Part shown: positions 1-64,000 of the stretch, piece after piece | Layout of the letters: each line of letters begins with the position of its first letter | Numbering within the stretch: position 1 is the stretch's first letter | Assembly: GCF_900609065.1 (NCBI RefSeq) | Contig: NZ_UXAU01000020.1 | Location: 62,001-126,000, forward strand | Source: Arthrobacter ulcerisalmonis | GTDB taxonomy: Bacteria; Actinomycetota; Actinomycetes; Actinomycetales; Micrococcaceae | Direction of reading: 5' to 3' | DNA: 64,000 nt | Notes under the pieces: model-generated | Databases searched by the model: none | Seen by the model: the letters and a program-made list of their open reading frames with translations, nothing else | What the model was told of the DNA's origin: nothing | Program-made: the position numbers and the translations under genes

Positions 1-1
1 C

Positions 2-640
2 CTGTTGCCGTTGGGCATTGTGACCTGGGCGCTGGTCCACGCGTCCGGCATTCACGCCACGGTGGCCGGAGTTCTGTTGGGCTTCGCCATCCCGGTGATC
101 CGATCGCAGGCCGGCGGCGGTCCCGGCGCAGGTCCGGGCCTGGCGGAAATCTTCGAGCACCGCTTCCGCCCCATCTCGGCGGGTATCGCTGTTCCGGTGT
201 TTGCGTTCTTCTCGGCCGGCGTGGCCGTGGGCGGCTGGTCCGGCTTTGTTTCCGCGTTGAGCGATCCGGTGGCCTTGGGCATCATTGCTGCCTTGGTGCT
301 GGGCAAGCCGATCGGCATCCTTGGCACCACGTGGGTCCTGACCAAGGCAACCCGGGCGCGGCTGGACGACTCACTGAAATGGATCGACATCTTCGGGGTG
401 GCGCTGTTGGCCGGCATCGGCTTCACCGTGTCGCTGCTGGTGGCGGAGCTCAGCTTCGGGTTGGGCAGCCCGCATGACGACCACGCCAAGGTGGGCATCT
501 TGGCTGCCTCGCTGATCGCGGCGATCCTGGCCACCCTGGTGCTGAGCACTCGGAACCGGCAGTACCGGCAGGCCGAGGAACTGGAGAAGGTGGACGCTGA
601 CCAGGACGGAATCCCGGACGTATACCAGGGCCGGTCCTAG
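2..640 (+). CDS. nhaA: Na+/H+ antiporter NhaA, C-terminal part (5' end outside window)
   Basis: The reading frame is open from the first bases, so the N-terminal half lies outside the window. The visible part has the NhaA-like stretch [16 protein letters not shown], then [11 protein letters not shown], a membrane segment around [15 protein letters not shown], and the late motif [12 protein letters not shown], all in family order. NhaA exchanges cytoplasmic Na+ for external protons. The C-terminus carries a hydrophilic tail of about 35 residues with [10 protein letters not shown], which resembles a calcium-loop (EF-hand or thrombospondin type 3) motif and is not part of the classical NhaA core. 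The family call is confident; the tail's role is unknown. Confidence 0.88.
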
Positions 641-652
641 CGGGCTTTTTTT
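630..652 (+). terminator. Probable intrinsic terminator after nhaA
   Basis: A short imperfect GCC/GGC stem spanning the nhaA stop codon is followed by seven consecutive T residues at 646-652. The stem is weak, but the T-run sits in a tight convergent gap before the oppositely oriented gene ending at 659. Confidence 0.5.
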
Positions 653-658
653 GGCGGT

Positions 659-883
659 TTAGGCGGTTGCCAGTGGTTCCGCGGGTTCGGCTACGTGCCG
701 GATGTCCAGCGCCTCAGGGTCGATGAGTTTCCGTAGCCCAGTGCGGGCGTCCATGATCCAGAAAAGCTCCAGCGACGGCACCACATCGATGACCCGGCCG
801 GAGTGGAACAGCTTTCCTCGGTGCCAGGCTTCGATGTAGTCGTTGATGCGTAATGGGTTGGTGCCGGTCAATAGCAGATCCAT
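659..883 (-). CDS. Small hypothetical protein, 74 aa
   Basis: I do not recognise this protein. The ATG at 883 is preferred over an upstream GTG because GGGAGG lies six bases before it. The product begins MDLLLTGTNPLRINDYIEAW, is soluble-looking and has no signal peptide or membrane segment. It is convergent with nhaA and divergent from the HPrK/PqqD-like gene at 1027. A single-domain regulatory or accessory protein is possible, but nothing in the sequence fixes a function. Confidence 0.6.
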   Translation of the reverse strand: MDLLLTGTNPLRINDYIEAWHRGKLFHSGRVIDVVPSLELFWIMDARTGLRKLIDPEALDIRHVAEPAEPLATA

Positions 884-1026
884 GGTGTGCCTCCCGTGTC
901 TAATGCTTCTCTCCAAGCATTGCGTGCCTAGATTGCAGGCTCGTTTCCGCCGGATGATTTTCTGGTGACGCCAGGAGATAGGGTAATTTCGTTGACTATT
1001 CGGGGTTTGGCAATGGGGGATCTACA

Positions 1027-2250
1027 GTGAGCGACGTTTTAGGCCTGAGCATCATCGGGGTACCAGCGGTGGTTCGATTCGGCCCTGCGGTGAGCGCTGC
1101 GCAGGTGGCCGATCTGACAGCGGCCTGGTCCCGCTGTTTGGCTGCTCCGGACCTGGTTCCAGCCGCCGTCGACCCCGTCCTGCCCGGCTTGCCCTTCACC
1201 GCAGCCGTCACGTTCCAGCCGCAGGGGCGGGACCTGGATGTCCGGCAACTGTGCGCTGATACTTTTGAATCCCTCGCTGAGCGGCTGACCTCGCAGCTGA
1301 CGCTGCTGGCCATCGAGGCGAACGCGGGAACGCTCACCATGCTGCACGCCTGCGGGCTGTCCGCGGCAGCGGACGGCAGCGTCATGGCGTTGGTGGCCAA
1401 ATCCGGCACGGGAAAAACGACGGCGGCAACGCACCTGGCCAAAACGTTCGGCTATGTGACGGATGAGACGGTGGCGGTCACCTCGGCGGGGGAGGTGCTG
1501 GCCTACCCCAAGCCGTTGTCCGTCAAGGGAACCGTTGAAGGCCAGCCGAAGACCCAGACCGGCCCGGACAGCCTTGGCTTGGCTGAACCAACAGATGGGC
1601 TGTGGCTCCGGGGGATTGGCCTGCTGGACCGCCAGCCGGGCAGCCAGGCCGTGAGCGTCGAGGCTGTTCCGCTGCTGGAGGCCGTGATGGAACTGATCCC
1701 CAACACGTCCTCCCAAGCCCTATTGGATAAGCCGCTGCAGTCGCTCTGCGCGCTGATCGAACAGACGGGCGGCGTCCGCCGCTTCACCTACGCGGAAGCC
1801 GCGGACCTGGTGGAGGTGTTCCATGCGAGCGTCTTCGGGGGCGCTGCTGTGCCGGGACCTGTCTCAGCGCCCACGCCTGCTGAGTGGACCGGGGTGGGCT
1901 GCGCTGGTTCGGACGATCCGGTTCCCAACGGCTGGGTGGTGCGGTGCAACGCTGCAGACGCCGTGGAGTCTGACGGCGATATTCTGGTGCTCAACCGTGC
2001 GGGCGTCACCCGGCTGTCAGGGATTGGGCCCACCATTTGGGCCGCCACGGAACGGGCCATCACCGAGGACCAACTCATTGCGGTCCTGGACCGGGAGCAC
2101 GGCCTTCCGGACGGGTACCAGGCCATGCTGGAAGAGGTTCTGGTGGACTTGGCTGAGCGCGGGATCATTGGCCGTGGACCGGGCGAGACTTTCTGGGGCG
2201 GACCGTCCGCCCTCGGGGTTTTGAACCTGGCTTCGCTGCCGGCGAAGTAG
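1027..2250 (+). CDS. HPr-kinase-like P-loop protein fused to a PqqD-like domain
   Basis: 407 aa from a GTG preceded by GGGGG; an ATG at 1013 runs straight into a stop. Residues 105-150 look like the core of HPr kinase/phosphorylase: LHACG, then a P-loop AKSGTGKT at about 124-131, then GYVTDET. The canonical HPr kinase N-terminal domain and its second signature are not evident, so it is HprK-related rather than a true HprK. Residues about 300-390 resemble the PqqD fold (DILVLNRAGVTRLSGIGPTI, LAERGIIGRG), which in other systems binds peptide substrates for modifying enzymes. Such kinase/PqqD pairs occur near peptide-modification and exopolysaccharide loci. No radical-SAM enzyme or precursor is seen here. 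Confidence 0.72.
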   Translation: MSDVLGLSIIGVPAVVRFGPAVSAAQVADLTAAWSRCLAAPDLVPAAVDPVLPGLPFTAAVTFQPQGRDLDVRQLCADTFESLAERLTSQLTLLAIEANAGTLTMLHACGLSAAADGSVMALVAKSGTGKTTAATHLAKTFGYVTDETVAVTSAGEVLAYPKPLSVKGTVEGQPKTQTGPDSLGLAEPTDGLWLRGIGLLDRQPGSQAVSVEAVPLLEAVMELIPNTSSQALLDKPLQSLCALIEQTGGVRRFTYAEAADLVEVFHASVFGGAAVPGPVSAPTPAEWTGVGCAGSDDPVPNGWVVRCNAADAVESDGDILVLNRAGVTRLSGIGPTIWAATERAITEDQLIAVLDREHGLPDGYQAMLEEVLVDLAERGIIGRGPGETFWGGPSALGVLNLASLPAK

Positions 2251-2282
2251 GGCGTCGCGACTTGGCCGCGGGTGCCGGCCGC

Positions 2283-2999
2283 CTACTTGATGGTGCCTAC
2301 GGTATCCAGCGGCCAGATGCGAAGCGCCGCCTGACCGATAACGTCCGTCGTGTCGACCACTTTCATGCAGTCCGTGGGCCGCACGCTGGCGGGTAGCCGG
2401 CAGGATGCCACCGAGTCCAGGGAATTGGATCGGTGGTCGCCCATGACCACGAGTTTCCCTGCGGGCACGTCGAAGTCAGGGAAGCAGCGTGCGGAGGGCA
2501 GGGTGCTGTCGCAGTTGTTCTGTGCTGCATCGAAGGGGATGTCCTGGTAGATGTAGGGCTCGTCCAGGGGTTGCCCGTCGACCGTGACCTTCCCGTCCGC
2601 GCTGCAGCAGCTGATCTGTTGGCCCCCCACCGCCACCACCCGTTTCACCAGGAAGTCCTCGTTGGACGGTCCAATGCCGGTCACATCCCCGAAACTGCGG
2701 GCCACGGCGCCGAGGCCGCTGGCGGCTTGACGAGGTGTTTCGCTCTCCCACGACGCTGGCCGGGTGAAGACCACCACGTCGCCGGGCTGCGGAGTTGAGC
2801 CGCCGTACGCCAGGCGGTTCACCACGATCCGGTCCCCTCCTGCGCGCGCGCCCTGCAAGGTGTTTTCCATGGAACCGGACGGCACCCGGTAGACCTTGGC
2901 GATGAAGCCCTGGACCAGCGAGAGGATCACCAGCGCGGACAGGATGTTGATCAGGAGGGAGGCCCAGAGGGGCAGCTTTTTGCGGGCACGGCGGATCAC
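2283..2999 (-). CDS. lepB: Type I signal peptidase
   Basis: 238 aa. One N-terminal membrane anchor (residues 10-35) is followed by the catalytic serine in RVPSGSMENTL (Ser43), GDRIVVNRLAYGG, the general-base lysine in DFLVKRVVAVGG (Lys119) and GDHRSNSLDS near the C-terminus. This is the classical bacterial Ser/Lys enzyme that removes signal peptides from Sec- and Tat-exported proteins at the outer face of the membrane. It differs from the Ser/His SipW-type peptidase at 45548 in this window. The GTG start at 2999 has no Shine-Dalgarno sequence but has a TAGCGT box six bases upstream, suggesting a leaderless mRNA. Confidence 0.92.
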   Translation of the reverse strand: MIRRARKKLPLWASLLINILSALVILSLVQGFIAKVYRVPSGSMENTLQGARAGGDRIVVNRLAYGGSTPQPGDVVVFTRPASWESETPRQAASGLGAVARSFGDVTGIGPSNEDFLVKRVVAVGGQQISCCSADGKVTVDGQPLDEPYIYQDIPFDAAQNNCDSTLPSARCFPDFDVPAGKLVVMGDHRSNSLDSVASCRLPASVRPTDCMKVVDTTDVIGQAALRIWPLDTVGTIK

Positions 3000-3005
3000 A
3001 CAAGC

Positions 3006-3011
3006 ACGCTA
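3006..3011 (-). promoter_or_regulatory. -10 box of a probable leaderless lepB promoter
   Basis: TAGCGT on the minus strand, six bases before the lepB GTG. This puts the expected transcription start at or beside the start codon. No convincing -35 box was found. Confidence 0.4.
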
Positions 3012-3092
3012 CCACCACCGGTTGCCAGACCCCCTCGAAGCGCGGGAGGGCTGATGCTCACGTTTGGTGGATCCGGCAATCGGTTCAGCGGA

Positions 3093-3974
3093 TCAAGTGT
3101 TCTCCTTGACGGCAGCCTTTGTCGTTTCGCGCTGGGTAGCGGCCCAGCTGGCGAGGACTTTGAGTGCGTCCTCGGAGGGTGTGCCGGGATCTGCCGTATA
3201 GACGTTGATGCGCAGTCCGGGGTCGGCGGGAAGTTCCATCGCTTCGTAGATCAGGTCGAGATCCCCCACGATCGGGTGATGGAGCCGCTTGCGGCCGGTC
3301 CGGTGGTATTTCACATCGTGCCTGGCCCACCGCGTGCGGAACTCTTCGCTGCGGGTGGAGAGTTCACCGATCAGGTCAGTGAGGTCTTTGTCGTAAGGGT
3401 TTTTCCCGGCCGCGGAACGGAGGACTGCGACAACGTCATCGGCTGCCCGTTCCCAATCGGCGAAGAATTCCTGCGCCTTCGGGTTCAGGAAGGTGAAGCG
3501 CGCACTGTTCGGCGGGGTGGCAAGCTCTGCCATCATGTCGAGGTACAGGGCCCGGCCGAGTTCGTTGGCAGCCAGGACGTCCCCGCGGTCATTACGGACC
3601 CAGGCCGGCGCCGTCGTGATCGCATCGATGACGCGTTGCACGCTGGGCCGCACCGTCTGCGGACTGCGCTTGCGCCGCAACCGCGGGGAAGCGGTGGCGG
3701 CGCGGGCCAGGTCAAAAAGGTGGGCCGTTTCGGCGTCGTCAAGTTTAAGCGCCCGACCGAGAGCTTCGATCACGCTGTCGGAGGCGCCGGAAAGATTCCC
3801 ACGTTCCAGCCGGATGTAGTAGTCGATGCTCATCCCCGCGAGCATGGCGACTTCTTCCCGGCGTAGGCCGGTAACGCGTCGGTTGCCGCCGTAGGCAGGC
3901 AACCCAGCTTCCTCGGGGGTGATCCTGGCGCGGCGGGAGGTCAGGAACTTCCGCACGTCGTCGCTGTGTGTCAT
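3093..3974 (-). CDS. XRE/MmyB-like helix-turn-helix regulator
   Basis: 293 aa. The frame is open further upstream, but the natural start is the ATG at 3974 (MTHSDDVRKFLTSRRARI), which faces the divergent MFS gene. Residues 33-60 (TGLRREEVAMLAGMSIDYYI, then RLERGN) are the hallmark helix-turn-helix of this family; the rest (WVRNDRGDVLAANELGRALY and onward) matches the MmyB-like ligand-binding domain. Members usually repress a divergent dehydrogenase/reductase or exporter gene. It very likely controls the MFS exporter and the two aldo-keto reductases starting at 4068. Confidence 0.85.
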   Translation of the reverse strand: MTHSDDVRKFLTSRRARITPEEAGLPAYGGNRRVTGLRREEVAMLAGMSIDYYIRLERGNLSGASDSVIEALGRALKLDDAETAHLFDLARAATASPRLRRKRSPQTVRPSVQRVIDAITTAPAWVRNDRGDVLAANELGRALYLDMMAELATPPNSARFTFLNPKAQEFFADWERAADDVVAVLRSAAGKNPYDKDLTDLIGELSTRSEEFRTRWARHDVKYHRTGRKRLHHPIVGDLDLIYEAMELPADPGLRINVYTADPGTPSEDALKVLASWAATQRETTKAAVKENT

Positions 3975-4038
3975 GGCACCCACGCTACGCGCGGACCGTT
4001 CAACAAGGGAGGGACTGGCAGTACCCGGAACCAGCGTT

Positions 4039-4058
4039 ACTCCCGGCATACGGGAAGT
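4039..4058. promoter_or_regulatory. Candidate operator between the MmyB-like regulator and the MFS exporter
   Basis: TCCCG-GCATA-CGGGA, a perfect 5-bp inverted repeat with outer ACT/AGT matches, lies in the 93-bp divergent gap and close to the MFS start. Assignment to the neighbouring regulator is inferred from position. Confidence 0.4.
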
Positions 4059-4067
4059 CACTGTTGC

Positions 4068-5531
4068 ATGGAAAGCATGAAACCTGCATCTAAAAGCGCT
4101 CCCCGCCCGGCAGCGATCCTGGCAATCATCCTCGCCAGCTACTTCATGATCCTGCTGGACAACTCGGTCATCTTTACTGCACTGCCCAGCCTGCAGGGTG
4201 ACCTGCAGTTGAACACGACGGAACTCTCCTGGGTCCAGAATGCCTACACACTGGTCTTCGGTGGGCTGCTGCTGCTCGGCGCCCGGGCCGGGGACCTGCT
4301 GGGACGCCGGCGCGTTTTCGTGGTCGGCCTGGTGGTGTTCTCTGTCGCATCCCTGCTGATCGGGCTTGCACCGGCTGGCTGGTGGGCCATCGCCGGCCGC
4401 GCCGTCCAAGGCATCGGAGCAGCGATCGTTGCCCCCGCTTCGCTGTCTTTGCTGACGGCGAGTTTCCCAGAAGGCCGGGAACGCACCCGGGCGATCGCCC
4501 TCTACGGCGCCACCGCGGGGATCGGCGCAAGTCTCGGCCTGGTCATCGGCGGCGCGCTGGCCGACTGGATCTCCTGGCGGGCCGGGTTCTTCGTCAACGT
4601 ACCCCTTGGCGCGATCATGATCGCCCTCGCTCCCCGGGTCCTGCCGGAAAGCGACCGGGCCACCGGCCGTTTCGATCTGTTCGGAGCGCTCAGCGCCACG
4701 CTGGGAGTGGGCGCGCTCGTGTTCGGCATCATCAACAGCGCCGATGCGGGCTGGAACGCTCCTGTTGCGCGCACGGCCATCAGTGCCGGCGTCGTACTTC
4801 TGGTTATTTTCGTGCTGATCGAACGCAAGGCCGCGCAGCCGATCATGCCGTTGCGCCTGTTCGCAAGCCGCCGTCGCACCGGAGCCTACCTTGCCCGTTT
4901 CCTCTATTTGGGCGCGATGATCGCGTTTTTCTTCTTCACCACCCAGTTCATGCAGGGAGTTCTCGGATTCGATCCGTTGCATGCCGGCATGGGCTTCCTG
5001 CCCATGACCGCGGTCAACTTCGTAGTCGCCATGAGCATCCCGCGACTGCTGGGCCGGACGCCGGTCTCGGTCGCGCTGCTGGCCGGTATTTTGCTCACCC
5101 TCGCGGGGATGTTCTGGCTCAGCCGGGTCGACGTCGGCTCCTCCTACGTGACAGGCGTGGCACTGCCGATGATTCTCATCGGCACCGGCCAGGGTTTGGC
5201 GTTTGCGCCACTGACGTCCTTCGGTATTCTCGGCGCCCCGGCCTCTGACGCAGGGGCGGCATCAGGTTTGGTGAACACTTTCCACCAGATCGGCACCTGC
5301 CTGGGACTGGGCATCGCGGTCGCCGCCGCGGCCACCGTCCCCACGGTGGGTCCTGCCGCAGCCCACCTGTCCGCCGAGGTCAGCGCGGCACTCACCGCCG
5401 GCAGTGTCCTGCTCCTCCTGGCCGTTGTCATTACGGCGGTCCTCATCCTGCCTGCGGATCTGGCGGCCCGACGAAGCAGAACACCGGTCCTGACCGCACC
5501 GAAACTCGAGCCTGTCCGGCCAGGGAGGTAA
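4068..5531 (+). CDS. MFS drug-type exporter (DHA2/EmrB-QacA-like)
   Basis: 487 aa from the ATG at 4068 (a second ATG at 4077 is possible). About 14 hydrophobic segments fit the DHA2 subfamily. LLLLGARAGDLLGRRRVF is the motif-A loop between helices 2 and 3, and GAAIVAPASLSLL and GATAGIGASLGLVIGG match family motifs. Such proteins expel hydrophobic compounds by proton antiport. It is divergent from an MmyB-like regulator and followed four bases later by an aldo-keto reductase, so the three genes probably form a detoxification unit. The substrate cannot be read from sequence. Confidence 0.85.
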   Translation: MESMKPASKSAPRPAAILAIILASYFMILLDNSVIFTALPSLQGDLQLNTTELSWVQNAYTLVFGGLLLLGARAGDLLGRRRVFVVGLVVFSVASLLIGLAPAGWWAIAGRAVQGIGAAIVAPASLSLLTASFPEGRERTRAIALYGATAGIGASLGLVIGGALADWISWRAGFFVNVPLGAIMIALAPRVLPESDRATGRFDLFGALSATLGVGALVFGIINSADAGWNAPVARTAISAGVVLLVIFVLIERKAAQPIMPLRLFASRRRTGAYLARFLYLGAMIAFFFFTTQFMQGVLGFDPLHAGMGFLPMTAVNFVVAMSIPRLLGRTPVSVALLAGILLTLAGMFWLSRVDVGSSYVTGVALPMILIGTGQGLAFAPLTSFGILGAPASDAGAASGLVNTFHQIGTCLGLGIAVAAAATVPTVGPAAAHLSAEVSAALTAGSVLLLLAVVITAVLILPADLAARRSRTPVLTAPKLEPVRPGR

Positions 5532-5535
5532 TCAC

Positions 5536-6468
5536 GTGCCCTCCCACAACCCAGCACATCTGAATACCGTGAAAGGCATGAACATGGAACTCACACTCGA
5601 CAACGGCGTCACCATGCCAGCCCTGGGCCTGGGCGTCTTCCAAAGCGCCCCGGAGCAGACGACGGCGGCCGTTGAGGCCGCGCTCGCTGCCGGGTACCGG
5701 CACATCGATACCGCCGCAGCGTACGGCAACGAACGAGAGGTCGGCGAAGGGATCAGGAACTCGGGACTTGACCGTTCCGAGGTGTTCGTCGAGACCAAGG
5801 TCTGGGTCAGCGACTATGGCTACGATCAGACGCTGCACGCCTGGGAGAAGGCAGCTGGAAAGCTCGGCCTCGATCACTTGGACCTGCTCATCCTGCATCA
5901 GCCTGCGCCGGACCGGTTCGAGAAGACCATCGCCGCCTACAAGGCCCTGGAATCCCTGCTGGCCGACGGGCGGGTGCGGGCGATCGGCGTCAGCAACTTC
6001 ATGCCACACCACCTGAAGCAGCTGCTCGAAGAAACGGACATCATCCCTGCGGTCAACCAGATCGAACTGCACCCGTACTTCGCCCAGCCGGACGTCCAGG
6101 CGATCGACGCCGAGCACGGGATTCTCACCCAGGCCTGGTCACCGATCGGCGGCATCACTTTCTACCCCGGGTGGGGCGGTGAAGACCGCCGCAGCGTGAT
6201 GGAAGACCCCACCATCGCCGGCGTCGCGCAGGCGCACGGCAAGACCCCGGCGCAAGTGATGTTGCGCTGGCATCTGCAACAGGGCCGCTCAGCCATCCCC
6301 AAGTCAATTAATCCGGCGCGCATCGCCGAGAACTTCGACGTCTTCGACTTCGAGCTTTCCGAAACTGAGCTCGCGGCCGTCGACGCTCTCCACACCGGCG
6401 TGCGTAGCGGACCGGACCCCGACGAGGCCCGCGAAGAGCGCTTCGCCATGGTCATCCCCGAAGCCTAA
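5536..6468 (+). CDS. Aldo/keto reductase (2,5-diketo-D-gluconate reductase-like)
   Basis: 310 aa from the GTG at 5536, which has GGGAGG seven bases upstream; an ATG at 5584 preceded by AAAGG would give a more typical 294 aa, and both are plausible. The AKR catalytic tetrad is visible: Asp58 and Tyr63 in HIDTAAAYGNE, Lys88 in VETKVW, His121 in LILHQP. GRVRAIGVSNF and the late PKSINPARIAENFDVFDFEL stretch bind NADPH in this family. It reduces aldehydes or ketones in the cytoplasm. It is translationally coupled to the MFS exporter upstream and followed by a second, only distantly related AKR. Confidence 0.88.
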   Translation: MPSHNPAHLNTVKGMNMELTLDNGVTMPALGLGVFQSAPEQTTAAVEAALAAGYRHIDTAAAYGNEREVGEGIRNSGLDRSEVFVETKVWVSDYGYDQTLHAWEKAAGKLGLDHLDLLILHQPAPDRFEKTIAAYKALESLLADGRVRAIGVSNFMPHHLKQLLEETDIIPAVNQIELHPYFAQPDVQAIDAEHGILTQAWSPIGGITFYPGWGGEDRRSVMEDPTIAGVAQAHGKTPAQVMLRWHLQQGRSAIPKSINPARIAENFDVFDFELSETELAAVDALHTGVRSGPDPDEAREERFAMVIPEA

Positions 6469-6488
6469 GAGAGCAGGAAATAATCAGC

Positions 6489-7517
6489 ATGGAATACCGT
6501 CTTCTTGGCCGCACTGGTGTGCGGGTCAGTCCCTTGTGCCTGGGCGCAATGATGTTCGGCCCCTGGGGCAACGATGACCGCGCCGATGCCACCCGCATTA
6601 TCCATCGAGCCCTCGATGCGGGGATCAACTTCATCGACACCGCTGACGTTTACTCCGGTGGGGCATCCGAGGAGATCGTCGGGCAGGCCATGGGGAGCCG
6701 TCGCGACGACGTGTTCCTCGCTACCAAGTTCTTCATGCCCATGAACGAGGACGATCCCAACCAGCGCGGCGGGTCCCGGCGCTGGATCATCCGCGAGGTC
6801 GAAAACTCACTGCGGCGGCTGAACACTGACTACATCGACCTCTATCAGGTCCACCGGCCCAGTCCGGACACCGATGTGGAGGAAACCCTGGGCGCCCTTA
6901 CGGACCTGGTCCGCCAAGGAAAGGTCCGCTACCTCGGCTCCTCGTCGTACTCCGGATCCCAGATTGTGGAATCCCAGTGGGCGTCACGGGAACGCCGCTT
7001 GGAACGCTTCGTCACGGAGCAGCCGCCGTACTCAATCTTGGCTCGCGGTATCGAAGAGGACGTCCTCCCCACGGTGCAACGGCACGGCATGGGCACCCTC
7101 ACCTACAGCCCGCTGGGCGGTGGATGGCTCTCCGGCCGCTGGCGGAAAGATGCGGCGTCCGCTCCCACCTCGAGTGCCCGCCCGAGCGCCCGGTTCGACA
7201 TGACCCGCCCGGAGAATCAGCGCAAGCTCGATGTCGTCGAAGAACTCGCCCAGCTTGCCGAACAGGCCGGACTCAGCCTCATTGAGTTGGCTATTGCGTT
7301 CGTCATCAACCACCCCGGCGTCACGTCAGCCATCGTTGGACCACGCACCATGGAACAGCTCGAGTCCTACCTGCCCGCGGCCGACGTCGCGTTGTCCAGT
7401 GACGTGCTGGACCGCATCGACGAGCTCGTCGCCCCCGGCGTCACCATCAACCCGGACGTCAACAGCTACGGCGCGAACGAACTCACCGCGCTCGCACGCC
7501 GACGGGCACGACCATGA
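6489..7517 (+). CDS. Aldo/keto reductase, second type
   Basis: 342 aa with a start 20 bases after the previous gene. The tetrad Asp50/Tyr55 (FIDTADVYSGG), Lys80 (LATKFF) and His122 (YQVHRP) is intact. The N-terminus MEYRLLGRTGVRVSPLCLG and the length are typical of the YajO/Tas-like or KCAB-like AKR branch rather than the branch of its neighbour. It is probably co-transcribed with the MFS exporter and first AKR. A role in reducing reactive carbonyls under control of the MmyB-like regulator is inferred from context. Confidence 0.87.
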   Translation: MEYRLLGRTGVRVSPLCLGAMMFGPWGNDDRADATRIIHRALDAGINFIDTADVYSGGASEEIVGQAMGSRRDDVFLATKFFMPMNEDDPNQRGGSRRWIIREVENSLRRLNTDYIDLYQVHRPSPDTDVEETLGALTDLVRQGKVRYLGSSSYSGSQIVESQWASRERRLERFVTEQPPYSILARGIEEDVLPTVQRHGMGTLTYSPLGGGWLSGRWRKDAASAPTSSARPSARFDMTRPENQRKLDVVEELAQLAEQAGLSLIELAIAFVINHPGVTSAIVGPRTMEQLESYLPAADVALSSDVLDRIDELVAPGVTINPDVNSYGANELTALARRRARP

Positions 7518-7622
7518 CCCCAGATGCCCTTCCAAGCCCGCCACGAGGCGGTGGTGGCAGGCCGCCGCTCAACTTCCCACACGAAAAAAGCGTCCACGTG
7601 ACTGACGTCTACTGCCCACAAA

Positions 7623-7652
7623 TTGCCATGGTCCACGCATGATTTGTAAGGT
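7623..7652 (+). promoter_or_regulatory. galU promoter, leaderless
   Basis: TTGCCA (7623-7628), an 18-base spacer and TAAGGT (7647-7652) sit six bases before the galU ATG. There is no purine-rich ribosome-binding site between box and start, so the transcript probably begins at the start codon. Confidence 0.55.
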
Positions 7653-7658
7653 TCAGCT

Positions 7659-8549
7659 ATGACTATGGGGAGAGCTATCACCAAGGCCGTCATTCCTGCT
7701 GCCGGTTTGGGAACGCGTTTCCTGCCTGCTACCAAGGCAATGCCGAAGGAAATGTTGCCGGTGGTGGACCGTCCGGCCATCCAATATGTGGTGGAGGAGG
7801 CCGTCAAAGCTGGCCTGACCGATCTGCTGATGATCACGGGGCGTAACAAGCGCGCCCTCGAGGACCACTTCGACCGCGAGCCCGGCCTGGAAAGCGCGTT
7901 GGAGCGCAAGGGTGACACCGGCAAGCTGGCCATGGTGGAGCATGCCTCGAACTTGGGGCCGATCCACTACGTCCGCCAGGGCGAAGCGAAGGGCCTGGGC
8001 CACGCCGTGCTGTGCGCCAGCCAGCACGTGGGTAACGAACCGTTCGCCGTGTTGCTGGGCGATGACCTCATTGATGAAGCTGATGACCTGCTCACCACCA
8101 TGATCGAGGTGCAGCAGAAGACTGGCGGCTCAGTGATCGCCCTGATTGAGGTCGACCCGACCCAGATCAGTGCCTACGGCTGCGCTGACATCTCCGTGGT
8201 GGAGGGCGAAGACTACGTCCGCGTCAACTCACTCGTGGAGAAGCCTGCTGTTGGCGAGGCCCCGTCCAACCTGGCCGTCATTGGCCGGTACGTGCTGCAC
8301 CCGGCCGTGTTCGGCGTCTTGGAGGACACCCCTCCCGGTCGCGGCGACGAGATCCAGCTGACCGATGCACTCCAGACCCTCGCCGCTGGTGATGGCAACG
8401 GCTCCGGCGTCTACGGCGTGGTCTTCAAGGGCCGCCGCTACGACACCGGCGACAAGCTGAGCTACCTCAAAGCCGTCATCACGCTGGCCTCCGAGCGTGT
8501 GGAGTTCGGCGAAGAACTGAAGAGCTGGATGAAGGATTTCGTAGGGTAG
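7659..8549 (+). CDS. galU: UTP-glucose-1-phosphate uridylyltransferase
   Basis: 296 aa. The N-terminal nucleotide-binding signature GLGTRFLPATKAMPKEMLPV (residues 16-35) and VLLGDDLID, KTGGSVIALIEV and LVEKPAVGEAPSN are those of GalU. It makes UDP-glucose from UTP and glucose-1-phosphate for cell-wall and capsule sugars. The convergent gene at 8661 encodes UDP-glucose dehydrogenase, which uses the GalU product to make UDP-glucuronate, so the pair supplies an acidic sugar nucleotide. A strong terminator follows. Confidence 0.95.
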   Translation: MTMGRAITKAVIPAAGLGTRFLPATKAMPKEMLPVVDRPAIQYVVEEAVKAGLTDLLMITGRNKRALEDHFDREPGLESALERKGDTGKLAMVEHASNLGPIHYVRQGEAKGLGHAVLCASQHVGNEPFAVLLGDDLIDEADDLLTTMIEVQQKTGGSVIALIEVDPTQISAYGCADISVVEGEDYVRVNSLVEKPAVGEAPSNLAVIGRYVLHPAVFGVLEDTPPGRGDEIQLTDALQTLAAGDGNGSGVYGVVFKGRRYDTGDKLSYLKAVITLASERVEFGEELKSWMKDFVG

Positions 8550-8568
8550 TACTCCGCTTTTGTGCAAT

Positions 8569-8597
8569 CAGGCCCGTCACCTCAGGTGACGGGCCTG
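8569..8597. terminator. Strong intrinsic terminator between galU and the UDP-glucose dehydrogenase gene
   Basis: A perfect 13-bp stem, CAGGCCCGTCACC paired with GGTGACGGGCCTG, encloses a 3-base TCA loop. It begins 19 bases after the galU stop, and the convergent gene ends at 8661. There is no long T-run, as is common for actinobacterial terminators. Confidence 0.82.
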
Positions 8598-8660
8598 TCT
8601 CGTTGGCGGAGCGTGACGTTGTGGGCCACGTTCAGTTCTGGGGCGTACGACGCCGGCGCG

Positions 8661-9974
8661 CTAAGACCTGCCGATGCCTCGGTATGTCCATCCCGCGGCC
8701 CGCCATTTAGCGGCGTCAAGCACGTTGCGGCCGTCGAGCACTCGCGCGTTGGCGACATCATTGGCTAGAACGTAGGGATCTATTTCCAGGTACTCGGTCC
8801 ACTCTGTAAGAAGTAACAACGCATCTGCGCCGCGCACAGCAGTTTCGGTAGAAGCCTCGTAAGTGAGCTCGGGAAATCGGCGGGCTGCATTATTCAACGC
8901 GCGGGGATCAGTGACAGTTACTTGTGCGCCCTGAAGTTGGAGCTGTGCAGCGATGCTCAGCGCAGGAGAGTCCCGGACGTCATCGCTGTTAGGTTTGAAT
9001 GCCGCACCCAACACGGTGATCCGCTGCCCCATAAGGCTACCGCCGCATAGCTCTCTGGTGATTTCCACTGCGCGGGTGCGTCGACGCATGTTGATCGCAT
9101 CGACCTCTCGAAGGAACGTCAGGGCTTGGTCAGCACCAAGTTCGCCCGCTCGGGCCATGAACGCTCGGATGTCCTTGGGTAAGCACCCTCCACCAAAGCC
9201 GATCCCCGCCCCTAGAAATTTGCGGCCAATCCTATCGTCCAGCCCGATGGCATCGGCAAGTTGCGTCACGTCTGCACCCGCCGCTTCGCAGAGTTCGGCC
9301 ATAGCGTTGATGAATGAGATCTTTGTCGCCAAGAATGAGTTGGCCGCCGTCTTGACCAGTTCGGCGGTGGGGTGATCAGTGACCAGCCTCGGTACTTGAG
9401 TCGAGAGAATCGATGCGTAGACCTCATCGAGTACGGCCACTGCGTAGTTCTCTTCGGAGCCATCGTTGACGCCGTAAACCAAGCGGTCCGGAGCCACAGT
9501 ATCTTGGACGGCGTGGCCCTCCCGGAGGAACTCGGGATTCCACACCAGATGCGCGTCGCTCTCTTTCGCTCTGATGGTTGCAGCCAATCGACTCGCCGTA
9601 CCCACAGGGACGGTGGATTTGCCCACCACCAAAGTTCCCGGCTTGAGATATGGGGCTAACGCCATCACGGAAGCGTCAACGTAGCTGACATCAGCCGCGT
9701 TTTCGCCTTTCTTCTGCGGTGTTCCTACGCAAATAAAGTGCACTTGGCACTCAGCGACTGCTGAAATGTCGGTGGTGAACTCCAACGTGCCCAATTCTTG
9801 GACATCTCTCAAGAGCTCATTGAGCCCGGGCTCGTAAATTGGGGCGTGGCCATCGGACAAGGAGGCGATCTTGTCAGCGTCAACGTCGATTCCCACCACC
9901 GTATGCCCAAGTTTGGCCATACTTGCCGCGTGAACGGCGCCGAGGTAGCCGCAGCCAATGACAGAAATCCGCAT
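8661..9974 (-). CDS. UDP-glucose 6-dehydrogenase
   Basis: 437 aa. The Rossmann motif VIGCGYLGAVHAASMAKLGH (residues 5-24) binds NAD, and GIGFGGGCLPKDIRAF holds the catalytic cysteine (Cys264). FICVGTP, NPEFLREG and GAAFKPNSDDVRDSPAL complete the UDP-glucose/GDP-mannose dehydrogenase family pattern. It oxidises UDP-glucose twice to UDP-glucuronate. The following genes on the same strand side (LCP ligase, VanZ-like) point to use of the product in a secreted or wall-attached polymer. Common symbols are ugd, tuaD or rkpK. Confidence 0.93.
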   Translation of the reverse strand: MRISVIGCGYLGAVHAASMAKLGHTVVGIDVDADKIASLSDGHAPIYEPGLNELLRDVQELGTLEFTTDISAVAECQVHFICVGTPQKKGENAADVSYVDASVMALAPYLKPGTLVVGKSTVPVGTASRLAATIRAKESDAHLVWNPEFLREGHAVQDTVAPDRLVYGVNDGSEENYAVAVLDEVYASILSTQVPRLVTDHPTAELVKTAANSFLATKISFINAMAELCEAAGADVTQLADAIGLDDRIGRKFLGAGIGFGGGCLPKDIRAFMARAGELGADQALTFLREVDAINMRRRTRAVEITRELCGGSLMGQRITVLGAAFKPNSDDVRDSPALSIAAQLQLQGAQVTVTDPRALNNAARRFPELTYEASTETAVRGADALLLLTEWTEYLEIDPYVLANDVANARVLDGRNVLDAAKWRAAGWTYRGIGRS

Positions 9975-10066
9975 GTCTTCTCCACTCCGTAGGACTATCA
10001 GTCATTGGAGCAGCGAAGTGCGGACAGAACTGAAACGGTAGTTGACGATTGAGCGAAAGGTGACCG

Positions 10067-10486
10067 TCAGTTTGGCTGGCGTGTTTGGCGCCTCCACAGC
10101 AAAGCCAGAACGGCACCCAGAACTGTTCCTACAGTGTTCACGATCAAATCTATAGGGCTGGCGAACCGAGCAGGCAGGAAGAGCCCCTGGCAATTTTCGA
10201 TGCAGCCGGACACGGCAAAGCCAAAGGCGACAACCTGCCAGAAGCGCCAGCGAGGAAACGCGAGCGCGGCCACGACCCCCACCGGAATAAAGAGCGCCAC
10301 ATTGGCGGACGCTTCCACAAACGCATAGTCCACCCAGGCAGGGATTCCGTGCCGGTGTAGGTAGCCCAACACCCGCGCCAACGCACCGCCAATCGGCCTG
10401 TCTACAGGGGTGGGCCAGAAGGCTATCAAAGCCAATGGCACGGCCATCAGCAAAAGCACCGTGCGCCAAAGCCCTGTGTGCTGCAA
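10067..10486 (-). CDS. VanZ-like membrane protein
   Basis: About 139 aa if started at the TTG at 10486; the open frame extends to 10621, but that would overlap the LCP gene by 86 bases. Other starts (GTG 10459, ATG 10447) are possible. Three to four membrane helices contain the VanZ hallmarks FWPTPVDRPIGGAL, ANVALFIPVGV and a late DLIVNTVGTVLGAVLALL helix. VanZ-family proteins sit in the membrane, and some confer teicoplanin tolerance, but the biochemical role is not known. It lies 49 bases downstream of the LCP gene and is probably co-transcribed with it. Confidence 0.75.
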   Translation of the reverse strand: MQHTGLWRTVLLLMAVPLALIAFWPTPVDRPIGGALARVLGYLHRHGIPAWVDYAFVEASANVALFIPVGVVAALAFPRWRFWQVVAFGFAVSGCIENCQGLFLPARFASPIDLIVNTVGTVLGAVLALLWRRQTRQPN

Positions 10487-10535
10487 GGCACGCTGGAACC
10501 CACTCCCGGAACAGCTATTGGGCTTGCCCGGCAGG

Positions 10536-11612
10536 TCAGTTTCCGTTCTGGAAGTTGTTGGCGGCAACGTAATCTCCCAGGGTGTCACTGGCCAACGCAC
10601 TGGAGATGCTGGCGATGGCATCAGGATTCTTGATCACGATCGACTGGCCATCCGCTGACGTTCCCGTTCCCAGCGTGGGAAGCGTGAACATACTGATGTT
10701 GTTTTGCCGGATTCCGCTAAGTTCCAGCCCTAGCGCGCCCAGTGCCGAGGCGTTCAGTCCCGAGTCCACACTGACGAACGGCGACACGGCCCCCACCACA
10801 TTGCTGATGGTGACTGGGTTTGTCAGCGTCTGGCTGCTGATGAGCTTGGCCATGATGGATTTCAGGAACAGTTGCTGGTTCCGTACGCGCTGGTAGTCGC
10901 CGTCAACAAAGGCGTAGCGCTCCCGGACGAATCCCAGTGCCTGTTCGCCGTTCATGGTGTTGGGGCCAGCTTTAAAGACAAACTTCCCGTGGGTGGAGGT
11001 GAAGGGAATCTGGACGTTGACGTCCACGCCGCCCAACGCATCAGTGAGGCCCTTGAAGCTTTCAAAGTCGACCATGGCAACGTGGTCAATGCGCTGATTG
11101 AACACTGATTCCACGGTCTCCACCATCTTGGGCACGCCGCCTACCGCCAGTGCGGCGTTGATCTTAGCCTCGCCGCTGCCAGGAATCGGAACCCACAGGT
11201 CGCGCATGATGGACATGGCATAGACGTTTTTCCGGTCGGCGGGGATGTGCACCAGCATGAGTGTGTCGGCGCGCTGATCTGTTGCCACACCGTCAACGGC
11301 GTCCAAACTCGTGGCACCGCGGCTGTCGCTACCCATCAGCAGGATGTTCATGGGCGCCTTCTGCCCTGCCGGTGCCTCAACTTTTTGGGGCCGGGATGTC
11401 TCTGCGGGGAACGCTGATTCGATTTTCTGCGACTGCGAATCAAACGTGTTGCTGAGGTTCCACAGATAGCCTCCGGCTACGACGACGGCCACCACCACCA
11501 GGGCCGCCGCCACCAGCAGCACGTTGCGTGTTTTGTGGGATCTTTTGCGCCTGGGAGGCTCTGGCATGGTGGCCTCCGAGGGGTATCCGGAGGTGCCATC
11601 AGGGAGAGTCAT
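10536..11612 (-). CDS. LytR-CpsA-Psr (LCP) family glycopolymer ligase
   Basis: 358 aa. A short cytoplasmic basic region is followed by one membrane helix (about residues 30-50) and the extracellular LCP domain. NILLMGSDSRG (89-99), RADTLMLVHI, SIMRDLWVPIPG and the INAAL stretch match the polyprenyl-phosphate pocket with conserved Asp and Arg residues. LCP enzymes transfer glycopolymers from lipid carriers onto peptidoglycan or arabinogalactan. With galU and UDP-glucose dehydrogenase alongside, it may attach a uronic-acid polymer. AGGA four bases before the ATG serves as ribosome-binding site. Confidence 0.9.
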   Translation of the reverse strand: MTLPDGTSGYPSEATMPEPPRRKRSHKTRNVLLVAAALVVVAVVVAGGYLWNLSNTFDSQSQKIESAFPAETSRPQKVEAPAGQKAPMNILLMGSDSRGATSLDAVDGVATDQRADTLMLVHIPADRKNVYAMSIMRDLWVPIPGSGEAKINAALAVGGVPKMVETVESVFNQRIDHVAMVDFESFKGLTDALGGVDVNVQIPFTSTHGKFVFKAGPNTMNGEQALGFVRERYAFVDGDYQRVRNQQLFLKSIMAKLISSQTLTNPVTISNVVGAVSPFVSVDSGLNASALGALGLELSGIRQNNISMFTLPTLGTGTSADGQSIVIKNPDAIASISSALASDTLGDYVAANNFQNGN

Positions 11613-11727
11613 GGATTCCTATGTGTGGGTGGCTGATCTGCTGGATACTATCAAGGTAGTGCGCGCCTGGGCTTCCCGGGCAATTGCGTCACCAGCGGTA
11701 TGCAATCTTTATGCGAGGGGAACAGCG

Positions 11728-12006
11728 GTGGACAGCACAGTGTGGCAACGCGGCAGTTTGGTGGCCCTGGTGGAATCGGACGACGGCGCTCGGGTGGCAC
11801 TTCTCCAATTGGATGCTGAACAGCCCGTGGTACTTGAGGGCAGTGCCGCGGCTATTTGGTCACTCATCAATGGGCGGCGGACCGCCAATGACATCGTGGC
11901 CGAACTAAGGGAACAGTTCGCCGTTGAGGGCGATGAAGTCCCTGCGCAGCTGGCGGATTTTCTCACCGGGTTGGCGCTCCAGCGCCTCATCGAACCTGCT
12001 CCCTAG
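11728..12006 (+). CDS. PqqD-like small protein
   Basis: 92 aa from a GTG with GAGGGG seven bases upstream; a longer open frame exists but would run antisense into the LCP gene. VALLQLDAEQPVVLEGSAAA, IWSLINGRRTANDIVAEL and FLTGLALQRLIE follow the PqqD/winged-helix pattern of a small peptide-chaperone domain. It resembles the C-terminal domain of the protein at 1027. No precursor peptide or radical-SAM enzyme is adjacent, so the partner is unknown. It is divergent from the LCP gene, and its 3' end overlaps an antisense response-regulator remnant. Confidence 0.72.
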   Translation: MDSTVWQRGSLVALVESDDGARVALLQLDAEQPVVLEGSAAAIWSLINGRRTANDIVAELREQFAVEGDEVPAQLADFLTGLALQRLIEPAP

Positions 12007-12380
12007 AAGCGGCTGCCCAGCTTCGATTAACCAACCGTCCTGAAGCAATTGGTGCCGGAGGCTGAGCCGGGTGGGCACTGACACTCCGGTAGCTAGGTAT
12101 TTACGCCGGACACTACCCAGGTGTTTCTTCACCATGTCCACGGTGATGCCAAGCTGGGAGGCAACGGTTTCCATCGAGTGCCCGTCGCCGCCCAGGTAGA
12201 AGGCGACTACCTGGTGTTCCCGTGCGGTGACGTGGACTGAGGGTCCGTGGGCGTTTTGGGCCAGCAGGACTTCGGGGGTGGGGAACACATCGCCCCGCGC
12301 CGCACTGCGAATGGCGTCGCCAAGAGTCTGGGTGTTTGCGGACTTGGCCACGAAGGACAGCAGGGTTGCGAGAAGTTCAA

Positions 12381-12423
12381 TCCTTGATCCCGCTGCGTGG
12401 CGATGCCGTAGCGGGATCAAGGA
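12381..12423. repeat. 14-bp perfect inverted repeat inside the response-regulator remnant
   Basis: TCCTTGATCCCGCT (12381-12394) and AGCGGGATCAAGGA (12410-12423) are exact complements around a 15-base centre; three more pairs (one G-T) can extend the stem. It lies exactly where the normal receiver-domain sequence breaks off. Confidence 0.75.
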
Positions 12424-12452
12424 ATAGATATGCGCCCCCGTGAGCCCTTGCC

Positions 12453-12465
12453 ATACTATTAGTAT
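12453..12465. promoter_or_regulatory. AT-rich palindrome upstream of the remnant
   Basis: ATACTATTAGTAT is a perfect odd-length palindrome in an otherwise GC-rich region; its minus strand also provides TATACT, a good -10 box. It could be an operator or promoter for the remnant reading leftward. Confidence 0.4.
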
Positions 12466-12658
12466 ATTCTTTCGCGTGTGCATAGGAAACACCGTTGGCT
12501 TATTAGAACAGTCTGATGGCCTCACAACTTTCTGCTGGGCTTAGACAGCAGCTACTTGGCTGCTTTTGCTTGGACGTCGTGTGAAGAGAGTGCAAGTAGG
12601 ACAGGGAGCTGAGCGCTCTCGCATCAGTCGTTACAGATTCCCTGTGTCGAACGCCCCT

Positions 12659-13132
12659 TCACCGCGTATCAACATCCTCAAACACCAGGAACGTCTGCGT
12701 GTCCAGGACGCCAGCCATGGACTGCAGCTGATCGAAGATCACCCGGCGTAGGTCAATATTGTCTTTGGCGCGGACCAGCAGGATCACATCAAAGTCGCCA
12801 CCTACCAAGGCAATGTGATGCACCTCGGGGAGTGCTGACAATTCCTCGCGGAGGGCCCGCCACGCGTGCTGGCGGACTTTCAGCGTGACGTAGGCGGAGG
12901 ACGTGAGTCCCGCCTTGATCGGGTCAACCAGCGCCGTGAACCGAGTCAGGACGCCCTCGCGAGTGAGGCGGTTGATCCGGGTATAGGCGTGGGCGCGCGA
13001 GATGTGCACGTTCTCGGCAACCTGCGTCACGGACATCCGGCCGTCCTGAACCAACTGCGCCATGATCTGCCGGTCTACCTGATCCAGCTCTGGCTTCTCA
13101 GCGGTGGGCACCACTGTGATCGATTCGTCCAT
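12659..13132 (-). CDS. Lrp/AsnC family regulator, probably of the bkd operon
   Basis: 157 aa from the ATG at 13132, preceded by GGAGAG; a GTG at 13156 and an ATG at 13153 are alternatives. The N-terminal winged helix (LDQVDRQIMAQLVQDGRMSV, ISRAHAYTRINRLTREGVLT) is followed by the RAM ligand-binding domain (VHHIALVGGDFDVILLVRA). Lrp-family proteins sense amino acids. It is divergent from the branched-chain 2-oxoacid dehydrogenase operon, the classical arrangement of BkdR-type activators, so it probably responds to leucine, isoleucine or valine. Confidence 0.9.
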   Translation of the reverse strand: MDESITVVPTAEKPELDQVDRQIMAQLVQDGRMSVTQVAENVHISRAHAYTRINRLTREGVLTRFTALVDPIKAGLTSSAYVTLKVRQHAWRALREELSALPEVHHIALVGGDFDVILLVRAKDNIDLRRVIFDQLQSMAGVLDTQTFLVFEDVDTR

Positions 13133-13163
13133 AATGCTCTCCGTAACGGCCATCACATTTCAC

Positions 13164-13259
13164 ATTTGTCTACCAGATTAGCGTCAATTAATCATTCCTT
13201 CCACGATCGCCGCCATTCATGGATACGAATGACCTGGAAAGCCCATACTGGAGACAAAT
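13164..13259. promoter_or_regulatory. Divergent lrp-bkd control region
   Basis: ATTTGTC (13164-13170) and its complement GACAAAT (13253-13259) flank the divergent gap with 82 bases between them, as expected for a widely spaced Lrp-type wrapped site. The stretch between them includes the AT-rich AGATTAGCGTCAATTAATCA. Operator function is inferred. Confidence 0.35.
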
Positions 13260-13282
13260 AGTCGCTAGTGAAAGGCGGACCA

Positions 13283-14527
13283 ATGATGCTCTCCGCAGAC
13301 CGAACAGTCCCGGGCACGCCTCCAGCTGAGCGGGCAGGGGACGCTGTCTCAACTGCCGTCAAAAAGTTTGGCATCAGCGTGGAGGACTACCTCCTGCCAG
13401 CCCGGAGCCAGATCCAGATGGTTGACCCGGACGGCCTGCTGAACGCGATGGGAGAGCAGGGCGCCGAGGCCGGCCACGAGTACCCTCTGCCCGGCGATGC
13501 GCAATTGGTGGCGGCGTACCAGCAGCTGGTGGTGGGGCGCCGGGTCAACGATCAAAACTCAGCGCTCGTCCGGCAGGGCAGGATGGCCGTCTACCCCTCA
13601 AGCCACGGTCAGGAGGCCTGCCAGGTCGCTGCCGCGCTGTGCCTTGCGCCGGGGGACTGGATGTTCCCCACGTACCGCGACTCCGTTGCCGTCATGGCAC
13701 GGGGCGTTGACCCGGTGCAGACCATGACCCTGTTCCGGGGCGACTGGCACGGCGGCTACGACCCCGCAAAGCACAAGGTGGGCATCCAGTGCACTCCGCT
13801 GACCACGCAATTGCTCCACGCGGTAGGCGTGGCGCACGCTGCGAAGCTGCGCGGCGAGGACACCGTGGTGCTTGCCATGTGCGGAGACGGCGCCACCAGC
13901 GAGGGCGACTTCCACGAGGCCCTCAACTTTGCCGCCGTCTTCCACCTACCGGTGGTCTTCTTCGTACAGAACAACAAGTACGCCATCTCGGTGCCGCTGG
14001 CCCACCAGTCCGTTGCCCCCTCGCTGGCCCACAAAGCAGTGGGCTACGGCATGCCCGGCGAACGCGTGGACGGGAACGACGTCGTGGCGCTCCTGGCGGT
14101 CTTGGACCGCGCCGTCAAACTTGCCCGGGAAGGCTCGGGACCGCTGTTGGTGGAGGCCAACACCTACCGCATGCAGGCCCACACCAATGCCGACGACGCC
14201 ACTCGCTACCGTGCGGACAGTGAGGTGGCAGAGTGGCTGGCCAAGGACCCGCTCACCAGGATGCGAACGTACCTAACCGGGCGCGGGCTCCTTGATGACA
14301 GCCTCGAAGCGCAGTTCGCAGCCGAAGCCGAGTCCGTCGCAACGCAGCTCCGGGAAGGACTCGGACAGGACGTTCCCGTGGACCCGCACGAACTCTTCCG
14401 GCACGTCTTCGCCACACCAACGGCCCAACTCAACGAACAGGCCGCGCTGCTGGCAGACGAACTGACCCGCGACCAAGCAGCCAAAGACACGGCGCAGGAC
14501 GCAGCCACCAAGGAGGCAACCCCATGA
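13283..14527 (+). CDS. Branched-chain 2-oxoacid dehydrogenase E1, alpha subunit
   Basis: 414 aa; start chosen at the ATG at 13283 after AAAGGCGG. The thiamine diphosphate motif runs from GDGATSEGDFHEALNFAAVF to FVQNNKYAIS, and RQGRMAVYPSSHGQEACQVA and MQAHTNADDATRYR are E1-alpha signatures. With the beta subunit it decarboxylates 2-oxo acids and passes the acyl group to lipoyl-E2. The 4-base overlap with the beta gene and the divergent Lrp regulator favour a branched-chain (Bkd) rather than pyruvate role. In actinobacteria the products prime branched fatty-acid synthesis. Acetoin dehydrogenase is a less likely alternative. Confidence 0.9.
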   Translation: MMLSADRTVPGTPPAERAGDAVSTAVKKFGISVEDYLLPARSQIQMVDPDGLLNAMGEQGAEAGHEYPLPGDAQLVAAYQQLVVGRRVNDQNSALVRQGRMAVYPSSHGQEACQVAAALCLAPGDWMFPTYRDSVAVMARGVDPVQTMTLFRGDWHGGYDPAKHKVGIQCTPLTTQLLHAVGVAHAAKLRGEDTVVLAMCGDGATSEGDFHEALNFAAVFHLPVVFFVQNNKYAISVPLAHQSVAPSLAHKAVGYGMPGERVDGNDVVALLAVLDRAVKLAREGSGPLLVEANTYRMQAHTNADDATRYRADSEVAEWLAKDPLTRMRTYLTGRGLLDDSLEAQFAAEAESVATQLREGLGQDVPVDPHELFRHVFATPTAQLNEQAALLADELTRDQAAKDTAQDAATKEATP

Positions 14528-15591
14528 CCGTCACCACCTCCGCTACAGCCAAACCTGCGGCCAACGACGGTGCAGCTGGTGCCCAGCCCGTCACCATGGC
14601 TAAAGCGCTTAACACCGCCCTGGCCGACGCCATGCACGCCGACCCGTCAGTCCTGGTATTCGGTGAAGATGTGGGCGCCCTGGGCGGGGTCTTCCGGATC
14701 ACGGACGGGCTGACCAAGACCTTCGGCGAACAGCGCTGCTTCGACACCCCGCTCGCCGAATCCGGAATCGTGGGGATGGCCGTGGGCATGGCCATCAACG
14801 GCATGCGCCCCGTGGTGGAGATGCAGTTCGATGCCTTCGCCTACCCGGCGTTCGAGCAGATCGTCAGCCACGTCGCCAAGATGCACAACCGCACCAAGGG
14901 CGCACTCACCGTGCCCATGGTGATCCGGGTGCCTTACGCCGGCGGCATCGGCGGAGTGGAACACCACTGCGACTCCTCCGAGTCCTACTACGCGCACACC
15001 GCCGGCCTCAAGGTCTTCACCCCAGCCACCGTGGCTGATGCCTACCGCATGTTGCGTGAAGCCATCGATTCGGACGATCCGGTCATGTTCATGGAGCCCA
15101 AGAAGCTCTACTGGTCCAAAGACGCTGTCGATCTCGAGTCGCTCCGCGCCGAACACGAGGCCAACAAGGTCACCGGGGTCAGCTCGGAGGGCAAAGCTGT
15201 GGTGGCGCGGGCAGGAGCTGACGCCACCCTGATCGCTTACGGCCCGGCCGTGCCCACCGCACTGGCCGCAGCCGCGGCGGCTGCCGCGGAGGGCAGGTCC
15301 TTGGAGGTCATCGATGTCCGCAGCATCGTCCCGTTCGACGACGACACTGTCTGCGCCTCGGTCCGGAAGACAGGCCGGGCTGTGGTCATCGCTGAGGCGC
15401 ACGGTTTCGCCTCGGTCTCCTCCGAGATTGTTGCCCGCGTCCAGGAACGCTGCTTCCACCATCTCGCCGCGCCCATTCGCCGCGTCACTGGCTTCGACAT
15501 CCCCTATCCAGCCCCCAAACTGGAGCACTACTACCTCCCGGGCGTGGACCGTATCCTCGACGCCGTTGACCGACTCCAGTGGGAAGACTGA
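14524..15591 (+). CDS. Branched-chain 2-oxoacid dehydrogenase E1, beta subunit
   Basis: 355 aa, ATG overlapping the alpha-subunit stop by four bases. FGEDVGALGGVFRITDGL, FDTPLAESGIVGMAVGMAIN and GGVEHHCDSSESYYAHTAGL are family motifs of the transketolase central region. VIDVRSIVPFDDDTV marks the C-terminal domain. It forms the heterotetrameric E1 with the preceding product. The first 15 residues are Ala/Thr-rich and probably disordered. Confidence 0.92.
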   Translation: MTVTTSATAKPAANDGAAGAQPVTMAKALNTALADAMHADPSVLVFGEDVGALGGVFRITDGLTKTFGEQRCFDTPLAESGIVGMAVGMAINGMRPVVEMQFDAFAYPAFEQIVSHVAKMHNRTKGALTVPMVIRVPYAGGIGGVEHHCDSSESYYAHTAGLKVFTPATVADAYRMLREAIDSDDPVMFMEPKKLYWSKDAVDLESLRAEHEANKVTGVSSEGKAVVARAGADATLIAYGPAVPTALAAAAAAAAEGRSLEVIDVRSIVPFDDDTVCASVRKTGRAVVIAEAHGFASVSSEIVARVQERCFHHLAAPIRRVTGFDIPYPAPKLEHYYLPGVDRILDAVDRLQWED

Positions 15592-15592
15592 C

Positions 15593-17050
15593 ATGAGCGA
15601 ATCCCAAGTATTTCTCCTGCCAGACCTCGGTGAAGGCCTCACCGAAGCTGAATTGGTCAGCTGGCTGGTGTCCGTGGGGGACCAGATCGTGGTGGATCAG
15701 CCCATCGCGGAGGTGGAAACGGCTAAATCCACGGTGGAAGTCCCCTCGCCGTTCGCGGGCATCGTGGCCCAGCTCCATGGGCAGCCGGGTGAGACGCTCG
15801 ACGTCGGCCGTCCCCTTATTTCGGTGACGCCCCTTGGTGCCGCGGTGGAGAGCGCCGGGCTAGCCACCGAAGCGGCACCGGCAGCCGCACAGACGTACCG
15901 CGAGGAGGAGCGTGCTGGCTCCGGTAACGTGCTGATCGGCTATGGGACGCCCGGCGGTGCCGATGTGCCGCGCCGCTCCCGCCCAGCAAGACAGCAAACG
16001 AACGACGCCGGCACGCACCCGGCTGCCGCCGTCGCCGAACCGGTGGCCGCCGCAGCCGCCAAGACGGCAGATGACCTGCTGCTCCTGCGCACCCGCGTGC
16101 CCGGAAAGCTTGGCGCCGTCATCTCGCCCCTGGTCCGGAGGATGGCCCGGGAACATGGAGTAGACCTCGGCGCAGTCAGTGGATCGGGGGACAGCGGCCT
16201 GATCATGCGGCGGGACGTTGAGGCAGCCATCGGTACTCCACCCAGCCCCCACGGGTCAGCCGCAGCCTCCGACGAGGCCAGCCCGTCAGCTGCTACCAGG
16301 GCGGTCGCCAGCGACCCGATCGCCAAAGACGATACGGAAATCGATCGGCGCACTGGCCTGGGAATCGCCTCGCGTGAGCCTGTCCGGGGGGTGCGCAAAG
16401 TCGTGGCAGCCACCATGGCCAGGAGCCGCACCGAGATCCCCGAGGCCACCGTGTGGGTGGACGTGGATGCCACGGCGCTGGTTGACCTGAAGGGCGGTGG
16501 CGCGGACGCCCCCAGCCTGCTCGCCTTCATTTCACGCTTCGTCACCGCCGGCCTGCGCAAGTACCCTGCCCTCAACACCCGCCTCGAGGCAGCTCCGGAC
16601 GGTGGCCAACAGATCGTGACGTTCGACGGCGTGAACCTCGGCTTCGCGGCGCAGACGGACCGTGGCCTGGTGGTCCCCTCCATCGTGGCAGCGCACAAAC
16701 TGAGCGCTCGCGAACTGGACGGAGAGATTCGCCGGCTGACCGCCGTCGCACGCGCCGGAAAGGCGACTCCGGCGGAACTCGGGCGCGGCACCTTCACCGT
16801 CAACAACTACGGCGTCTTTGGTGTGGACGGATCAGCGGCCATCATCAACCACCCTGAGGTGGCCATCTTGGGTATCGGCCGGATCATCGACAAGCCCTGG
16901 GTGGTCCGCGGCGAACTGGCAGTCCGGAAGGTGGTGGAGTTGACCCTCACCTTCGATCACCGGGTGTGCGACGGCGGCACGGCAGCCGGGTTCCTCCGCT
17001 ACGTTGCAGACGCCGTGGAGAGCCCCGGAACAGTCCTCGCAGACCTCTAG
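15593..17050 (+). CDS. Dihydrolipoyl acyltransferase E2 of the 2-oxoacid dehydrogenase complex
   Basis: 485 aa starting two bases after the beta subunit. One lipoyl domain (residues 5-80, lipoyl Lys45 in VETAKSTVEV), an Ala/Pro-rich linker, a peripheral-subunit-binding domain (VISPLVRRMAREHGVDLGAV, around residues 175-210) and the catalytic acyltransferase domain ending in FDHRVCDGGTAAGF with the His and Asp of the HxxxD motif. A single lipoyl domain is typical of Bkd-type E2. No E3 (dihydrolipoyl dehydrogenase) follows, so the complex must use an E3 encoded elsewhere. A strong terminator closes the operon. Confidence 0.93.
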   Translation: MSESQVFLLPDLGEGLTEAELVSWLVSVGDQIVVDQPIAEVETAKSTVEVPSPFAGIVAQLHGQPGETLDVGRPLISVTPLGAAVESAGLATEAAPAAAQTYREEERAGSGNVLIGYGTPGGADVPRRSRPARQQTNDAGTHPAAAVAEPVAAAAAKTADDLLLLRTRVPGKLGAVISPLVRRMAREHGVDLGAVSGSGDSGLIMRRDVEAAIGTPPSPHGSAAASDEASPSAATRAVASDPIAKDDTEIDRRTGLGIASREPVRGVRKVVAATMARSRTEIPEATVWVDVDATALVDLKGGGADAPSLLAFISRFVTAGLRKYPALNTRLEAAPDGGQQIVTFDGVNLGFAAQTDRGLVVPSIVAAHKLSARELDGEIRRLTAVARAGKATPAELGRGTFTVNNYGVFGVDGSAAIINHPEVAILGIGRIIDKPWVVRGELAVRKVVELTLTFDHRVCDGGTAAGFLRYVADAVESPGTVLADL

Positions 17051-17064
17051 GTCCTGCACAAAAA

Positions 17065-17098
17065 CCAAGGGCGCCGGTCAACTGACCGGCGCCCTTGG
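17065..17098 (+). terminator. Terminator of the bkd operon
   Basis: A 16-bp perfect stem (CCAAGGGCGCCGGTCA and its complement) with a minimal 2-base centre begins 14 bases after the E2 stop and is preceded by an A-run. Confidence 0.85.
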
Positions 17099-17314
17099 CG
17101 TTATTGTGGCGCCTCCGTGGGGAAGGCGCCACAAGGATTTAGTTTGCGCTGCAGAAAACCAGCGTGGAGCTGACAGAACCGAATTCCTTACTGCCGGTGC
17201 CGACTGAGCGATTCGCCAGATTTGTGAATCAGGAGCATGGCGTGCAGAACGCCCGTACGGATGCTCTGCACCCAATCTGTGGCACCGACTGCCGGGCGTG
17301 GCCCTAATCGCCAG

Positions 17315-17347
17315 AAGGTGTCGCATCCCGTGAAGCAAGGTGTCGCA
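17315..17347. repeat. Two direct repeats AAGGTGTCGCA in the bkd-araC gap
   Basis: AAGGTGTCGCA occurs at 17315-17325 and 17337-17347, 22 bp apart (about two helical turns), between the convergent bkd and araC-type genes. The rest of the gap 17099-17377 holds an imperfect GATTC/GAATC inverted repeat near 17210-17230 and no supportable gene. Confidence 0.5.
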
Positions 17348-17377
17348 AAAGTTAGAGGTCAGCGTTTGCGCAGAAGT

Positions 17378-18346
17378 TCAGGCAGCTGGTCGGCCCAGGG
17401 ACCGGACGTCCCTGGGCGAGCCGTAGCCTGCGGCTTGCAGGGTGCGGCGGAGGTGGCCCAGTGACGCGAATCCGGAGTTGGCTGCCACCTGCTCCAGGCT
17501 GAGCACGGCGTAGGCGGGGTCGGTCAGCAGCCGCAACGCTAGGTCGATCCGGCCCTGGCGGATCTGCTCGGCCACGGCCACCCCGCGTTTGTGAAATTCA
17601 CGCTGCAGTTGACGCAAGGAGACGTTGAACTCTTGGGCCAGAAGGTGCGGTGTCAGTGTTGGATCGCCGGCGGACGCAGCGATGAACGCCATGGCCCTGT
17701 CGTACAACGCCGGTTTACGCCCACCCTGTCCCGCCCCGTGGTGCTCCAGGAAGAGCCCGCCAAGCATTTCGTGCACCAGCTTCTCCATGAAGTAGGCGGC
17801 CACATTGGAGGCGGTGGCATTGTCCTGCACCAGGGACTCGAGGAATTGTGCCACAGGGGCAAGCAGCGCACTGTCCTGCCGAAACGCGGTGGGTTGGGTT
17901 CCCGCGGCAATGCCAAAGTCAACCAGAACTTGGCGGGGGATCTTGGCCACGATGACCCGACCGGGCGAGCTCCAGTAGGCGCTGAAGCTGGCAAGCCCGC
18001 TGCCCAGCCAGCAGGATCCGGGCTGGGAGGTGATGAGACCCTGGGTGCGGCCGTCAATGGTTACCGGGCTGTCCCTGACAAAGTAGCAAAGCACCTCATC
18101 GGTGCCCGGGGCTGGAGCACGTACCTGCAGCACTCCCGGGCTGGCCGCCACCTCCATGATGACGGTGGCGCCAAAGCGGATGGCTTTGACTCCCACCTGC
18201 TGGTTATGGCTGGGCCGGACGGCAAGCGGTAGCCCGGGAGTTGGGTCCGGGACTGTGCCCGAACCGTCCAGTACCTGCTTAAATCGCTTGGCCCCCACAG
18301 CTGATGCCCCCCGGCTCCGGGCGCCGCTCGCGGTTGGCCCGGACAT
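17378..18346 (-). CDS. AraC family transcriptional regulator
   Basis: 322 aa. Residues about 75-200 fit the AraC-binding-like sensor domain found in NphR/FeaR-type activators (VIMEVAASPGVLQVRAP, CWLGSGLASFSAYWSSP). The C-terminus has two helix-turn-helices: LTPHLLAQEFNVSLRQLQRE and LSLEQVAANSGFASLGHLRR. Such proteins usually activate a catabolic operon in response to an aromatic or amine substrate, but no obvious target is adjacent: the flanking genes are bkd (convergent) and a metallo-hydrolase (divergent, at 18534). The divergent hydrolase is the best candidate target. Confidence 0.88.
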   Translation of the reverse strand: MSGPTASGARSRGASAVGAKRFKQVLDGSGTVPDPTPGLPLAVRPSHNQQVGVKAIRFGATVIMEVAASPGVLQVRAPAPGTDEVLCYFVRDSPVTIDGRTQGLITSQPGSCWLGSGLASFSAYWSSPGRVIVAKIPRQVLVDFGIAAGTQPTAFRQDSALLAPVAQFLESLVQDNATASNVAAYFMEKLVHEMLGGLFLEHHGAGQGGRKPALYDRAMAFIAASAGDPTLTPHLLAQEFNVSLRQLQREFHKRGVAVAEQIRQGRIDLALRLLTDPAYAVLSLEQVAANSGFASLGHLRRTLQAAGYGSPRDVRSLGRPAA

Positions 18347-18533
18347 TCAAACTCACGTTCCCCCAGCGGGTCCGTCTGCATAGATTGGCATGGGACAGCC
18401 CGGTCAGCCTGCGATGGTAGCCAAAAGGATGAGGTGGGCGTGGACGCGGGCATCCCCGCTTCCGGACCGGTGACTGGGTAGACTCAGTCCCAACAGAACG
18501 CGATCGCAGTACTGCGGGAGGTACGGACACACC

Positions 18534-19349
18534 ATGGCGGAGTGGCTAGAAGTCGGCCCGGACAATTACGTCTTGATCACCGAGGGGTCTCAGCTCAACA
18601 CCGGGTTGGTGGTGGGGGCCCAAAGAGCCTTGGTCATCGACACCGGCTGTGGGCCCCGGCAAGGGCGCGAGATCCTGGATGCGGTACGGAGCAAAACCTC
18701 CCTGCCCCTGGTGGTGGTGAACACGCATGCGCATTACGACCATTTTTTTGGGAACGCGGTCTTCGCCGAGGACGGCGCCACTGATTTCTGGGCACATGAG
18801 AATTGCGCTGCCGAGATTGACGCGCGCGGTGATCTTCAGCGGCGCTTCGTGGGAACCCTGGAGCCGGAAATGGCTGCTGGCGAAGGCCAAAACATCGAGC
18901 TCGTGGTGCCCAACGCCATTGTGAAGGACCAGCCCGTGCTGGTGGATCTGGGTGGCATTACCGCCACCCTGTTCTACTTGGGCCGCGGACACACTGACGG
19001 TGACCTCCTGGTGGGAACGCCCACCACCCTTTACGTTGGCGACCTGGTGGAACAAGGCGCCCACCCGTCATTTGAGGATTCGTTCCCCGAAGACTGGGCC
19101 GATTCGCTGCGTCATATTTCCGCGCTCCGGCACCGCTACGAATTCCTGATTCCTGGCCACGGCCAACCCTGCAGCGACGAATTCGTCAACACCATGGCTA
19201 ACACCATGACTACCGCTGTGCGGCAGGCAACGCAGTCCATCCGCGACATGCCTAGCGACGCCACCAAGGCCATCCCCATCCTGCCGTACGGGCCGGAGCA
19301 GTCCCGCTGGTTTATCAAGCGGCTGCGGGAGACCTCGAGGGAACGCTAA
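18534..19349 (+). CDS. Metallo-beta-lactamase fold hydrolase
   Basis: 271 aa; ATG preceded by GGGAGGT. The zinc motif HxHxDH is complete in NTHAHYDHFFGN (His65, His67, Asp69, His70). GRGHTDGDLLV, YVGDLVEQGAHPS and FLIPGHGQP supply the remaining ligands of a dinuclear site. Family members include glyoxalase II-like thioesterases, lactonases and quinol-type hydrolases; no signal peptide is present, so a cytoplasmic enzyme rather than a secreted beta-lactamase is likely. It is divergent from the AraC-type regulator. Confidence 0.85.
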   Translation: MAEWLEVGPDNYVLITEGSQLNTGLVVGAQRALVIDTGCGPRQGREILDAVRSKTSLPLVVVNTHAHYDHFFGNAVFAEDGATDFWAHENCAAEIDARGDLQRRFVGTLEPEMAAGEGQNIELVVPNAIVKDQPVLVDLGGITATLFYLGRGHTDGDLLVGTPTTLYVGDLVEQGAHPSFEDSFPEDWADSLRHISALRHRYEFLIPGHGQPCSDEFVNTMANTMTTAVRQATQSIRDMPSDATKAIPILPYGPEQSRWFIKRLRETSRER

Positions 19350-19449
19350 ACCCATGCGGGACGCTGCCGCTCGGGGAGCAGCAAGCGCCTAAACTTACAC
19401 ACTCAACCAACGCTGCACTTTTGCGGCCTTTCGTCCCGGGGGGACTGCC

Positions 19450-20745
19450 ATGCCCGATCCGGCAGATCAGAACGCAAGCTCATCAGCAGGGGACGCAGGG
19501 CAATCGCTGCCCAGCCGCCGTCGCGATCTCCGTCGCTCCGGTGGCGACGCGGCGGGACCCCGGACAGGAACCATGCCAATCATCACGTCCGCACCATCCA
19601 GCCGGTCCGACGAAGGACCCCAGCCTGCGCCCCGCTCCTCGTGGGCGGCCGCGGCTGCTGCAGCCGATGCTGCTTCGGTGGATGCCCCGCCAACGCCTGC
19701 TTCCGTGGATGGCCCCGCAACGCCTGCGGCGGGATCGGTTCCGCCGGTACCCAATGCTCAACCCAGCCTGCGCCGGGTGCGGCCTACTGTGGCCGATACC
19801 ATCTCGGACACCCCCATGCCTGACTTCATCAGCTCGCCGGGTTCGTTCGTCAAGGAACAGAAGCCCCGGCCCGTTGGTGGCGTGCGGGGAGCCCTCTATG
19901 ACGTGACCGGCGGGGCCTGGAACATGGGTCCGGGTGCCAAGCAGCGCGAAGAAGACGAACTGGCGCTGCGGATTTCGCGCCAGCTCCAGGGCAGTTATAA
20001 CACTGCTGTGTTAAGTCTCAAGGGCGGGATCGGCAAAACATCCACCACTGTTGGCGTGGGTTTGATGCTGGCCGAGTACCGCGGAGATGCTCCCTGCGCC
20101 ATCGACGCCAACCCGGACTCCGGCGACCTTGTGGAGCGGGCCTTGGGCGAGGGCATCTATCAGCGGTCCACGCCCCGCACCATTACCGACCTGCTCAACA
20201 ACATTGACTCGATTGATTCGCTGACGTCCCTGGCGCGCTACATGCACCACGCCGGCCGCCTGCACCTCATTGCGGGCGAACAGGATCCGGAGCTCTCGGA
20301 CTCCCTCACGGCTGCCGAGTACCTGCAGATCCGCAAACTCATCTCCAACTACTACTCCGTTGCCCTGACAGACTGCGGGACCGGCGTGACCCACAAGGCG
20401 ATGAGCGGGATCCTGCAATCCGCCGACAACTTGGTCATCGCTGCAGGCTATGCCGTTAGTGGCGCCAAGCGGGCCCGCAGCACCCTGAGCTGGTTGGCCA
20501 GCCACGGGTACGAAGATCTGGCCCGGAATGCCATCGTTGTCATCACGGATAAGGATGAGGTTTCTTCCCGTGTGGACAAGGACGCCATTGAGGAGCACCT
20601 CGCGGGAATCTGCCGCCAACTCATTGCCGTGCCGCACGATCGGGGAGTGGCTGACGGGGATCTGGTGACCCTGAGCGCGCTCCGTCCGGAGACCCGCAGG
20701 GCCTACAAGGAGATCGCCGCCGCGATCGTTGACGGATACAGGTAG
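19450..20745 (+). CDS. ParA/MinD-like ATPase with a long disordered N-terminus
   Basis: 431 aa. Residues 1-150 are Pro/Ala/Ser-rich and low complexity. The ATPase begins with the deviant Walker A LSLKGGIGKTSTTVGVGL (Lys191 and Lys196), followed by CAIDANPDSGDL (switch I) and VALTDCGTGV (Walker B-like). It resembles the chromosomal MinD/ParA-like proteins of actinobacteria, including those near type VII secretion loci. No ParB partner, centromere-like repeat or secretion gene is adjacent. It may position an unknown cargo such as a membrane or secretion complex. Confidence 0.82.
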   Translation: MPDPADQNASSSAGDAGQSLPSRRRDLRRSGGDAAGPRTGTMPIITSAPSSRSDEGPQPAPRSSWAAAAAAADAASVDAPPTPASVDGPATPAAGSVPPVPNAQPSLRRVRPTVADTISDTPMPDFISSPGSFVKEQKPRPVGGVRGALYDVTGGAWNMGPGAKQREEDELALRISRQLQGSYNTAVLSLKGGIGKTSTTVGVGLMLAEYRGDAPCAIDANPDSGDLVERALGEGIYQRSTPRTITDLLNNIDSIDSLTSLARYMHHAGRLHLIAGEQDPELSDSLTAAEYLQIRKLISNYYSVALTDCGTGVTHKAMSGILQSADNLVIAAGYAVSGAKRARSTLSWLASHGYEDLARNAIVVITDKDEVSSRVDKDAIEEHLAGICRQLIAVPHDRGVADGDLVTLSALRPETRRAYKEIAAAIVDGYR

Positions 20746-20812
20746 TCACCGCGTAAAAAGGCGCGTACTGGCTACTCGGGCGGAGCGAAGTAGGGACTCA
20801 TAAGCTCACTTC

Positions 20813-21019
20813 ATGATCAATCTCATTGATGACGTGCGCCGTAGTCGCCGCACGTCACACCGTCTCAGCATTGAGAAAGTCGGTCTTGCCGCGGTTTCCG
20901 TCACGTGTGCAGCGGTGTTGCTGCCGGCGATCGGGTTTCACGCCATTGCCACGTCCCTGACCTTCGCCCGGAAGGCCCAAGCACCAGCGGATGTGGAGCA
21001 CAGTTACCTCATCACGTAG
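20813..21019 (+). CDS. Small hypothetical membrane protein, 68 aa
   Basis: The product has a basic N-terminus (DVRRSRRTSHRLS) and one probable membrane helix (KVGLAAVSVTCAAVLLPAIGF). I do not recognise it. It lies 67 bases after the ParA-like gene in the same direction and is followed at once by a strong terminator, which supports it being expressed, possibly with the ATPase. Confidence 0.5.
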   Translation: MINLIDDVRRSRRTSHRLSIEKVGLAAVSVTCAAVLLPAIGFHAIATSLTFARKAQAPADVEHSYLIT

Positions 21020-21039
21020 GTAGTGCACATCAGGGAACA

Positions 21040-21073
21040 CAAATACCCGGCACGGCAACGCGCCGGGTATTTG
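21040..21073 (+). terminator. Strong intrinsic terminator
   Basis: CAAATACCCGGC (21040-21051) pairs perfectly with GCCGGGTATTTG (21062-21073) over 12 bp around a 10-base loop. It closes the ParA-like/68-aa gene unit and stands 8 bases before the first array of the 32-bp-spaced repeats. Confidence 0.85.
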
Positions 21074-21080
21074 CGTGCCC

Positions 21081-21185
21081 CCACCAACCCTCCCGGAGCT
21101 TTCACGCCTGTAACCCCATCCCTCCCGGAGCTGTTGCGCCCAAAACGGCAGCCCTCCCGGAGCTGTTGCGCCCTTTACCTGCTGG
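21081..21185 (+). repeat. Array A of the 32-bp phased CTCCCGGAG repeat
   Basis: CTCCCGGAG starts at 21090, 21122 and 21154, exactly 32 bp apart, after a CCACCAACC flank. The 23 bases between cores differ, but copies 2 and 3 share CTGTTGCGCCC after the core. The third unit runs over the last codons and stop of the convergent GAF/ANTAR gene (stop at 21175-21177). The same layout recurs at 46741 and, inverted, at 51414. Confidence 0.9.
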
Positions 21186-21915
21186 ATTTGGCCGTCTGGT
21201 CCGACGTCAGGTTTTGCAGAACGCTTTCGGCCACGCTGGAGACTTGGAGGCCACGCAGTTGCGAGGTGTGGGCCAGCTTCCCGAAGGCGTCCGAATAGGT
21301 GGAACGCGTTTGGGCCATGATCACTCCGCAGGCCACGTCAATGGATTTGCGGCTTTCCAGGACAGTGCCCAGGTTGTCTGCTGCTGACCGGATGCCGTGT
21401 ACTTCGAGCGCCAGTTTGAGGCTATGCGATGCCACAGCGGCGAACCGGTGAGCTTCCCCTACTACCTCGGGCGCGAACTTGAACCCGGCGGGTCCCAGCA
21501 GCACCAAGGCGCAGGTTGAGCCGGCGTCTAACCGGACCGGAATGGCCAAGCTGCCACCGTACGTACCTACCACCACTGAGCCTACGGAGCCCAAGGCATC
21601 TGCCATGGGTCCGCCGCCGTCTTCCAACGCCGCGAGTGTTGCGGCCCGCTGGTTGTTGGCTGCGCTGAGAGTGCCTCGTCGCACTCGCTTCAAGGTGGCC
21701 GCACAGTCAATATCGACGCCGGCCAGGCTGCTGATGGTCTGCGCCGCTACCTCAGTGAGGCGGCGCAGGGAGCCCTGCTCGGACTCCGTGTTGGAAACCA
21801 GGTCCAACAAATACCCTGATGGCACAGATGCTGGCTGGTCCGCCTGCTGTCCATTCCCCACTTCACTTGGCTCAGTTGCCAAGTCTTGCCCCACCACTAA
21901 TGGACGTGCTGTCAC
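21175..21915 (-). CDS. GAF-type sensor with C-terminal ANTAR RNA-binding domain
   Basis: 246 aa from the GTG at 21915, which has GGGGGC seven bases upstream; the longer frame to 22068 lacks this support. The N-terminal two-thirds resembles a GAF domain (SLAIPVRLDAGSTCALVLLG). The last 60 residues are an ANTAR domain (SRKSIDVACGVIMAQTRSTY, then SDAFGKLAHTSQLRGLQV). ANTAR proteins bind paired hairpins in nascent RNA and prevent termination. The 3' end overlaps repeat array A. A second GAF/ANTAR protein lies at 29257. Confidence 0.85.
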   Translation of the reverse strand: MTARPLVVGQDLATEPSEVGNGQQADQPASVPSGYLLDLVSNTESEQGSLRRLTEVAAQTISSLAGVDIDCAATLKRVRRGTLSAANNQRAATLAALEDGGGPMADALGSVGSVVVGTYGGSLAIPVRLDAGSTCALVLLGPAGFKFAPEVVGEAHRFAAVASHSLKLALEVHGIRSAADNLGTVLESRKSIDVACGVIMAQTRSTYSDAFGKLAHTSQLRGLQVSSVAESVLQNLTSDQTAKSSR

Positions 21916-22396
21916 TGTATTGCCCCCGTAAAAAACATTTCCCCCATGCTGCACATAGGCTACGTACGAACTTATGAGAGTGGGAGCTGGGGCACACGAG
22001 TACGGGGTACTCGACTTTGGGAGCAGCCAACTCGTGTGTACTCGCTTTTGTGCAAGTGAAGTACGCATCGCTACCCGCGGGCACGGTGCCGGGCCGGTTA
22101 AGCCCGAAGATCGGGAACTACGCGCGGAAGACCAGCCACCACGGTAGGATGGGGGAGTACCGGCCCTCTCGCCGTGCAGCCTTTCCAGTTCTGGCGTCAG
22201 TCCGGAGCAAGGTTGCTTCGGCTACCGGGGTCACCGGTCCCGTTGTAGGGGGACAGCACCTCTGTGCTGGTTCCCGTTCGTAGCATCTGGCTGCGCTGCA
22301 GGGTCCGGGAGGGGCTTTAATTGGCCCCGAAGTGTCCCGGCAGTCCACGTCGGGTCCGCCCGTCCGCTGAATTGCGGTCTATCGGAGGAGAAGTTC
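21916..22396. other. 481-base divergent gap with several small inverted repeats
   Basis: No supportable gene. Inverted repeats occur at 22224-22238 (ACCGG/CCGGT), 22254-22269 (CAGCAC, CTCT loop, GTGCTG) and 22311-22328 (GGGGC/GCCCC). The last lies 69 bases before the helicase start. The stretch may be a structured 5' leader or small RNA, but it has no signature of tmRNA, RNase P RNA, SRP RNA or a riboswitch that I recognise. Confidence 0.3.
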
Positions 22397-24592
22397 TTGG
22401 CTCGAGGCCAACGCCAATCAGGCACTGCCCGCAGGGGCGCCACCACTGGCGATTCAGGACGCTCCGGCGACGCCGGCCGTTCAGCCGGCGGTGCACGCCG
22501 CGGGGGACAGCGGGCAACCCGCCGCCCACGCGATCTCGACAATGAGGGCATGATTCCCGTGTTGGCCAAGGCCGTCCGCGAGGTAGAGGGAGCCGCGCAA
22601 CGAGGCAAGGTCCGGCCTGCGGGCAGGACCACCTTCCAGGTGGTGGCCCTCCTGGTCCGCGAAGAGCGGGCTCGGATCAAGAACGATCCGGAGAGCACCG
22701 AAACGCAGCGGGCTGAGCAGCTCAAACGCCTCGACGGGGTGGCCACCATCCTCGCGAAGACCGCCGCGCGGGACACCTCGCTGCTGGTGCTCCTGCCTGA
22801 GGACGCGCCCGTCTCCGACGCCGCCGTCAGCCTCAAGCGCGACATGCAGCGGGCCGCGGGTGTTGAGGTCGCCGAGGCGCCCAAACCCGATCCCGTGCTG
22901 GACCCCTTCGCCGTGGTGCCGGAGCGCAGCGTGGTTCCCCAGTCCGTGGTCTCCCGGCAGTTGGCCAACCCCTTCCTCGCCCCCGATTTCTCCGCCGTCG
23001 ACCATAACCGGCCTACCGGCAGGCTCAGCAGTTGGGAGCTTTTGGGCCCGTTGTTCCGCTCTTTCGAGTACGGCGGCGCGAGTTCCTGCATGGATTTGCC
23101 GGATACGACAGCGGTCAAGGCCCCCGTGGGTCTGGAACTGATGAAGCACCAGGCGCAGTTGGTGGGCGCCGCCGCTGATGGTCACCGGACCTTCCTCCTG
23201 GCCGACGAGCCCGGGCTCGGCAAGACGGCGCAGGCACTCCTTGCCGCCGAGGCCGCCGATGCTTTCCCGCTGTTGGTGGTGGTGCCCAACGTGGTCAAGA
23301 CCAACTGGGCGCGCGAAGCGGAACGCTGGACTCCCCGCCGCACCGCCACCGTGGTGAACGGCAACGGCGACACTATTGACGGCTTCGCGGACATCGTGGT
23401 GGTCAATTACGAGGTCCTGGACCGGCACGTGGGTTGGCTGGGCACGTTTGGTTTCCGCGGCATGGTGGTGGACGAGGCCCACTTCATCAAGAACAAAACC
23501 TCGCAGCGCTCGCAGCACGTCCTGCAGCTCTCTGCGCAGATCCGCGAACGCTCGGCTCGCCCGCTGCTGATGGCTTTGACGGGTACGCCACTGATCAATG
23601 ACATCGAAGATTTCCGCGCCATCTGGCAGTTCCTGGGCTGGATTGACGACAAGAAACCGCTGGCGAAACTGATGAGATCGCTGGAGGAAAATGGCCTGAC
23701 GCCCGCTGACTCCGGTTTCTACACCGCAGCCCGGGGCAGCGTGGTGGACCTGGGTATTGTGCGGCGCCGCAAGGTGGACGTGGCCGCAGACATCCCCGCC
23801 CGGCGGATCGCTGACCTTCCCGTTGAGCTCGATGATGAGGCTGGCCGGACCATCCGCGCCGCCGAGCGTGACCTGGCAAACCGCCTGGTGCAACGCTACG
23901 ATTCAGCGCTGGAACACCGCCGCTCCAGCGTGCCCGTGGCTGGCATCGACCACGAACTGGTGCGGCGCGTTGCCCGCTGGGAACGCGAAGACACCAAGAG
24001 CGCCGGGCCGGAAGAAAACGTCTTTGGCGTCATGCGAAAGATCGGCCAGGCCAAGGCTGGACTGGCCGCAGACTACGCAGCCCAACTGGCCCGCAACGTG
24101 GGCAAGGTGGTGTTCTTCGCCAAGCACATCGACGTCATGGACGTCGCCGAAGAGACCTTTGCCCGCCGCGGGCTGCGTTACTCGTCCATCCGCGGAGACC
24201 AGTCGGCCAAGCAGCGGCAGGAGAACATCGACGCGTTCATCAACGATCCCGATGTCGCCGTCGTGGTGTGTTCCCTCAGTGCCGCCGGCGTGGGCCTGAA
24301 CCTGCAGGTTGCCTCCAACGTGGTGCTTGCTGAGCTCTCGTGGACGGATGCCGAGCAGACGCAGGCCATTGACCGCGTGCACCGCATTGGCCAGGCAGAA
24401 CCGGTGACGGCGTGGCGCATCATTGCGGCGCAGACCATCGACTCCAAGGTGGCGCAGCTGATCGATTCCAAGGCTGGGCTCGCGGCCCGGGCACTGGACG
24501 GGTCGGACGAGGACATTACGTCCTCGGAGGACATCCAGTTGGGTGCCCTGGTGGCGCTGCTGACCGAAGCGCTGGAGGCCCGGCGCAGCTGA
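22397..24592 (+). CDS. SNF2-family DEAD/DEAH helicase
   Basis: 731 aa from a TTG with a strong GGAGGAG seven bases upstream. After an Arg/Gly-rich N-terminus and a helical region (residues 45-150), the SNF2 motor carries Walker A DEPGLGKTAQ (about 270-280), DEAH in VVDEAHFIKN (about 357), LMALTGTPLIND, and the C-terminal lobe with YSSIRGDQSAKQRQ, SLSAAGVGLNLQ and the arginine-finger motif DRVHRIGQ. Family members are ATP-driven DNA translocases acting in repair or on stalled transcription; the short length without extra domains is closest to HepA/SMARCAL1-like proteins. No nuclease or methylase is adjacent, so a defence-island role is not supported. Confidence 0.88.
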   Translation: MARGQRQSGTARRGATTGDSGRSGDAGRSAGGARRGGQRATRRPRDLDNEGMIPVLAKAVREVEGAAQRGKVRPAGRTTFQVVALLVREERARIKNDPESTETQRAEQLKRLDGVATILAKTAARDTSLLVLLPEDAPVSDAAVSLKRDMQRAAGVEVAEAPKPDPVLDPFAVVPERSVVPQSVVSRQLANPFLAPDFSAVDHNRPTGRLSSWELLGPLFRSFEYGGASSCMDLPDTTAVKAPVGLELMKHQAQLVGAAADGHRTFLLADEPGLGKTAQALLAAEAADAFPLLVVVPNVVKTNWAREAERWTPRRTATVVNGNGDTIDGFADIVVVNYEVLDRHVGWLGTFGFRGMVVDEAHFIKNKTSQRSQHVLQLSAQIRERSARPLLMALTGTPLINDIEDFRAIWQFLGWIDDKKPLAKLMRSLEENGLTPADSGFYTAARGSVVDLGIVRRRKVDVAADIPARRIADLPVELDDEAGRTIRAAERDLANRLVQRYDSALEHRRSSVPVAGIDHELVRRVARWEREDTKSAGPEENVFGVMRKIGQAKAGLAADYAAQLARNVGKVVFFAKHIDVMDVAEETFARRGLRYSSIRGDQSAKQRQENIDAFINDPDVAVVVCSLSAAGVGLNLQVASNVVLAELSWTDAEQTQAIDRVHRIGQAEPVTAWRIIAAQTIDSKVAQLIDSKAGLAARALDGSDEDITSSEDIQLGALVALLTEALEARRS

Positions 24593-24595
24593 CTC

Positions 24596-25420
24596 TCAGG
24601 AGTCGCGGGGCAGAACCAGGAGGAAGCCTTCTTCCAGGTCGCTGCTCCAGCGCCGCGGCTCGCGGATCACGAACTGCGCCGCCAGCTCCTGGGGCGTGAG
24701 TAGGCTGTTCGGAGCGGGAGATGGCCCCCATTTGGTGTCGCCATGCGGGTAGAGCGGGTCCAGGATGTTGACGCCTGTGACCGTGAAATCGGCGAACTTC
24801 TGTGGATCTCCGACTGACTCGAAACCGCTCATCACCCACGCATGCCGACCGCTCCACATGACCAGGCCTACTGGGCGTCCCGTTTCGGCGAGGGCGCGGG
24901 CGGCAGTCCGGACGGCGTCGTCGTACGTGGCGATGCTGACGACGGCGTAGGGTCCCATCCCGGATTCGGTGAGGACCTGCGCCCAGCCGAACGGGTTGGC
25001 GCCGTTGTAGGCGTTGGCGGAGAGCGCCCGCGCGCGTTCCCAGAGCGCGCTTTGCTGGCCGCTGTCCGCCCAGGTGCTGCCGCCGGTGTCGTCGATGAGA
25101 TTGTGCGCCATCTGGATGCTCGCCGCAACGCACCAGTCGAACGTGTACTGGGGGACCCAATCGCCCTCCTGGAAGAGGTTGACGGCGTAGGGTTGCGGGG
25201 TTTCCGGGGGTGGCGCGGCTACCGGCGGTTCCGCTGCGGAAGGGGCCGACGACGCCGGGGCTGCTGCGGCCATTTGGGCTGCGGCGGTCTCTTGGGCCGG
25301 CGCTGCCGTGGTTGCCACCGGCGTGACGCCAGGCGCTGCACTGCCCGCTGGGGAGCAGGCCGCCAGGGCGATTGCCGCGGCAGCGAGCCAAGCCAGGAGA
25401 CGGGAGTGCGCGCCAGTCAT
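24596..25420 (-). CDS. Lipoprotein with C39-like (papain-fold) peptidase domain
   Basis: 274 aa, convergent with the helicase and ending three bases from its stop. A lipobox ends LAAC (Cys22), followed by an Ala/Pro-rich spacer to about residue 80. The globular part has the papain-type order: DWCVAASIQM with Cys97 as likely nucleophile, GRHAWVMSGF with the likely His, and NILDPLYP. This matches C39-like peptidase domains. It would act as an anchored protease or peptidoglycan/peptide-processing enzyme on the outer face. The substrate is unknown. Confidence 0.75.
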   Translation of the reverse strand: MTGAHSRLLAWLAAAAIALAACSPAGSAAPGVTPVATTAAPAQETAAAQMAAAAPASSAPSAAEPPVAAPPPETPQPYAVNLFQEGDWVPQYTFDWCVAASIQMAHNLIDDTGGSTWADSGQQSALWERARALSANAYNGANPFGWAQVLTESGMGPYAVVSIATYDDAVRTAARALAETGRPVGLVMWSGRHAWVMSGFESVGDPQKFADFTVTGVNILDPLYPHGDTKWGPSPAPNSLLTPQELAAQFVIREPRRWSSDLEEGFLLVLPRDS

Positions 25421-25549
25421 GATGGGCCCATCCTACTGCCGCGGTCCCGTGGCGGCGAAGAGTTTTCCACCACCTCGGAGTCCGGCTATCCGTGTGTGCA
25501 GATACAACCGGTCTTGGAGGTGATGGTGGCGTGGAGATCGAGGTGCGGG

Positions 25550-25873
25550 CTAGGCCGCTACCAAGCCCGGCACTGCGTGGTCGACTCGGCGCGGCGCCAA
25601 AATACTGATGTGGCACGGCGCCTGCTGCGGATCGACCGTGAGCGGCAAATGGTGTTCTCGTGACGAGGCCTGAAGCATCGCCAAGGCGTCCTGATCCACC
25701 CAAGCATGCGAGACATCCAGGTTAACCTGCAGGTTTTGCTTCAGTGCGTTGGCCCGCTTGGCCACAACGTACAGCGCATGAACACTGTTAATGGTGATGT
25801 GGCCTTTGGCGATCACCTGGGCTACCGAGTGATCCAGATCGAGCCGGACCACCACATTGAGCTTTGCTGTCAT
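25550..25873 (-). CDS. Small protein with possible STAS-like fold
   Basis: 107 aa. The pattern of beta-strands and the stretch LQVNLDVSHAWVDQDALAML resembles anti-sigma-factor antagonists (STAS), where a Ser or Thr after the Asp is phosphorylated; here the equivalent position is not clearly conserved. There is no anti-sigma kinase next to it. Treat it as an uncharacterised cytoplasmic protein with a tentative STAS link. Confidence 0.5.
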   Translation of the reverse strand: MTAKLNVVVRLDLDHSVAQVIAKGHITINSVHALYVVAKRANALKQNLQVNLDVSHAWVDQDALAMLQASSREHHLPLTVDPQQAPCHISILAPRRVDHAVPGLVAA

Positions 25874-26003
25874 TTCCGTAAAACCTTCCCCCGCATTGGC
25901 TGCGACGCTGCAGCTTCTTGCATGGCTGTTTCCCCAGCCACCATCAGATTAGGGAGTCAGTGTGACCTGCGCAACATCGCTCGTATTGTTACGAAGCGAG
26001 CTG

Positions 26004-26354
26004 TCACACGCACTGCGGCCGCCGACCCGCCAGCGCAGCCACCGGCACAGCTGTCCAATGCAGGCTGTCGGGCGCAAACGTAATGATGGTCGAGGCTTCG
26101 GAGCTGCGTGCCTGGTCGATGGCGAACAACAGCTCGTCCTCGAGATGCCGCACATGCTCAAGCCTGCTGTCCGGGGAGCCCGGCAGATCGCCGTCGTCAA
26201 TCACCACATGGCCCTTGCCGTCCACGATGATCTTGAGTAGATATCCCCGGTCCGCGTGCAGGGACCCTCGTGTGGAGGTAATCTCGGTAATCTCGGTGAT
26301 CCGGTCAGCCCGGATCAGGCCGTTGCCTGTGGTCCTAATCCACACCTCGCCCAT
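26004..26354 (-). CDS. Hypothetical protein, 116 aa
   Basis: I do not recognise this protein. It starts MGEVWIRTTGNGLIRADRI and contains the run ITEITEIT, encoded by near-identical 9-base DNA repeats around 26278-26300. It is predicted soluble, mixed alpha/beta and acidic in the middle (VVIDDGDLPGSPDSRLEHV). It has the same orientation as the neighbouring small genes and may share a transcript with the STAS-like gene downstream. Confidence 0.55.
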   Translation of the reverse strand: MGEVWIRTTGNGLIRADRITEITEITSTRGSLHADRGYLLKIIVDGKGHVVIDDGDLPGSPDSRLEHVRHLEDELLFAIDQARSSEASTIITFAPDSLHWTAVPVAALAGRRPQCV

Positions 26355-26468
26355 AAAAGCCTCCTCGGTGATGGGCGCCCCGAAGCAGCCCCTACGGCGA
26401 ACGCTACTCCTTGACGGCGCGTTTGTGACCCCTTGATTTCCGAACTCTTCACGCGGGTGAGGGTATGG

Positions 26469-27236
26469 CTAGCGTTCGGCTTCGATGGGCAGGGCGCGTG
26501 TTCCCAAGTTGCGGATTGTCCCCTTGAGCTGGTTGGTACCCCGAGCCTGGACACGGCACTCGACGGTGCCGCCAGAGGTGATGACCACTGACTCCAGTTT
26601 GTCGAGATGCCGGCTGAAGGCCCCGTTCGTGAAGTCATCGGCCTTGGAACTGCAACTGGAGACGTTCGTACCCGGAGTTGAGCTGGCGAAGACCACTTCA
26701 GCTGTGTGGATTTGATCGCAGCCGACTTCCGCAGCGGTAGGTCGATTCCAGCATCTGCGTATGGCGGCGTCACCATCGGTAGTGAGGAGATTCTGGAGCT
26801 GAACCGAAAAGCCGCTGGGCAGCTTCGCGGTGCACCCTTTGGAGCTTTGTTCGGCAGTGACATCAGAGCGAAGAACATCCGTGCCGGGCGCCCCGCCAGC
26901 GTAGGTGATCACCGTGTCTTGCGTGCAAGGGCCGTCCGTGGCGATCAGTTCGCTGGCATGTTGGCCGCTGCACGCTACGGCCTGATCTTGGCTGTTGAAG
27001 CAGGCAACCGACGGTGCGGTTTTCGATTCTTCGGGCAAGGGCGTGTTGTCGGCGAGCGCCGCTGGCGCTTCTGCATTTTGGCTGGGACTAGTACCGGGGC
27101 CAGGGCCGGGCACCATTGCTGCGTACAGGGCGATGCAACCCACAACGAAGGCGCCGATGGTGGTGATCGCCACCAAGTTCCTGATCATGTTTCGCTCGGA
27201 AAATGGAACCCGAGGTTGGGTGTTCTCCCTGGCCAT
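26469..27236 (-). CDS. Membrane-anchored protein with septum-formation-like Cys motifs
   Basis: 255 aa. One N-terminal helix (about residues 18-42) leads to an extracellular part with a Pro/Gly spacer. It has at least eight Cys residues, including VACSGQHASELIA and VGCDQIHTAEVVFA, which resemble the paired C-x-x-x-H motifs of actinobacterial septum-formation/DUF4190-associated domains. The Cys residues probably form disulfides outside the membrane. It lies 14 bases after the lipoprotein gene at 27251 on the same strand, so the two are probably co-transcribed. The function is unknown. Confidence 0.6.
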   Translation of the reverse strand: MARENTQPRVPFSERNMIRNLVAITTIGAFVVGCIALYAAMVPGPGPGTSPSQNAEAPAALADNTPLPEESKTAPSVACFNSQDQAVACSGQHASELIATDGPCTQDTVITYAGGAPGTDVLRSDVTAEQSSKGCTAKLPSGFSVQLQNLLTTDGDAAIRRCWNRPTAAEVGCDQIHTAEVVFASSTPGTNVSSCSSKADDFTNGAFSRHLDKLESVVITSGGTVECRVQARGTNQLKGTIRNLGTRALPIEAER

Positions 27237-27250
27237 CTGGTCGGCGCCGG

Positions 27251-27916
27251 TCAGTCCAGGGTAATGCTGGAGAGGACCGCGGTGACGGAGTCGTTGTCGC
27301 GTGAACTCGCTGGATCAATGGCGACTTGGATCTTGAGGGCGTTGACGCCGCCTACCGGGACGGATATTTCCTGGATGGTGTTGAACGGCACCTTTTGAAT
27401 TTCAATCTGCTTGCCATTGGCAATCACCCTCACTTCCACGATTTTGTCGGAGGAAGTCGAGGAGTTGGATTGACCTACCTTGAACGTCAATTTGTTGAAG
27501 TTGTTGGCAAGGCGCAATTCCAAGGTCTTGGCGTAGCTTGCGCCCGGGGTCGTCAGCTCTGAGGCGATGCCGTTGATGTTGGCACGGTCCGCCACGTCAT
27601 AACGCTTTTCACTCCAGTCTCGGTCGACGTTGAAAAACTCGCTCAGGGCAAGGGGCTTGCCGGCCTTTTCGGTGGCCACCGTCGAGGCCGGTTCAGACGT
27701 TTCGCCTGTGGATGCGGTGGGCATCCGGGTCGTTTCCGAAGAGCTCGGGGTGCTGCTGGGAGTTGGGGTTGCCGTTGCCTTGGTCTGGGTGGGCTCTGGA
27801 GCATTCGTCTCTGTCGCGGCAGAAGTTGGCGCTGTAGGAGATTCTGTGGCGGCACAGGAAGTGAGGGCTACCGTGGTCATCATGAGCCCTGCCGCTGCGG
27901 CGAGACGTATCTTCAT
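27251..27916 (-). CDS. Lipoprotein with a possible NPCBM-like C-terminal domain
   Basis: 221 aa. The signal peptide ends LTSC (Cys21, lipobox), then a Thr/Pro/Ser/Glu-rich linker to about residue 85. The remaining part (VDRDWSEKRYDVADRANING, KTLELRLANNFNKLTFKVG, VRVIANGKQIEIQ) has the all-beta pattern of NPCBM/NEW2 carbohydrate-binding domains. It may bind cell-wall or environmental glycans next to the Cys-rich protein encoded downstream. Confidence 0.6.
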   Translation of the reverse strand: MKIRLAAAAGLMMTTVALTSCAATESPTAPTSAATETNAPEPTQTKATATPTPSSTPSSSETTRMPTASTGETSEPASTVATEKAGKPLALSEFFNVDRDWSEKRYDVADRANINGIASELTTPGASYAKTLELRLANNFNKLTFKVGQSNSSTSSDKIVEVRVIANGKQIEIQKVPFNTIQEISVPVGGVNALKIQVAIDPASSRDNDSVTAVLSSITLD

Positions 27917-28131
27917 GTCTTCTCCAGTTCTGCGTTGAACTTGCAGCCCGCACTGTCAGTCTCATCGTTGAGACTTGGCTGGTGGGGGCCGCCCATTTCA
28001 GAACTGTAGCTCAGGGCTCAGGGGAATTTGCTCACGATTTGAAGTAGGTTGCGCGCACGGGGTTTTATGACTCAATTCCCTGCCGCGATTCAGCTGCGTC
28101 AATTCCTTACTTAACGAGAATCCCGGCTCGT

Positions 28132-29223
28132 TCACCAGCCGCCGCGGGTGGGGGTGTGGCCCTGGCGGGCATCGTCCGGCATGGCCATCTCGGCCCGCAA
28201 TCCCAGGAGCCGGACCGGGCGGTCCGGTTCGAGAATGCTGGCGAGCTCCAGTGCCTTGGCCAGGACCGCCTCTCGGTCGAACGTTTCCGGAATCTTCCGC
28301 GCGTGCGTCTTGGTGAAGAACGGCGCGTACCTGACCTTGAGCTTCAGACCGATGACCGGCCGTCCTTCGGCAGCGACATCTGCCAGGACGTGCGCTGCCA
28401 AGTCCCTGACGGCGTCGTCGATTTCCGCTTTCTCCGTCAGGTCCTTCTGGAACGTCGTTTCGCGGCTGTGGCCGCGGGCCACCCACGGGGTGTCGTCCAC
28501 CTCGCTGGCCCCGTCCCCGCGGCCCAGTTCCGCATACCAGAGGCCCATTTTCGGGCCGAATTCGGGCACCAGGTCCTGGGGATCAGCGGCAGCCAACTCT
28601 GCAACAGTGCTCACGCCGAGCTTGGCGAGCCGGGCTGAAACTTTTGCGCCCACTCCCCACAGCTCCCGGGTGGGCAGGCCACCCATGACCTCCAGCCAGT
28701 TCTGGCGGGTGAGCCGGAAGATGCCGGCGGGTTTGCCGAAGCCCGTGGCCACCTTGGCGCGGACCAGAGTGTCGCCGATGCCCACGCTGCAGTGCAGCTG
28801 CGTCACGTCCAACACCGCGGCCTGGATCTGCCGGGCATAGTCCTCCGGGTTGTCCGTCTGGATGCCAACGAAGGCCTCATCCCACCCCAACACCTGGACG
28901 GTGGCACCCGGCTGCGCGCGGACCGTAGCCATCACGGATTCGGACGCTGCAAGGTAGGCGTCCTGGTCAACCGGCAGGATGATGGCGTCCGGCACCTTCC
29001 GCGCCGCGATGCGCAGCGGCATCCCGGAACCGACGCCAAACGCCCTCGCCTCATAGGACGCCGTGGACACCACAGCCCGCTCGGTGGGGTCACCGCGGCC
29101 GCCCACAATGATGGGTTTGCCCGCCAACTCTGGCCGCCGCAGAACCTCGACGGCAGCAATGAACTGGTCCAGGTCAACATGCAACACCCACGGGATTGAG
29201 CTCACGCTTTCAGTGTGCCCCAA
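28132..29223 (-). CDS. dinB: DNA polymerase IV (Y-family)
   Basis: 363 aa. The palm domain has the first metal Asp in LHVDLDQFIAAVE (Asp17) and the second site in GWDEAFVG (Asp115, Glu116), a variant of the usual S-x-DEA motif. SYEARAFGVGSGMPLRIA and the helix-hairpin-helix LPTRELWGVGAKVSARLAKL follow the family order. It carries out error-prone translesion synthesis. It lacks an evident canonical C-terminal clamp-binding motif, as in some actinobacterial DinB2-type enzymes. The gap 27917-28131 upstream of the next gene holds nothing I can name. Confidence 0.9.
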   Translation of the reverse strand: MGHTESVSSIPWVLHVDLDQFIAAVEVLRRPELAGKPIIVGGRGDPTERAVVSTASYEARAFGVGSGMPLRIAARKVPDAIILPVDQDAYLAASESVMATVRAQPGATVQVLGWDEAFVGIQTDNPEDYARQIQAAVLDVTQLHCSVGIGDTLVRAKVATGFGKPAGIFRLTRQNWLEVMGGLPTRELWGVGAKVSARLAKLGVSTVAELAAADPQDLVPEFGPKMGLWYAELGRGDGASEVDDTPWVARGHSRETTFQKDLTEKAEIDDAVRDLAAHVLADVAAEGRPVIGLKLKVRYAPFFTKTHARKIPETFDREAVLAKALELASILEPDRPVRLLGLRAEMAMPDDARQGHTPTRGGW

Positions 29224-29256
29224 ATTCAGTACCGGAGCAGCAAAATCCTGGGTCCG

Positions 29257-29994
29257 CTAACCGTCAAAGTGGCTGATCGGGTTCTTGGTCCCGGTAAGCC
29301 GCTCCACCACCGAAAGCGCCACGAGGTGCAGTTTCTGGTTTCGGTCGCTGGACGCCCGCCGCAGAATATTGAAAGCATCGTCCTGGCTGCACCGGTTCTG
29401 CGCCATAATCATCCCGCAGGCTAGGTCGATCACCGTCCTGTTCTCCATGGCCGACTTGAGGTCCTGGCCGCGCTGATCGGACGCCGCCAACCGGATGGCG
29501 AGGCGCAGGGCCTTACTGGCCATCTCGGCGAACCCGCTGGCCGATGCAACCACGTCGTCCTCAAAGATCCTCGGCCTGGGCGCGAAAAAGTTCAGGACAG
29601 CTCCTGACTCGTGGGCAAGGTCCATGGGGACACCAAGGGCACTCTCGATCCCAGCTGCCGCCAACGCCAGTTGGTATTCGGGCCAGCGCTGATCCTGGTG
29701 CACGTCAGACAGGATCACGGGAACCCCACTTTCGAGGGCGTCGACGCAGGGCCCATCGCCAAGGGTCTGCTCAATCCTGTCCAACGCGATGGCGGTCTCG
29801 CTGCTGCCGCTGATGGTGGCAGTCCGCCGCCGCCGGTGCAACGTGACGGCACACTCGATCTGTTCACCGGTGGCGGTACTGAGCATCACCGCCGCAAATT
29901 CGGTCAGACTCTGAAGGACTGCCTGGACGTCGGCGGTACCGGCAATCGTGTCCACCAAGCTTTGGAAATCTTCTGCCAGCTGTTCTGAGGACAT
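29257..29994 (-). CDS. GAF/ANTAR domain regulator
   Basis: 245 aa. The GAF domain spans roughly residues 20-165 (GDGPCVDALESGVPVILSDV, SALGVPMDLAHESGAVLNFF) and the ANTAR domain the last 60 residues (MENRTVIDLACGMIMAQNRC, DAFNILRRASSDRN). It would sense a small ligand and act on nascent RNA as an antiterminator. It is 33 bases downstream of dinB's start on the same strand. It shares architecture, not close sequence, with the protein at 21175. Confidence 0.9.
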   Translation of the reverse strand: MSSEQLAEDFQSLVDTIAGTADVQAVLQSLTEFAAVMLSTATGEQIECAVTLHRRRRTATISGSSETAIALDRIEQTLGDGPCVDALESGVPVILSDVHQDQRWPEYQLALAAAGIESALGVPMDLAHESGAVLNFFAPRPRIFEDDVVASASGFAEMASKALRLAIRLAASDQRGQDLKSAMENRTVIDLACGMIMAQNRCSQDDAFNILRRASSDRNQKLHLVALSVVERLTGTKNPISHFDG

Positions 29995-30040
29995 ACCTCA
30001 CCATAAGAGCTTCGGCAGGTGTCCACAACGTGTAGCGGAT

Positions 30041-30997
30041 TCAGGAGATGGCGTGGGCCGTCGGTCGTGACCCGAGGGCCGCTTCCAGTTCCTGCAGGGT
30101 GGGCGGGTTTGCTCCTGCCCGCCGGACGGTGATAGCGGCCGCAGCGGCGGCGCAGCGTCCGATCCTTTCCAGCACCGGCGGAGCGAAACCTTCCGTGGCC
30201 CGGGTGAGCAGGCCCAGGATCAGGGCCGACATATAGGAGTCGCCAGCGCCGATGGTGTCTGCCACCCCGGTAGCCACCGCAGGGATTCTCAGGGTCCCTT
30301 CCCGGGAGGCAAGGTGCGAGCCGTCCGCCCCCATAGTCACCACCGCCAGGCTGGCACCCAGCCCGAGAATGTGTGTGGCAGCGGACTCGATGTCCTTGCG
30401 GGGATAGAGCCACCGGGCGTCCTCATCGCTGAGCTTGACCACATCGGTTGACGGGATCAGCTCCTCAAAGATGACCCTGGCTTCTGCGTGGGTGCCGAGC
30501 AGAGCCGGACGGATGTTCGGGTCCAGGGTGACGGTGCAGTGGTGCTGGATGTCCTCGACAAGGGATTTGACGACGGCGGCCCCTGGGGCGAGGAACGCAG
30601 CGATGGACCCGGTGTGCACCAGCCGGGGACGGGCAGCCAGGGTGGCTCCAGCCAGATCCCAGTTGACGTCGAAGCTGTACACGGCAGAGCCATCTGCACC
30701 CAGGACTGCCGTTGCCGTGGAGGTCCGGGACAGGGACTGCGAGCCGGGCAGAAGCGCCACCCCAGCGCTGAGCAGATGCTCCCGGATGGCGGCACCCCGC
30801 CTGTCAGGACCGATAGCTGTCAGCAACCCGGTGGGCACCCCCAAGCGGCCCAGCCCGTACGCCACATTGGCCGGTGAACCACCGGGGTGTTCGACCGGGC
30901 CTGCAGCGGTGGTGACGATGTCAATGAGCGCCTCACCCACCACGCACACATCAGTTCTGGGCTGCAGGTCCTGCCGGTCTGTTGTCTTGGGTTCCAC
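30041..30997 (-). CDS. Fructokinase (PfkB family)
   Basis: 318 aa from the GTG at 30997, preceded by GGAGAAGG; the open frame extends further but without support. CVVGEALIDIV and HPGGSPANVAYGLGRLGVP at the N-terminus and DTIGAGDSYMSALILGLL near the C-terminus (catalytic Asp in GAGD) are PfkB motifs. It phosphorylates fructose to fructose-6-phosphate. It is the last gene of the fructan operon and processes the fructose released by the two GH32 enzymes. The operon logic makes fructokinase more likely than ribokinase. Confidence 0.88.
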   Translation of the reverse strand: MEPKTTDRQDLQPRTDVCVVGEALIDIVTTAAGPVEHPGGSPANVAYGLGRLGVPTGLLTAIGPDRRGAAIREHLLSAGVALLPGSQSLSRTSTATAVLGADGSAVYSFDVNWDLAGATLAARPRLVHTGSIAAFLAPGAAVVKSLVEDIQHHCTVTLDPNIRPALLGTHAEARVIFEELIPSTDVVKLSDEDARWLYPRKDIESAATHILGLGASLAVVTMGADGSHLASREGTLRIPAVATGVADTIGAGDSYMSALILGLLTRATEGFAPPVLERIGRCAAAAAAITVRRAGANPPTLQELEAALGSRPTAHAIS

Positions 30998-31064
30998 TGT
31001 GGTGCCTTCTCCGGATTGATGGCGAGCTGGTGCCAGGAGCGCTGGGCTCCTGGCACGGACGGGC

Positions 31065-32642
31065 CTACTGAGTTGCGCTGATCTCGCTGATGCGCAGATT
31101 ACGGAACGTTGCCGCGCCGTCGTGCGCGTAGAGACGAATGCCGTTGTCACCCTCGAGCGGGAAAACACGGTGCGAGTGCACCACCCGGCCATCTCCCACG
31201 AACATCTCAACGCTGGTCCGGTCCACCAGGATCCGGACCGTGATCCGGCCGGTTCCGGGGTCCACCGGGGTCTGGGATTCCCCGCCGGTGGGGTTGATGG
31301 TGGGGCGTCTGTTCAGGTAGGCAAAGGGGCCGGGTAGATACACCCCGGCAGCAACGTGCCGGCCACCGCCGGGGGCGCGGCATACTTCGAAGCCGATATT
31401 CGCCGTCGGCGACGCGGGATCCCAGGTAACTTCGCAGGTCAGGTCGTAGGCCGGAAGCCGGACGTCGAGGTCGTGGGTGCCGGCAACAGCCACATCCCCC
31501 AGCTTGTAGGTCCGCTTGACGTGGTTGGCGAGGGCCGCCGTGGGGGCTGAGGCGAGGTAGTAGCCAGTGGTTCCCTTTTTCAGCCGCAGGTCACGCACGA
31601 TCATGTCGTCGCCGTTGTACCCGTCGGTTGCGAGGGTAGGCGTGTTGTGCGGGTAGTCCCAAAAGTTAGCCCACCCGATGGCCCGGCGAAGGCTGGGGTC
31701 CTCGGCCCCTGTCCGGTCGTGGTGTGGGTACGTCACCGCCCCATAGAAGTCGAAACCGTAATCAAGCCATTCAGGCTCGGGCCGGTCGGTAGTGAAGGCG
31801 CTGCCATCGAAGGAACCGGTCCAGTACGCGTAGGTGGCGGGCAGGCCGCGGCCCTTGCCGTTGGCGCTGGTGCCCAAGACCCAGTGGGAGGTGCCGTCGT
31901 CGGCGGTCATTCGGAACAGGTCGGGGCATTCGAGTACCCCCAGGTCGGTGCGGATGAACTCGCCCACCCGCTGCCAGGAACGCAGGTTCGCAGACGTGTA
32001 GAAGCCGAGCTTCTGGCCTTCAGCGTTGATCATCAGCCACCGTTGCCGGTCCCCATCCCAGATCACTTTGGGATCCCGGAAATCTGCCACCCCAGGGTTC
32101 GGCAAGGCAGGATCGGTGCTGCCAGGCTTGAAGGAGCGTCCGCGATCGGTGGAATACCAGAGGTACTGCCCCTGGCGGCCATCGGGCGCCTGTGTCACCA
32201 GGGCTATCACTGCGCCGGCACCGTAGCCGGCCGTGTTCCGCTCATCGACCACCGCGGAACCCGACCAGCAGTCCCCGTTCTTGTTGCTGAACTTGGGGAT
32301 CGCCACGCCACGGTCGCGGAAGCTGACGTGATCGGTGGTGGTGACCCGCCGCCAGGACGTGCCGCCGCCTCCGTTTACGTAGTCGGCGTTGTAGAGGTAG
32401 TAGTAGTGGTACTCGCCGTCAATGTAGACGGGACGCTGGGGATCGTTTTTCCAATTGTCGGGCACGCTGACGTGATAGTAGGGGCGCATCCGGGTCCGTC
32501 CTTTCGGGAGTGGGTCTTTGCCGGGGCCAGCTGGTGCGGCCAGCGCAGGCCCAGCGCCGGCAACAGCGAGCGGTGCAACGAGCGCGGCGGAGCCGGCGCT
32601 GGTCAGGAGGGTGCGGCGCGTGACTGAGGGTGATTCCTTCAT
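31065..32642 (-). CDS. Tat-exported GH32 enzyme, levan fructotransferase/levanase-like
   Basis: 525 aa. The signal peptide has a twin-arginine core (VTRRTLLTSAG) and ends around ALAAPA, so the enzyme is secreted folded. GH32 motifs are present with deviations: the nucleophile region reads WKNDPQRP (Asp67) instead of WxNDPNG, then FRDPKVIW and LECPDLFR. A C-terminal beta-sandwich (about residues 380-525) contains VRILVDRTSVEMFVGDG. As I recall, the DPQRP variant is found in levan fructotransferases and levanbiose-releasing levanases of Arthrobacter-like bacteria, giving DFA IV or levanbiose. It probably degrades external levan for uptake by the ABC system. Confidence 0.85.
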   Translation of the reverse strand: MKESPSVTRRTLLTSAGSAALVAPLAVAGAGPALAAPAGPGKDPLPKGRTRMRPYYHVSVPDNWKNDPQRPVYIDGEYHYYYLYNADYVNGGGGTSWRRVTTTDHVSFRDRGVAIPKFSNKNGDCWSGSAVVDERNTAGYGAGAVIALVTQAPDGRQGQYLWYSTDRGRSFKPGSTDPALPNPGVADFRDPKVIWDGDRQRWLMINAEGQKLGFYTSANLRSWQRVGEFIRTDLGVLECPDLFRMTADDGTSHWVLGTSANGKGRGLPATYAYWTGSFDGSAFTTDRPEPEWLDYGFDFYGAVTYPHHDRTGAEDPSLRRAIGWANFWDYPHNTPTLATDGYNGDDMIVRDLRLKKGTTGYYLASAPTAALANHVKRTYKLGDVAVAGTHDLDVRLPAYDLTCEVTWDPASPTANIGFEVCRAPGGGRHVAAGVYLPGPFAYLNRRPTINPTGGESQTPVDPGTGRITVRILVDRTSVEMFVGDGRVVHSHRVFPLEGDNGIRLYAHDGAATFRNLRISEISATQ

Positions 32643-32693
32643 TGGTTCCCTTTGATCGGGGCAGCGTGGTGGCTGCGAAGTGGGGCTGCTGTG

Positions 32694-34235
32694 TCAGGGG
32701 TGGAGCTGCCGGCTGTCGGTGAAGATGTCGGCCATGGTCCAGGCGTCCAGCGACTGCAGCTGAACCGTCCCTGCGGCGGCTGCCAGGCTGACCTCTTTGC
32801 CGTGCAGGGTGGGGTAGACACGGGCCGTGAGGGGTTTGCCGTTGGCGAATATTTCGAGTGCTGACCGATCAACCAGCACGCGAAGGTGCACCTTGCCCGC
32901 CGGCATGGGGATGGGGCCGGACTTTTCTTCCACGTCCACGGTGGGGTCCAGGCTGCTCCTGGTGCGGTCCAGCCGCAGGGTGCCATGGGAATCAGGGCCG
33001 GCCTCGCGATTGACCTCGATCACTGTGGTTTCGCTGGAATCCGTGGTGGCAAGTACCTCGAGGCGCAGGGAAGCACCCGGAGCCAGTTGGAAATGGAGTT
33101 CGAGGTCCAGCTGATTTCCCGAGACAGCGGATACTGCGGGCGCAGCGTCTGCTACCAGCTCCATCCCGCCCACGTGCACGTGGTTACTGCGAAGATTCGC
33201 CAGCTCCGGTACGGGGGCGAACGTCAGGCTGCCGTCAGCGGCGAGGGACGTAACGCGGGGCAGGCTCATCACCCCGGACCAGCCAGCTTCCACCATTGCG
33301 GCGTCGCTGCGGCCTTCCTGCAGCCAGCCGAACATGATCCGGCGGCCGGATTCGTCCAGGAAGGACTGTGGTGCGTAGAAGAATCGCCCGCCATAGTCCA
33401 GCCGATGCAGGTCCCCGGGGACGTAGGAGTTCCCGGCGTAGCGCCCGGTCCAGTACAGCGGGTGCCGAGTATCGCCGTCGTCCCAGGCCGAGAAAACCAG
33501 CACATCCGGCGAGTTGTCCGTGGACGCAGATCCGAGCGATCCCTGTCCCGCCCGGAACAGGTCGACACATTCCCACATGGTGCCGGTCCAGTCGGTGTCC
33601 GCGGGGTCTCCCTGGGCGGCGTCGCCGATGAACAGCGGCCCAATGTAGTCCCAGGACCGCAGATCAGCGGACTCGTACAGGAACGCCGTGCCGCCGCGGC
33701 TGCGGATCCCCGATCCCACCAACTGCCGCCAAGTGGCCCCTTCCCGCCAGACGCAGTGGTCCCGGTACGCGGTAATCTCGACGCCGGCCGGTGGGGCTGC
33801 GATGACCGGATTCGCTGGATCTTTGGACCAGGTCCTGAGATCGGGGGTGCCCACCGCAAGGCAGGGCAGTTCCTGGCCGTCCACCCGGCCCGAATACACC
33901 AGGGTGGGGATGCCGTTGTCGTTGACCAGTACCCCTGACCAGCAGCCGTCGGCATCTGGCCCCGCTGAAGGGCTCAGGGCCACTGGCTGGTCAGTCCAGG
34001 TCACCAGATCAGTGCTGGTGGCGTGGCCCCACTGAATATCGTGGTGGAACGCGCCCTCGGGGTTGTACTGGTAGAAGAGGTGGTACGTGCCGTTCCATTG
34101 GCTGACGCCGTTGGGGTCGTTGAGCCAGCCGGCGGGGGAGACGAAGTGGAAACGGGGCCGGAGGGGGTCAGCCTCGGCGCGGGCCAGCAACTGGTCCTGG
34201 GGAACGGTGGCGAGGGGATGGATGATTTCGGTCAT
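32694..34235 (-). CDS. Cytoplasmic GH32 beta-fructofuranosidase
   Basis: 513 aa without signal peptide. Classical GH32 motifs: GWLNDPNG with nucleophile Asp40, FYQYNPEGAFHHDIQWGH, YRDHCVW (transition-state Asp) and MWECVDLF (acid/base Glu). The C-terminal sandwich includes VDRSALEIFANGKP. It would hydrolyse imported fructo-oligosaccharides, DFA or sucrose to free fructose. The ATG overlaps the stop of the upstream ABC ATPase by four bases, showing translational coupling. Unlike its exported neighbour it has the unmodified NDPNG motif. Confidence 0.92.
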   Translation of the reverse strand: MTEIIHPLATVPQDQLLARAEADPLRPRFHFVSPAGWLNDPNGVSQWNGTYHLFYQYNPEGAFHHDIQWGHATSTDLVTWTDQPVALSPSAGPDADGCWSGVLVNDNGIPTLVYSGRVDGQELPCLAVGTPDLRTWSKDPANPVIAAPPAGVEITAYRDHCVWREGATWRQLVGSGIRSRGGTAFLYESADLRSWDYIGPLFIGDAAQGDPADTDWTGTMWECVDLFRAGQGSLGSASTDNSPDVLVFSAWDDGDTRHPLYWTGRYAGNSYVPGDLHRLDYGGRFFYAPQSFLDESGRRIMFGWLQEGRSDAAMVEAGWSGVMSLPRVTSLAADGSLTFAPVPELANLRSNHVHVGGMELVADAAPAVSAVSGNQLDLELHFQLAPGASLRLEVLATTDSSETTVIEVNREAGPDSHGTLRLDRTRSSLDPTVDVEEKSGPIPMPAGKVHLRVLVDRSALEIFANGKPLTARVYPTLHGKEVSLAAAAGTVQLQSLDAWTMADIFTDSRQLHP

Positions 34236-35302
34236 GCGGAGGTCAACTTGTCTTTCGGTTCGGTTGCCAGGGCGTGCCCGCCGCTTCCGGCCAGCGGCCG
34301 ATACAAGTGGCAGCGCACCCAGTGGCGGTTTTCTGGATCCCCCACTTGGTGCCGGACGGGTTCCGCTGCGGAGCAGGCCTGGTCCGGATCGCCGTCGAAC
34401 GCGCAGTGCGTCGAGGACATGACGGCCTCCCGCAACCTGGCGCGCTGCAGTGGATCGTAGGATCCCGCCCGGGCCGGATCAGGCACGGCAGAGACCAGCA
34501 GCTGGGTGTAGGGGTGCGCTGGATTGGCCAGTAAGTCCAAGGACTCCCCTTCCTCCACGAGCTCACCCGCAAACATCACGGCGGTCCGGTCGGCCAGGTA
34601 GCGGGCGGAGGCGAGGTCGTGGGTGATGTAGAGCATGGAGATGCCTTGTTCGTCCCGGAGCTTGCGCATGAGGTTCAAGACGCCGATGCGGACCGAGACA
34701 TCGAGCATGGACGTCGGTTCATCGGCCAGGATGACCTGCGGCTCCACAGCGAGGGCGCGGGCAATGGCAACGCGCTGCCGCTGGCCGCCGGAAAGTTCAT
34801 GCGGGTAGGAGTTCAGCATGTCTTCCTGCAGTCCCACGGTGGTCATCAGCTCAGCCAAGCGTTGTTGGGTGTCCTCCTCGGACCCCGTGCCCTTGTGGTG
34901 GATCGCCAGGGCACGGCGCAGGAAGTGCTCGATCCTGTGGGCCGGGTTCAGGGAGCCGAACGGGTCCTGGAAAACCATCTGCAGTTGGGCGCGGTAGGAC
35001 CGGGACGCCTGGAACCGGTCGCGGTGGAGGACGTCGACGCCGTCAAGCAGGATGGCGCCTGAGCTCGGCTTTTCGAGCCGGGCCACGCAGCGGGCCAAGG
35101 TGCTTTTGCCGGACCCTGATTCCCCGACGAGGGCGACGATTTCGCCGCGGCCGATGGTCAGGTCCACCTGGTGCAGTGCCCGAACGGACTGCCGGGAGAA
35201 CAGCCCGCCGATGGGGAAAGATTTGCCGAGGCCACGAATTTCCAGGGCAGGGACCTCGACGGCTGGTGGGCTCACGGGTGACGTGGGAAGGGTGGTGCTC
35301 AT
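34232..35302 (-). CDS. Peptide/oligosaccharide-type ABC transporter ATPase (OppF/DppF-like)
   Basis: 356 aa. Walker A GESGSGKSTLARC, signature [15 protein letters not shown], Walker B VILADEPTSMLDVS and the family-specific C-terminal oligopeptide domain (RAGSYDPLQRARLREAVMSS with Cys residues) are present. It pairs with the ATPase encoded just upstream to power the importer. It overlaps both neighbours by four bases. The family is named for peptides, but the operon context points to a fructan-derived sugar. Confidence 0.9.
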   Translation of the reverse strand: MSTTLPTSPVSPPAVEVPALEIRGLGKSFPIGGLFSRQSVRALHQVDLTIGRGEIVALVGESGSGKSTLARCVARLEKPSSGAILLDGVDVLHRDRFQASRSYRAQLQMVFQDPFGSLNPAHRIEHFLRRALAIHHKGTGSEEDTQQRLAELMTTVGLQEDMLNSYPHELSGGQRQRVAIARALAVEPQVILADEPTSMLDVSVRIGVLNLMRKLRDEQGISMLYITHDLASARYLADRTAVMFAGELVEEGESLDLLANPAHPYTQLLVSAVPDPARAGSYDPLQRARLREAVMSSTHCAFDGDPDQACSAAEPVRHQVGDPENRHWVRCHLYRPLAGSGGHALATEPKDKLTSA

Positions 35303-36261
35303 GGTGTGGCTCCTTCCAGGGATGCTGCGGGAATGGGGGAGTCGACGGCGGCCGTGGGGGCGACGAAATGGCCGGGCGCCACCTCGGTGAGGTCCGGGAT
35401 GTTCCGGAACTTCACGCCGTCGGGCAATCCTGTCAGCGGGACCCGCGGACCGGTGAGGGGCGGAAACGCACCCATCAGGGCCTGGGTGTACGGGTGGCGG
35501 GGGTGGGCGTAGACGTCCTGCGCTTTGGCGGTTTCCACAATCCGCCCGCCGTACATGACGCCCATCCGGTGGGACAGTTCCACCATGAGGGACATGTCGT
35601 GCGTGATGAACAGGACGGAGAAGCCCAGCTCGCGTTGCAAGTCCTTGATCTGGGCCATAATCTCCTGCTGCACCACCACGTCCAGCGCTGTGGTGGGCTC
35701 ATCCAGGATCAACAGCGAAGGTTTCAGGGCCACGGCCATGGCAATCACCGCACGTTGCCGCATGCCGCCGGATAGTTGGTGCGGGTAGGACTTGAGCCGG
35801 CCGGAATCGATCCTGACCAGCTCCAACAGTTCACCGGCACGCTTGAAGGACTCCCTGCGGGAGTACCCGGCATGCGTGGTGAAGATGTCCACGATCTGTT
35901 CGCCAATGGTCATCACCGGGTTCAGCGAGTTCATGGCCGACTGGAACACCATGGCCACGTCCTGCCAGCGGAACCGGCGGAGCTCCTCGGGACTCATGGC
36001 CAGCACGTCCCGGCCGCCGAAGGAGATGCTGCCGCCGGCGATTTCCGCGGGATCCTTGAGCAGGCGCATGATCGAGTTGGCGATGGTCGACTTCCCGCAG
36101 CCTGACTCTCCAGCCAGGCCGAACACCTCGCCGGTGCCAATGCTGAAGGAGACGCGGTCCACGGCGGTGGTGGAGCGGGTGTCACCGATGTACTTCACGG
36201 TGAGGTCCTTGACCTCAAGGACCGGCTGGTGTGAGCCGAAGGAGACTTGGGAGACGGTCAT
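35299..36261 (-). CDS. Peptide/oligosaccharide-type ABC transporter ATPase (OppD/DppD-like)
   Basis: 320 aa. Walker A GESGCGKSTIANSI, signature LSGGMRQRAVIAMAV (the SGGMRQR form is typical of OppD/DppD), Walker B LLILDEPTTALDVV. The C-terminal part PYTQALMGAFPPL is the OppD extension that sits below the dimer. It is coupled by 4-base overlaps to the permease upstream and the second ATPase downstream. Confidence 0.9.
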   Translation of the reverse strand: MTVSQVSFGSHQPVLEVKDLTVKYIGDTRSTTAVDRVSFSIGTGEVFGLAGESGCGKSTIANSIMRLLKDPAEIAGGSISFGGRDVLAMSPEELRRFRWQDVAMVFQSAMNSLNPVMTIGEQIVDIFTTHAGYSRRESFKRAGELLELVRIDSGRLKSYPHQLSGGMRQRAVIAMAVALKPSLLILDEPTTALDVVVQQEIMAQIKDLQRELGFSVLFITHDMSLMVELSHRMGVMYGGRIVETAKAQDVYAHPRHPYTQALMGAFPPLTGPRVPLTGLPDGVKFRNIPDLTEVAPGHFVAPTAAVDSPIPAASLEGATP

Positions 36262-37220
36262 TTGGCGGCGCTCCGTTCAGTTGTCTTGGGGGCTTTGATT
36301 TTCCGCAGGCGGGGGTTGGTGACTTCGTCCACGGCGTAGTTGATCAGGGCCAGGGCGAACGCAACCAGGGCAATGCAGACACCGGAGGGCACGAAGACCC
36401 ACCAGCTGCCCGTGAGTAGCGCTCCTTCGTTGCCTGCCCAGAAGAGGTTGTTGCCCCACGAGACGGTACTGACGTCCCCGAGGCCCAGGAACTCGAGTCC
36501 GGCCTGGGCGCCAATGCCGTAGATGACGCAGCCGAGCAGGGTGCCCATCACGATCGAGGCCATGTTGGGGAGGATTTCGCGGAACATGATCCGGCCGGCG
36601 CGCTCGCCGGTAACCACGGCCGCAGCCACAAAGTCCTTTGATCGGATGGACAGGGCCTGGGAGCGCAGCACCCGGGCCGAACCAGCCCAGCCAGTGACCA
36701 CCAGGACCAGGATGACGGTTCCCAGGCCCGTAGGCAGGAACGCCGCCAAGATGACCAGCAGCGGCAAGCCCGGCAGGAGCAGGAAGACGTTGGTCAGCAA
36801 GGACAGCGATTCGTCGATGAACTTGCCGAAATAGGCTGACGCGAGGCCCACCAGGATGCCGATGAAGGTGGAGGCCAGGCCCACTGTCAGCCCCACGAAC
36901 AGGGAACTCCGGGATCCGTGGACGGTCAGGGCCAGGACGTCTTGGCCTTTGGCCGTGGTGCCGAGCCAGTGTTCCGGCGATGGCTCCTGGGATGCCAAGG
37001 CAGTGATCCGTGACGGATCTCCCGGAAACAGGAAGGGCGCCAGCAATGCCACGGCGATGAAGGCGACCATCAGGGTCATGCCCACAAGGGCCTTCTTGTT
37101 GGTGATGAGGCCGTGGATGAAGCTGCGTTTTGGCTTCTGCCGGACCGGGCGCGGACGGTGGGCAACGGGTGCCTGGTCCGTGGCCGATTCCGGGGTGGTG
37201 TTCTCGATGAAAGTTGTCAT
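36258..37220 (-). CDS. ABC permease, DppC/OppC type
   Basis: 320 aa with six membrane helices after a cytoplasmic N-terminus of about 45 residues. EHWLGTTAKGQDVLALTVHG is the typical DppC stretch (usually HPLGTD..GRDVLSRLI), and the coupling loop for the ATPase is in AAAVVTGERAGRIMFREILP. It forms the channel with the permease encoded upstream, nine bases away. Confidence 0.9.
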   Translation of the reverse strand: MTTFIENTTPESATDQAPVAHRPRPVRQKPKRSFIHGLITNKKALVGMTLMVAFIAVALLAPFLFPGDPSRITALASQEPSPEHWLGTTAKGQDVLALTVHGSRSSLFVGLTVGLASTFIGILVGLASAYFGKFIDESLSLLTNVFLLLPGLPLLVILAAFLPTGLGTVILVLVVTGWAGSARVLRSQALSIRSKDFVAAAVVTGERAGRIMFREILPNMASIVMGTLLGCVIYGIGAQAGLEFLGLGDVSTVSWGNNLFWAGNEGALLTGSWWVFVPSGVCIALVAFALALINYAVDEVTNPRLRKIKAPKTTERSAAK

Positions 37221-37229
37221 GGTGGGCCC

Positions 37230-38207
37230 TTAGTTGCTGCGCACGCGCGGGTCGAGGCGGACGTAGAGAATGTCCACCAGGAAGTTGGCCAACAGGACAG
37301 CGGCCGTGATGGTCAGGAACAGGCCCTGCATCAGGGGGTAGTCCAGGCCCTGGACGGCGTTGAGGAGTTGGTAGCCAACGCCGGGGTAGGCAAACACCAC
37401 TTCGGTGAGCAGCGCACCGCCCACCACGAAGCCCAGGCCCATGCCGAAGCTGGTGACGGAGGGCAGCATGGCGTTCCTGGCTGCGTAGCGGAGCATGATG
37501 CGGCCCGGGCGGAGTCCCTTGGCCTCGGCCATGGTGATGTAGTCCTCGGAGTTGGTGGCGATCATGGTGTTCCGCATGCCCAGCATCCAACCGCCAATGG
37601 AGACGAGCACGATCGTCAAGGCCGGCAGCACCAGGTGGGCGCCTACATCGCCAATGAACTCCCAGGTGAACGCGGGTTCAAGGCCGTCCGTGAAAGCGTG
37701 CCGGATCGGGAACCAGCCCAGGACCACGCCGAAGAGGTAGAGCGCGCCCATGGCCAGCCAGAAGTAGGGAAACGAGCCAATGAAGACCAGCAGCGGGGGA
37801 AGCGCCGAGTCAATGGCCCCGCCGCGCCGCCAGGCCGCGAGGATGCCCAACAGGTTACCCACGACGGCGGCAATCACCAGGGCGGTTCCGCCGAGCAGGA
37901 GCGTCCAGCCGATCTGGGCGGAAATGACTTCCGTGACCGGGGTGGGGAATCGGGAGATGGAGACACCCATCTGACCGGTGAGCATGCTGTGCAGGTAGCC
38001 GAAGTACTGCTCCCAGATGGGACGGTCGTCCACGCCCAGGAGTTTGCGGAGAGCTTCGATTTGTTCGGGCTGCATCCTGTCCTGGGTGCGGGCAAACATG
38101 CGGGAGACGGGGTCGCCGGGCATAAAGCGCGGGAGCAGGAAATTCAGGGTGATGGATGCCCAGAAGGCAATCAGGTAGAAACCCAGGCGGCGCAGGATGA
38201 AGCGCAC
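37230..38207 (-). CDS. ABC permease, DppB/OppB type
   Basis: 325 aa. The N-terminus RFILRRLGFYLIAFWASITL with FLLPRFMPGDPVSRM is diagnostic of OppB/DppB permeases; the EAA-like loop is in DYITMAEAKGLRPGRIMLRY. Six membrane helices are predicted. It heterodimerises with the DppC-like permease. It lies 94 bases downstream of the binding-protein gene. Confidence 0.9.
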   Translation of the reverse strand: MRFILRRLGFYLIAFWASITLNFLLPRFMPGDPVSRMFARTQDRMQPEQIEALRKLLGVDDRPIWEQYFGYLHSMLTGQMGVSISRFPTPVTEVISAQIGWTLLLGGTALVIAAVVGNLLGILAAWRRGGAIDSALPPLLVFIGSFPYFWLAMGALYLFGVVLGWFPIRHAFTDGLEPAFTWEFIGDVGAHLVLPALTIVLVSIGGWMLGMRNTMIATNSEDYITMAEAKGLRPGRIMLRYAARNAMLPSVTSFGMGLGFVVGGALLTEVVFAYPGVGYQLLNAVQGLDYPLMQGLFLTITAAVLLANFLVDILYVRLDPRVRSN

Positions 38208-38301
38208 GGTTTCCCTCCATTCGGGAATTGCGGAAAGTGTGGGGCTGCACGCCCGGCGGCAACAACGGCGGACCGGGCGTGCAGAGTGTGGTGGAGGTCC
38301 G

Positions 38302-39969
38302 CTACTTGCGGGGTTCGAGCGTGGTCAGGACCAGGACGGTGGTGGGTGCACGGACCGAGAGGGTCGCGTAGGGGTTGTCCTGGGTGGGCCAGCCGGTGAA
38401 ACGGGTGTCGTTGAAGGCACCCCACTCCGGGCCGGAGAACAGCGGCACCAACGGGGCGGCGTCGTTGTACTCTTCCTGGAGCTTGTTGGCGATATCCTTC
38501 TGCTTTGACTGGTCAGTTTCGGCCGCGAACTGGGCCAGCAGGCCATCAGCCTTGGGATCGCCGAAGCGGTGGTAGTTATCGAACGTCGAGGTCCCTACCG
38601 GTTTGACGGTTGCCGAGCCCATGGTGGCGTTGAAGTATTTGTAAGGGCTGGGATCGTTGGCGGACCAGACGATGCCTGAATCAAAGTCGCCCTTTTCGTA
38701 GCCCGCCACGACGGCGGCCCAGTCCGGTGAGTCCACCTTGGCAGTGACGCCAACTTCGGCGAGGTTCTGCGAGATCACGTTGGCCACGGACAGCCAGTCA
38801 GACGAGGTAGCTCCCACGGAGATCTTGAACTCGAAAGGCTTTCCGTCCTTCAGCGTGCGCTTCCCATCAGCTCCCTTGGCGTAGCCGGCCTTGTCCAGGA
38901 GATCGTTGGCCTTCTGCACGTCAAACTTAGTCCACGTGCAGTTGTCCTTGACCTGGGTGTTTTTCCAGGTCTCATAGTTGCCGGAGAGCCCGGTGCAGTC
39001 AGCTGGCTGGGCGTAGCCGCTCATGCCGATCTTGGTGACCTGATCGCGGTCAACCGCCATGCTCAAGGCCTTGCGGACATCCACGTCATTGAACGGTGCC
39101 TTGGTGGTGTTGAGCTGCCAGTTGATCATGGCGCCCGTGGGCGGGAACCAGTACTGGCGGTGGTCCTTGTCCTTGGAAATGAACGTTTTTTCGATGTTGG
39201 GGATGTACTGCGGCGCCCAGTCCACATCGCCGTTCGCTGCGGCGAGGTTAGCGCCGTCGTTTCCGGCGAAGGCCAGCATTTTGACGCCAGCGATTTTCTG
39301 CTTATCCGGCTGCCAGTAATTCGGGTTCTTCGTCAGAACGAAGGACTGAGCCTGGAAGCTGTCCACCTCGGTGTACGGTCCGGTGCCCACAGGCTTGGCG
39401 TTCGCGTCCTTTTCCGGGTCCGCAAGGGTGGACCAGACATGTTTGGGCAGGATGGAGAGCTGCCCGACGTCGTAAAGGGCCGGGGACCAGGGCTTGTTGA
39501 AGCTGAAGGTGACCTTGTTGCCGTCCGCGGTGACGGTGTCCAGGTATTCGAAACCGCCCTTGAGTTTCTTCTGGAGTTCGAACGTGTAAGCAACGTCCTC
39601 GGGCACCAGGGGCTGGCCGTCGGACCATTTCACGCCGTCGCGCAGGGTGAACGTGATGGATTTGCCGTCGTCGGCGGCCTTCCACTCGGTGGCGAGCCAC
39701 GGCACCGTATCGCCCTTGGCAGGGTTGAAGATCAGCAGCGATTCGTAGATGGACTGCTGGACCATGGGGTTGACCGTCGGTGCGAACGGGTTGAAGTTCT
39801 GGACGAACGTGCCCATGTCTTCGCGGGGGATGGTGAGGAATGCGCTCGCGGCGGCGTCGCTGCCGCTGGTCTTGTTGACGTTGGCTGCGCAGCCGGTCAG
39901 CAAGAGTGCGCTTACTGCCAGGCCGGTGGCCGTGATCCGGGCAGCCCTGAGCAATCGGGGTTGTGTCAT
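38302..39969 (-). CDS. Family 5 substrate-binding lipoprotein of the fructan ABC importer
   Basis: 555 aa. The lipobox LLLTGC places the lipid anchor at Cys27. PWLATEWKAADDGKSITFTL, RDGVKWSDGQPLVPEDVAYT and ALSMAVDRDQVTKIG are SBP family 5 (DppA/OppA) motifs. In this operon the bound ligand is probably a levan or inulin breakdown product rather than a peptide; some family 5 proteins are known to bind sugars. It directly follows lacI with a 79-base gap that has no evident operator, so it is probably read from the promoter upstream of lacI. Confidence 0.87.
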   Translation of the reverse strand: MTQPRLLRAARITATGLAVSALLLTGCAANVNKTSGSDAAASAFLTIPREDMGTFVQNFNPFAPTVNPMVQQSIYESLLIFNPAKGDTVPWLATEWKAADDGKSITFTLRDGVKWSDGQPLVPEDVAYTFELQKKLKGGFEYLDTVTADGNKVTFSFNKPWSPALYDVGQLSILPKHVWSTLADPEKDANAKPVGTGPYTEVDSFQAQSFVLTKNPNYWQPDKQKIAGVKMLAFAGNDGANLAAANGDVDWAPQYIPNIEKTFISKDKDHRQYWFPPTGAMINWQLNTTKAPFNDVDVRKALSMAVDRDQVTKIGMSGYAQPADCTGLSGNYETWKNTQVKDNCTWTKFDVQKANDLLDKAGYAKGADGKRTLKDGKPFEFKISVGATSSDWLSVANVISQNLAEVGVTAKVDSPDWAAVVAGYEKGDFDSGIVWSANDPSPYKYFNATMGSATVKPVGTSTFDNYHRFGDPKADGLLAQFAAETDQSKQKDIANKLQEEYNDAAPLVPLFSGPEWGAFNDTRFTGWPTQDNPYATLSVRAPTTVLVLTTLEPRK

Positions 39970-40048
39970 GATGGTTATCTCTTTCCTGTCTTCATCTGCA
40001 AGGTGAAGGGGTGGGTAAGGGGTTGCTCTTCGGCGAATGATTTCGCGG

Positions 40049-41110
40049 TCAGACCGAAGAGCGTTCTAGCAGCGGACAGTCGACCAATTGCTGGTCGGCA
40101 AGGATCGGCTGTCCTGCTGTCAGAGCGTTGAGTGTCTGGACGCCCAGGGCACCCATTTTTTGGAACGGCAACGCAACGGTGGTCAGTTTGGGCCTGAGGT
40201 AGGCCGCAATCAGTTCCTGGTTGTCGAAGCCGATCACAGCTATGTCGTCGGGGATTCTCAGTCCCCGTTCCTTGATGGCGTCGTAAGCGCCCGTCGCCAT
40301 GCGGTCGTTGAGGCAGAACAGCGCCGTGGGCGGGTCCGGGTGGTCAAGGATCTGGCAGGCTGCCTCATAGCCGCCGTCCGCCGTCGCATATCCGGCTACC
40401 ACCAGGTCGGGGTCCAGCTCCAGTCCGGCGCTGGTGAGCGCGTCACGCGCACCCTCCAAACGCCCCACAGCAGCCGGAATGTCCGGATCCAGGTTGATCA
40501 CTCCGATGCGGCGGTGGCCGCTGCGGAGCAGGCGTTCGACGGCGACCCGTCCACCTGCGCGCTCGTCCGGGACGATCGAGGGTAGTTTCCCGTCCGCGTC
40601 GAAGCAGTTGATCAGGACGGTGGGAACCTCCTGCGCGCTCGCCGGTACATGGACACCGCGGTGGAACGTCGCCGCGTACAGCAGTCCTTCCACCCGCTGT
40701 TCGAGTAGCTTTTCGGTTGCGGCGTCCTCAAGGCCTTGGTTGGGTCCTACGGCATCGGCCTGGTCGGAAGGGGCGATGAGCAGGAACCTGCGGTCCAACC
40801 AGGCCTGGTCCTGGGCGCCTTTGATGACGTCGACGGCGAATGGTGCCGTGACGATCTCGGTGACAATCCCGTACCAGTCACTGCGCCGGGAGGCCAAGGC
40901 GCGGGCGCCGGCGTTGGGTCGGTAGCCCAACACCTGGACGGCCTCGATGATACGGGCCCGGGTTTCCTCGGAGATGCTGGTGTTTTCGCGGTTACTCAGC
41001 ACAAACGAGACAGCGGTCCGGGAGACGCCAGCATGCTTGGCGACATCGCTCATGGTGACGCCCCGCTGCCGCACTGCTGCGGCGGATGGGGACGCTGTGC
41101 TCTTCGCCAT
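40049..41110 (-). CDS. LacI family regulator of the fructan operon
   Basis: 353 aa. The N-terminal helix-turn-helix TMSDVAKHAGVSRTAVSFVL (residues 19-38) with the hinge GYRPNAGARALA leads to a periplasmic-binding-protein-like sensor domain (VEGLLYAATFHRGV, GHRRIGVINLD, IPDDIAVIGFDNQELIAAYL). It is the first gene of the operon, so it should repress itself and the transport/hydrolase genes, released by a fructose-derived inducer. A double palindromic site 74 bases upstream of its ATG is the likely operator. Confidence 0.92.
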   Translation of the reverse strand: MAKSTASPSAAAVRQRGVTMSDVAKHAGVSRTAVSFVLSNRENTSISEETRARIIEAVQVLGYRPNAGARALASRRSDWYGIVTEIVTAPFAVDVIKGAQDQAWLDRRFLLIAPSDQADAVGPNQGLEDAATEKLLEQRVEGLLYAATFHRGVHVPASAQEVPTVLINCFDADGKLPSIVPDERAGGRVAVERLLRSGHRRIGVINLDPDIPAAVGRLEGARDALTSAGLELDPDLVVAGYATADGGYEAACQILDHPDPPTALFCLNDRMATGAYDAIKERGLRIPDDIAVIGFDNQELIAAYLRPKLTTVALPFQKMGALGVQTLNALTAGQPILADQQLVDCPLLERSSV

Positions 41111-41183
41111 TAAACGCTCCGGTCTTCTTTGACGCTGGCGGGTGCCAGGTGGTGATCATCTGTAGATCCTGATCCGCTACTAG

Positions 41184-41227
41184 TAACGCGCGTAACCAAG
41201 AATCTGTGACTTAGGTTACGCGCGTTA
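41184..41227. promoter_or_regulatory. Double LacI-type operator upstream of the fructan operon
   Basis: TAACGCGCGTAACC (41184-41197) and GGTTACGCGCGTTA (41214-41227) are perfect inverse complements, and each contains its own near-palindrome centred on ACGCGCGT with the central CG step typical of LacI-family operators. The two centres are exactly 32 bp apart, about three helical turns, suiting cooperative binding. It lies between lacI and the divergent HAD gene. Confidence 0.7.
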
Positions 41228-41315
41228 GTTGAGGCCTGTCAAGAGGTCATTGAGAACCGGGGACACCCGAAGTCGGGACGCCGCTGCGTGCGCGGGTGTA
41301 GCCTCAAATAAGGAC

Positions 41316-41327
41316 AGTATGCTTACT
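41316..41327. promoter_or_regulatory. Dyad AGTATGCTTACT in an AT-rich patch before the HAD gene
   Basis: AGTA and TACT flank TGCT in an AT-rich patch (41305-41335) of a GC-rich gap. The gap 41111-41451 holds this dyad and the LacI-type operators and no supportable gene. It could be the promoter/operator of the HAD gene. Confidence 0.35.
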
Positions 41328-41451
41328 AATTAAGTGGAACTGATGGCGCAGCGCCTGGGCGACGACATGGGCCGCATCGGTAGTTCAGTTCGCGCCCGTG
41401 GCAGGCTTCCACGTCCAGCCCAGAAAACCGCAACGGAAGGCACCCATAACG

Positions 41452-42150
41452 ATGACCCCATCACCCCGGCGCGCAGTGCTGTTCGACGTCGATGGAACCC
41501 TGGTCGATTCCAGTTACCTCCACGCCCTGGCCTGGTGGCAGGCTTTCCGCCGGGAAGGCCACGACATTCCCATGTCCGCCCTGCATCGCTGCGTGGGGAT
41601 GGGCGGCGACAAGCTTGTCCAGCATTTCCTGCCGGAGTGCGACGACGCAACGCAGGAGTCGTTGTTGACCACCCATGGTGCCGTCTTCTCCACCTTCTGG
41701 CCATCGTTGCGAGCCTTCGACGGTGCCCGGGACCTTCTGGCTGCCTGCTCCCAGGCGGGGCTGGCTGTGGGGCTGGCCTCATCCGCGCAGCAGCGTGACC
41801 TCGACGCATCCATGGAAGTACTGGCAGCGCGTGACGTCATTGATGCGTGGACCAGCTCCGGCGACGCCGAGGCGAGCAAGCCAGATCCGGACATCCTGGT
41901 GGCCTGCCTGGAAAAGTTGAAGATCGATGCGGCAGACGCCGTGTTCGTGGGTGACGCTGTGTGGGACGTGCAGGCTGCTGCGGCGCTCGGGATCCAGGCG
42001 ATCGCCCTGACCTGCGGCGGAATTAGTGCAGGCGAATTGCGTGACGCCGGTGCTGCAGAAATCTACGACAGTCCCCGGCAGCTCCTGGATCACCTTTCGG
42101 ACAGCATCATCGGCGCCCTGCTCACCAGCGAGCCGCGCCTGCCTGCCTGA
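41452..42150 (+). CDS. HAD-superfamily phosphatase (phosphoglycolate phosphatase-like)
   Basis: 232 aa from the ATG at 41452 (an in-frame GTG at 41398 is less likely). HAD motif I FDVDGTLVDS (nucleophile Asp in DVDGT), motif II in GLASSAQQRDL, motif III around SKPDPDIL with Lys, and motif IV VFVGDAVWDVQAA are complete. The helical cap between motifs I and II makes it a subfamily IA enzyme that hydrolyses small phosphates. It is divergent from the fructan operon; a sugar-phosphate substrate is possible but not shown. Confidence 0.88.
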   Translation: MTPSPRRAVLFDVDGTLVDSSYLHALAWWQAFRREGHDIPMSALHRCVGMGGDKLVQHFLPECDDATQESLLTTHGAVFSTFWPSLRAFDGARDLLAACSQAGLAVGLASSAQQRDLDASMEVLAARDVIDAWTSSGDAEASKPDPDILVACLEKLKIDAADAVFVGDAVWDVQAAAALGIQAIALTCGGISAGELRDAGAAEIYDSPRQLLDHLSDSIIGALLTSEPRLPA

Positions 42151-42185
42151 CGTCATGCCGGGTTGGCCATCTCCGCAGCCATAGG

Positions 42186-43412
42186 ATGAACACGATGACA
42201 GTTCCCGGAGACCCACCCCCGTTCAGCCTACGCAGCATCGCCGTTGCCGCCTTCGGTCCGACGCTTTTGTACGGTGCCGGGACGGGAGCCATTCTGCCGG
42301 TGGTGGCCCTGACTGCTCGGGATCTGGGTGCCTCCGTTGCCCTTGCAGCATTGATCGTCACCCTGATGGGGCTGGGCGCGTGGTTCTTCAATCTGCCCGC
42401 GTCACTGGTGACCCTCAAATACGGCGAGCGCTGGTCGATTGTGGGCGCCGCCGCTGCCGGGGCTGTGGCGCTGGCCGTGGCCGCCCTCAGCACCGTGCTT
42501 CCCGGTGGTTTGTGGCTGTTGGCTGCCGCGATGCTCGTCGTCGGGATGTCCGGCAGTGTCTTTGGCCTGGCGCGGCAGAAGTACCTCACGGAGGCCGTCC
42601 CCGTGCAGCATCGCGCCACGGCCCTGTCCACCCTGGGCGGCGTGAACCGGATTGGCATCTTTATTGGCCCGTTTGCTGGCGCGCTGGCCATGCAGTTTGG
42701 CGGGATCTCTGCCGCCTACTGGGTGGGCGTGGGCGCCCTGGTTGCCGCGGCCTTCCTGTCGCTCACCATTCCTGACTTGGCCTATACGCCAGGTACCCAG
42801 GGGCCCGACGGCGGACCGGAACCTACGCTGCGCAGTGTTGCGGTGTCGCACGCCCGGGTTTTTCTCTCCCTCGGCGTGGGGATTCTTTTGCTCAGCGCGT
42901 TGCGATCGTCCCGCCAGGTGGTCATCCCGCTCTGGGCCGACCACTTGGGGATGGACGCCACCCAGGCGTCCCTGATCTATGGGCTCTCCGGCGCCATCGA
43001 CATGTTGGTCTTCTACCCGGCCGGCAAACTCATGGACCGCAAAGGCCGGCAGTGGGTGGCCATCCCGTCCACGCTGCTCATGGGCCTGGCACTGCTGCTG
43101 ATTCCACTCACGGGGTCCTTTGTTGGCCTGTTGCTGGCGGCGCTCCTGATCGGCTTCGGCAATGGCATCAGCTCCGGCCTGGTGATGACCTTGGGCGCGG
43201 ACTTCTCCCCGGATCGCGGCCGCGGCCAGTTCCTTGGCCTGTGGAGGTTCATGGCGGACGCCGGATCCACCGGCGGACCTGTGCTCCTCTCCGGGGTGAC
43301 AGCGATCGCTACCCTGGGCGCGGGGATCTCAGCCACCGGGATCCTGGGGTTCGCCGCGGCGGCCGTGTTCGCCGTCGTCATTCCCCGGCTCCGGCACCGG
43401 CGCAACTACTAG
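42186..43412 (+). CDS. MFS transporter, 12 helices
   Basis: 408 aa. Twelve hydrophobic segments; KYGERWSIVGAAAAG follows helix 2 at the motif-A position, and LMDRKGRQWVAIPSTLL is the equivalent loop in the second half. A duplicated six-helix architecture is clear. The substrate is not predictable; such proteins can export drugs or sugars. It begins 35 bases after the HAD gene and is followed two bases later by a hydrolase gene, so the three probably form an operon. Confidence 0.85.
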   Translation: MNTMTVPGDPPPFSLRSIAVAAFGPTLLYGAGTGAILPVVALTARDLGASVALAALIVTLMGLGAWFFNLPASLVTLKYGERWSIVGAAAAGAVALAVAALSTVLPGGLWLLAAAMLVVGMSGSVFGLARQKYLTEAVPVQHRATALSTLGGVNRIGIFIGPFAGALAMQFGGISAAYWVGVGALVAAAFLSLTIPDLAYTPGTQGPDGGPEPTLRSVAVSHARVFLSLGVGILLLSALRSSRQVVIPLWADHLGMDATQASLIYGLSGAIDMLVFYPAGKLMDRKGRQWVAIPSTLLMGLALLLIPLTGSFVGLLLAALLIGFGNGISSGLVMTLGADFSPDRGRGQFLGLWRFMADAGSTGGPVLLSGVTAIATLGAGISATGILGFAAAAVFAVVIPRLRHRRNY

Positions 43413-43414
43413 CC

Positions 43415-44128
43415 ATGGGCGAACCGCGAATGTTCCTGCAGAAGGCCACATGGTGGCTTGCCGATTACGCCTACGCGGCCGGCTGGCAGCTGCGGGGGAT
43501 CGCGTCGCGGGTGAGCCCGGAGTCGTTTCACCAGGGGCACCTGCGGCCGGTGGTGATCATTCCAGGCGTGTACGAGAACTGGCAGTTCATGCTCCCGCTG
43601 ATCCAGGCAATTCACGACGCAGGCCATCCCGTCCACGTGGTCACCGTCCTTCAGCGCAACAAGCTCCGGGTGCCCGCGGCGGCACAGCTCGTAGCGCGGC
43701 ACCTCGAGGAGGCGGGCCTGCGGGACGTGATGCTGGTGGCCCACAGCAAGGGCGGCCTGATCGGCAAGTTCGCCATGCTTCGGCTGGATCCCGAGCAGCG
43801 AATCCGCGGGATGGTGGCCATCTGCACCCCGTTCTCCGGCTCCCGCTACGCCAGGTTCATGCTGCTGCCAAGCCTTCGGATCTTCTCGCCCCGCAACGCG
43901 CTGACCCTCCGGATGACGCGGGAACAGGCCATCAACAGCCGGATCACGTCCCTTTACGGCGTGTTCGATCCGCATATTCCGGAGGGTAGCGTGCTGCCGG
44001 GCGCCACGAACATCGAACTCGCCGCCGCTGGGCATTTCCGGATCCTGGGGGACCGGGAGACGGCGCGCCTGGTGGTTGCACAGCTGGCGGCTGGATCCGC
44101 CGGCGAGCTGCCGCGGGCCCTGCCCTGA
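43415..44128 (+). CDS. Alpha/beta hydrolase, lipase/acyltransferase-like
   Basis: 237 aa, ATG two bases after the MFS stop. VVIIPGVYENWQFMLPLIQA is the oxyanion-hole region, and the nucleophile elbow reads AHSKGGLIGKF (Ser111). CTPFSGSRYARFMLLPSL and ELAAAGHFRILGD (likely catalytic His) follow. No signal peptide is present. It resembles the PGAP1/triacylglycerol lipase branch acting on membrane-associated esters. Confidence 0.82.
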   Translation: MGEPRMFLQKATWWLADYAYAAGWQLRGIASRVSPESFHQGHLRPVVIIPGVYENWQFMLPLIQAIHDAGHPVHVVTVLQRNKLRVPAAAQLVARHLEEAGLRDVMLVAHSKGGLIGKFAMLRLDPEQRIRGMVAICTPFSGSRYARFMLLPSLRIFSPRNALTLRMTREQAINSRITSLYGVFDPHIPEGSVLPGATNIELAAAGHFRILGDRETARLVVAQLAAGSAGELPRALP

Positions 44129-44146
44129 ACCAATCCGAATGACCGC

Positions 44147-44162
44147 TGCTGAACCATCAGCA
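44147..44162 (+). terminator. Small hairpin after the hydrolase gene
   Basis: TGCTGA and TCAGCA form a 6-bp stem around an ACCA loop 19 bases after the hydrolase stop. No T-run follows, so termination is uncertain. The remaining gap up to 44310 must hold the promoter of the SipW cluster; an AAAGGGG ribosome-binding site precedes the ATG at 44311. Confidence 0.4.
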
Positions 44163-44310
44163 AGCTTCTGACATGCGGTTTCTCACCTGATGGAAGCTTG
44201 AGAGAACCTTGAGTTAACCCTGACGCAAACCCCTACTTGGTCCTGATCTTCGCTGTGCAAAGTAGTTCTCAGCAGCAAACCACACACCAAGAACTTATAA
44301 AGGGGACACC

Positions 44311-44859
44311 ATGAAGAACAGCACCATGATCAAGGGAACCGCAGCCATCGCCGTAGGCGCAGCACTGTTGCTGGGCGGCGGCGGAACGCTGGCAGCCTGG
44401 AACGCAGAAGCCACCGCAGCTCCGGGCACCATCGTCTCCGGCGACCTGAACGTCGTCAAGACCGCCGCAGGCGTCTGGAAAGACCGCGCCGGCACCACCA
44501 TCGCCGACATCAGCGCCTACCGCGTTGTCCCGGGCGACAAGCTCACCTTCACCCAGGACGTGGACGTGACCCTGACCGGCGACAAGATGGCCGCCAGCAT
44601 CGTCGCTGAAGGCGTCGGCGCCGTCAACGGCTTCACCCCCGCCAACGTTGCAGTTTCCGCCCCGGCACTGACCATCGGCGGCGTGGCCGTCACCAACAAC
44701 CTGGGCCCCAACTCCGCCGTCCAGAAGGTCACCGCCACCATCTCCTTCGAATTCCTCTCCAGCACGGCCAACCGCGCCGACGTCACCAAGAGCTACAACT
44801 TCGGCAACGTGAAGTTCACCCTGCAGCAGGTAGTGGCTGGCAAGGCTGGCCTGCTCTAA
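44311..44859 (+). CDS. SipW-dependent exported protein, TasA-like candidate
   Basis: 182 aa. The signal peptide (MKNSTMIKGTAAIAVGAALL, residues 1-20, continuing LGGGGT) is followed by LAAWNAEATAAPGTIVSGDL, the alternate-type signal segment seen on SipW substrates. The mature part is Thr/Val-rich, all-beta in appearance and lacks Cys. It is the first gene of a four-gene cluster including the SipW-type peptidase at 45548. By analogy with Bacillus TasA it may form extracellular fibres, but sequence similarity to TasA beyond the signal region is not evident to me. A strong hairpin follows. Confidence 0.8.
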   Translation: MKNSTMIKGTAAIAVGAALLLGGGGTLAAWNAEATAAPGTIVSGDLNVVKTAAGVWKDRAGTTIADISAYRVVPGDKLTFTQDVDVTLTGDKMAASIVAEGVGAVNGFTPANVAVSAPALTIGGVAVTNNLGPNSAVQKVTATISFEFLSSTANRADVTKSYNFGNVKFTLQQVVAGKAGLL

Positions 44860-44891
44860 CACAGGCGCACCCTGCTTCACCTGACTTACCC

Positions 44892-44919
44892 CCGGTGGGC
44901 GGCTTCGACCGCCCACCGG
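44892..44919 (+). terminator. Strong hairpin between the first two exported-protein genes
   Basis: CCGGTGGGCGG pairs perfectly with CCGCCCACCGG (11 bp) around CTTCGA. There is no T-run. It may be a partial terminator or an RNA-stabilising element, letting the first gene be expressed more than the three genes after it. Confidence 0.6.
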
Positions 44920-44949
44920 CAGGACAATGAACTTTCACCAGGAGGAACC

Positions 44950-45558
44950 ATGCGCGTCAAGCGCACACTGCAGGCGGCAGCACTCATCGCCGCAGCAGTC
45001 ATCCTGGGCCTGGTCACCGTCCAAGGAACCTACGCACTCTGGAGCGCCAACGCCGTCACGGCCCCCGGAACCATCAGCTCCGCATCGTTCGACGTCGCCA
45101 TGACCGCCGCAACCTCAGGCCAAAGCACCAACATGACGTTGGCATCCGGCCAGTCGGCAGCCCTCGCATTGGGCCCGACGGCGGCACTCCAGCCCGGCGA
45201 CACCGTCCAGGCCGGCGTGGTGGTCACCAACAACACCAACGCCGGCGGCACCTTCAACACCGCCACCACCGCAGGACCCGCCACCGTGGCCAACGCAGCC
45301 GGTGGCACACTGGCGCAGTACCTCAGCGTCACGGCCAAGATCGCGGCCTCCACAGCAGAATGCGCCACCAGCACCGGCTACACCGCAATCGGTACCGCCG
45401 GCCTCACCTCCCCAGCAACGCCCAAAGCCGGATCCACCGTCTTCTGCTTCCAGGTAGCACTCAGCACCTCAGCACCCTCCACCGTGAAAGGACAAGCCGT
45501 GAACATCACGCTTCCTATGACCGCCCGTCAGTTGTGCGGGGTGCCCGGTGGCTGCTGA
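44950..45558 (+). CDS. Second SipW-dependent exported protein
   Basis: 202 aa; AGGAGG precedes the ATG. The signal helix (LQAAALIAAAVILGLVTVQG) leads to TYALWSANAVTAPGTISSAS, closely parallel to the LAAWNAEATAAPGTI segment of the first protein. The mature part is Ala/Thr-rich, has four Cys near the C-terminus (AECATS, VFCFQV, LCGVPGGC) and a low-complexity TNNTNAGGTFNTATTAG run. Its last codons overlap the GTG of the peptidase gene. Likely a minor fibre or anchor component. Confidence 0.8.
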   Translation: MRVKRTLQAAALIAAAVILGLVTVQGTYALWSANAVTAPGTISSASFDVAMTAATSGQSTNMTLASGQSAALALGPTAALQPGDTVQAGVVVTNNTNAGGTFNTATTAGPATVANAAGGTLAQYLSVTAKIAASTAECATSTGYTAIGTAGLTSPATPKAGSTVFCFQVALSTSAPSTVKGQAVNITLPMTARQLCGVPGGC

Positions 45559-46255
45559 ACTGCTTGAGGCTCCGGTCTCTTCTCCTGATCCCTCTTTGGT
45601 CCCCGCCGTTTCCGCTGGTGCGCCTGACACCGCTGGTGCGAAGCGCTCCGGCAAGCACGCTGCCGGCGAGAAAAAGAGCGGCGGCATCCTGGCCGCCGTC
45701 GGACGCAGCCTGAGCATGGCCGCCATGCTGGTGGCGCTGTTCGCCGCCGCCGTTCTGATCGTGCTGCCGTTCGCCACCGGATCGCACACCTACACGGTGC
45801 TGACCAACTCGATGGCACCCAAGTTCCCGCCCGGCACGTTCATGGTCATGAAGCCGGCCGCGTTCGACACCCTGCAGTACGGCGACGTCATCACCTTCCA
45901 GCTCTACTCGGGACGCCCCGACGTTGAAACGCACCGCATCGTGGGCTTCGGCGCCACCCAAGACGGCGAAAAGACCATCATCACCCGCGGCGACAACAAC
46001 GGCGCCAACGATCCCGAGCCCGTCCGCGCCATGCAGGTCAAGGGCAAACTGTTCTACGCCGTTCCCTACGTGGGTTTCGCCGCCAACGCCCTGGGCAACG
46101 CAGACCGCGACACCTGGACCACCTTGGCCGCCGCCGGCCTCATCGGCTACGGCGCCATCATGGTGTTCACCTCCGTCCGCAAGAACCGCAAGACGCGCAC
46201 TGAATCTGAGGCTACTGACACTGGCGCCGCTGCCAACTCTGTTGAGGTGCGGTAA
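45548..46255 (+). CDS. SipW-type signal peptidase I (Ser/His class)
   Basis: 235 aa from a GTG overlapping the previous gene by 11 bases. A cytoplasmic Ala/Ser/Lys-rich N-terminus of about 50 residues, a first membrane helix (about 52-78), the nucleophile in VLTNSMAPKFPPG (Ser88), His129 in DVETHRIVGF in place of the usual Lys, and RGDNNGAND with the conserved Asp. A second helix (TTLAAAGLIGYGAIMVF) lies near the C-terminus. The Ser-His-Asp pattern is that of SipW and eukaryotic/archaeal signal peptidases. It should process the three neighbouring exported proteins. Confidence 0.88.
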   Translation: MAAELLEAPVSSPDPSLVPAVSAGAPDTAGAKRSGKHAAGEKKSGGILAAVGRSLSMAAMLVALFAAAVLIVLPFATGSHTYTVLTNSMAPKFPPGTFMVMKPAAFDTLQYGDVITFQLYSGRPDVETHRIVGFGATQDGEKTIITRGDNNGANDPEPVRAMQVKGKLFYAVPYVGFAANALGNADRDTWTTLAAAGLIGYGAIMVFTSVRKNRKTRTESEATDTGAAANSVEVR

Positions 46256-46731
46256 TGCCGAAGTTGCGGAAGCTGCCCGGCGCGGCCCTGGCCGTGGGCG
46301 CCTTCATCCTGACAGTCCTGCTGGGCATCGGCGGCGCACCGGCGTCGGCCTTGTGGCAGCAGAGCGCAGCGGCCACCATGACGGTCACGGCCTCCACCAC
46401 CTGGCCCGGTCCCGCGTTCGATACCGGCTGTTCCAACGTCTGGTTCAACCGCTACATCGTGCTGAGCTACTCGCTGCCCAGCACGCCGAAGACGCTCACC
46501 TACGCAGCCAGCCGACCGGACGGTACCTTCTCCGCACCGGACACCGCCAGCGCAGTGAAAAACGGCAACGAATGGGTCTCTGTGGACAATGACATCTTTG
46601 CCAAGAGCGCAGGCATGAACACCGTGGTCATCCGCATGACGGCAACGTTCGCGAACGGTTCAGTCTCCACGTCGGATGTCTCGGTGGTGCTCGAGTCAGC
46701 CGGTGGCTCCCGATGGATCTACTGCGCCTGA
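46255..46731 (+). CDS. Third exported protein of the SipW cluster
   Basis: 158 aa; the ATG shares one base with the peptidase stop (TAATG). The signal helix (residues 8-30) is followed by ASALWQQSAAATMTVTAST, again with the A-L-W motif seen in the second protein. The mature part is beta-rich with two Cys (FDTGCSNVWF and the C-terminal IYCA), which may form a disulfide. I do not recognise the fold. The tight coupling suggests it is needed with the peptidase. Repeat array B begins directly at its stop codon. Confidence 0.78.
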   Translation: MPKLRKLPGAALAVGAFILTVLLGIGGAPASALWQQSAAATMTVTASTTWPGPAFDTGCSNVWFNRYIVLSYSLPSTPKTLTYAASRPDGTFSAPDTASAVKNGNEWVSVDNDIFAKSAGMNTVVIRMTATFANGSVSTSDVSVVLESAGGSRWIYCA

Positions 46732-46836
46732 CCACCAACCCTCCCGGAGCTTTTACGGGTGTTTGGCTGACGCTCCCGGAGCTTTTGCGGGTGTTTGGCT
46801 GACGCTCCCGGAGATTTTGAAGCCGGGGGAGTCGAC
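46732..46836 (+). repeat. Array B of the 32-bp phased CTCCCGGAG repeat
   Basis: After CCACCAACC, CTCCCGGAG starts at 46741, 46773 and 46805, exactly 32 bp apart. Units 1 and 2 are identical at 31 of 32 positions; unit 3 keeps the core and then diverges (ATTTTGAAGCC). The array abuts the stop of the third exported-protein gene and runs toward the 3' end of the convergent PAP2 gene. Confidence 0.92.
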
Positions 46837-46937
46837 GACGGCGCCGCCAACGAAAGGCGAGAAGCGGCGTTGGGTGGGTGCCGCCGTCGTGCGTTCAACG
46901 CAGCATGATCCGCGGAACGGGCCTTAAACATGGAAGT

Positions 46938-47012
46938 CCCGACACCGCTGTATGGGGGGCAAGAGCGGCGCCGGGACGACATGGGGGCTGCTGTTATACA
47001 GCCGGTGCCGGG
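46938..47012. repeat. Long imperfect inverted repeat in the 46732-47136 gap
   Basis: CCCGACACCGCTGTAT (46938-46953) and ATACAGCCGGTGCCGGG (46996-47012) pair with one mismatch and one bulge around 42 bases. A 91-aa open frame overlaps the region but lacks any recognisable feature. It may be a terminator-like hairpin or a miniature-element remnant. Confidence 0.55.
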
Positions 47013-47136
47013 CCGATGGGGGGATCGACCTGGCATGGTCAACTATGGTGCTCGCGGCTCAAGAAAATGGGCTGGAATTCATCAAGGTTTCGTCAGTTTT
47101 GGTGGGGAAGTCCTCGAGTTCGTCCCGGGCCCCGCG

Positions 47137-48042
47137 TCAGGGAGTTGTTGCGGACCGGCGTCGGACGGCGTAGGCAAAGAGAGCGGTGACGGCCACGGTG
47201 GCTAGATAGCCGGCGATGACGATCAGCGCGATTCCAGCCCAGAAATAGTTGGTGACGCTGACTTGCTGCCAAGGGCTTGGTGCTATACGGGCGAGTGAAT
47301 AGACCGCCACGAGAGCCCACGCCAGACCAATCAGTACCGGGAGCGTGATCCAGATGCGCGCCGAGCCGAGGTGCCCGCCGAACCCGTCCCACGAATTCCA
47401 CGAACCGCGCCGGACCACAAGCCACCCTGCGGGGATCATGAAGGCGCCCACCAACAGAAATGCGGCAATGACGTCGGCCGGACGATGCCATTGGTTGATG
47501 ACGGTGGACGCGCCGGATGCGATGGCAAAGGTGCCGCCAACGAACCCGGCGAAGGGCCGCCACTTGGGCGATGACATCAGGAACAACGCGGCCGCCGCGG
47601 ACGCAGCAAGGGTTGTGTGGCCGGACGGGAGCGAGTTCAGTTCCAGGGTGACCACACCGCGGTCTGGCCGAATCGGTAAGAATTCCTTGAGGACCTGGGT
47701 GGCTGCGTTGGCACCGATACAGGCAGCGACAGCGATTCCCGCCTCGGCCCACCGCCGTCGAATCACCGTCACGAAGAGGGCCACGATGGCCGAACCCACC
47801 AAGGATATTGCTGGCAGGGAATCGAGCAGCTGGGTGCTGGCTTGGCCAGCCTGTGCGCTGATGGCGGCGGCCTCCACGAGCGCGGACTCGTCAATGTACT
47901 GGCCGGTGGTGGTCTGGACGAAGAAATAGTAGGTCCCGATCAGTCCCGCGACGCAGGCCAGGGTTGCGAGCACGAAGAGCAAGCCCGAGCCCGGAGCGGG
48001 GCGGGCTGAGGTCTTGGATCGTGCTGAGTGCGAAACGGCCAT
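47137..48042 (-). CDS. PAP2-family membrane phosphatase
   Basis: 301 aa with seven or so hydrophobic segments. The three phosphatase motifs are KEFLPIRPDRG (K-x6-RP), LPSGHTTLAA (PSGH) and SGASTVINQWHRPADVIAAF (a variant of SR-x5-H-x3-D in which the Arg is replaced). Enzymes of this family remove phosphate from undecaprenyl-pyrophosphate or phosphatidic acid at the outer face. The ordering fits bacterial type 2 lipid phosphatases with an added C-terminal helix pair. It is convergent with the SipW cluster. Confidence 0.85.
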   Translation of the reverse strand: MAVSHSARSKTSARPAPGSGLLFVLATLACVAGLIGTYYFFVQTTTGQYIDESALVEAAAISAQAGQASTQLLDSLPAISLVGSAIVALFVTVIRRRWAEAGIAVAACIGANAATQVLKEFLPIRPDRGVVTLELNSLPSGHTTLAASAAAALFLMSSPKWRPFAGFVGGTFAIASGASTVINQWHRPADVIAAFLLVGAFMIPAGWLVVRRGSWNSWDGFGGHLGSARIWITLPVLIGLAWALVAVYSLARIAPSPWQQVSVTNYFWAGIALIVIAGYLATVAVTALFAYAVRRRSATTP

Positions 48043-48122
48043 TAGTTAAGGGTGGCACAGAAAACTGGGAGTGGGCTCGTTGGCTGACCGCTGGGGGACC
48101 GGCGCCCGCGGACCGCCGCAGG

Positions 48123-48128
48123 TACAGT
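48123..48128 (+). promoter_or_regulatory. -10 box of a probable leaderless menC promoter
   Basis: TACAGT ends six bases before the menC ATG, and no Shine-Dalgarno sequence intervenes. Confidence 0.45.
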
Positions 48129-48134
48129 GAAGCC

Positions 48135-49205
48135 ATGCCTGCCGCCGAGCCCCTGACGCCAACCGGCCTGCCGGACCAGACCCAGCACCTTCCTTCCTTC
48201 GAGGAGATTCTGGGCAGCGTCCATGTGGTCAGCCTGCCCATGCGGGTCCGTTTTCGCGGAATCATGGAACGCGAAACGTTGCTGCTGCGCGGCCCAGCCG
48301 GGTGGGGCGAGTTTTGCCCCTTCCCCGAATACGGCGACGCCGAGTCGTCCCGTTGGTTGGACGCCGCGATCGAGGCGGCCTGGGTGGGCTTCCCAGCTAC
48401 CGTTCGGCAGCGGATCCCCATCAACGCGACAGTTCCAGCCATCCCGGCGGACAGGGTTGCCGACCTTCTGGCCCGGTTTGGCCGAGTCGACGCCGTCAAG
48501 GTCAAGGTGGCGGAGCAGGGGCAGGAGCTGGCCGACGACGTCGCCCGCGTTTCGGCTGTCCGCGCGGCCTTGCCGCACGCCGCCATCCGCGTTGACGCGA
48601 ACGCAGGCTGGGACGTTGCCGCCGCCGTGACCGCCCTGACCCGACTCGCTGACGTGGGGCTGGAGTATGCAGAGCAACCGGTCCCCAGCATCGACGGTTT
48701 GGCCCAAGTCCGAGCCCTGCTGCAGGCAGCGGGCACGCCCGTGTTGATTGCAGCGGACGAAAGTGTCCGCAAGGAAGATGACCCGCTTAAGGTGGCGCGT
48801 GCTGGCGCGGCGGACCTGATCGTCGTCAAGGTGGCCCCCCTGGGCGGCGTACGGCGCGCCCTGGACATCGTGTCGCAGGCTGGACTTCCCGCCGTCGTGA
48901 GTTCCGCCCTGGACACGTCCGTGGGGATCCGCGCCGGGCTGGCGCTCGCCGCCGCGCTCCCGAACCTGCCGTATGCCTGCGGGTTGGGCACGGTGTCGCT
49001 CTTCGAATCGGACATCACGGCAGACCCCCTGGTGGCCGACGACGGCGGCATCAGCCTCCGCGATGCCGTCCCGGACGCCGGGCTGCTGGAGCGGTTCGCG
49101 GCGTCGGCGGAACGCAGAGATTGGTGGGTTGAGCGGTTGCGTCGGGTGCATGCGGTGGTGGCGGCCGGCGGTTCTGCCAGACGCCTGAACGCCACCCGCA
49201 ATTAA
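48135..49205 (+). CDS. menC: o-Succinylbenzoate synthase
   Basis: 356 aa from the ATG at 48135. Enolase-superfamily barrel motifs: the Lys pair region VDAVKVKVAEQG, the metal-ligand strand RVDANAGWD (Asp), LEYAEQPVPS (Glu), IAADESV (Asp) and LIVVKVAPLGGV with the second catalytic Lys. It dehydrates SHCHC to o-succinylbenzoate in menaquinone synthesis. The first 25 residues are extra relative to short homologues. Other menaquinone genes follow nearby (menD, menF, menG). Confidence 0.9.
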   Translation: MPAAEPLTPTGLPDQTQHLPSFEEILGSVHVVSLPMRVRFRGIMERETLLLRGPAGWGEFCPFPEYGDAESSRWLDAAIEAAWVGFPATVRQRIPINATVPAIPADRVADLLARFGRVDAVKVKVAEQGQELADDVARVSAVRAALPHAAIRVDANAGWDVAAAVTALTRLADVGLEYAEQPVPSIDGLAQVRALLQAAGTPVLIAADESVRKEDDPLKVARAGAADLIVVKVAPLGGVRRALDIVSQAGLPAVVSSALDTSVGIRAGLALAAALPNLPYACGLGTVSLFESDITADPLVADDGGISLRDAVPDAGLLERFAASAERRDWWVERLRRVHAVVAAGGSARRLNATRN

Positions 49206-49290
49206 CCTGGGCGCCACGTAGGCGACTGCTGGGGGACGGGCGCGGCTGGCACGGTGGACGGGTTCCCACCTCCCCCCGGAAGGCTCCCCG

Positions 49291-51360
49291 ATGTCTGAAA
49301 CAACTGATCGCACGTTCCCGCTGCTTCCCATGCTCGGCCACACCAAAGGCAAGCGCAGTGCCGTGACCTGCGCCCTGAAGTGCGACAACGCCTGCGCCAA
49401 CGACGTGTGCAACACCAGCTCCAACGCCTACTTCCGCGACATCGCCTCCGCGACCCTGTCCCGCCGCTCCGCCCTCGGATTGGGCGCCGCCGGTGCAGTC
49501 GCCGTCGTCCTCGGTTCCGCCGTGACGTCCGCAGAACCGGCCTCCGCCGCCGGACTGTCTGCCGCAGCCAAAGACGGCTACGGGAAGTCCAAGCTCAAGT
49601 TCAACGCCATTGCCTCGATCGATGCCAGCGTGGATGCTGTGACGGTCCCGAAGGGCTTCACCTGGCAGCCGGTGATCCGCTGGGGCGACCCAATTTTCAA
49701 GAACTCGCCTCGTTTCGATGCGAACAACCAGACTGCGGCGGCCCAGGAGGGGCAGTTCGGTTACAACAACGACTACACCGACATCCTGGAAATTCCCGGC
49801 AGCAAGGGCAGGCGCGCGGTGTTGTTCGCCAACCACGAATACACCAACGAGAACATCATGTTCCCGGCCACCATGCCGGCGGGCGACGTGCGGGCCGTGG
49901 GGGCAGCCGCGCACGGCCTCTCCGTCGTGGAACTCGAGCGCAAGAACAGCAACAAGCCGTGGAGCTACGTCCAGGGCGCACGGCTCAACCGCCGCTACCT
50001 GAACAACACCAAATATGAGCTGACCGGTCCGGTAGCGGGCTCGCCGCTGGTCCGGACCGTCCAGGATCCGGCCGGGCGCACCATCCTGGGGACCCTGGGC
50101 AACTGCTCGGGCGGGACCACGCCCTGGGGCACCATCCTCTCCGGTGAGGAAAACTTCAACGGCTACTTTGTGGCACCCGGAACCTCAGCCGGCGATGCGC
50201 GCTACGGGCTCAGCGCCAAGCCGACCGCCCGGCAGTGGGAGCTCGACGACCCGCGCTGGGACACCCGCAACGCAGGCTACGAAAACGAGGCCAACCGGTT
50301 CGGCTGGATCGTTGAGGTTGACCCGTTCGACCCCACCTCGACCCCGAAAAAGCACTCATCCTTGGGCCGGTTCAAGCACGAAAGCGCCAACGTCATCGTG
50401 GCCAAGTCCGGTCATGTGGTGGCCTACTCGGGCGACGACGAGCGCTTCGACTACCTTTACAAGTTCGTCTCTGCCCAGAAGTACCGGGAGGGCGATCGCA
50501 AGCACAACATGACGCTCCTGTCCGCAGGCAACCTTTACGTCGCGAAGTTCACGGGCAACTCACCGGCCGCCGAGATCACCGGTACGGGTGCGGTCCCGGC
50601 TGACGGATCGTTCGACGGCGTCGGCGAATGGCTGCCGCTGGTGGTGGATGGCAAGTCCGCCGTTCCCGGCATGAGCGTCGAAGAAGTCCTGGTCTACACC
50701 CGCCTGGCCGCCGACAAAGTGGGCCCCACCAAGATGGACCGCTGCGAAGACGTGGAACCGAGCCTCCGCACCGGCAAGGTCTACGTGGCCTGCACCAACA
50801 ACTCGGACCGCGGCACCGGCACCAAGGAAGCCGCCACCGAGGTCAACCCGCGCAACCAAAACCGCGACGGCCACATCGTGGAGATCACCGAAACCGGCGA
50901 CCAGACGTCCACGAAGTTCCAGTGGAACCTGCTGATGGTCTGCGGGGACCCAGCCCAGGGCGACGTCACCTACTTCTCCGGCTTCCCCGTGGACAAGGTG
51001 TCGCCGATTTCCTGCCCCGACAACCTGGCCTTCGACTCCGTGGGCAACCTGTGGATCTCAACGGATGGGGCGCCGTCGGGCATTGGCCGCGCGGACGGCC
51101 TGTTCAAGGTCACCCTGGACGGTAAGGAACGCGGCAGGGTGGAACAATTCCTCGCCGTCCCCCGCGAAGCCGAAACCTGCGGACCCATCGTGCACGACGA
51201 CGAGGGCAGCGTTTTCGTCGCCGTGCAGCACCCGGGGGAGAACGGTTCGTTCGCGGCCCAGACGTCGTACTTCCCGGATTACGTGCGTGAAGGCGCCAAG
51301 CCGAAGCAGGGGCAGGCCCGGATTCCCCGTCCCGCCGTCATCCAGGTTTTCCGCGGCTAG
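49291..51360 (+). CDS. PhoX family alkaline phosphatase (DUF839)
   Basis: 689 aa. After a Cys-containing segment (CALKCDNACANDVCNTSSNA), a twin-arginine-type signal (LSRRSALGLGAAGAVAVVLG) starts near residue 57, so export is by Tat. The remainder is the six-bladed propeller of PhoX: FKNSPRFDANNQ, FANHEYTNENIMFP, GTILSGEENFNGYF, NRFGWIVEVDPFDP and CPDNLAFDSVGNLWISTDG. PhoX enzymes use calcium and iron to release phosphate from organic esters outside the cell and are usually induced by phosphate limitation; no PHO box was identified in the short upstream gap. Confidence 0.87.
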   Translation: MSETTDRTFPLLPMLGHTKGKRSAVTCALKCDNACANDVCNTSSNAYFRDIASATLSRRSALGLGAAGAVAVVLGSAVTSAEPASAAGLSAAAKDGYGKSKLKFNAIASIDASVDAVTVPKGFTWQPVIRWGDPIFKNSPRFDANNQTAAAQEGQFGYNNDYTDILEIPGSKGRRAVLFANHEYTNENIMFPATMPAGDVRAVGAAAHGLSVVELERKNSNKPWSYVQGARLNRRYLNNTKYELTGPVAGSPLVRTVQDPAGRTILGTLGNCSGGTTPWGTILSGEENFNGYFVAPGTSAGDARYGLSAKPTARQWELDDPRWDTRNAGYENEANRFGWIVEVDPFDPTSTPKKHSSLGRFKHESANVIVAKSGHVVAYSGDDERFDYLYKFVSAQKYREGDRKHNMTLLSAGNLYVAKFTGNSPAAEITGTGAVPADGSFDGVGEWLPLVVDGKSAVPGMSVEEVLVYTRLAADKVGPTKMDRCEDVEPSLRTGKVYVACTNNSDRGTGTKEAATEVNPRNQNRDGHIVEITETGDQTSTKFQWNLLMVCGDPAQGDVTYFSGFPVDKVSPISCPDNLAFDSVGNLWISTDGAPSGIGRADGLFKVTLDGKERGRVEQFLAVPREAETCGPIVHDDEGSVFVAVQHPGENGSFAAQTSYFPDYVREGAKPKQGQARIPRPAVIQVFRG

Positions 51361-51378
51361 CTGTACTGCTGGCCGACG

Positions 51379-51492
51379 CTCCCGGAGATCTGGTGGGCTC
51401 TCGCCCGCAGGATCTCCGGGAGGGATGGGCTCTTGCCTGCGGGTTCTCCGGGAGGGATGGGCTCTTGCCTGCGGGTTCTCCGGGAGGGTTGG
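51379..51492 (-). repeat. Array C of the 32-bp phased repeat, inverted, with one opposing copy
   Basis: On the minus strand CTCCCGGAG cores occupy 51478-51486, 51446-51454 and 51414-51422, exactly 32 bp apart; the two units whose plus-strand starts are 51414 and 51446 are identical over 32 bases. A plus-strand core at 51379-51387 faces the last one, making CTCCCGGAGATC/GATCTCCGGGAG a 12-bp stem with further inner pairing. The minus-strand entry flank again ends CCAACC. The array fills the gap between phoX and menD. Confidence 0.92.
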
Positions 51493-51512
51493 CCGGGTGG
51501 GACACTGGAGTA

Positions 51513-53255
51513 GTGACTTCGCGCAACGAACCAGCCCCCCAACCTACGCCCGAATTGCCGCAGCTCAGTGCCATGGAAGCGGCGCGACGTGCCGTCGAAA
51601 CGCTGCTCGACGGCGGTGTGCAGCACGTGGTGGTCAGCCCGGGTTCGCGGTCCGCACCGCTGGCATATGCGCTGGCGGAGGCGTCGACCGCGGGTCGGGT
51701 TGAGCTGATGGTCCGCATTGACGAGCGGGCCGCCGGGTTCACGGCGTTGGGCTTAGCCCTGGCAACGGGCTCCCCGACGGCGGTGCTCACCACGTCTGGG
51801 ACCGCCGTCGGGAATCTCATCCCGGCCGTCATGGAGGCAAACCACGCCGCCGTGCCGTTGCTGGTGCTGTCCGCTGACCGGCCGGACGAATTGCGCGGAA
51901 CGGGAGCCAACCAGACCACGGTGCAGACCGACCTCTTTGGCGACCATGTCCGGTTCGCCGCAGATATCGCTGCTGGTAGCGATCCCGAGCGGGCAATCCG
52001 GACTGGCCTGTCCGCCGCCACGGGAGCCCTCGCCACCATCCCGCCCGGGCCTGTCCAACTGAATCTCGCCTTCCGGGACCCGCTGGTACCCGGCACCGGC
52101 GACACCCTTCCCGAGCAGGCGGCCAGGCAAAGGTTCCGGATCGCCACGGAACCCCTGGTCATGAACCTGCCGGCCGCCTCGACGGGGCTTCCGGTCCGGC
52201 GGACGGTGGTGCTGGCCGGACACGACGCCGGTCCGGTCGCCGAGGCCTTCGCCCGGGCGCACGGCCTGCCGCTGCTGGCCGAGCCGTCGTCCAACGCGCG
52301 TTTCGGTCCCAACGCCGTGGGCCCGTACCGGCTGCTCCTGGAGCACTTCGGCGATCGCGCCGCCCAGCCGATCGAGCGGGTGATCCTCTTTGGCCGGGCG
52401 ACCCTGACCCGTCCGGTGGCCTCACTCCTTGCGCGCGCCGAGATTCCGTCGGCCCTCTATGCGCCCGTTCCCGTGGCCTGGTTTGAACCGGGCCGGCGGA
52501 CGGAGCTGGTACTGGAAAGCCTTGCAGACCTGGCGGATTTCGCCGGTCGAGGAGCGCCGGAGTGGCTCGATGCGTGGCTGCTTGCCGGGTCGGCAGCTCA
52601 ACATGCCCTTGACGGCATACTTGCGGACACGGCGGCGGCCACCGGCCCATCCGTGGCGGCGCTGGTCTGGAAGCATGCCCGGGGACAACTCCTTCTGGGG
52701 TCCTCCAACGGCATCCGGGACGTGGACCTGGCTGGCGTGCCCGCGACGCAACCTGCAGCGACCGTCTTTGCGAACCGGGGACTTGCTGGCATCGACGGCA
52801 CGATCTCTACCGCCACGGGAATCGCGATCGGCGCCGACCAGCCCACCACGGCGCTGATGGGCGATATCACTTTCCTGCACGACGCCGGTGGGCTCTTCCT
52901 GGGCCATGGCGAGGACCAGCCAAACCTGCGGATCGTGGTCCTCAACGATGCCGGCGGTGCCATTTTCGACCTCCTGGAGCACGGCCAAGTCTCGGCAGCG
53001 GGGACGTACGCGGGCGCCGTCGAACGGCTGTTCGGAACCCCGCACGCTGTCAACCTCGCGGCACTCGCGGCGGCGTACGGCGTCGAGCATTCCCTGGTCA
53101 CCACGACGGCGGGGCTGGCGCAGGCTTTGGCGCGTCCCGTTTCGGGGCGGAGCATCATCGAGGTCCAAGCGGACCGCAGTGCCCTGCGCGCCCTCCATGC
53201 CAACATCTCCCAGGCCGTAGCCGTGGCGGCTGAAGGCGTACTGCCAGCGCGCTGA
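51513..53255 (+). CDS. menD: 2-Succinyl-5-enolpyruvyl-6-hydroxy-3-cyclohexene-1-carboxylate synthase
   Basis: 580 aa from the GTG at 51513; the frame is open back into the repeat array, so 51513 (or ATG 51573) is the sensible start. VVVSPGSRSAPLAYAL and RIDERAAGFTALGLAL begin the thiamine-binding fold; MGDITFLHDAGGLFLG and VLNDAGGAIFDLLEHG form the diphosphate/metal site. It joins isochorismate and 2-oxoglutarate in menaquinone synthesis. Its promoter must overlap or adjoin repeat array C, whose last core ends 26 bases before the GTG. Confidence 0.93.
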   Translation: MTSRNEPAPQPTPELPQLSAMEAARRAVETLLDGGVQHVVVSPGSRSAPLAYALAEASTAGRVELMVRIDERAAGFTALGLALATGSPTAVLTTSGTAVGNLIPAVMEANHAAVPLLVLSADRPDELRGTGANQTTVQTDLFGDHVRFAADIAAGSDPERAIRTGLSAATGALATIPPGPVQLNLAFRDPLVPGTGDTLPEQAARQRFRIATEPLVMNLPAASTGLPVRRTVVLAGHDAGPVAEAFARAHGLPLLAEPSSNARFGPNAVGPYRLLLEHFGDRAAQPIERVILFGRATLTRPVASLLARAEIPSALYAPVPVAWFEPGRRTELVLESLADLADFAGRGAPEWLDAWLLAGSAAQHALDGILADTAAATGPSVAALVWKHARGQLLLGSSNGIRDVDLAGVPATQPAATVFANRGLAGIDGTISTATGIAIGADQPTTALMGDITFLHDAGGLFLGHGEDQPNLRIVVLNDAGGAIFDLLEHGQVSAAGTYAGAVERLFGTPHAVNLAALAAAYGVEHSLVTTTAGLAQALARPVSGRSIIEVQADRSALRALHANISQAVAVAAEGVLPAR

Positions 53256-53269
53256 AATGGCTAAACGCA

Positions 53270-53307
53270 AAAAAGCGGGACTGCTATGACCGGCAGTCCC
53301 GCTTTTT
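53270..53307. terminator. Bidirectional terminator between menD and the amino-acid ABC operon
   Basis: AAAAAGCGGGACTGC and GCAGTCCCGCTTTTT form a perfect 15-bp stem with an 8-base loop and give T-runs in both directions. It lies between convergent genes ending at 53255 and 53323. Confidence 0.93.
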
Positions 53308-53322
53308 CTTGTGACGAGGTTG

Positions 53323-54099
53323 TTAGAGCACCCGGCCCAGGAATTCCTTGGTGCGGGCGTGTTGGGGGTTGGCGATGATGGCGCGGGGGTCCCCCGATTC
53401 CACCACAACTCCGGCGTCCATGAAGGTCAACGTGTCGCCCACTTCGCGGGCGAAGCCGATCTCGTGGGTCACCACAATCATGGTCATGCCGGACTCGGCC
53501 AGGTCCTTCATCACGGTCAGCACTTCACCCACCAGTTCGGGGTCAAGCGCAGACGTTGGTTCGTCAAAGAGCATCAGTTCAGGCTCCATGGCCAATGCGC
53601 GGGCAATAGCTACTCGCTGCTGCTGGCCGCCGGAGAGCTGGGACGGGTAGTGCCCCGAGCGATCAGCCAAGCCCACCCGCTCCAACAGCTCAAGCGCTTG
53701 TTTCCGGGCAGCGGCCTTGTTGACGCCCTTGACTTGAACGGGTGCCTCCATGACGTTTTGCAGGGCGGTCTTGTGCGGGAAGAGGTTGAATCGCTGGAAC
53801 ACCATGCCGATTTCCCGGCGCTGGGCAGCGATCTCCTTGACCTTGCGGTCGTGCAGCCGACCGTTGACCTCACGGTAGCCGATCAGTTCGTCGCCCACGG
53901 TGATGCGGCCTGCACTGATGGTCTCCAGCAAGTTGACGCAGCGGAGCATGGTGGATTTACCGGAGCCGGAGGGGCCAATGACCACTGAGACTTCGCCGCG
54001 GCCAACGGTCAGGTCGATTCCGCGCAGCACATGGTGGTGGCCGAAGAACTTATGGAGACCCTCGATCCGGACAAGGGGCTCACGGTCAGCAACTGTCAT
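53323..54099 (-). CDS. Polar amino-acid ABC transporter ATPase (GlnQ-like)
   Basis: 258 aa. Walker [20 protein letters not shown] (Lys49), signature [15 protein letters not shown], Walker [17 protein letters not shown] and the H-loop [11 protein letters not shown]. The order [17 protein letters not shown] at the start is typical of GlnQ/HisP-type ATPases. The start overlaps the stop of the permease gene by four bases. It drives uptake of a polar or charged amino acid. Confidence 0.92.
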
Positions 54100-55064
54100 T
54101 TTGTGGCTTCCTTGGGGAGGTCGTCGCCGGGACCAACAGCGGCGCGGTGGCCGGCCTTGGTTTTGTCCGGTTTGATAGCGGCCGGCGCCAGGTTGTCGAC
54201 GCCACGGCCGTAGTAGGCCTCAATGTAGTGCTGGCCCACCATGAGGAGGCTGGTGATGACCAGGTACCAGATGGCGGCCACGATCAGCAGCGGAACAGGC
54301 AGGTAAATCCTGTTGGCCAGGGCGTTCGTGGCGAATGTCAGGTCCAAGGTGAAGGGAACTGCCAGGACCAGGGACGTGGTCTTGAGCATGCCGATCGTTT
54401 CGTTCCCTGTGGGGGGAACGATGATGCGCATGGCCTGGGGCAGGATGATCCGCCACATGATCTTGGTGTCACTCATTCCCAGGGCCTGTGCCGCTTCTGT
54501 CTGGCCTTTATCCACGGACTTCAGGCCAGCCCGGAAAATTTCGGCCAGGTAGGCAGATTCGTTCAGGCCAAGGCCCAGGATGGCCGCCACCAAGACCGTC
54601 ACCACGGTGCTGGTATCGATACTGAACAGCTCTGGACCGAAAGGAACGCCAGCACTGATCTTCGGGTAGAGGACCGAAATCAGGCCCCAGAAGGCCAACT
54701 GGGTGTAGACGGGGGTGCCACGGAAAAACCACACCCACAGCCATGCCGTGTAGCGCAGCACGGGGTTTCCGGACTGGCGCATCACGGCAAGCACAATGGC
54801 CAGCACAATGGCGATCAGCATCGACGCGACCGTCAGGATCAGCGTCCAGCCCACCCCCTGCACCACTTTGACGTCCAGGATGTACGTCCCCACCACGTCC
54901 CAGCGGAAGTTGGGGTTGGTGAACATGCTCTGGATAAGCAGGAACAGGACACCAATAATGACGACGGCGCTGATCCAGCGGCCAGGGTGACGAACCGGTA
55001 CTGCGTTGTTCAGCTCAGGCGCCGGGTTTCCTGCCGGAGGAGTCCCCGTGGCGGGCTGGCTCAA
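54096..55064 (-). CDS. Polar amino-acid ABC transporter permease
   Basis: 322 aa. A cytoplasmic N-terminus, then membrane helices and the His/Gln/Glu-type permease signature [34 protein letters not shown] and the EAA loop [20 protein letters not shown] followed by EAAQALGMS are complete. A single permease forms the channel as a homodimer. The C-terminus (about 30 residues) is hydrophilic. It overlaps genes on both sides by four bases. Confidence 0.92.
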
Positions 55065-56011
55065 GATTGGGCCGCCGGGTTAACTTCAGACGTGGTGATG
55101 GCACCAGCCTCGTTGCCCCAGCCGGTCAGGATCTTTTTGTACGAACCGTCGTCCATCATCTTGGTCAGCGTCTTCTGGATCAGGGTGGCGAGTTCGGTGT
55201 CAGCCTTCGCCACGGCGATGCCCTGCGGCGCTCCGTCGTAGACATCGCCGAGCTTCTCGATCTGGCCGTTGGTCTGGGTCAGGGCGTAGCCAATGATGGG
55301 GGAGTCGGCGGCCATGGCGTCGATGCTGCCGTTGACCAGGCGGGTGGTAACGTCCGTCTGGTTTTTCAGCGTGACAATGTCGATTGCCTTCTTGCCGTCT
55401 GCAACACACTTGGCGGACCGCTCGGCCAAGTCCGGATCTTCCTGGACGGTGCCGGTCTGGACGCCCACGGACTTGCCGCAGACGTCGTCGAGGGAGAAGC
55501 TCTTCGGGTTACCCTTCTGGACAGCCCACTGGGTGCCTGCGTTGAAGTAGCTGACCATGTTGACGGCTTCAAGGCGCTCGGGGTTGATGGTGAAGGAAGA
55601 AATGCCAAGGTCGTACTTGGGGCCGAGCGCAGGCAGGATGCCGGTGAACTCAGCGGTCTGCACCTCCACCTTCAAGCCCAGCGTGGCGCCGATGGCCTTG
55701 GCAATGTCCACGTCGTAGCCAACGGGCGTCTGGCCGTCAGTGCCCAGGAACTCGGCAGGCGCGTAGGAGGTGTCTGAACCGACCGTCAGGGTGCCCTTGG
55801 CTTTGATCGACGCGGGGACCATCGCTGCAAGCGAGTCGTCCTTCTGGACGGTGGTGGGGTCAAAACTCGCGCTGGCACTGCCGGACGGGCCGGGGTTGGT
55901 GCTGCCCTGCTCGGAAGCGTTGGTGCAGGCCGTGAGGGTGAGGGCGCCGACGGCCAGGAGTGCTGCTGCCTTGGCGGTTACTTTGGCCGCGGCCAGGGAC
56001 TTGAGCTGCAT
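55061..56011 (-). CDS. Amino-acid-binding lipoprotein of the ABC transporter
   Basis: 316 aa. Lipobox LTLTAC (Cys29), Ser/Pro-rich linker, then SBP family 3 fold: VGSDTSYAPAEFLGTDGQTP, VGYDVDIAKAIGATLGLK and DLGISSFTINPERLEAVNMV. It captures a polar amino acid and delivers it to the permease. It is the first gene of the three-gene operon; the 184-base gap upstream carries the promoter and the end of menF. Confidence 0.9.
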   Translation of the reverse strand: MQLKSLAAAKVTAKAAALLAVGALTLTACTNASEQGSTNPGPSGSASASFDPTTVQKDDSLAAMVPASIKAKGTLTVGSDTSYAPAEFLGTDGQTPVGYDVDIAKAIGATLGLKVEVQTAEFTGILPALGPKYDLGISSFTINPERLEAVNMVSYFNAGTQWAVQKGNPKSFSLDDVCGKSVGVQTGTVQEDPDLAERSAKCVADGKKAIDIVTLKNQTDVTTRLVNGSIDAMAADSPIIGYALTQTNGQIEKLGDVYDGAPQGIAVAKADTELATLIQKTLTKMMDDGSYKKILTGWGNEAGAITTSEVNPAAQS

Positions 56012-56173
56012 GTTTCTTACCTTTTGTTGCAGGAGTGTGCGGTACTAAATCGGTTCATAGTGTAGCGCCCATCTTGAGATGTACGTCACAGGAAACATCG
56101 ATTCACTATTGGATAACTAAATCACAACCGATTTCAAGACCTCCTGAGAGCCGGTGTCTGTAATCCCGTATCT

Positions 56174-56187
56174 CCCCCATAAGGGGG
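56174..56187 (-). terminator. Short GC hairpin after menF
   Basis: CCCCC-ATAA-GGGGG forms a 5-bp stem 8 bases beyond the menF stop on the minus strand. There is no T-run, so this is a weak terminator candidate. Confidence 0.4.
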
Positions 56188-56195
56188 TGCGGACG

Positions 56196-57593
56196 TCAGC
56201 GGTTAATCCCCAACGCCTCCAGCATCGGCCGGAACTTAGCCCAAGTCTCCGCAAGCTCCATCTCCGGCACGGAACCCTCCACGATGCCGCACCCGGCATA
56301 CAAACGCACGGTGTCAGCGGATTCGATAACGGCCCCGCGCAGCGCAATGCCCCATTCGCCATTGCCTGCAGCGTCCAGCCAGCCCACCGGCCCGGCATAT
56401 GGCCCACGGTCCATATGTTCGAGCTTGCGGATCAGGGCACCTGCAAGCTGGGTAGGTGTACCGCAGACGGCAGCAGTTGGGTGCAACGCGTTGATCAGCG
56501 CCAGGCACGTGGGCACATGGCCCTCCACTTCGGCGAGCTCAGCCTTCACATCGGACGCCAGGTGCCAGACGTTGGGAAGTTCCAGGATGAACGGCTCGTC
56601 ATGGGCATTCATGGCCTCGGAGAACGGGGCCAGCTGGGTGGTCAGCGATTGGATAGCGATCTGATGCTCGTGCCGTTGCTTCTCGGACCCCGCCAAGACG
56701 CGCTCGGCAAAATCCATGGGCGAGCCGGGCATGCCCTCGGCGTCGCGTCGGTCAAGCGTCCCCGCCAGGACCCGTGCCTGCGCGGTTCGCCCCTCCACCT
56801 GGATGAGCATTTCCGGAGTAGAGCCCACCAGCCCGTCGACGCCGTATGTCCAGCATTCCCGGTAGCCACTTGCCAGCTGGCGCAGCACCTCTGCCGCGCT
56901 GACGCCATCGGGCAGTGTGGCCACCACATCGCGGGCCAGCACCAATTTTTCCAACGCGCCAGTCCGGATTTCGGCCACGCCAGCCGTCACGGCAGCCATC
57001 CAGTCGGGCTCGCTGAGGGACCCAGATTCCAGTTTCGGCTGCACCACAGGTTCGCTGCCGGACTCGTTGACGCGGACGACGCCGGCACCAGGCGCCGCGG
57101 CCACCGCACCAGCGGGAAGCTCAGCGCCGCCGCCCAGATCGGGCGCGACGGCACCCACCTGGCCCTCACTGAGCCAGCGCTGCAGGGCGGCGAGTGCGCC
57201 GGCCTCGGTGAGCGGGCCGTCGTCGAACGTTAATTGGGTGAGCCAGGCGCGGCCATCACGCACGCCCACCACGATCTCCGGCACGATCAACCGGGACCTG
57301 TGCGCGGAGGTTTTGGAGAAGGCGAAGGAGCCGAAAGCCATCGGCCCGGTGCCGGGGAGCTGGACGGCGTCGGCGACTTCAGCCTCAAGGACCACGTGCC
57401 GCCACCAGATGTCCGCCTCCAGGAAACGGTCGGGGCCGCTGGCGGTGAAGCGGGTGATTTCGCCGAAGCCCACCAGGCCAGCTTCGCGCCGGGTCCAGCA
57501 GAGGATGTCGTCCCGGACCAGAAATGACGGCAGCCCCGCTGTGAGGGTTTTTCCATCCAGGGGGACTGTCAGGGTGCGGAGCGTGCTCGTCAT
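56196..57593 (-). CDS. menF: Isochorismate synthase
   Basis: 465 aa. The C-terminal chorismate-binding domain has LEKLVLARDVV, YGVDGLVGSTPEMLI, LAGTLDRRDAEGMPGSPMDF, ALINALHPTAAVCGTPTQLA and GPYAGPVGWLDAAGNGEWGI, with the Glu/Gly motif that binds magnesium. It converts chorismate to isochorismate, the entry step to menaquinone. A siderophore-type role (EntC/DhbC) is possible by family, but the adjacent menaquinone genes make MenF more likely. It is divergent from menG. Confidence 0.88.
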   Translation of the reverse strand: MTSTLRTLTVPLDGKTLTAGLPSFLVRDDILCWTRREAGLVGFGEITRFTASGPDRFLEADIWWRHVVLEAEVADAVQLPGTGPMAFGSFAFSKTSAHRSRLIVPEIVVGVRDGRAWLTQLTFDDGPLTEAGALAALQRWLSEGQVGAVAPDLGGGAELPAGAVAAAPGAGVVRVNESGSEPVVQPKLESGSLSEPDWMAAVTAGVAEIRTGALEKLVLARDVVATLPDGVSAAEVLRQLASGYRECWTYGVDGLVGSTPEMLIQVEGRTAQARVLAGTLDRRDAEGMPGSPMDFAERVLAGSEKQRHEHQIAIQSLTTQLAPFSEAMNAHDEPFILELPNVWHLASDVKAELAEVEGHVPTCLALINALHPTAAVCGTPTQLAGALIRKLEHMDRGPYAGPVGWLDAAGNGEWGIALRGAVIESADTVRLYAGCGIVEGSVPEMELAETWAKFRPMLEALGINR

Positions 57594-57687
57594 GATGAGA
57601 CAACACTACTCCCGCGTGCCATGCCGCCTGACGGGACCCGCGAGCGGGCAGGAATTCGCGTTGGTCCGCAGCTGGCCGAAGATTTGA

Positions 57688-57693
57688 GACAAT
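57688..57693 (+). promoter_or_regulatory. -10 box of a probable leaderless menG promoter
   Basis: GACAAT ends six bases before the menG GTG. The intervening AGGAAC could also act as a weak ribosome-binding site, so the leaderless reading is tentative. Confidence 0.35.
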
Positions 57694-57699
57694 AGGAAC

Positions 57700-58476
57700 G
57701 TGAACCGAGCATCCTTGGATAAGCGTCCGGACGAAGTAGCCACAATGTTTGACGATGTCGCACCTAAGTACGACGTCGTCAACGATGTCCTCTCCATGGG
57801 GCAGACCCGCCGTTGGCGGAAGATCGTGGTCGATGCGATGGAAGTCTCCAAGGGCCACCGCGTCCTGGATCTGGCCGCCGGAACCGGCACCTCCAGCGAG
57901 CCATATGCCGATGCCGGCATAGACGTCATTGCCTGCGATTTTTCCTTGGGCATGCTCAAAGTAGGCAAGCGCCGCCGCCCAGACATTAACTTTGTGGCAG
58001 GCGACGCCACCAACCTGCCCTTCGCAGACAACACCTTTGACGCCAGCACCATCTCCTTCGGGCTGCGCAACGTCAACGAGCCCCGCAAGGCATTGGCGGA
58101 GATGCTGCGCGTCACCAAGCCCGGCGGCCGCCTGGTCATCGCCGAATTCTCACAGCCTGTGGTGCCGCTCTGGCGCACCATGTATACGGAATACCTGATG
58201 CGCGCCTTGCCGGCCATTGCCGTGAAGGTCGCCTCCAACCCGGACGCCTACGTCTATCTGGCAGAATCCATCCGCGCCTGGCCGGACCAGGACCACCTCG
58301 CAGCTTGGCTGCAGGAATCAGGCTGGGAAAGCGTCACCTACCGGAACCTGACCGGTGGCATCGTCGCCGTCCATCGCGCCTCCAAGCCCGTTGATACCGC
58401 ACCGGACTCCGCTGCCGCCGCCATCGCCGCGCACAAAGGCCCCGTGGCCAAGCTTCGCCGCAACATCGTTCGCTAA
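57700..58476 (+). CDS. menG: Demethylmenaquinone methyltransferase
   Basis: 258 aa from GTG. The UbiE/MenG signatures are [20 protein letters not shown], the SAM-binding [19 protein letters not shown], and [20 protein letters not shown]. It adds the methyl group in the final ring step of menaquinone synthesis. The C-terminus is extended by about 30 hydrophilic residues ([20 protein letters not shown]). It heads an operon with the reductase and polyprenyl synthase. Confidence 0.93.
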
Positions 58477-58479
58477 ATC

Positions 58480-59823
58480 ATGAACGTACTGATTGTCGGA
58501 GCCGGCCCCGCTGGATCCACTGCCGCCTACTACCTGGCTAAGGCCGGTATCGAGGTGACTGTCCTCGAAAAGACCAGTTTCCCGCGGGAGAAAGTCTGCG
58601 GGGACGGGCTGACGCCCCGTGCGGTCCGGGAGATCCAGCGTCTTGGCCTGCCGCACCCAGAATCGGATGGTTGGCGGCGCAACAAGGGACTGCGCCTCAT
58701 CGCTGGCGGCAGGACCATCGAGCTCCCGTGGCCAGAGGTTTCCGATTTTCCGCAGTACGGATTGATCCGGACCCGGCTCGGTTTTGACGAGGAACTGGCC
58801 CGGCACGCACAGGGCGCCGGGGCGGAAATCCTGGAGCGGCACAGCGTCACCGAGGCCCTCCGCGACGAAACCGGCCGCGTGACCGGTGTCCGCGCAGCGC
58901 TCCTGGATGGGTCAGGACGCAAGACGGGCGAAACGCGCGACTTCCGGGCCGACGTCGTGCTTGCCGCGGACGGCAATTCCACCCGCACCGCCGTGTCCTT
59001 GGGGATGCACAAGCGCGACGACCGGCCGCTCGGCGTGGCCGTGCGCACCTACTTCACCAGCCCGCGCACCGACGATGACTGGATGGAGGGCTGGCTGGAA
59101 CTTCCCGGCCGCGACGGCAACCTGCTGCCCGGCTACGGCTGGATTTTCGGCGTCGGCGATGGCACCTCGAACGTTGGCCTGGGCATCCTGAACTCGTCCA
59201 AGGAATTCGGCAAACTGGACTACAAGCAGGTCCTGCGCGAATGGACCGCCGGCATGCCCGCCGAATGGGGCTTCACGCCGGAAAACCAGGTGGGCGAGAT
59301 TCGCGGCGCGGCGCTGCCCATGGGCTTCAACCGCACCCCGCACTATTCGCCCGGGCTGCTTTTGCTGGGTGACGCCGGCGGTATGGTGTCGCCCTTCAAC
59401 GGCGAGGGCATCTCCTACGCCATGGAATCGGCCCGGTTCGCCGCGGAATTCATCATCGACGCGTCCTCGCGGTCGGCCTCCCTGGGCTCGGGGCTTGCCG
59501 GGACGTACGACGCCGATGCGCACCTTTCGCGGTACGCCGACCACGTGCGCGGGCAATGGGGGTCCCACTTCACGTTGGGGCGCGCCTTCGCCGCCCTGAT
59601 CGGGAAACCGGCCATCATGAAGCTCGCGTTGCGGACCGGCATGCCCATCCCGATGCTGATGAAATTCGTGGTGCGGCTGCTCGCCAACCTGACGGATCCG
59701 GCAGCGAAGGGCTTCGAGGACCGGGTCATCCGGGTCTTGGAATCCCTGGTGCCCGCCACATCCAATACCCCCTCTGCTTCGAACCAGCGGTATTCGCAAC
59801 AAAAAGTTAGGGTTAACCCGTGA
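58480..59823 (+). CDS. Geranylgeranyl reductase family flavoprotein, probable menaquinone reductase
   Basis: 447 aa, start three bases after menG. FAD motif VLIVGAGPAGSTAAYYLAKA (residues 3-22), EKTSFPREKVCGDGLTPRAV and GDAGGMVSPFNGEGISYAME are characteristic. Mycobacterial MenJ of this family saturates one isoprene unit of menaquinone; the position between menG and a polyprenyl synthase supports the same role here, consistent with dihydro-menaquinones typical of Arthrobacter. Its stop overlaps the polyprenyl synthase start. Confidence 0.87.
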   Translation: MNVLIVGAGPAGSTAAYYLAKAGIEVTVLEKTSFPREKVCGDGLTPRAVREIQRLGLPHPESDGWRRNKGLRLIAGGRTIELPWPEVSDFPQYGLIRTRLGFDEELARHAQGAGAEILERHSVTEALRDETGRVTGVRAALLDGSGRKTGETRDFRADVVLAADGNSTRTAVSLGMHKRDDRPLGVAVRTYFTSPRTDDDWMEGWLELPGRDGNLLPGYGWIFGVGDGTSNVGLGILNSSKEFGKLDYKQVLREWTAGMPAEWGFTPENQVGEIRGAALPMGFNRTPHYSPGLLLLGDAGGMVSPFNGEGISYAMESARFAAEFIIDASSRSASLGSGLAGTYDADAHLSRYADHVRGQWGSHFTLGRAFAALIGKPAIMKLALRTGMPIPMLMKFVVRLLANLTDPAAKGFEDRVIRVLESLVPATSNTPSASNQRYSQQKVRVNP

Positions 59824-60920
59824 CCAACCCCGCAGACCACAGCTGGACGCATGCCGGACATGGCAGTTCCAACGTTGAGCCGTCCCTGAACACCAGCGCC
59901 ATTGCCACCGGGCTGCAGCTCCCCGCTGGCTTTGCTGCGATCGCCGAAGACGCCGATCTGGGTCCAGCCATCACCAACAACCTGGCCAAGGTGGAGAAGA
60001 AGCTTCGCGAGGCCATCGCCAACTCGGACCCGCTGGCCGATGCTACCTCCCGTCACCTGGTTGAGGCCGGGGGCAAGCGCATCCGGCCGCTGCTGACGCT
60101 CCTGTGCGCGCACTTGGGCGACGCCTCACTGCCTGCCGTGGTGCAGTCTGCAGTGGTGGTCGAACTGACCCACCTGGCCACCCTGTATCACGACGACGTC
60201 ATGGACTCAGCGCCCTTCCGCCGCGGCGCGCCCACAGCCCACGAGGTGTGGGGCAACTCCGTGGCGGTGTTGACCGGTGACCTCATCTTTGCCCGGGCGT
60301 CCATCCTGGTCTCCGAGCTGGGCTCCCGTGCGCTCGGCATCCAGGCCCGCACCTTCGAGCGGCTGTGCTTGGGCCAGCTGCATGAAACCGTTGGTCCGCG
60401 CCCCGATGAGGATCCAGTGGAGCATTACCTCTCGGTCATCGCGGACAAGACCGGTTCGCTGGTGGCGGCCTCAGGCCAGTTTGGTGCGATCTTCTCCGGC
60501 GCCGATGAGGCCTACGAGGAAGTCCTCGTGGAGTACGGCGAAAAGGTGGGAGTAGCCTTCCAGCTTGCGGACGATGTCATCGACGTGACCGGTGTGAAGG
60601 TGAAGTCCGGTAAGGCACCCGGTACAGACCTCCGCGAAGGAGTCCCAACACTGCCTGTCCTGTTCCTGCGCCGCGATGCAGCGGCAGGCGACCAGTCCGC
60701 CGTCGACCTTTTGAAGCTCATTGACGGCGACCTGACCTCTGACGAGGCCTTGGCCGCTGCTGTTGCCGGGCTGCGCGAGCACGCGGTGACCGCTGAGTCT
60801 TGGGTGGTGGCCCGAGGGTGGGCGGCCGAAGCCATCGCCGCGTTGGCGCCGTTGCCCGAGGGCGTGGTCAAGTCCTCGCTGGAAAACTTTGCCTTGGCCG
60901 TGGTGGACCGCGCCAGCTGA
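59820..60920 (+). CDS. Polyprenyl diphosphate synthase for the menaquinone side chain
   Basis: 366 aa from a GTG overlapping the previous stop by four bases. Trans-prenyltransferase motifs: GGKRIRP (84-90), first Asp-rich motif LYHDDVMDSAPFRRG (Asp125, Asp126, Asp129), and second Asp-rich motif QLADDVIDVTGVK. It elongates isoprenoid chains from IPP; chain length cannot be set from sequence alone, but hepta- to nonaprenyl is usual. The first 45 residues are a poorly conserved extension. Confidence 0.91.
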   Translation: MTNPADHSWTHAGHGSSNVEPSLNTSAIATGLQLPAGFAAIAEDADLGPAITNNLAKVEKKLREAIANSDPLADATSRHLVEAGGKRIRPLLTLLCAHLGDASLPAVVQSAVVVELTHLATLYHDDVMDSAPFRRGAPTAHEVWGNSVAVLTGDLIFARASILVSELGSRALGIQARTFERLCLGQLHETVGPRPDEDPVEHYLSVIADKTGSLVAASGQFGAIFSGADEAYEEVLVEYGEKVGVAFQLADDVIDVTGVKVKSGKAPGTDLREGVPTLPVLFLRRDAAAGDQSAVDLLKLIDGDLTSDEALAAAVAGLREHAVTAESWVVARGWAAEAIAALAPLPEGVVKSSLENFALAVVDRAS

Positions 60921-60937
60921 TCATTTTTCGCGTAGTG

Positions 60938-60968
60938 GGCCCGGTTGCCGAGTGGCACCGGGCCTTTT
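60938..60968 (+). terminator. Terminator of the menG operon
   Basis: GGCCCGGT pairs with ACCGGGCC, the inner TGCC/GGCA extends the stem past a single bulge, and TTTT follows at 60965-60968. Confidence 0.85.
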
Positions 60969-60984
60969 GCGTTCCCGGGCTTCA

Positions 60985-61064
60985 TTAAATGCGACGATTT
61001 CTTAAATGCGACAGCCCCGGTTCGGTGCAACACTACGAGCTGGTGGTGCGTGAACCGGGGCTGT
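60985..61064. repeat. Repeat-rich stretch: two TTAAATGCGAC copies and a 13-bp inverted repeat
   Basis: TTAAATGCGAC occurs at 60985-60995 and 61002-61012. Overlapping the second copy, ACAGCCCCGGTTC (61011-61023) pairs exactly with GAACCGGGGCTGT (61052-61064) around 28 bases. The gap 60921-61373 holds this, the menG-operon terminator and the repeat at 61194, but no gene I can support. Confidence 0.6.
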
Positions 61065-61193
61065 CTCTCCGTTCGCATCAGATCCGCCGGAGGCGTTTAG
61101 CGGATCCGTGAATAGTCTATGACAACTTTGTCACAGCGCGCAAGATGCTTGTTACGGGGCGTGTCATCAAGGTCTGGCGCTGAGATTCCTCTG

Positions 61194-61275
61194 CTTTGAA
61201 TCCGGCACCTGCCAACTCGCCGGCCAAAACTGGGGGACACGCCGTCGGGCCGGCCAAACCTGAGGAGTTTCAGCG
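61194..61275 (+). repeat. Left copy of an 82-bp imperfect direct repeat flanking the DUF559 gene
   Basis: Begins CTTTGAATCC and shares GCACCTGCC, CAAAACTGGG and GACACGCCGTCGG with 62206-62286; 13 substitutions and one gap over 82 bases, about 83 percent identity. Its end is itself partly duplicated: AAACCTGAGGAGTTTCAG at 61256 recurs 33 bases on as AAAGCTGAGGAGTTCCAG. Confidence 0.85.
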
Positions 61276-61373
61276 CCGGGACCTGCCTAAAGCTGAGGAG
61301 TTCCAGTGCCGGGTTGTGCACATAGGGAGGTGCGGACCTGTCAGTTGCGGGTTGAAGCGCGTCTGCTGGAGGG

Positions 61374-62195
61374 GTGACGTTGAATCAGTTCTTAGGCCGG
61401 AGCGGCTCCGTCGCCCGCACCGCCACTGTTCGTCGGGCAGGATTCTCAGACCGGGACATCCGCAACGGCGTGTTGGCTGGCCGGATTGTGCGGCTGCGCC
61501 ACGGGGTACTGGCACTGCAAGGAGCAGCTCCGGACCTGGTGGCAGCAGTTCTGGGCAACGGGCTGCTGACCTGCGCCTCAGCCGCAGCCTACCGGCGCCT
61601 GTGGGTCCTGTTTCCACCGACCAGACTTCATCTGTTGTGCCGGCATGCAGGTCCCGCGAATGCCGTCGTCCACAGGGAGTCGTGGGTTCAGGCCAGAGAG
61701 CCCATCCCTGTGGCCAGCACCGCGGATGTCCTCTTGCACGCGCTTCGATGCCTGCCCGCCGTCGAGGCCGCAGTGATGGTGGAGTGCGCAGTGAATCAGG
61801 GCGTGACCACGCTGGAGTACCTCCGGGCCAAGCTGCCGGGCAATCGCAACGGGGCTGCCCGGAGGGTCTTGGACCTGGTGGACGGCACCGCGGACTCACC
61901 CATTGAAGTGGTGGGCCGGTTGATGTTCAGGGCCAACGGCATCTTCACGGAAACCCAGGTGGACCTGCCGGGAATCGGCATTGTGGACTTCCTGCTGGAG
62001 GGTTTCCTGATCGTGGAGTTGGATGGCGCCACGCATCTGGAGCCGCGCCAGGTCCTGAAGGACCGGTCGCGGAACAACGCCAGCATTCTCAGTGGATACG
62101 CTGTGCTGCGCTACGGGTACGCGGACGTGGTGCACCACCCGGATCGGCTGCTCCGGGAGGTCCAGCAGGTGCTGCGAGGGAGGGTGATCCGCTGA
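61374..62195 (+). CDS. AbiEi-like N-terminus with DUF559 (Vsr-like nuclease fold) C-terminus
   Basis: 273 aa from GTG 61374, or TTG 61380, which is better spaced from GGAGG. The N-terminal 45 residues (ARTATVRRAGFSDRDIRNGV, RIVRLRHGVLAL) resemble the winged-helix domain of AbiEi-type antitoxins. The C-terminal 90 residues (SPIEVVGRLMFRANGI, GIVDFLLEGFLIVELDG, VLKDRSRNNASILSGYAVLR) match DUF559, a restriction-endonuclease-like fold with Glu and Asp at the expected positions. No toxin gene is adjacent. Actinobacteria carry many solitary copies of unknown function. The flanking direct repeats suggest it arrived or moves as a unit. Confidence 0.75.
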   Translation: MTLNQFLGRSGSVARTATVRRAGFSDRDIRNGVLAGRIVRLRHGVLALQGAAPDLVAAVLGNGLLTCASAAAYRRLWVLFPPTRLHLLCRHAGPANAVVHRESWVQAREPIPVASTADVLLHALRCLPAVEAAVMVECAVNQGVTTLEYLRAKLPGNRNGAARRVLDLVDGTADSPIEVVGRLMFRANGIFTETQVDLPGIGIVDFLLEGFLIVELDGATHLEPRQVLKDRSRNNASILSGYAVLRYGYADVVHHPDRLLREVQQVLRGRVIR

Positions 62196-62205
62196 GTCTC
62201 CCCAC

Positions 62206-62286
62206 CTTTGGATCCCGCACCTGCCGACCGGCCGGACAAAACTGGGCGACACGCCGTCGGCAGCCCAAACTTGGGGAATTCCAGCG
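62206..62286 (+). repeat. Right copy of the 82-bp direct repeat
   Basis: Begins CTTTGGATCC ten bases after the DUF559 stop and aligns along its whole length with 61194-61275. It ends 26 bases before the stop of the convergent SUKH-like gene. Confidence 0.85.
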
Positions 62287-62312
62287 GAGCGGCGAGTGAG
62301 GAAAGAGAAGGG

Positions 62313-62738
62313 CTAGTCCTCGTCGTCCTGGAAAGCCCACTCGAACATGTCAAAGACGAACTCGGAGAAGGTGCCTTCTTCCGACTTCCACTGTGCCCGG
62401 GCATTGTTACGTCGGTAGACAATGGGGTCCGGGACGCCAAGATCGGCGGTGCGGAAGCCCCAGGTGAACTGTTCCTCTTCATCCTCGAGGAACATCAGGA
62501 AGCCCTCGTCATCCACCTCAAGCTCTTCCGGGTCCCAGAAGTAGTGGTAGGCCTCCATGAGGTCCTCGCAGCCGCCCAGCGCCAGGTAGAACTCGCGCAG
62601 GACCAAGGGGATCTCGAACTGGTGTTCAGCCAAGGCGGCATCCAGGTCCTCCGCGGGCAGGCCGTCAGCATCCTGCCATTCGTCCTCGAGATACTTTGGA
62701 ACGAGCGCGCGGAACTTCTCGAGGAACATGTCAGTCAT
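62313..62738 (-). CDS. SUKH/SMI1-KNR4-like acidic protein
   Basis: 141 aa and strikingly acidic (FLEDEEEQFTWGF, C-terminal QDDED). The pattern LDAALAEHQFEIPLVLREFY followed by LALGG and the WGF motif later is typical of SMI1/KNR4 (SUKH) proteins, many of which are immunity proteins against polymorphic toxins. No toxin gene is adjacent, so an orphan immunity or regulatory role is only a suggestion. Confidence 0.7.
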   Translation of the reverse strand: MTDMFLEKFRALVPKYLEDEWQDADGLPAEDLDAALAEHQFEIPLVLREFYLALGGCEDLMEAYHYFWDPEELEVDDEGFLMFLEDEEEQFTWGFRTADLGVPDPIVYRRNNARAQWKSEEGTFSEFVFDMFEWAFQDDED

Positions 62739-62751
62739 GCTCTAATCCTAG

Positions 62752-63420
62752 CTAATCGCCGCCCTGCCGTTTGCCGCCGCCGGCTGTCCTCCGCACCCAT
62801 CCGTTGACTGCCAACGGTGCCGTCCAGGACCATCTCCACGCGGCCAGCCGGAAACCAAATACCAGGGCTGCCGTGATGCAGGCGGTCGCCCCGTTGAACG
62901 TTCCCGTCAGCCACAGAACTGTGGTCAGGGATGCTCCGGTGAACGCAGGCAGTGCGTAGAGGTCCCTGTTGTTGAAGAGCTGCGGCACCACATTGGCGGT
63001 GATGTCGCGGAGCAGCCCGCCGCCTACAGCCGTGGTGACGCCCAGCAGGATTGCCGAGAACGGGTTCATCCCCAGCGACAAGGCCTTCACTGTGCCAGTG
63101 ATGCAGAACAATGCCAACCCGCCGGCATCGAACAAGACCAACAGCGAGGTGAAGCGCTGGACGCTGGAAAACAAGAAGTAGACCAGGACGGTTGCCAGCA
63201 CCGGCGGCAACAAGTAGGCAGGGTTGGTGAACGCCGCCGGCACGGTGTTCAGGATGATGTCCCGGATCACGCCACCGCCCAGGGCCACCAGCGATGCCAG
63301 CAAAAGCGACCCCACAATGTCGAATTCCTTCCGCGCCGCCAGCAAGGACCCCGACACGGCGAAAAAGAAGACGCCGGCCAGGTCAAGCCAGACCGAAGCA
63401 ACGTCGAAGGAGAATGTCAT
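62752..63420 (-). CDS. TRIC-type membrane channel (UPF0126)
   Basis: 222 aa with seven predicted helices and the internal repeat of the family: FAVSGSLLAARKEFDIVGSL with GGGVIRDIIL in the first half, and ITGTVKALSLGMNPFSAILL with GGGLLRDITANVVP in the second. The conserved GGG-x-x-RD motifs mark the pore. Prokaryotic TRIC homologues form trimeric cation channels. It begins 13 bases after the SUKH-like gene's start and is divergent from the chelatase gene. Confidence 0.9.
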   Translation of the reverse strand: MTFSFDVASVWLDLAGVFFFAVSGSLLAARKEFDIVGSLLLASLVALGGGVIRDIILNTVPAAFTNPAYLLPPVLATVLVYFLFSSVQRFTSLLVLFDAGGLALFCITGTVKALSLGMNPFSAILLGVTTAVGGGLLRDITANVVPQLFNNRDLYALPAFTGASLTTVLWLTGTFNGATACITAALVFGFRLAAWRWSWTAPLAVNGWVRRTAGGGKRQGGD

Positions 63421-63467
63421 GCGGCATCCCGGGAATTCAAAGGAGGTGGACAGGGCGGCTCCAACGT

Positions 63468-63473
63468 TACGCT
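63468..63473 (+). promoter_or_regulatory. -10 box of a probable leaderless chelatase promoter
   Basis: TACGCT ends seven bases before the ATG at 63481; TGGACA at 63447-63452 could be a -35 box with a short 15-base spacer. No ribosome-binding site lies in between; the AAAGGAGG at 63439 is too far upstream. Confidence 0.45.
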
Positions 63474-63480
63474 AGCCCCC

Positions 63481-64000
63481 ATGAACACTCCGATCCTGAT
63501 TGCCTGTGCCCATGGAACCTCCAGCGACGTCGGTGCCGCCGAGGTCAACGGCCTGCGCGCGGCGATGCTTGCCCTGCGCCCGGAGCTCGATATTCGCGAG
63601 GCGTACGTGGATGTGCAGCAGCCGGACTTGGTGGATGTGGTGGCCGGACTGCCCGACGGCGACCCCGCCGTGGTGGTCCCGCTCCTGCTCAGCGTGGGGT
63701 ACCACACCAAAGTGGACATTGCGCGGGCTGTGGGCTCCCGGCCCCACAGCCTGGCGTCCGCGCCGCTGGGGCCAGATCCGAGGCTGGCCCAGGTCCTCGA
63801 CGCGAGGCTGCGGGAGGCCGGCATCACCGAGCACGACGCCGTGGTGCTGGCCGCCGCCGGATCGTCCAACCCGGCTGCTGCAGTCAGCGTCCAAGAGATC
63901 GCGCGGCAGCTCAGGAAGCTGCTGCCCAACAAGGTGGTGGTGGCGTACGGGGCGGCGGAAAAACCCACCGTCCCGGAGGCTGTTGCAGCCCTCAGGACAG
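63481..64000 (+). CDS. CbiX/SirB-type chelatase, N-terminal part (3' end outside window)
   Basis: 173 codons are visible and the frame is still open at the window edge. TPILIACAHGTSSDVGAAEV contains the metal/catalytic His of class II chelatases; REAYVDVQQPDLVDVVAGLP with VVVPLLLSVGYHTKVDIARA carries the second conserved site. It inserts Fe2+ or Co2+ into sirohydrochlorin for siroheme or cobalamin. In actinobacteria the gene often neighbours sulfite or nitrite reductase genes, which would lie to the right of the window. Confidence 0.85.
   Translation, partial: MNTPILIACAHGTSSDVGAAEVNGLRAAMLALRPELDIREAYVDVQQPDLVDVVAGLPDGDPAVVVPLLLSVGYHTKVDIARAVGSRPHSLASAPLGPDPRLAQVLDARLREAGITEHDAVVLAAAGSSNPAAAVSVQEIARQLRKLLPNKVVVAYGAAEKPTVPEAVAALRT

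Follow-up and report, generated by a model that had tools for sequence, protein, structure and literature searches.

Several described systems come close to the arrays reported here. Like intrinsic terminators, whose traits are general knowledge, the arrays take a 3'-end position and form a strong hairpin in their complete elements; unlike them, they have no U-tract, carry sequence-conserved units outside the stem and keep an exact spacing. Factor-dependent roadblock terminators with repeated sites, such as the Sal boxes bound by TTF-I, offer a second comparison, since oriented sites for a protein, set in tandem after a gene, would behave like them; the arrays differ in that they are known from sequence alone and that their binding protein is putative. 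With the uptake sequences of Pasteurellaceae and Neisseriaceae (USS/DUS), as far as partial accounts and general knowledge go, the arrays have in common a short core with dialects and inverted pairs at gene ends; measured against the same partial accounts, they differ by the lack of isolated copies above chance and by tandem phasing. BIMEs of E. coli are known as topological or nucleoid sites. REP sequences and REPINs are, in the excerpted text of PMC3116915, repeated and extragenic, form inverted pairs with hairpins, occur in clusters and fall into lineage-specific sequence families. All of these properties are shared by the arrays, for BIMEs as judged from general background; compared with the same excerpt, the arrays differ by head-to-tail phasing at 32 bp, direct-only arrays without a fold, arm distances in steps of 10.5 bp, the lack of a Y1 (RAYT) transposase in 30 of 32 genomes and a site that is kept while the core changes. 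No description of such arrays was found in the open-licence literature among the matches listed.

The window is the whole 64-kb stretch of Arthrobacter ulcerisalmonis DNA that was analysed. The initial annotation had claimed three arrays with 32-bp phasing, and these were confirmed, each with three exact cores (Table 1); 32 letters correspond to about three turns of the DNA helix. The facing core next to array 3 is an addition to the sites listed at first.

Table 1. Positions of the arrays and of the facing core in the window.
Feature	Position	Strand	Details
Array 1: three CTCCCGGAG units	21084..21173	+	cores 21090, 21122, 21154; period 32
Array 2: three CTCCCGGAG units	46735..46831	+	cores 46741, 46773, 46805; period 32
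Array 3: three CTCCCGGAG units	51412..51492	-	cores 51414, 51446, 51478; period 32
Facing core with AT	51379..51389	+	11-bp perfect inverted repeat CTCCCGGAGAT / ATCTCCGGGAG with 51412-51422; core offset 35 bp

Array 1 is preceded by the terminator-like hairpin of a small ORF on the + strand (stop at 21019) and followed by the stop of an ANTAR gene on the - strand (21175-22068). Array 2 begins 9 nt past the stop of a + ORF (46255-46731), with a PAP2 gene on the - strand (47137-48042) downstream, and array 3 sits in the leader of a + ORF for a TPP enzyme (menD-like) and points at the 3' end of phoX (49291-51360); the ANTAR, PAP2 and PhoX identities of the neighbours of arrays 1, 2 and 3 were taken from Pfam. 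Twelve copies of the exact 9-mer CTCCCGGAG are present in the 64 kb versus about 1.2 expected, and the expectation for pairs at 32 bp is 1e-5 (Markov-1); two lone exact CTCCCGGAG cores (9519, 62151) are no more than chance level in the window. When folds were tested against shuffled sequences, neither array 1 (z +0.37) nor the whole of array 2 (z +0.41) did better than the shuffles, and the region 51370-51500, which comprises array 3 and the facing core, gave z -4.07. In array 2, the third core could pair with CCGGGGGAG at 46823-46831. Rfam yielded no match above gathering score within the 64-kb window, and a terminator scan of 46400-51700 returned four terminator-like hits, equal to the number in shuffles, none of them at array 2 or 3.

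The phasing is not confined to this window. In the own genome (G000; 3,516,484 bases in 73 contigs), all 33 same-strand CTCCCGGAG pairs with a gap of 8-38 bp had a gap of 23, i.e., a period of 32, so that the random spacings which would have spoken against a phased family were not seen; the pairs were split 21 versus 12 between the strands, and the pattern read backwards gave 0. A sequence-only unit model, R1, marked 107 places in G000 at E <=1. Thirty-four stretches around R1 clusters, from which three weak places with E 0.5-0.9 (C29, C62, C69:269159) were left out, contained 54 arrays with 120 units (score >9 bits), at 1-5 units per array. Spacings within arrays were 32 in 63 of 66 cases, 64 in two and 84 in one, and arms within 170 bp of each other were facing in 18 cases versus 0 back-to-back. 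The family is thus repetitive, as shown by these counts, and extragenic, since 80 complete elements of the genus lie in gene gaps, with five distances overlapping a called gene end. CRISPR-type arrays were set aside on anatomy, because of the 1-5 units of the own arrays, the divergence of the units and an orientation tied to stop codons.

In the 32-bp unit, a 9-bp species-specific core is followed by approximately nTnnnGC; then come a short run of AT (positions 20-23), a stretch of G/C and, ahead of the next core, RAC(G/C). The notion that the spacers between cores vary freely did not survive, since the unit has a consensus of roughly CTCCCGGAGCTNTTACGGCCGAACCGGCAACC. In its full form, the element comprises two direct units, a 13-nt loop region and two inverted units, with core offsets of 32/22/32; this exact form was found in 78 of 206 genomes of the genus, versus 0 in the backward control. 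An alignment of 80 distinct complete copies (A3), in which the cores were fixed by the search pattern, showed the core CTCTCTCAC, TTAATGC or similar, R/S/S, AT at 20-23, where 118 of 160 arms are entirely AT, G/C at 25-28 and RACG; over all dialects, the positions T11, G15, C16, A30 and C31 stood out. The inverted doublet with hairpin that is typical of REPINs thus exists in these 78 genomes; in the window, by contrast, arrays 1 and 2 consist of direct units alone.

Complete elements fold strongly: three of three that were folded gave z -12 to -20 versus shuffles. The inner hairpin has a stem of about 20 bp, in which 18 of 35 structure pairs had changed on both sides, with 216 such cells versus 90.8 in shuffles. 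Arms were also reshuffled only within genomes, because relatedness may inflate covariation counts; 54 of the 80 elements (from 10 genomes with three or more) could be used. At positions 26-29 pairing was then 0.648 versus 0.455, and none of 2000 reshuffles was as high, nor was any at positions 30-32; at 42-45 there were 25 of 2000. The outer arm showed no locus-specific pairing in the same comparison, neither at positions 10-14 (1202 of 2000 as high) nor at 15-25. Since only the inner pairs covary within genomes, what is retained of the inner unit is its stem, and of the outer unit its sequence; an outer pairing stem was rejected on these data, and the apparent outer-stem covariation across genomes is explained by genome-specific consensus. 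A mini-hairpin in each unit, i.e., the idea of a four-way junction, was likewise unsupported. As to a palindromic single unit, a trait of REP sequences, CTCCCGGAG is a near-palindrome, CTCTCTCAC is not, and pairing within arms was not clear, the best z being 3.1, for one column pair. The inner covariation might also stem from template switching that corrects palindromes instead of from selection, which counts against the reading preferred below.

An RNA or terminator role had been named initially as the alternative to a protein, and part of it stands, namely the locus-specific hairpin covariation in the complete elements of relatives; the missing U-tract and the missing fold of arrays 1 and 2 do not agree with it. 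In its plain form, this alternative would hold that the elements are common hairpin terminators of the intrinsic type which were duplicated and dispersed, and that the units matter as stem material and nothing else. The location at 3' ends, the covarying inner stem and the presence of another hairpin instead of an array in 9 of 26 relatives at the nitroreductase/pgm site (see below) would all suit such terminators. We regard them as improbable, because the run after the stem averages more A than T (160 arms) in place of a U-tract, arrays 2 and 3 coincide with no terminator-like hit in the stretch scanned, direct-only arrays fold no better than shuffles, outer units are conserved without locus-specific pairing, and a hairpin needs neither exact spacing nor helical stepping. 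A purely intrinsic terminator leaves the direct units unexplained, as direct-only arrays have no fold and the U-tract is missing.

The strictness of the spacing was examined in five sets of loci (S1-S5), which were selected on the basis of direct pairs or of the gene, the facing distance playing no part except for G289; S1 and S2 are selections from the direct pairs listed with gaps of 8-38. Among consecutive same-strand cores 9-170 bp apart, 341 of 427 were at 32 and 13 more at 64. Arms within 170 bp were facing in 119 cases versus 24 back-to-back. The offsets of facing arms, measured between the last core of the forward arm and the first core of the reverse arm, peaked at 12-14, 22, 32-33 and 43-44 among the 109 offsets of <=100 bp, with 17 at 11-16, 35 at 22, 13 at 31-35 and 17 at 41-45; elsewhere below 41 there were two (23 and 27). 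When the period was left free, 10.5-10.6 bp came out best. Once the 22 class was dropped (n=74), R was 0.705 and 0 of 3000 random sets were as high; omission of the three G289 loci, where the facing distance had been noticed at picking, raised R to 0.729. The single sets, again without the 22 class, agreed: best periods were 10.65 for S1 (n=23; 1 of 3000 random sets as high), 10.6 for S2 (n=18; 0 of 3000), 10.45 for the own genome (n=14; 0 of 3000) and 10.45 for the nitroreductase/pgm site (n=15; 0 of 3000). Counting each of the 36 distinct offsets once gave a period of 10.55 with R 0.485, and these offset statistics are to be read with the caveat that related loops might share descent.

The helical argument rests mainly on the classes 12-14, 22 and 32-33, each of which occurs in at least three dialects with unlike loops, because the values 44, 54, 76 and 86 are a base class with 32 added once or twice. 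For offsets <=40 without the 22 class (n=32), a period of 19.85 (R 0.84) was preferred to 10.5 (R 0.71), as two classes alone must give that; with the 22 class (n=67), the best free period was 10.0. The helical steps of the arm distances point to readout on one face of the DNA, and the earlier suggestion that a protein could contact the cores from one face fits, since facing arms, too, are set apart in steps of one helical turn. Direct spacing is almost never two or four helical turns, so that the direct period of 32 must have a further cause, at least partly recent duplication. In arrays with at least three units, adjacent spacers had a mean identity of 75% at positions 17-28 versus 37% for random pairs, so that the constancy of the period is explained in part by recent tandem duplication. 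Of 122 adjacent spacer pairs, picked at spacing 32, only 29 were <=50% identical. Chance or pure tandem duplication as the whole story was rejected in view of the 1e-5 pairs expected, the many dispersed loci and these dissimilar spacers.

It had been suggested that both core and spacing are kept. This holds for the spacing; the core CTCCCGGAG is replaced by others in the same architecture, even at one orthologous site. Among 59 genomes (the own, 36 others of the genus and 22 of the order), exact paired CTCCCGGAG cores occurred in two, the own and one in another family with a single match that was taken as chance. A collection of 84,980 species, a search of which may omit records close to the own genome, contained 41 stretches with an exact CTCCCGGAG pair; each had one or two matches, and they were scattered over many phyla and spacings and likewise taken as chance; one MAG (Chthonomonas) had three such stretches, one of them at period 32. 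Other cores with the same architecture, again mostly at 32 bp, were found in the genus: CTCTCTCAC, CTCCCTCAC, CCCGCTCAC, CCCCATCAC and CGCGCTCAC. Since the architecture recurs with these cores, mostly at 32 bp, it is the spacing that is conserved, and the 9-mer varies as a dialect of the species.

The regular expressions for the cores were composed after inspection of the data. With the core loosened to CTCCCKSAS, at least 10 pairs were present in 22 of 121 genomes of the genus (42 in the own, maximum 111 in G036; backward control <=9); among the matches listed, in which five of the 22 genomes are shown, most pairs were 32 bp apart. The pattern CTCNCTSAS with ACG before the second core, which the own dialect does not fit, matched in 20 of 245 genomes of the family, namely 12 of 18 of the genus, 7 of 15 of a sister genus (g45) and one of a third genus; the last was a single match at period 31 and was taken as chance, the backward control giving one match in each of five genomes. 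In a third loosening, applied to ten genomes from the comparison of the nitroreductase/pgm site, 9 of the 10 matched, with families of CCCGCTCAC, CCCCATCAC and CGCGCTCAC; nearly all pairs listed were at 32, and the control gave one match. Model R1 matched in 16 of 120 other genomes at E <=0.05; of 17 relative loci inspected, only L106 (G036) was recognised as a 32-bp array. With one element as query, phage sequences gave no match, and the plasmid search gave one partial match, to a megaplasmid of Arthrobacter sp. StoSoilB13 (NZ_AP024648.1), the best place covering 38% of the query. Tandem repeats of 32 bp but of different make-up, with CTCCCGCAG/CTCCCGCAC cores, were noticed at G032:C28:13723-13827 and G133:C21:200320-200424; those of G032 are in two registers, and both may be ordinary tandem repeats.

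Species dialects are also a feature of DNA-uptake sequences in Neisseriaceae and Pasteurellaceae, and the 9-bp core with an AT run and the inverted pairs at gene ends add to a likeness that is partly drawn from general knowledge. Uptake is hardly credible as an explanation nevertheless, as isolated exact CTCTCTCAC cores were not enriched: each of two genomes had 1 per 200 kb versus 1.35-1.44 expected, and the same stretches held 14 and 15 CTCTCTCAC cores within 150 bp of another core.

Orthologous sites allow some insight into the history of the arrays. The nitroreductase/pgm site was compared in the best 30 loci from 61 genomes, three of these loci being without synteny on the fetched stretch, and its arrays were sought with a regular expression composed after reading the site sequences. 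An array was present in the own genome and in 16 of 26 syntenic relatives (17 of 27), in five dialects; the spacing was exactly 32 in 15 of the 17, 31 in one and 33 in one. In six cases (own, L338, L349, L350, L352, L353), representing four dialects, the first core lies 2 nt past the stop, and in L357 the array is 75 nt farther down. By eye, seven of the nine relatives with another hairpin belong to one single-hairpin class and two have others; in one further relative the genes overlap. The single-hairpin class (L340, L341, L342, L348, L355, L360, L362) shows approximately CTCTATCACTTATGGTCC and its inverse, without tandem units; from CTCTATCACTTATGGTCC to the inverse the distance was 43-45 bp where measured.

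At the convergent thiD/TPP site, both genes were on the fetched locus in 9 of 21 relative loci. The own array is present, G015 has a CTCTCTCAC array, and G018 (L165) has CTCCCTCAC units 20 bp apart; the remaining relatives show other hairpins or short gaps. Other periods at the same loci, which according to the initial annotation would argue against a fixed phasing, were therefore encountered to a weak extent, in this one relative and in the two exceptions of the nitroreductase/pgm site. An intergenic word, GAGATCGCCGG, stands behind thiD once in L157 (G001) and twice in L169 (G014).

Two further genomes, G080 and G099, were compared over 200 kb each (aligned blocks 73-94% identical), and all five array sites of G080 had an array in G099. 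Four of these were found by the same regular expression; in one pair the difference is a single 32-bp unit at the stop codon, and one G099 copy is interrupted by an insertion sequence. The fifth has another core, CTCTCGCAC, in G099. Judging from such comparisons, array sites persist while cores differ, presumably by rewriting in place or by reinsertion.

Two structural differences were observed at arrays. An extra stretch of ~6.5 kb in G099 (C1 ~212900-219600, L327) is bordered on either side by CTCTCGCAC arrays of the same direction, and the corresponding place in G080 (C1 ~136270, L317) holds a single CTCTCTCAC array; a deletion or an insertion through recombination between arrays may have been the cause. 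At L328 ~5450-7025 (G099:C1 ~235450-237025), the hairpin of one element is interrupted by an insertion sequence whose ORF has an rve integrase core (PF00665), and G390 (L287) has this element without interruption; a label as IS256-like is unsupported by this domain.

Of the rival readings, the strongest sees the arrays as repeats like REP/REPIN, mobile without autonomy or selfish, in which an inverted doublet would be copied in trans by a putative enzyme, subfamilies would be amplified by lineage and selection would do no more than clear promoters and genes of copies. Lineage-specific core subfamilies, inverted doublets with stable hairpins (the three folded elements mentioned above), extragenic placement with 1 of 80 elements in a divergent gap, and a thiD gap filled differently among relatives are all as expected of it. 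Y1_Tnp (RAYT family, PF01797) was detected in only 2 of 32 genomes, the own genome being among the 30 without it, with controls positive in 5 of 14; another enzyme could serve for copying. The nitroreductase/pgm site bears arrays in several species, turnover between G080 and G099 is slow, as all five sites keep their array, and neither a target duplication nor a clean empty site was established among the loci compared. Phased direct arrays and helical stepping do not figure in the excerpted REPIN description (PMC3116915). On balance we think this rival somewhat unlikely; because the transposase is missing, the arrays are not filed as REP/REPIN, and they may still work like one.

Gene context was assessed with our own codon-score calls, which are not a standard annotation. 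The initial annotation had the arrays pointing to the 3' end of an oppositely oriented gene; this is so for the three arrays of the window, and genome-wide a closer rule is that they lie downstream of a gene on their own strand. Such a gene preceded 35 of 51 own arrays with a called upstream neighbour and did not precede 16, which counts against the reading preferred below; three of the 54 arrays were without such a neighbour and were left out. The distance from stop to core in the 35 sense arrays was 2 nt in 9, <=10 nt in 24 (one of them -12, overlapping a called gene) and >200 in four. The 80 complete elements were in 47 convergent, 32 co-directional and 1 divergent gaps, versus 51, 159 and 100, respectively, among 310 background gaps of at least 100 bp (Fisher p 2e-13 and 1e-10). 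These background gaps lie in loci that had been fetched for elements, and some of them hold incomplete arrays, so that they are no random sample of the genomes. In single-contig genomes (G074, G080, G099, G011, G001) the elements listed appear sparse in mid-contig, e.g., none is listed at 0.70-3.0 Mb of G080; among the loci listed, 18 of 55 counted by hand in four genomes, G080 not included, were in the middle half (P 0.007).

A bias for convergent gaps would also be expected of topological or nucleoid sites, where gyrase or an architectural protein would act as convergent transcription piles up supercoils, and AT runs at a fixed position of the unit as well as helical stepping would be compatible with them. 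A conserved enzyme such as gyrase is not expected to require changing dialects, and the 32 co-directional elements do not fit; sites of this kind are therefore quite improbable.

The reading which we prefer, and put forward tentatively, is that the arrays are REP/BIME-like 3'-boundary elements of Arthrobacter and a sister genus, bound by a putative co-evolving DNA-binding protein that would form a barrier to transcription. Head-to-tail units behind a stop codon would face an inverted set from the other side, with the innermost pair as a hairpin; a putative sequence-specific protein could bind several cores on one face of the helix, and its specificity would shift along with the core dialect. 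Bound protein and inner hairpin together might then be a barrier that stops or insulates transcription where two genes, mostly convergent ones, adjoin; REP/BIME clusters or factor-dependent terminators might act in a similar way. A boundary role fits with the location, the orientation and the finding that other hairpins take the place of arrays at corresponding gene ends, and from helical stepping together with the sequence-conserved outer units we infer a DNA-bound factor. A more specific proposal, which we hold to be unlikely, is a dialect-switching boundary system, where a predicted protein, its specificity differing between species, would read arrays that lie at gene ends in phase with the helix; at conserved sites the arrays would be rewritten in concert to match the new core, with the 32-bp and helical-turn spacing kept. 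Several dialects coexist within one genome in G009 and in G001, so that a co-evolution of one protein with one dialect is harder to hold.

If true, a dialect-switching system would give bacteria a counterpart to factor-dependent terminators, one whose sites co-evolve fast. The repeat family has a conserved geometry and not a conserved sequence, with five core dialects at one orthologous gene end. Should the elements be mobile, they would have spread without the transposase family known for REPs. The arrays merit annotation either way, as many 3' gaps of these genomes are filled by them. If a protein reads the arrays, Arthrobacter may separate neighbouring transcription units in an unrecognised way, and a natural dialect series would be available for studying how a regulator co-evolves with sites that are scattered by the dozen.
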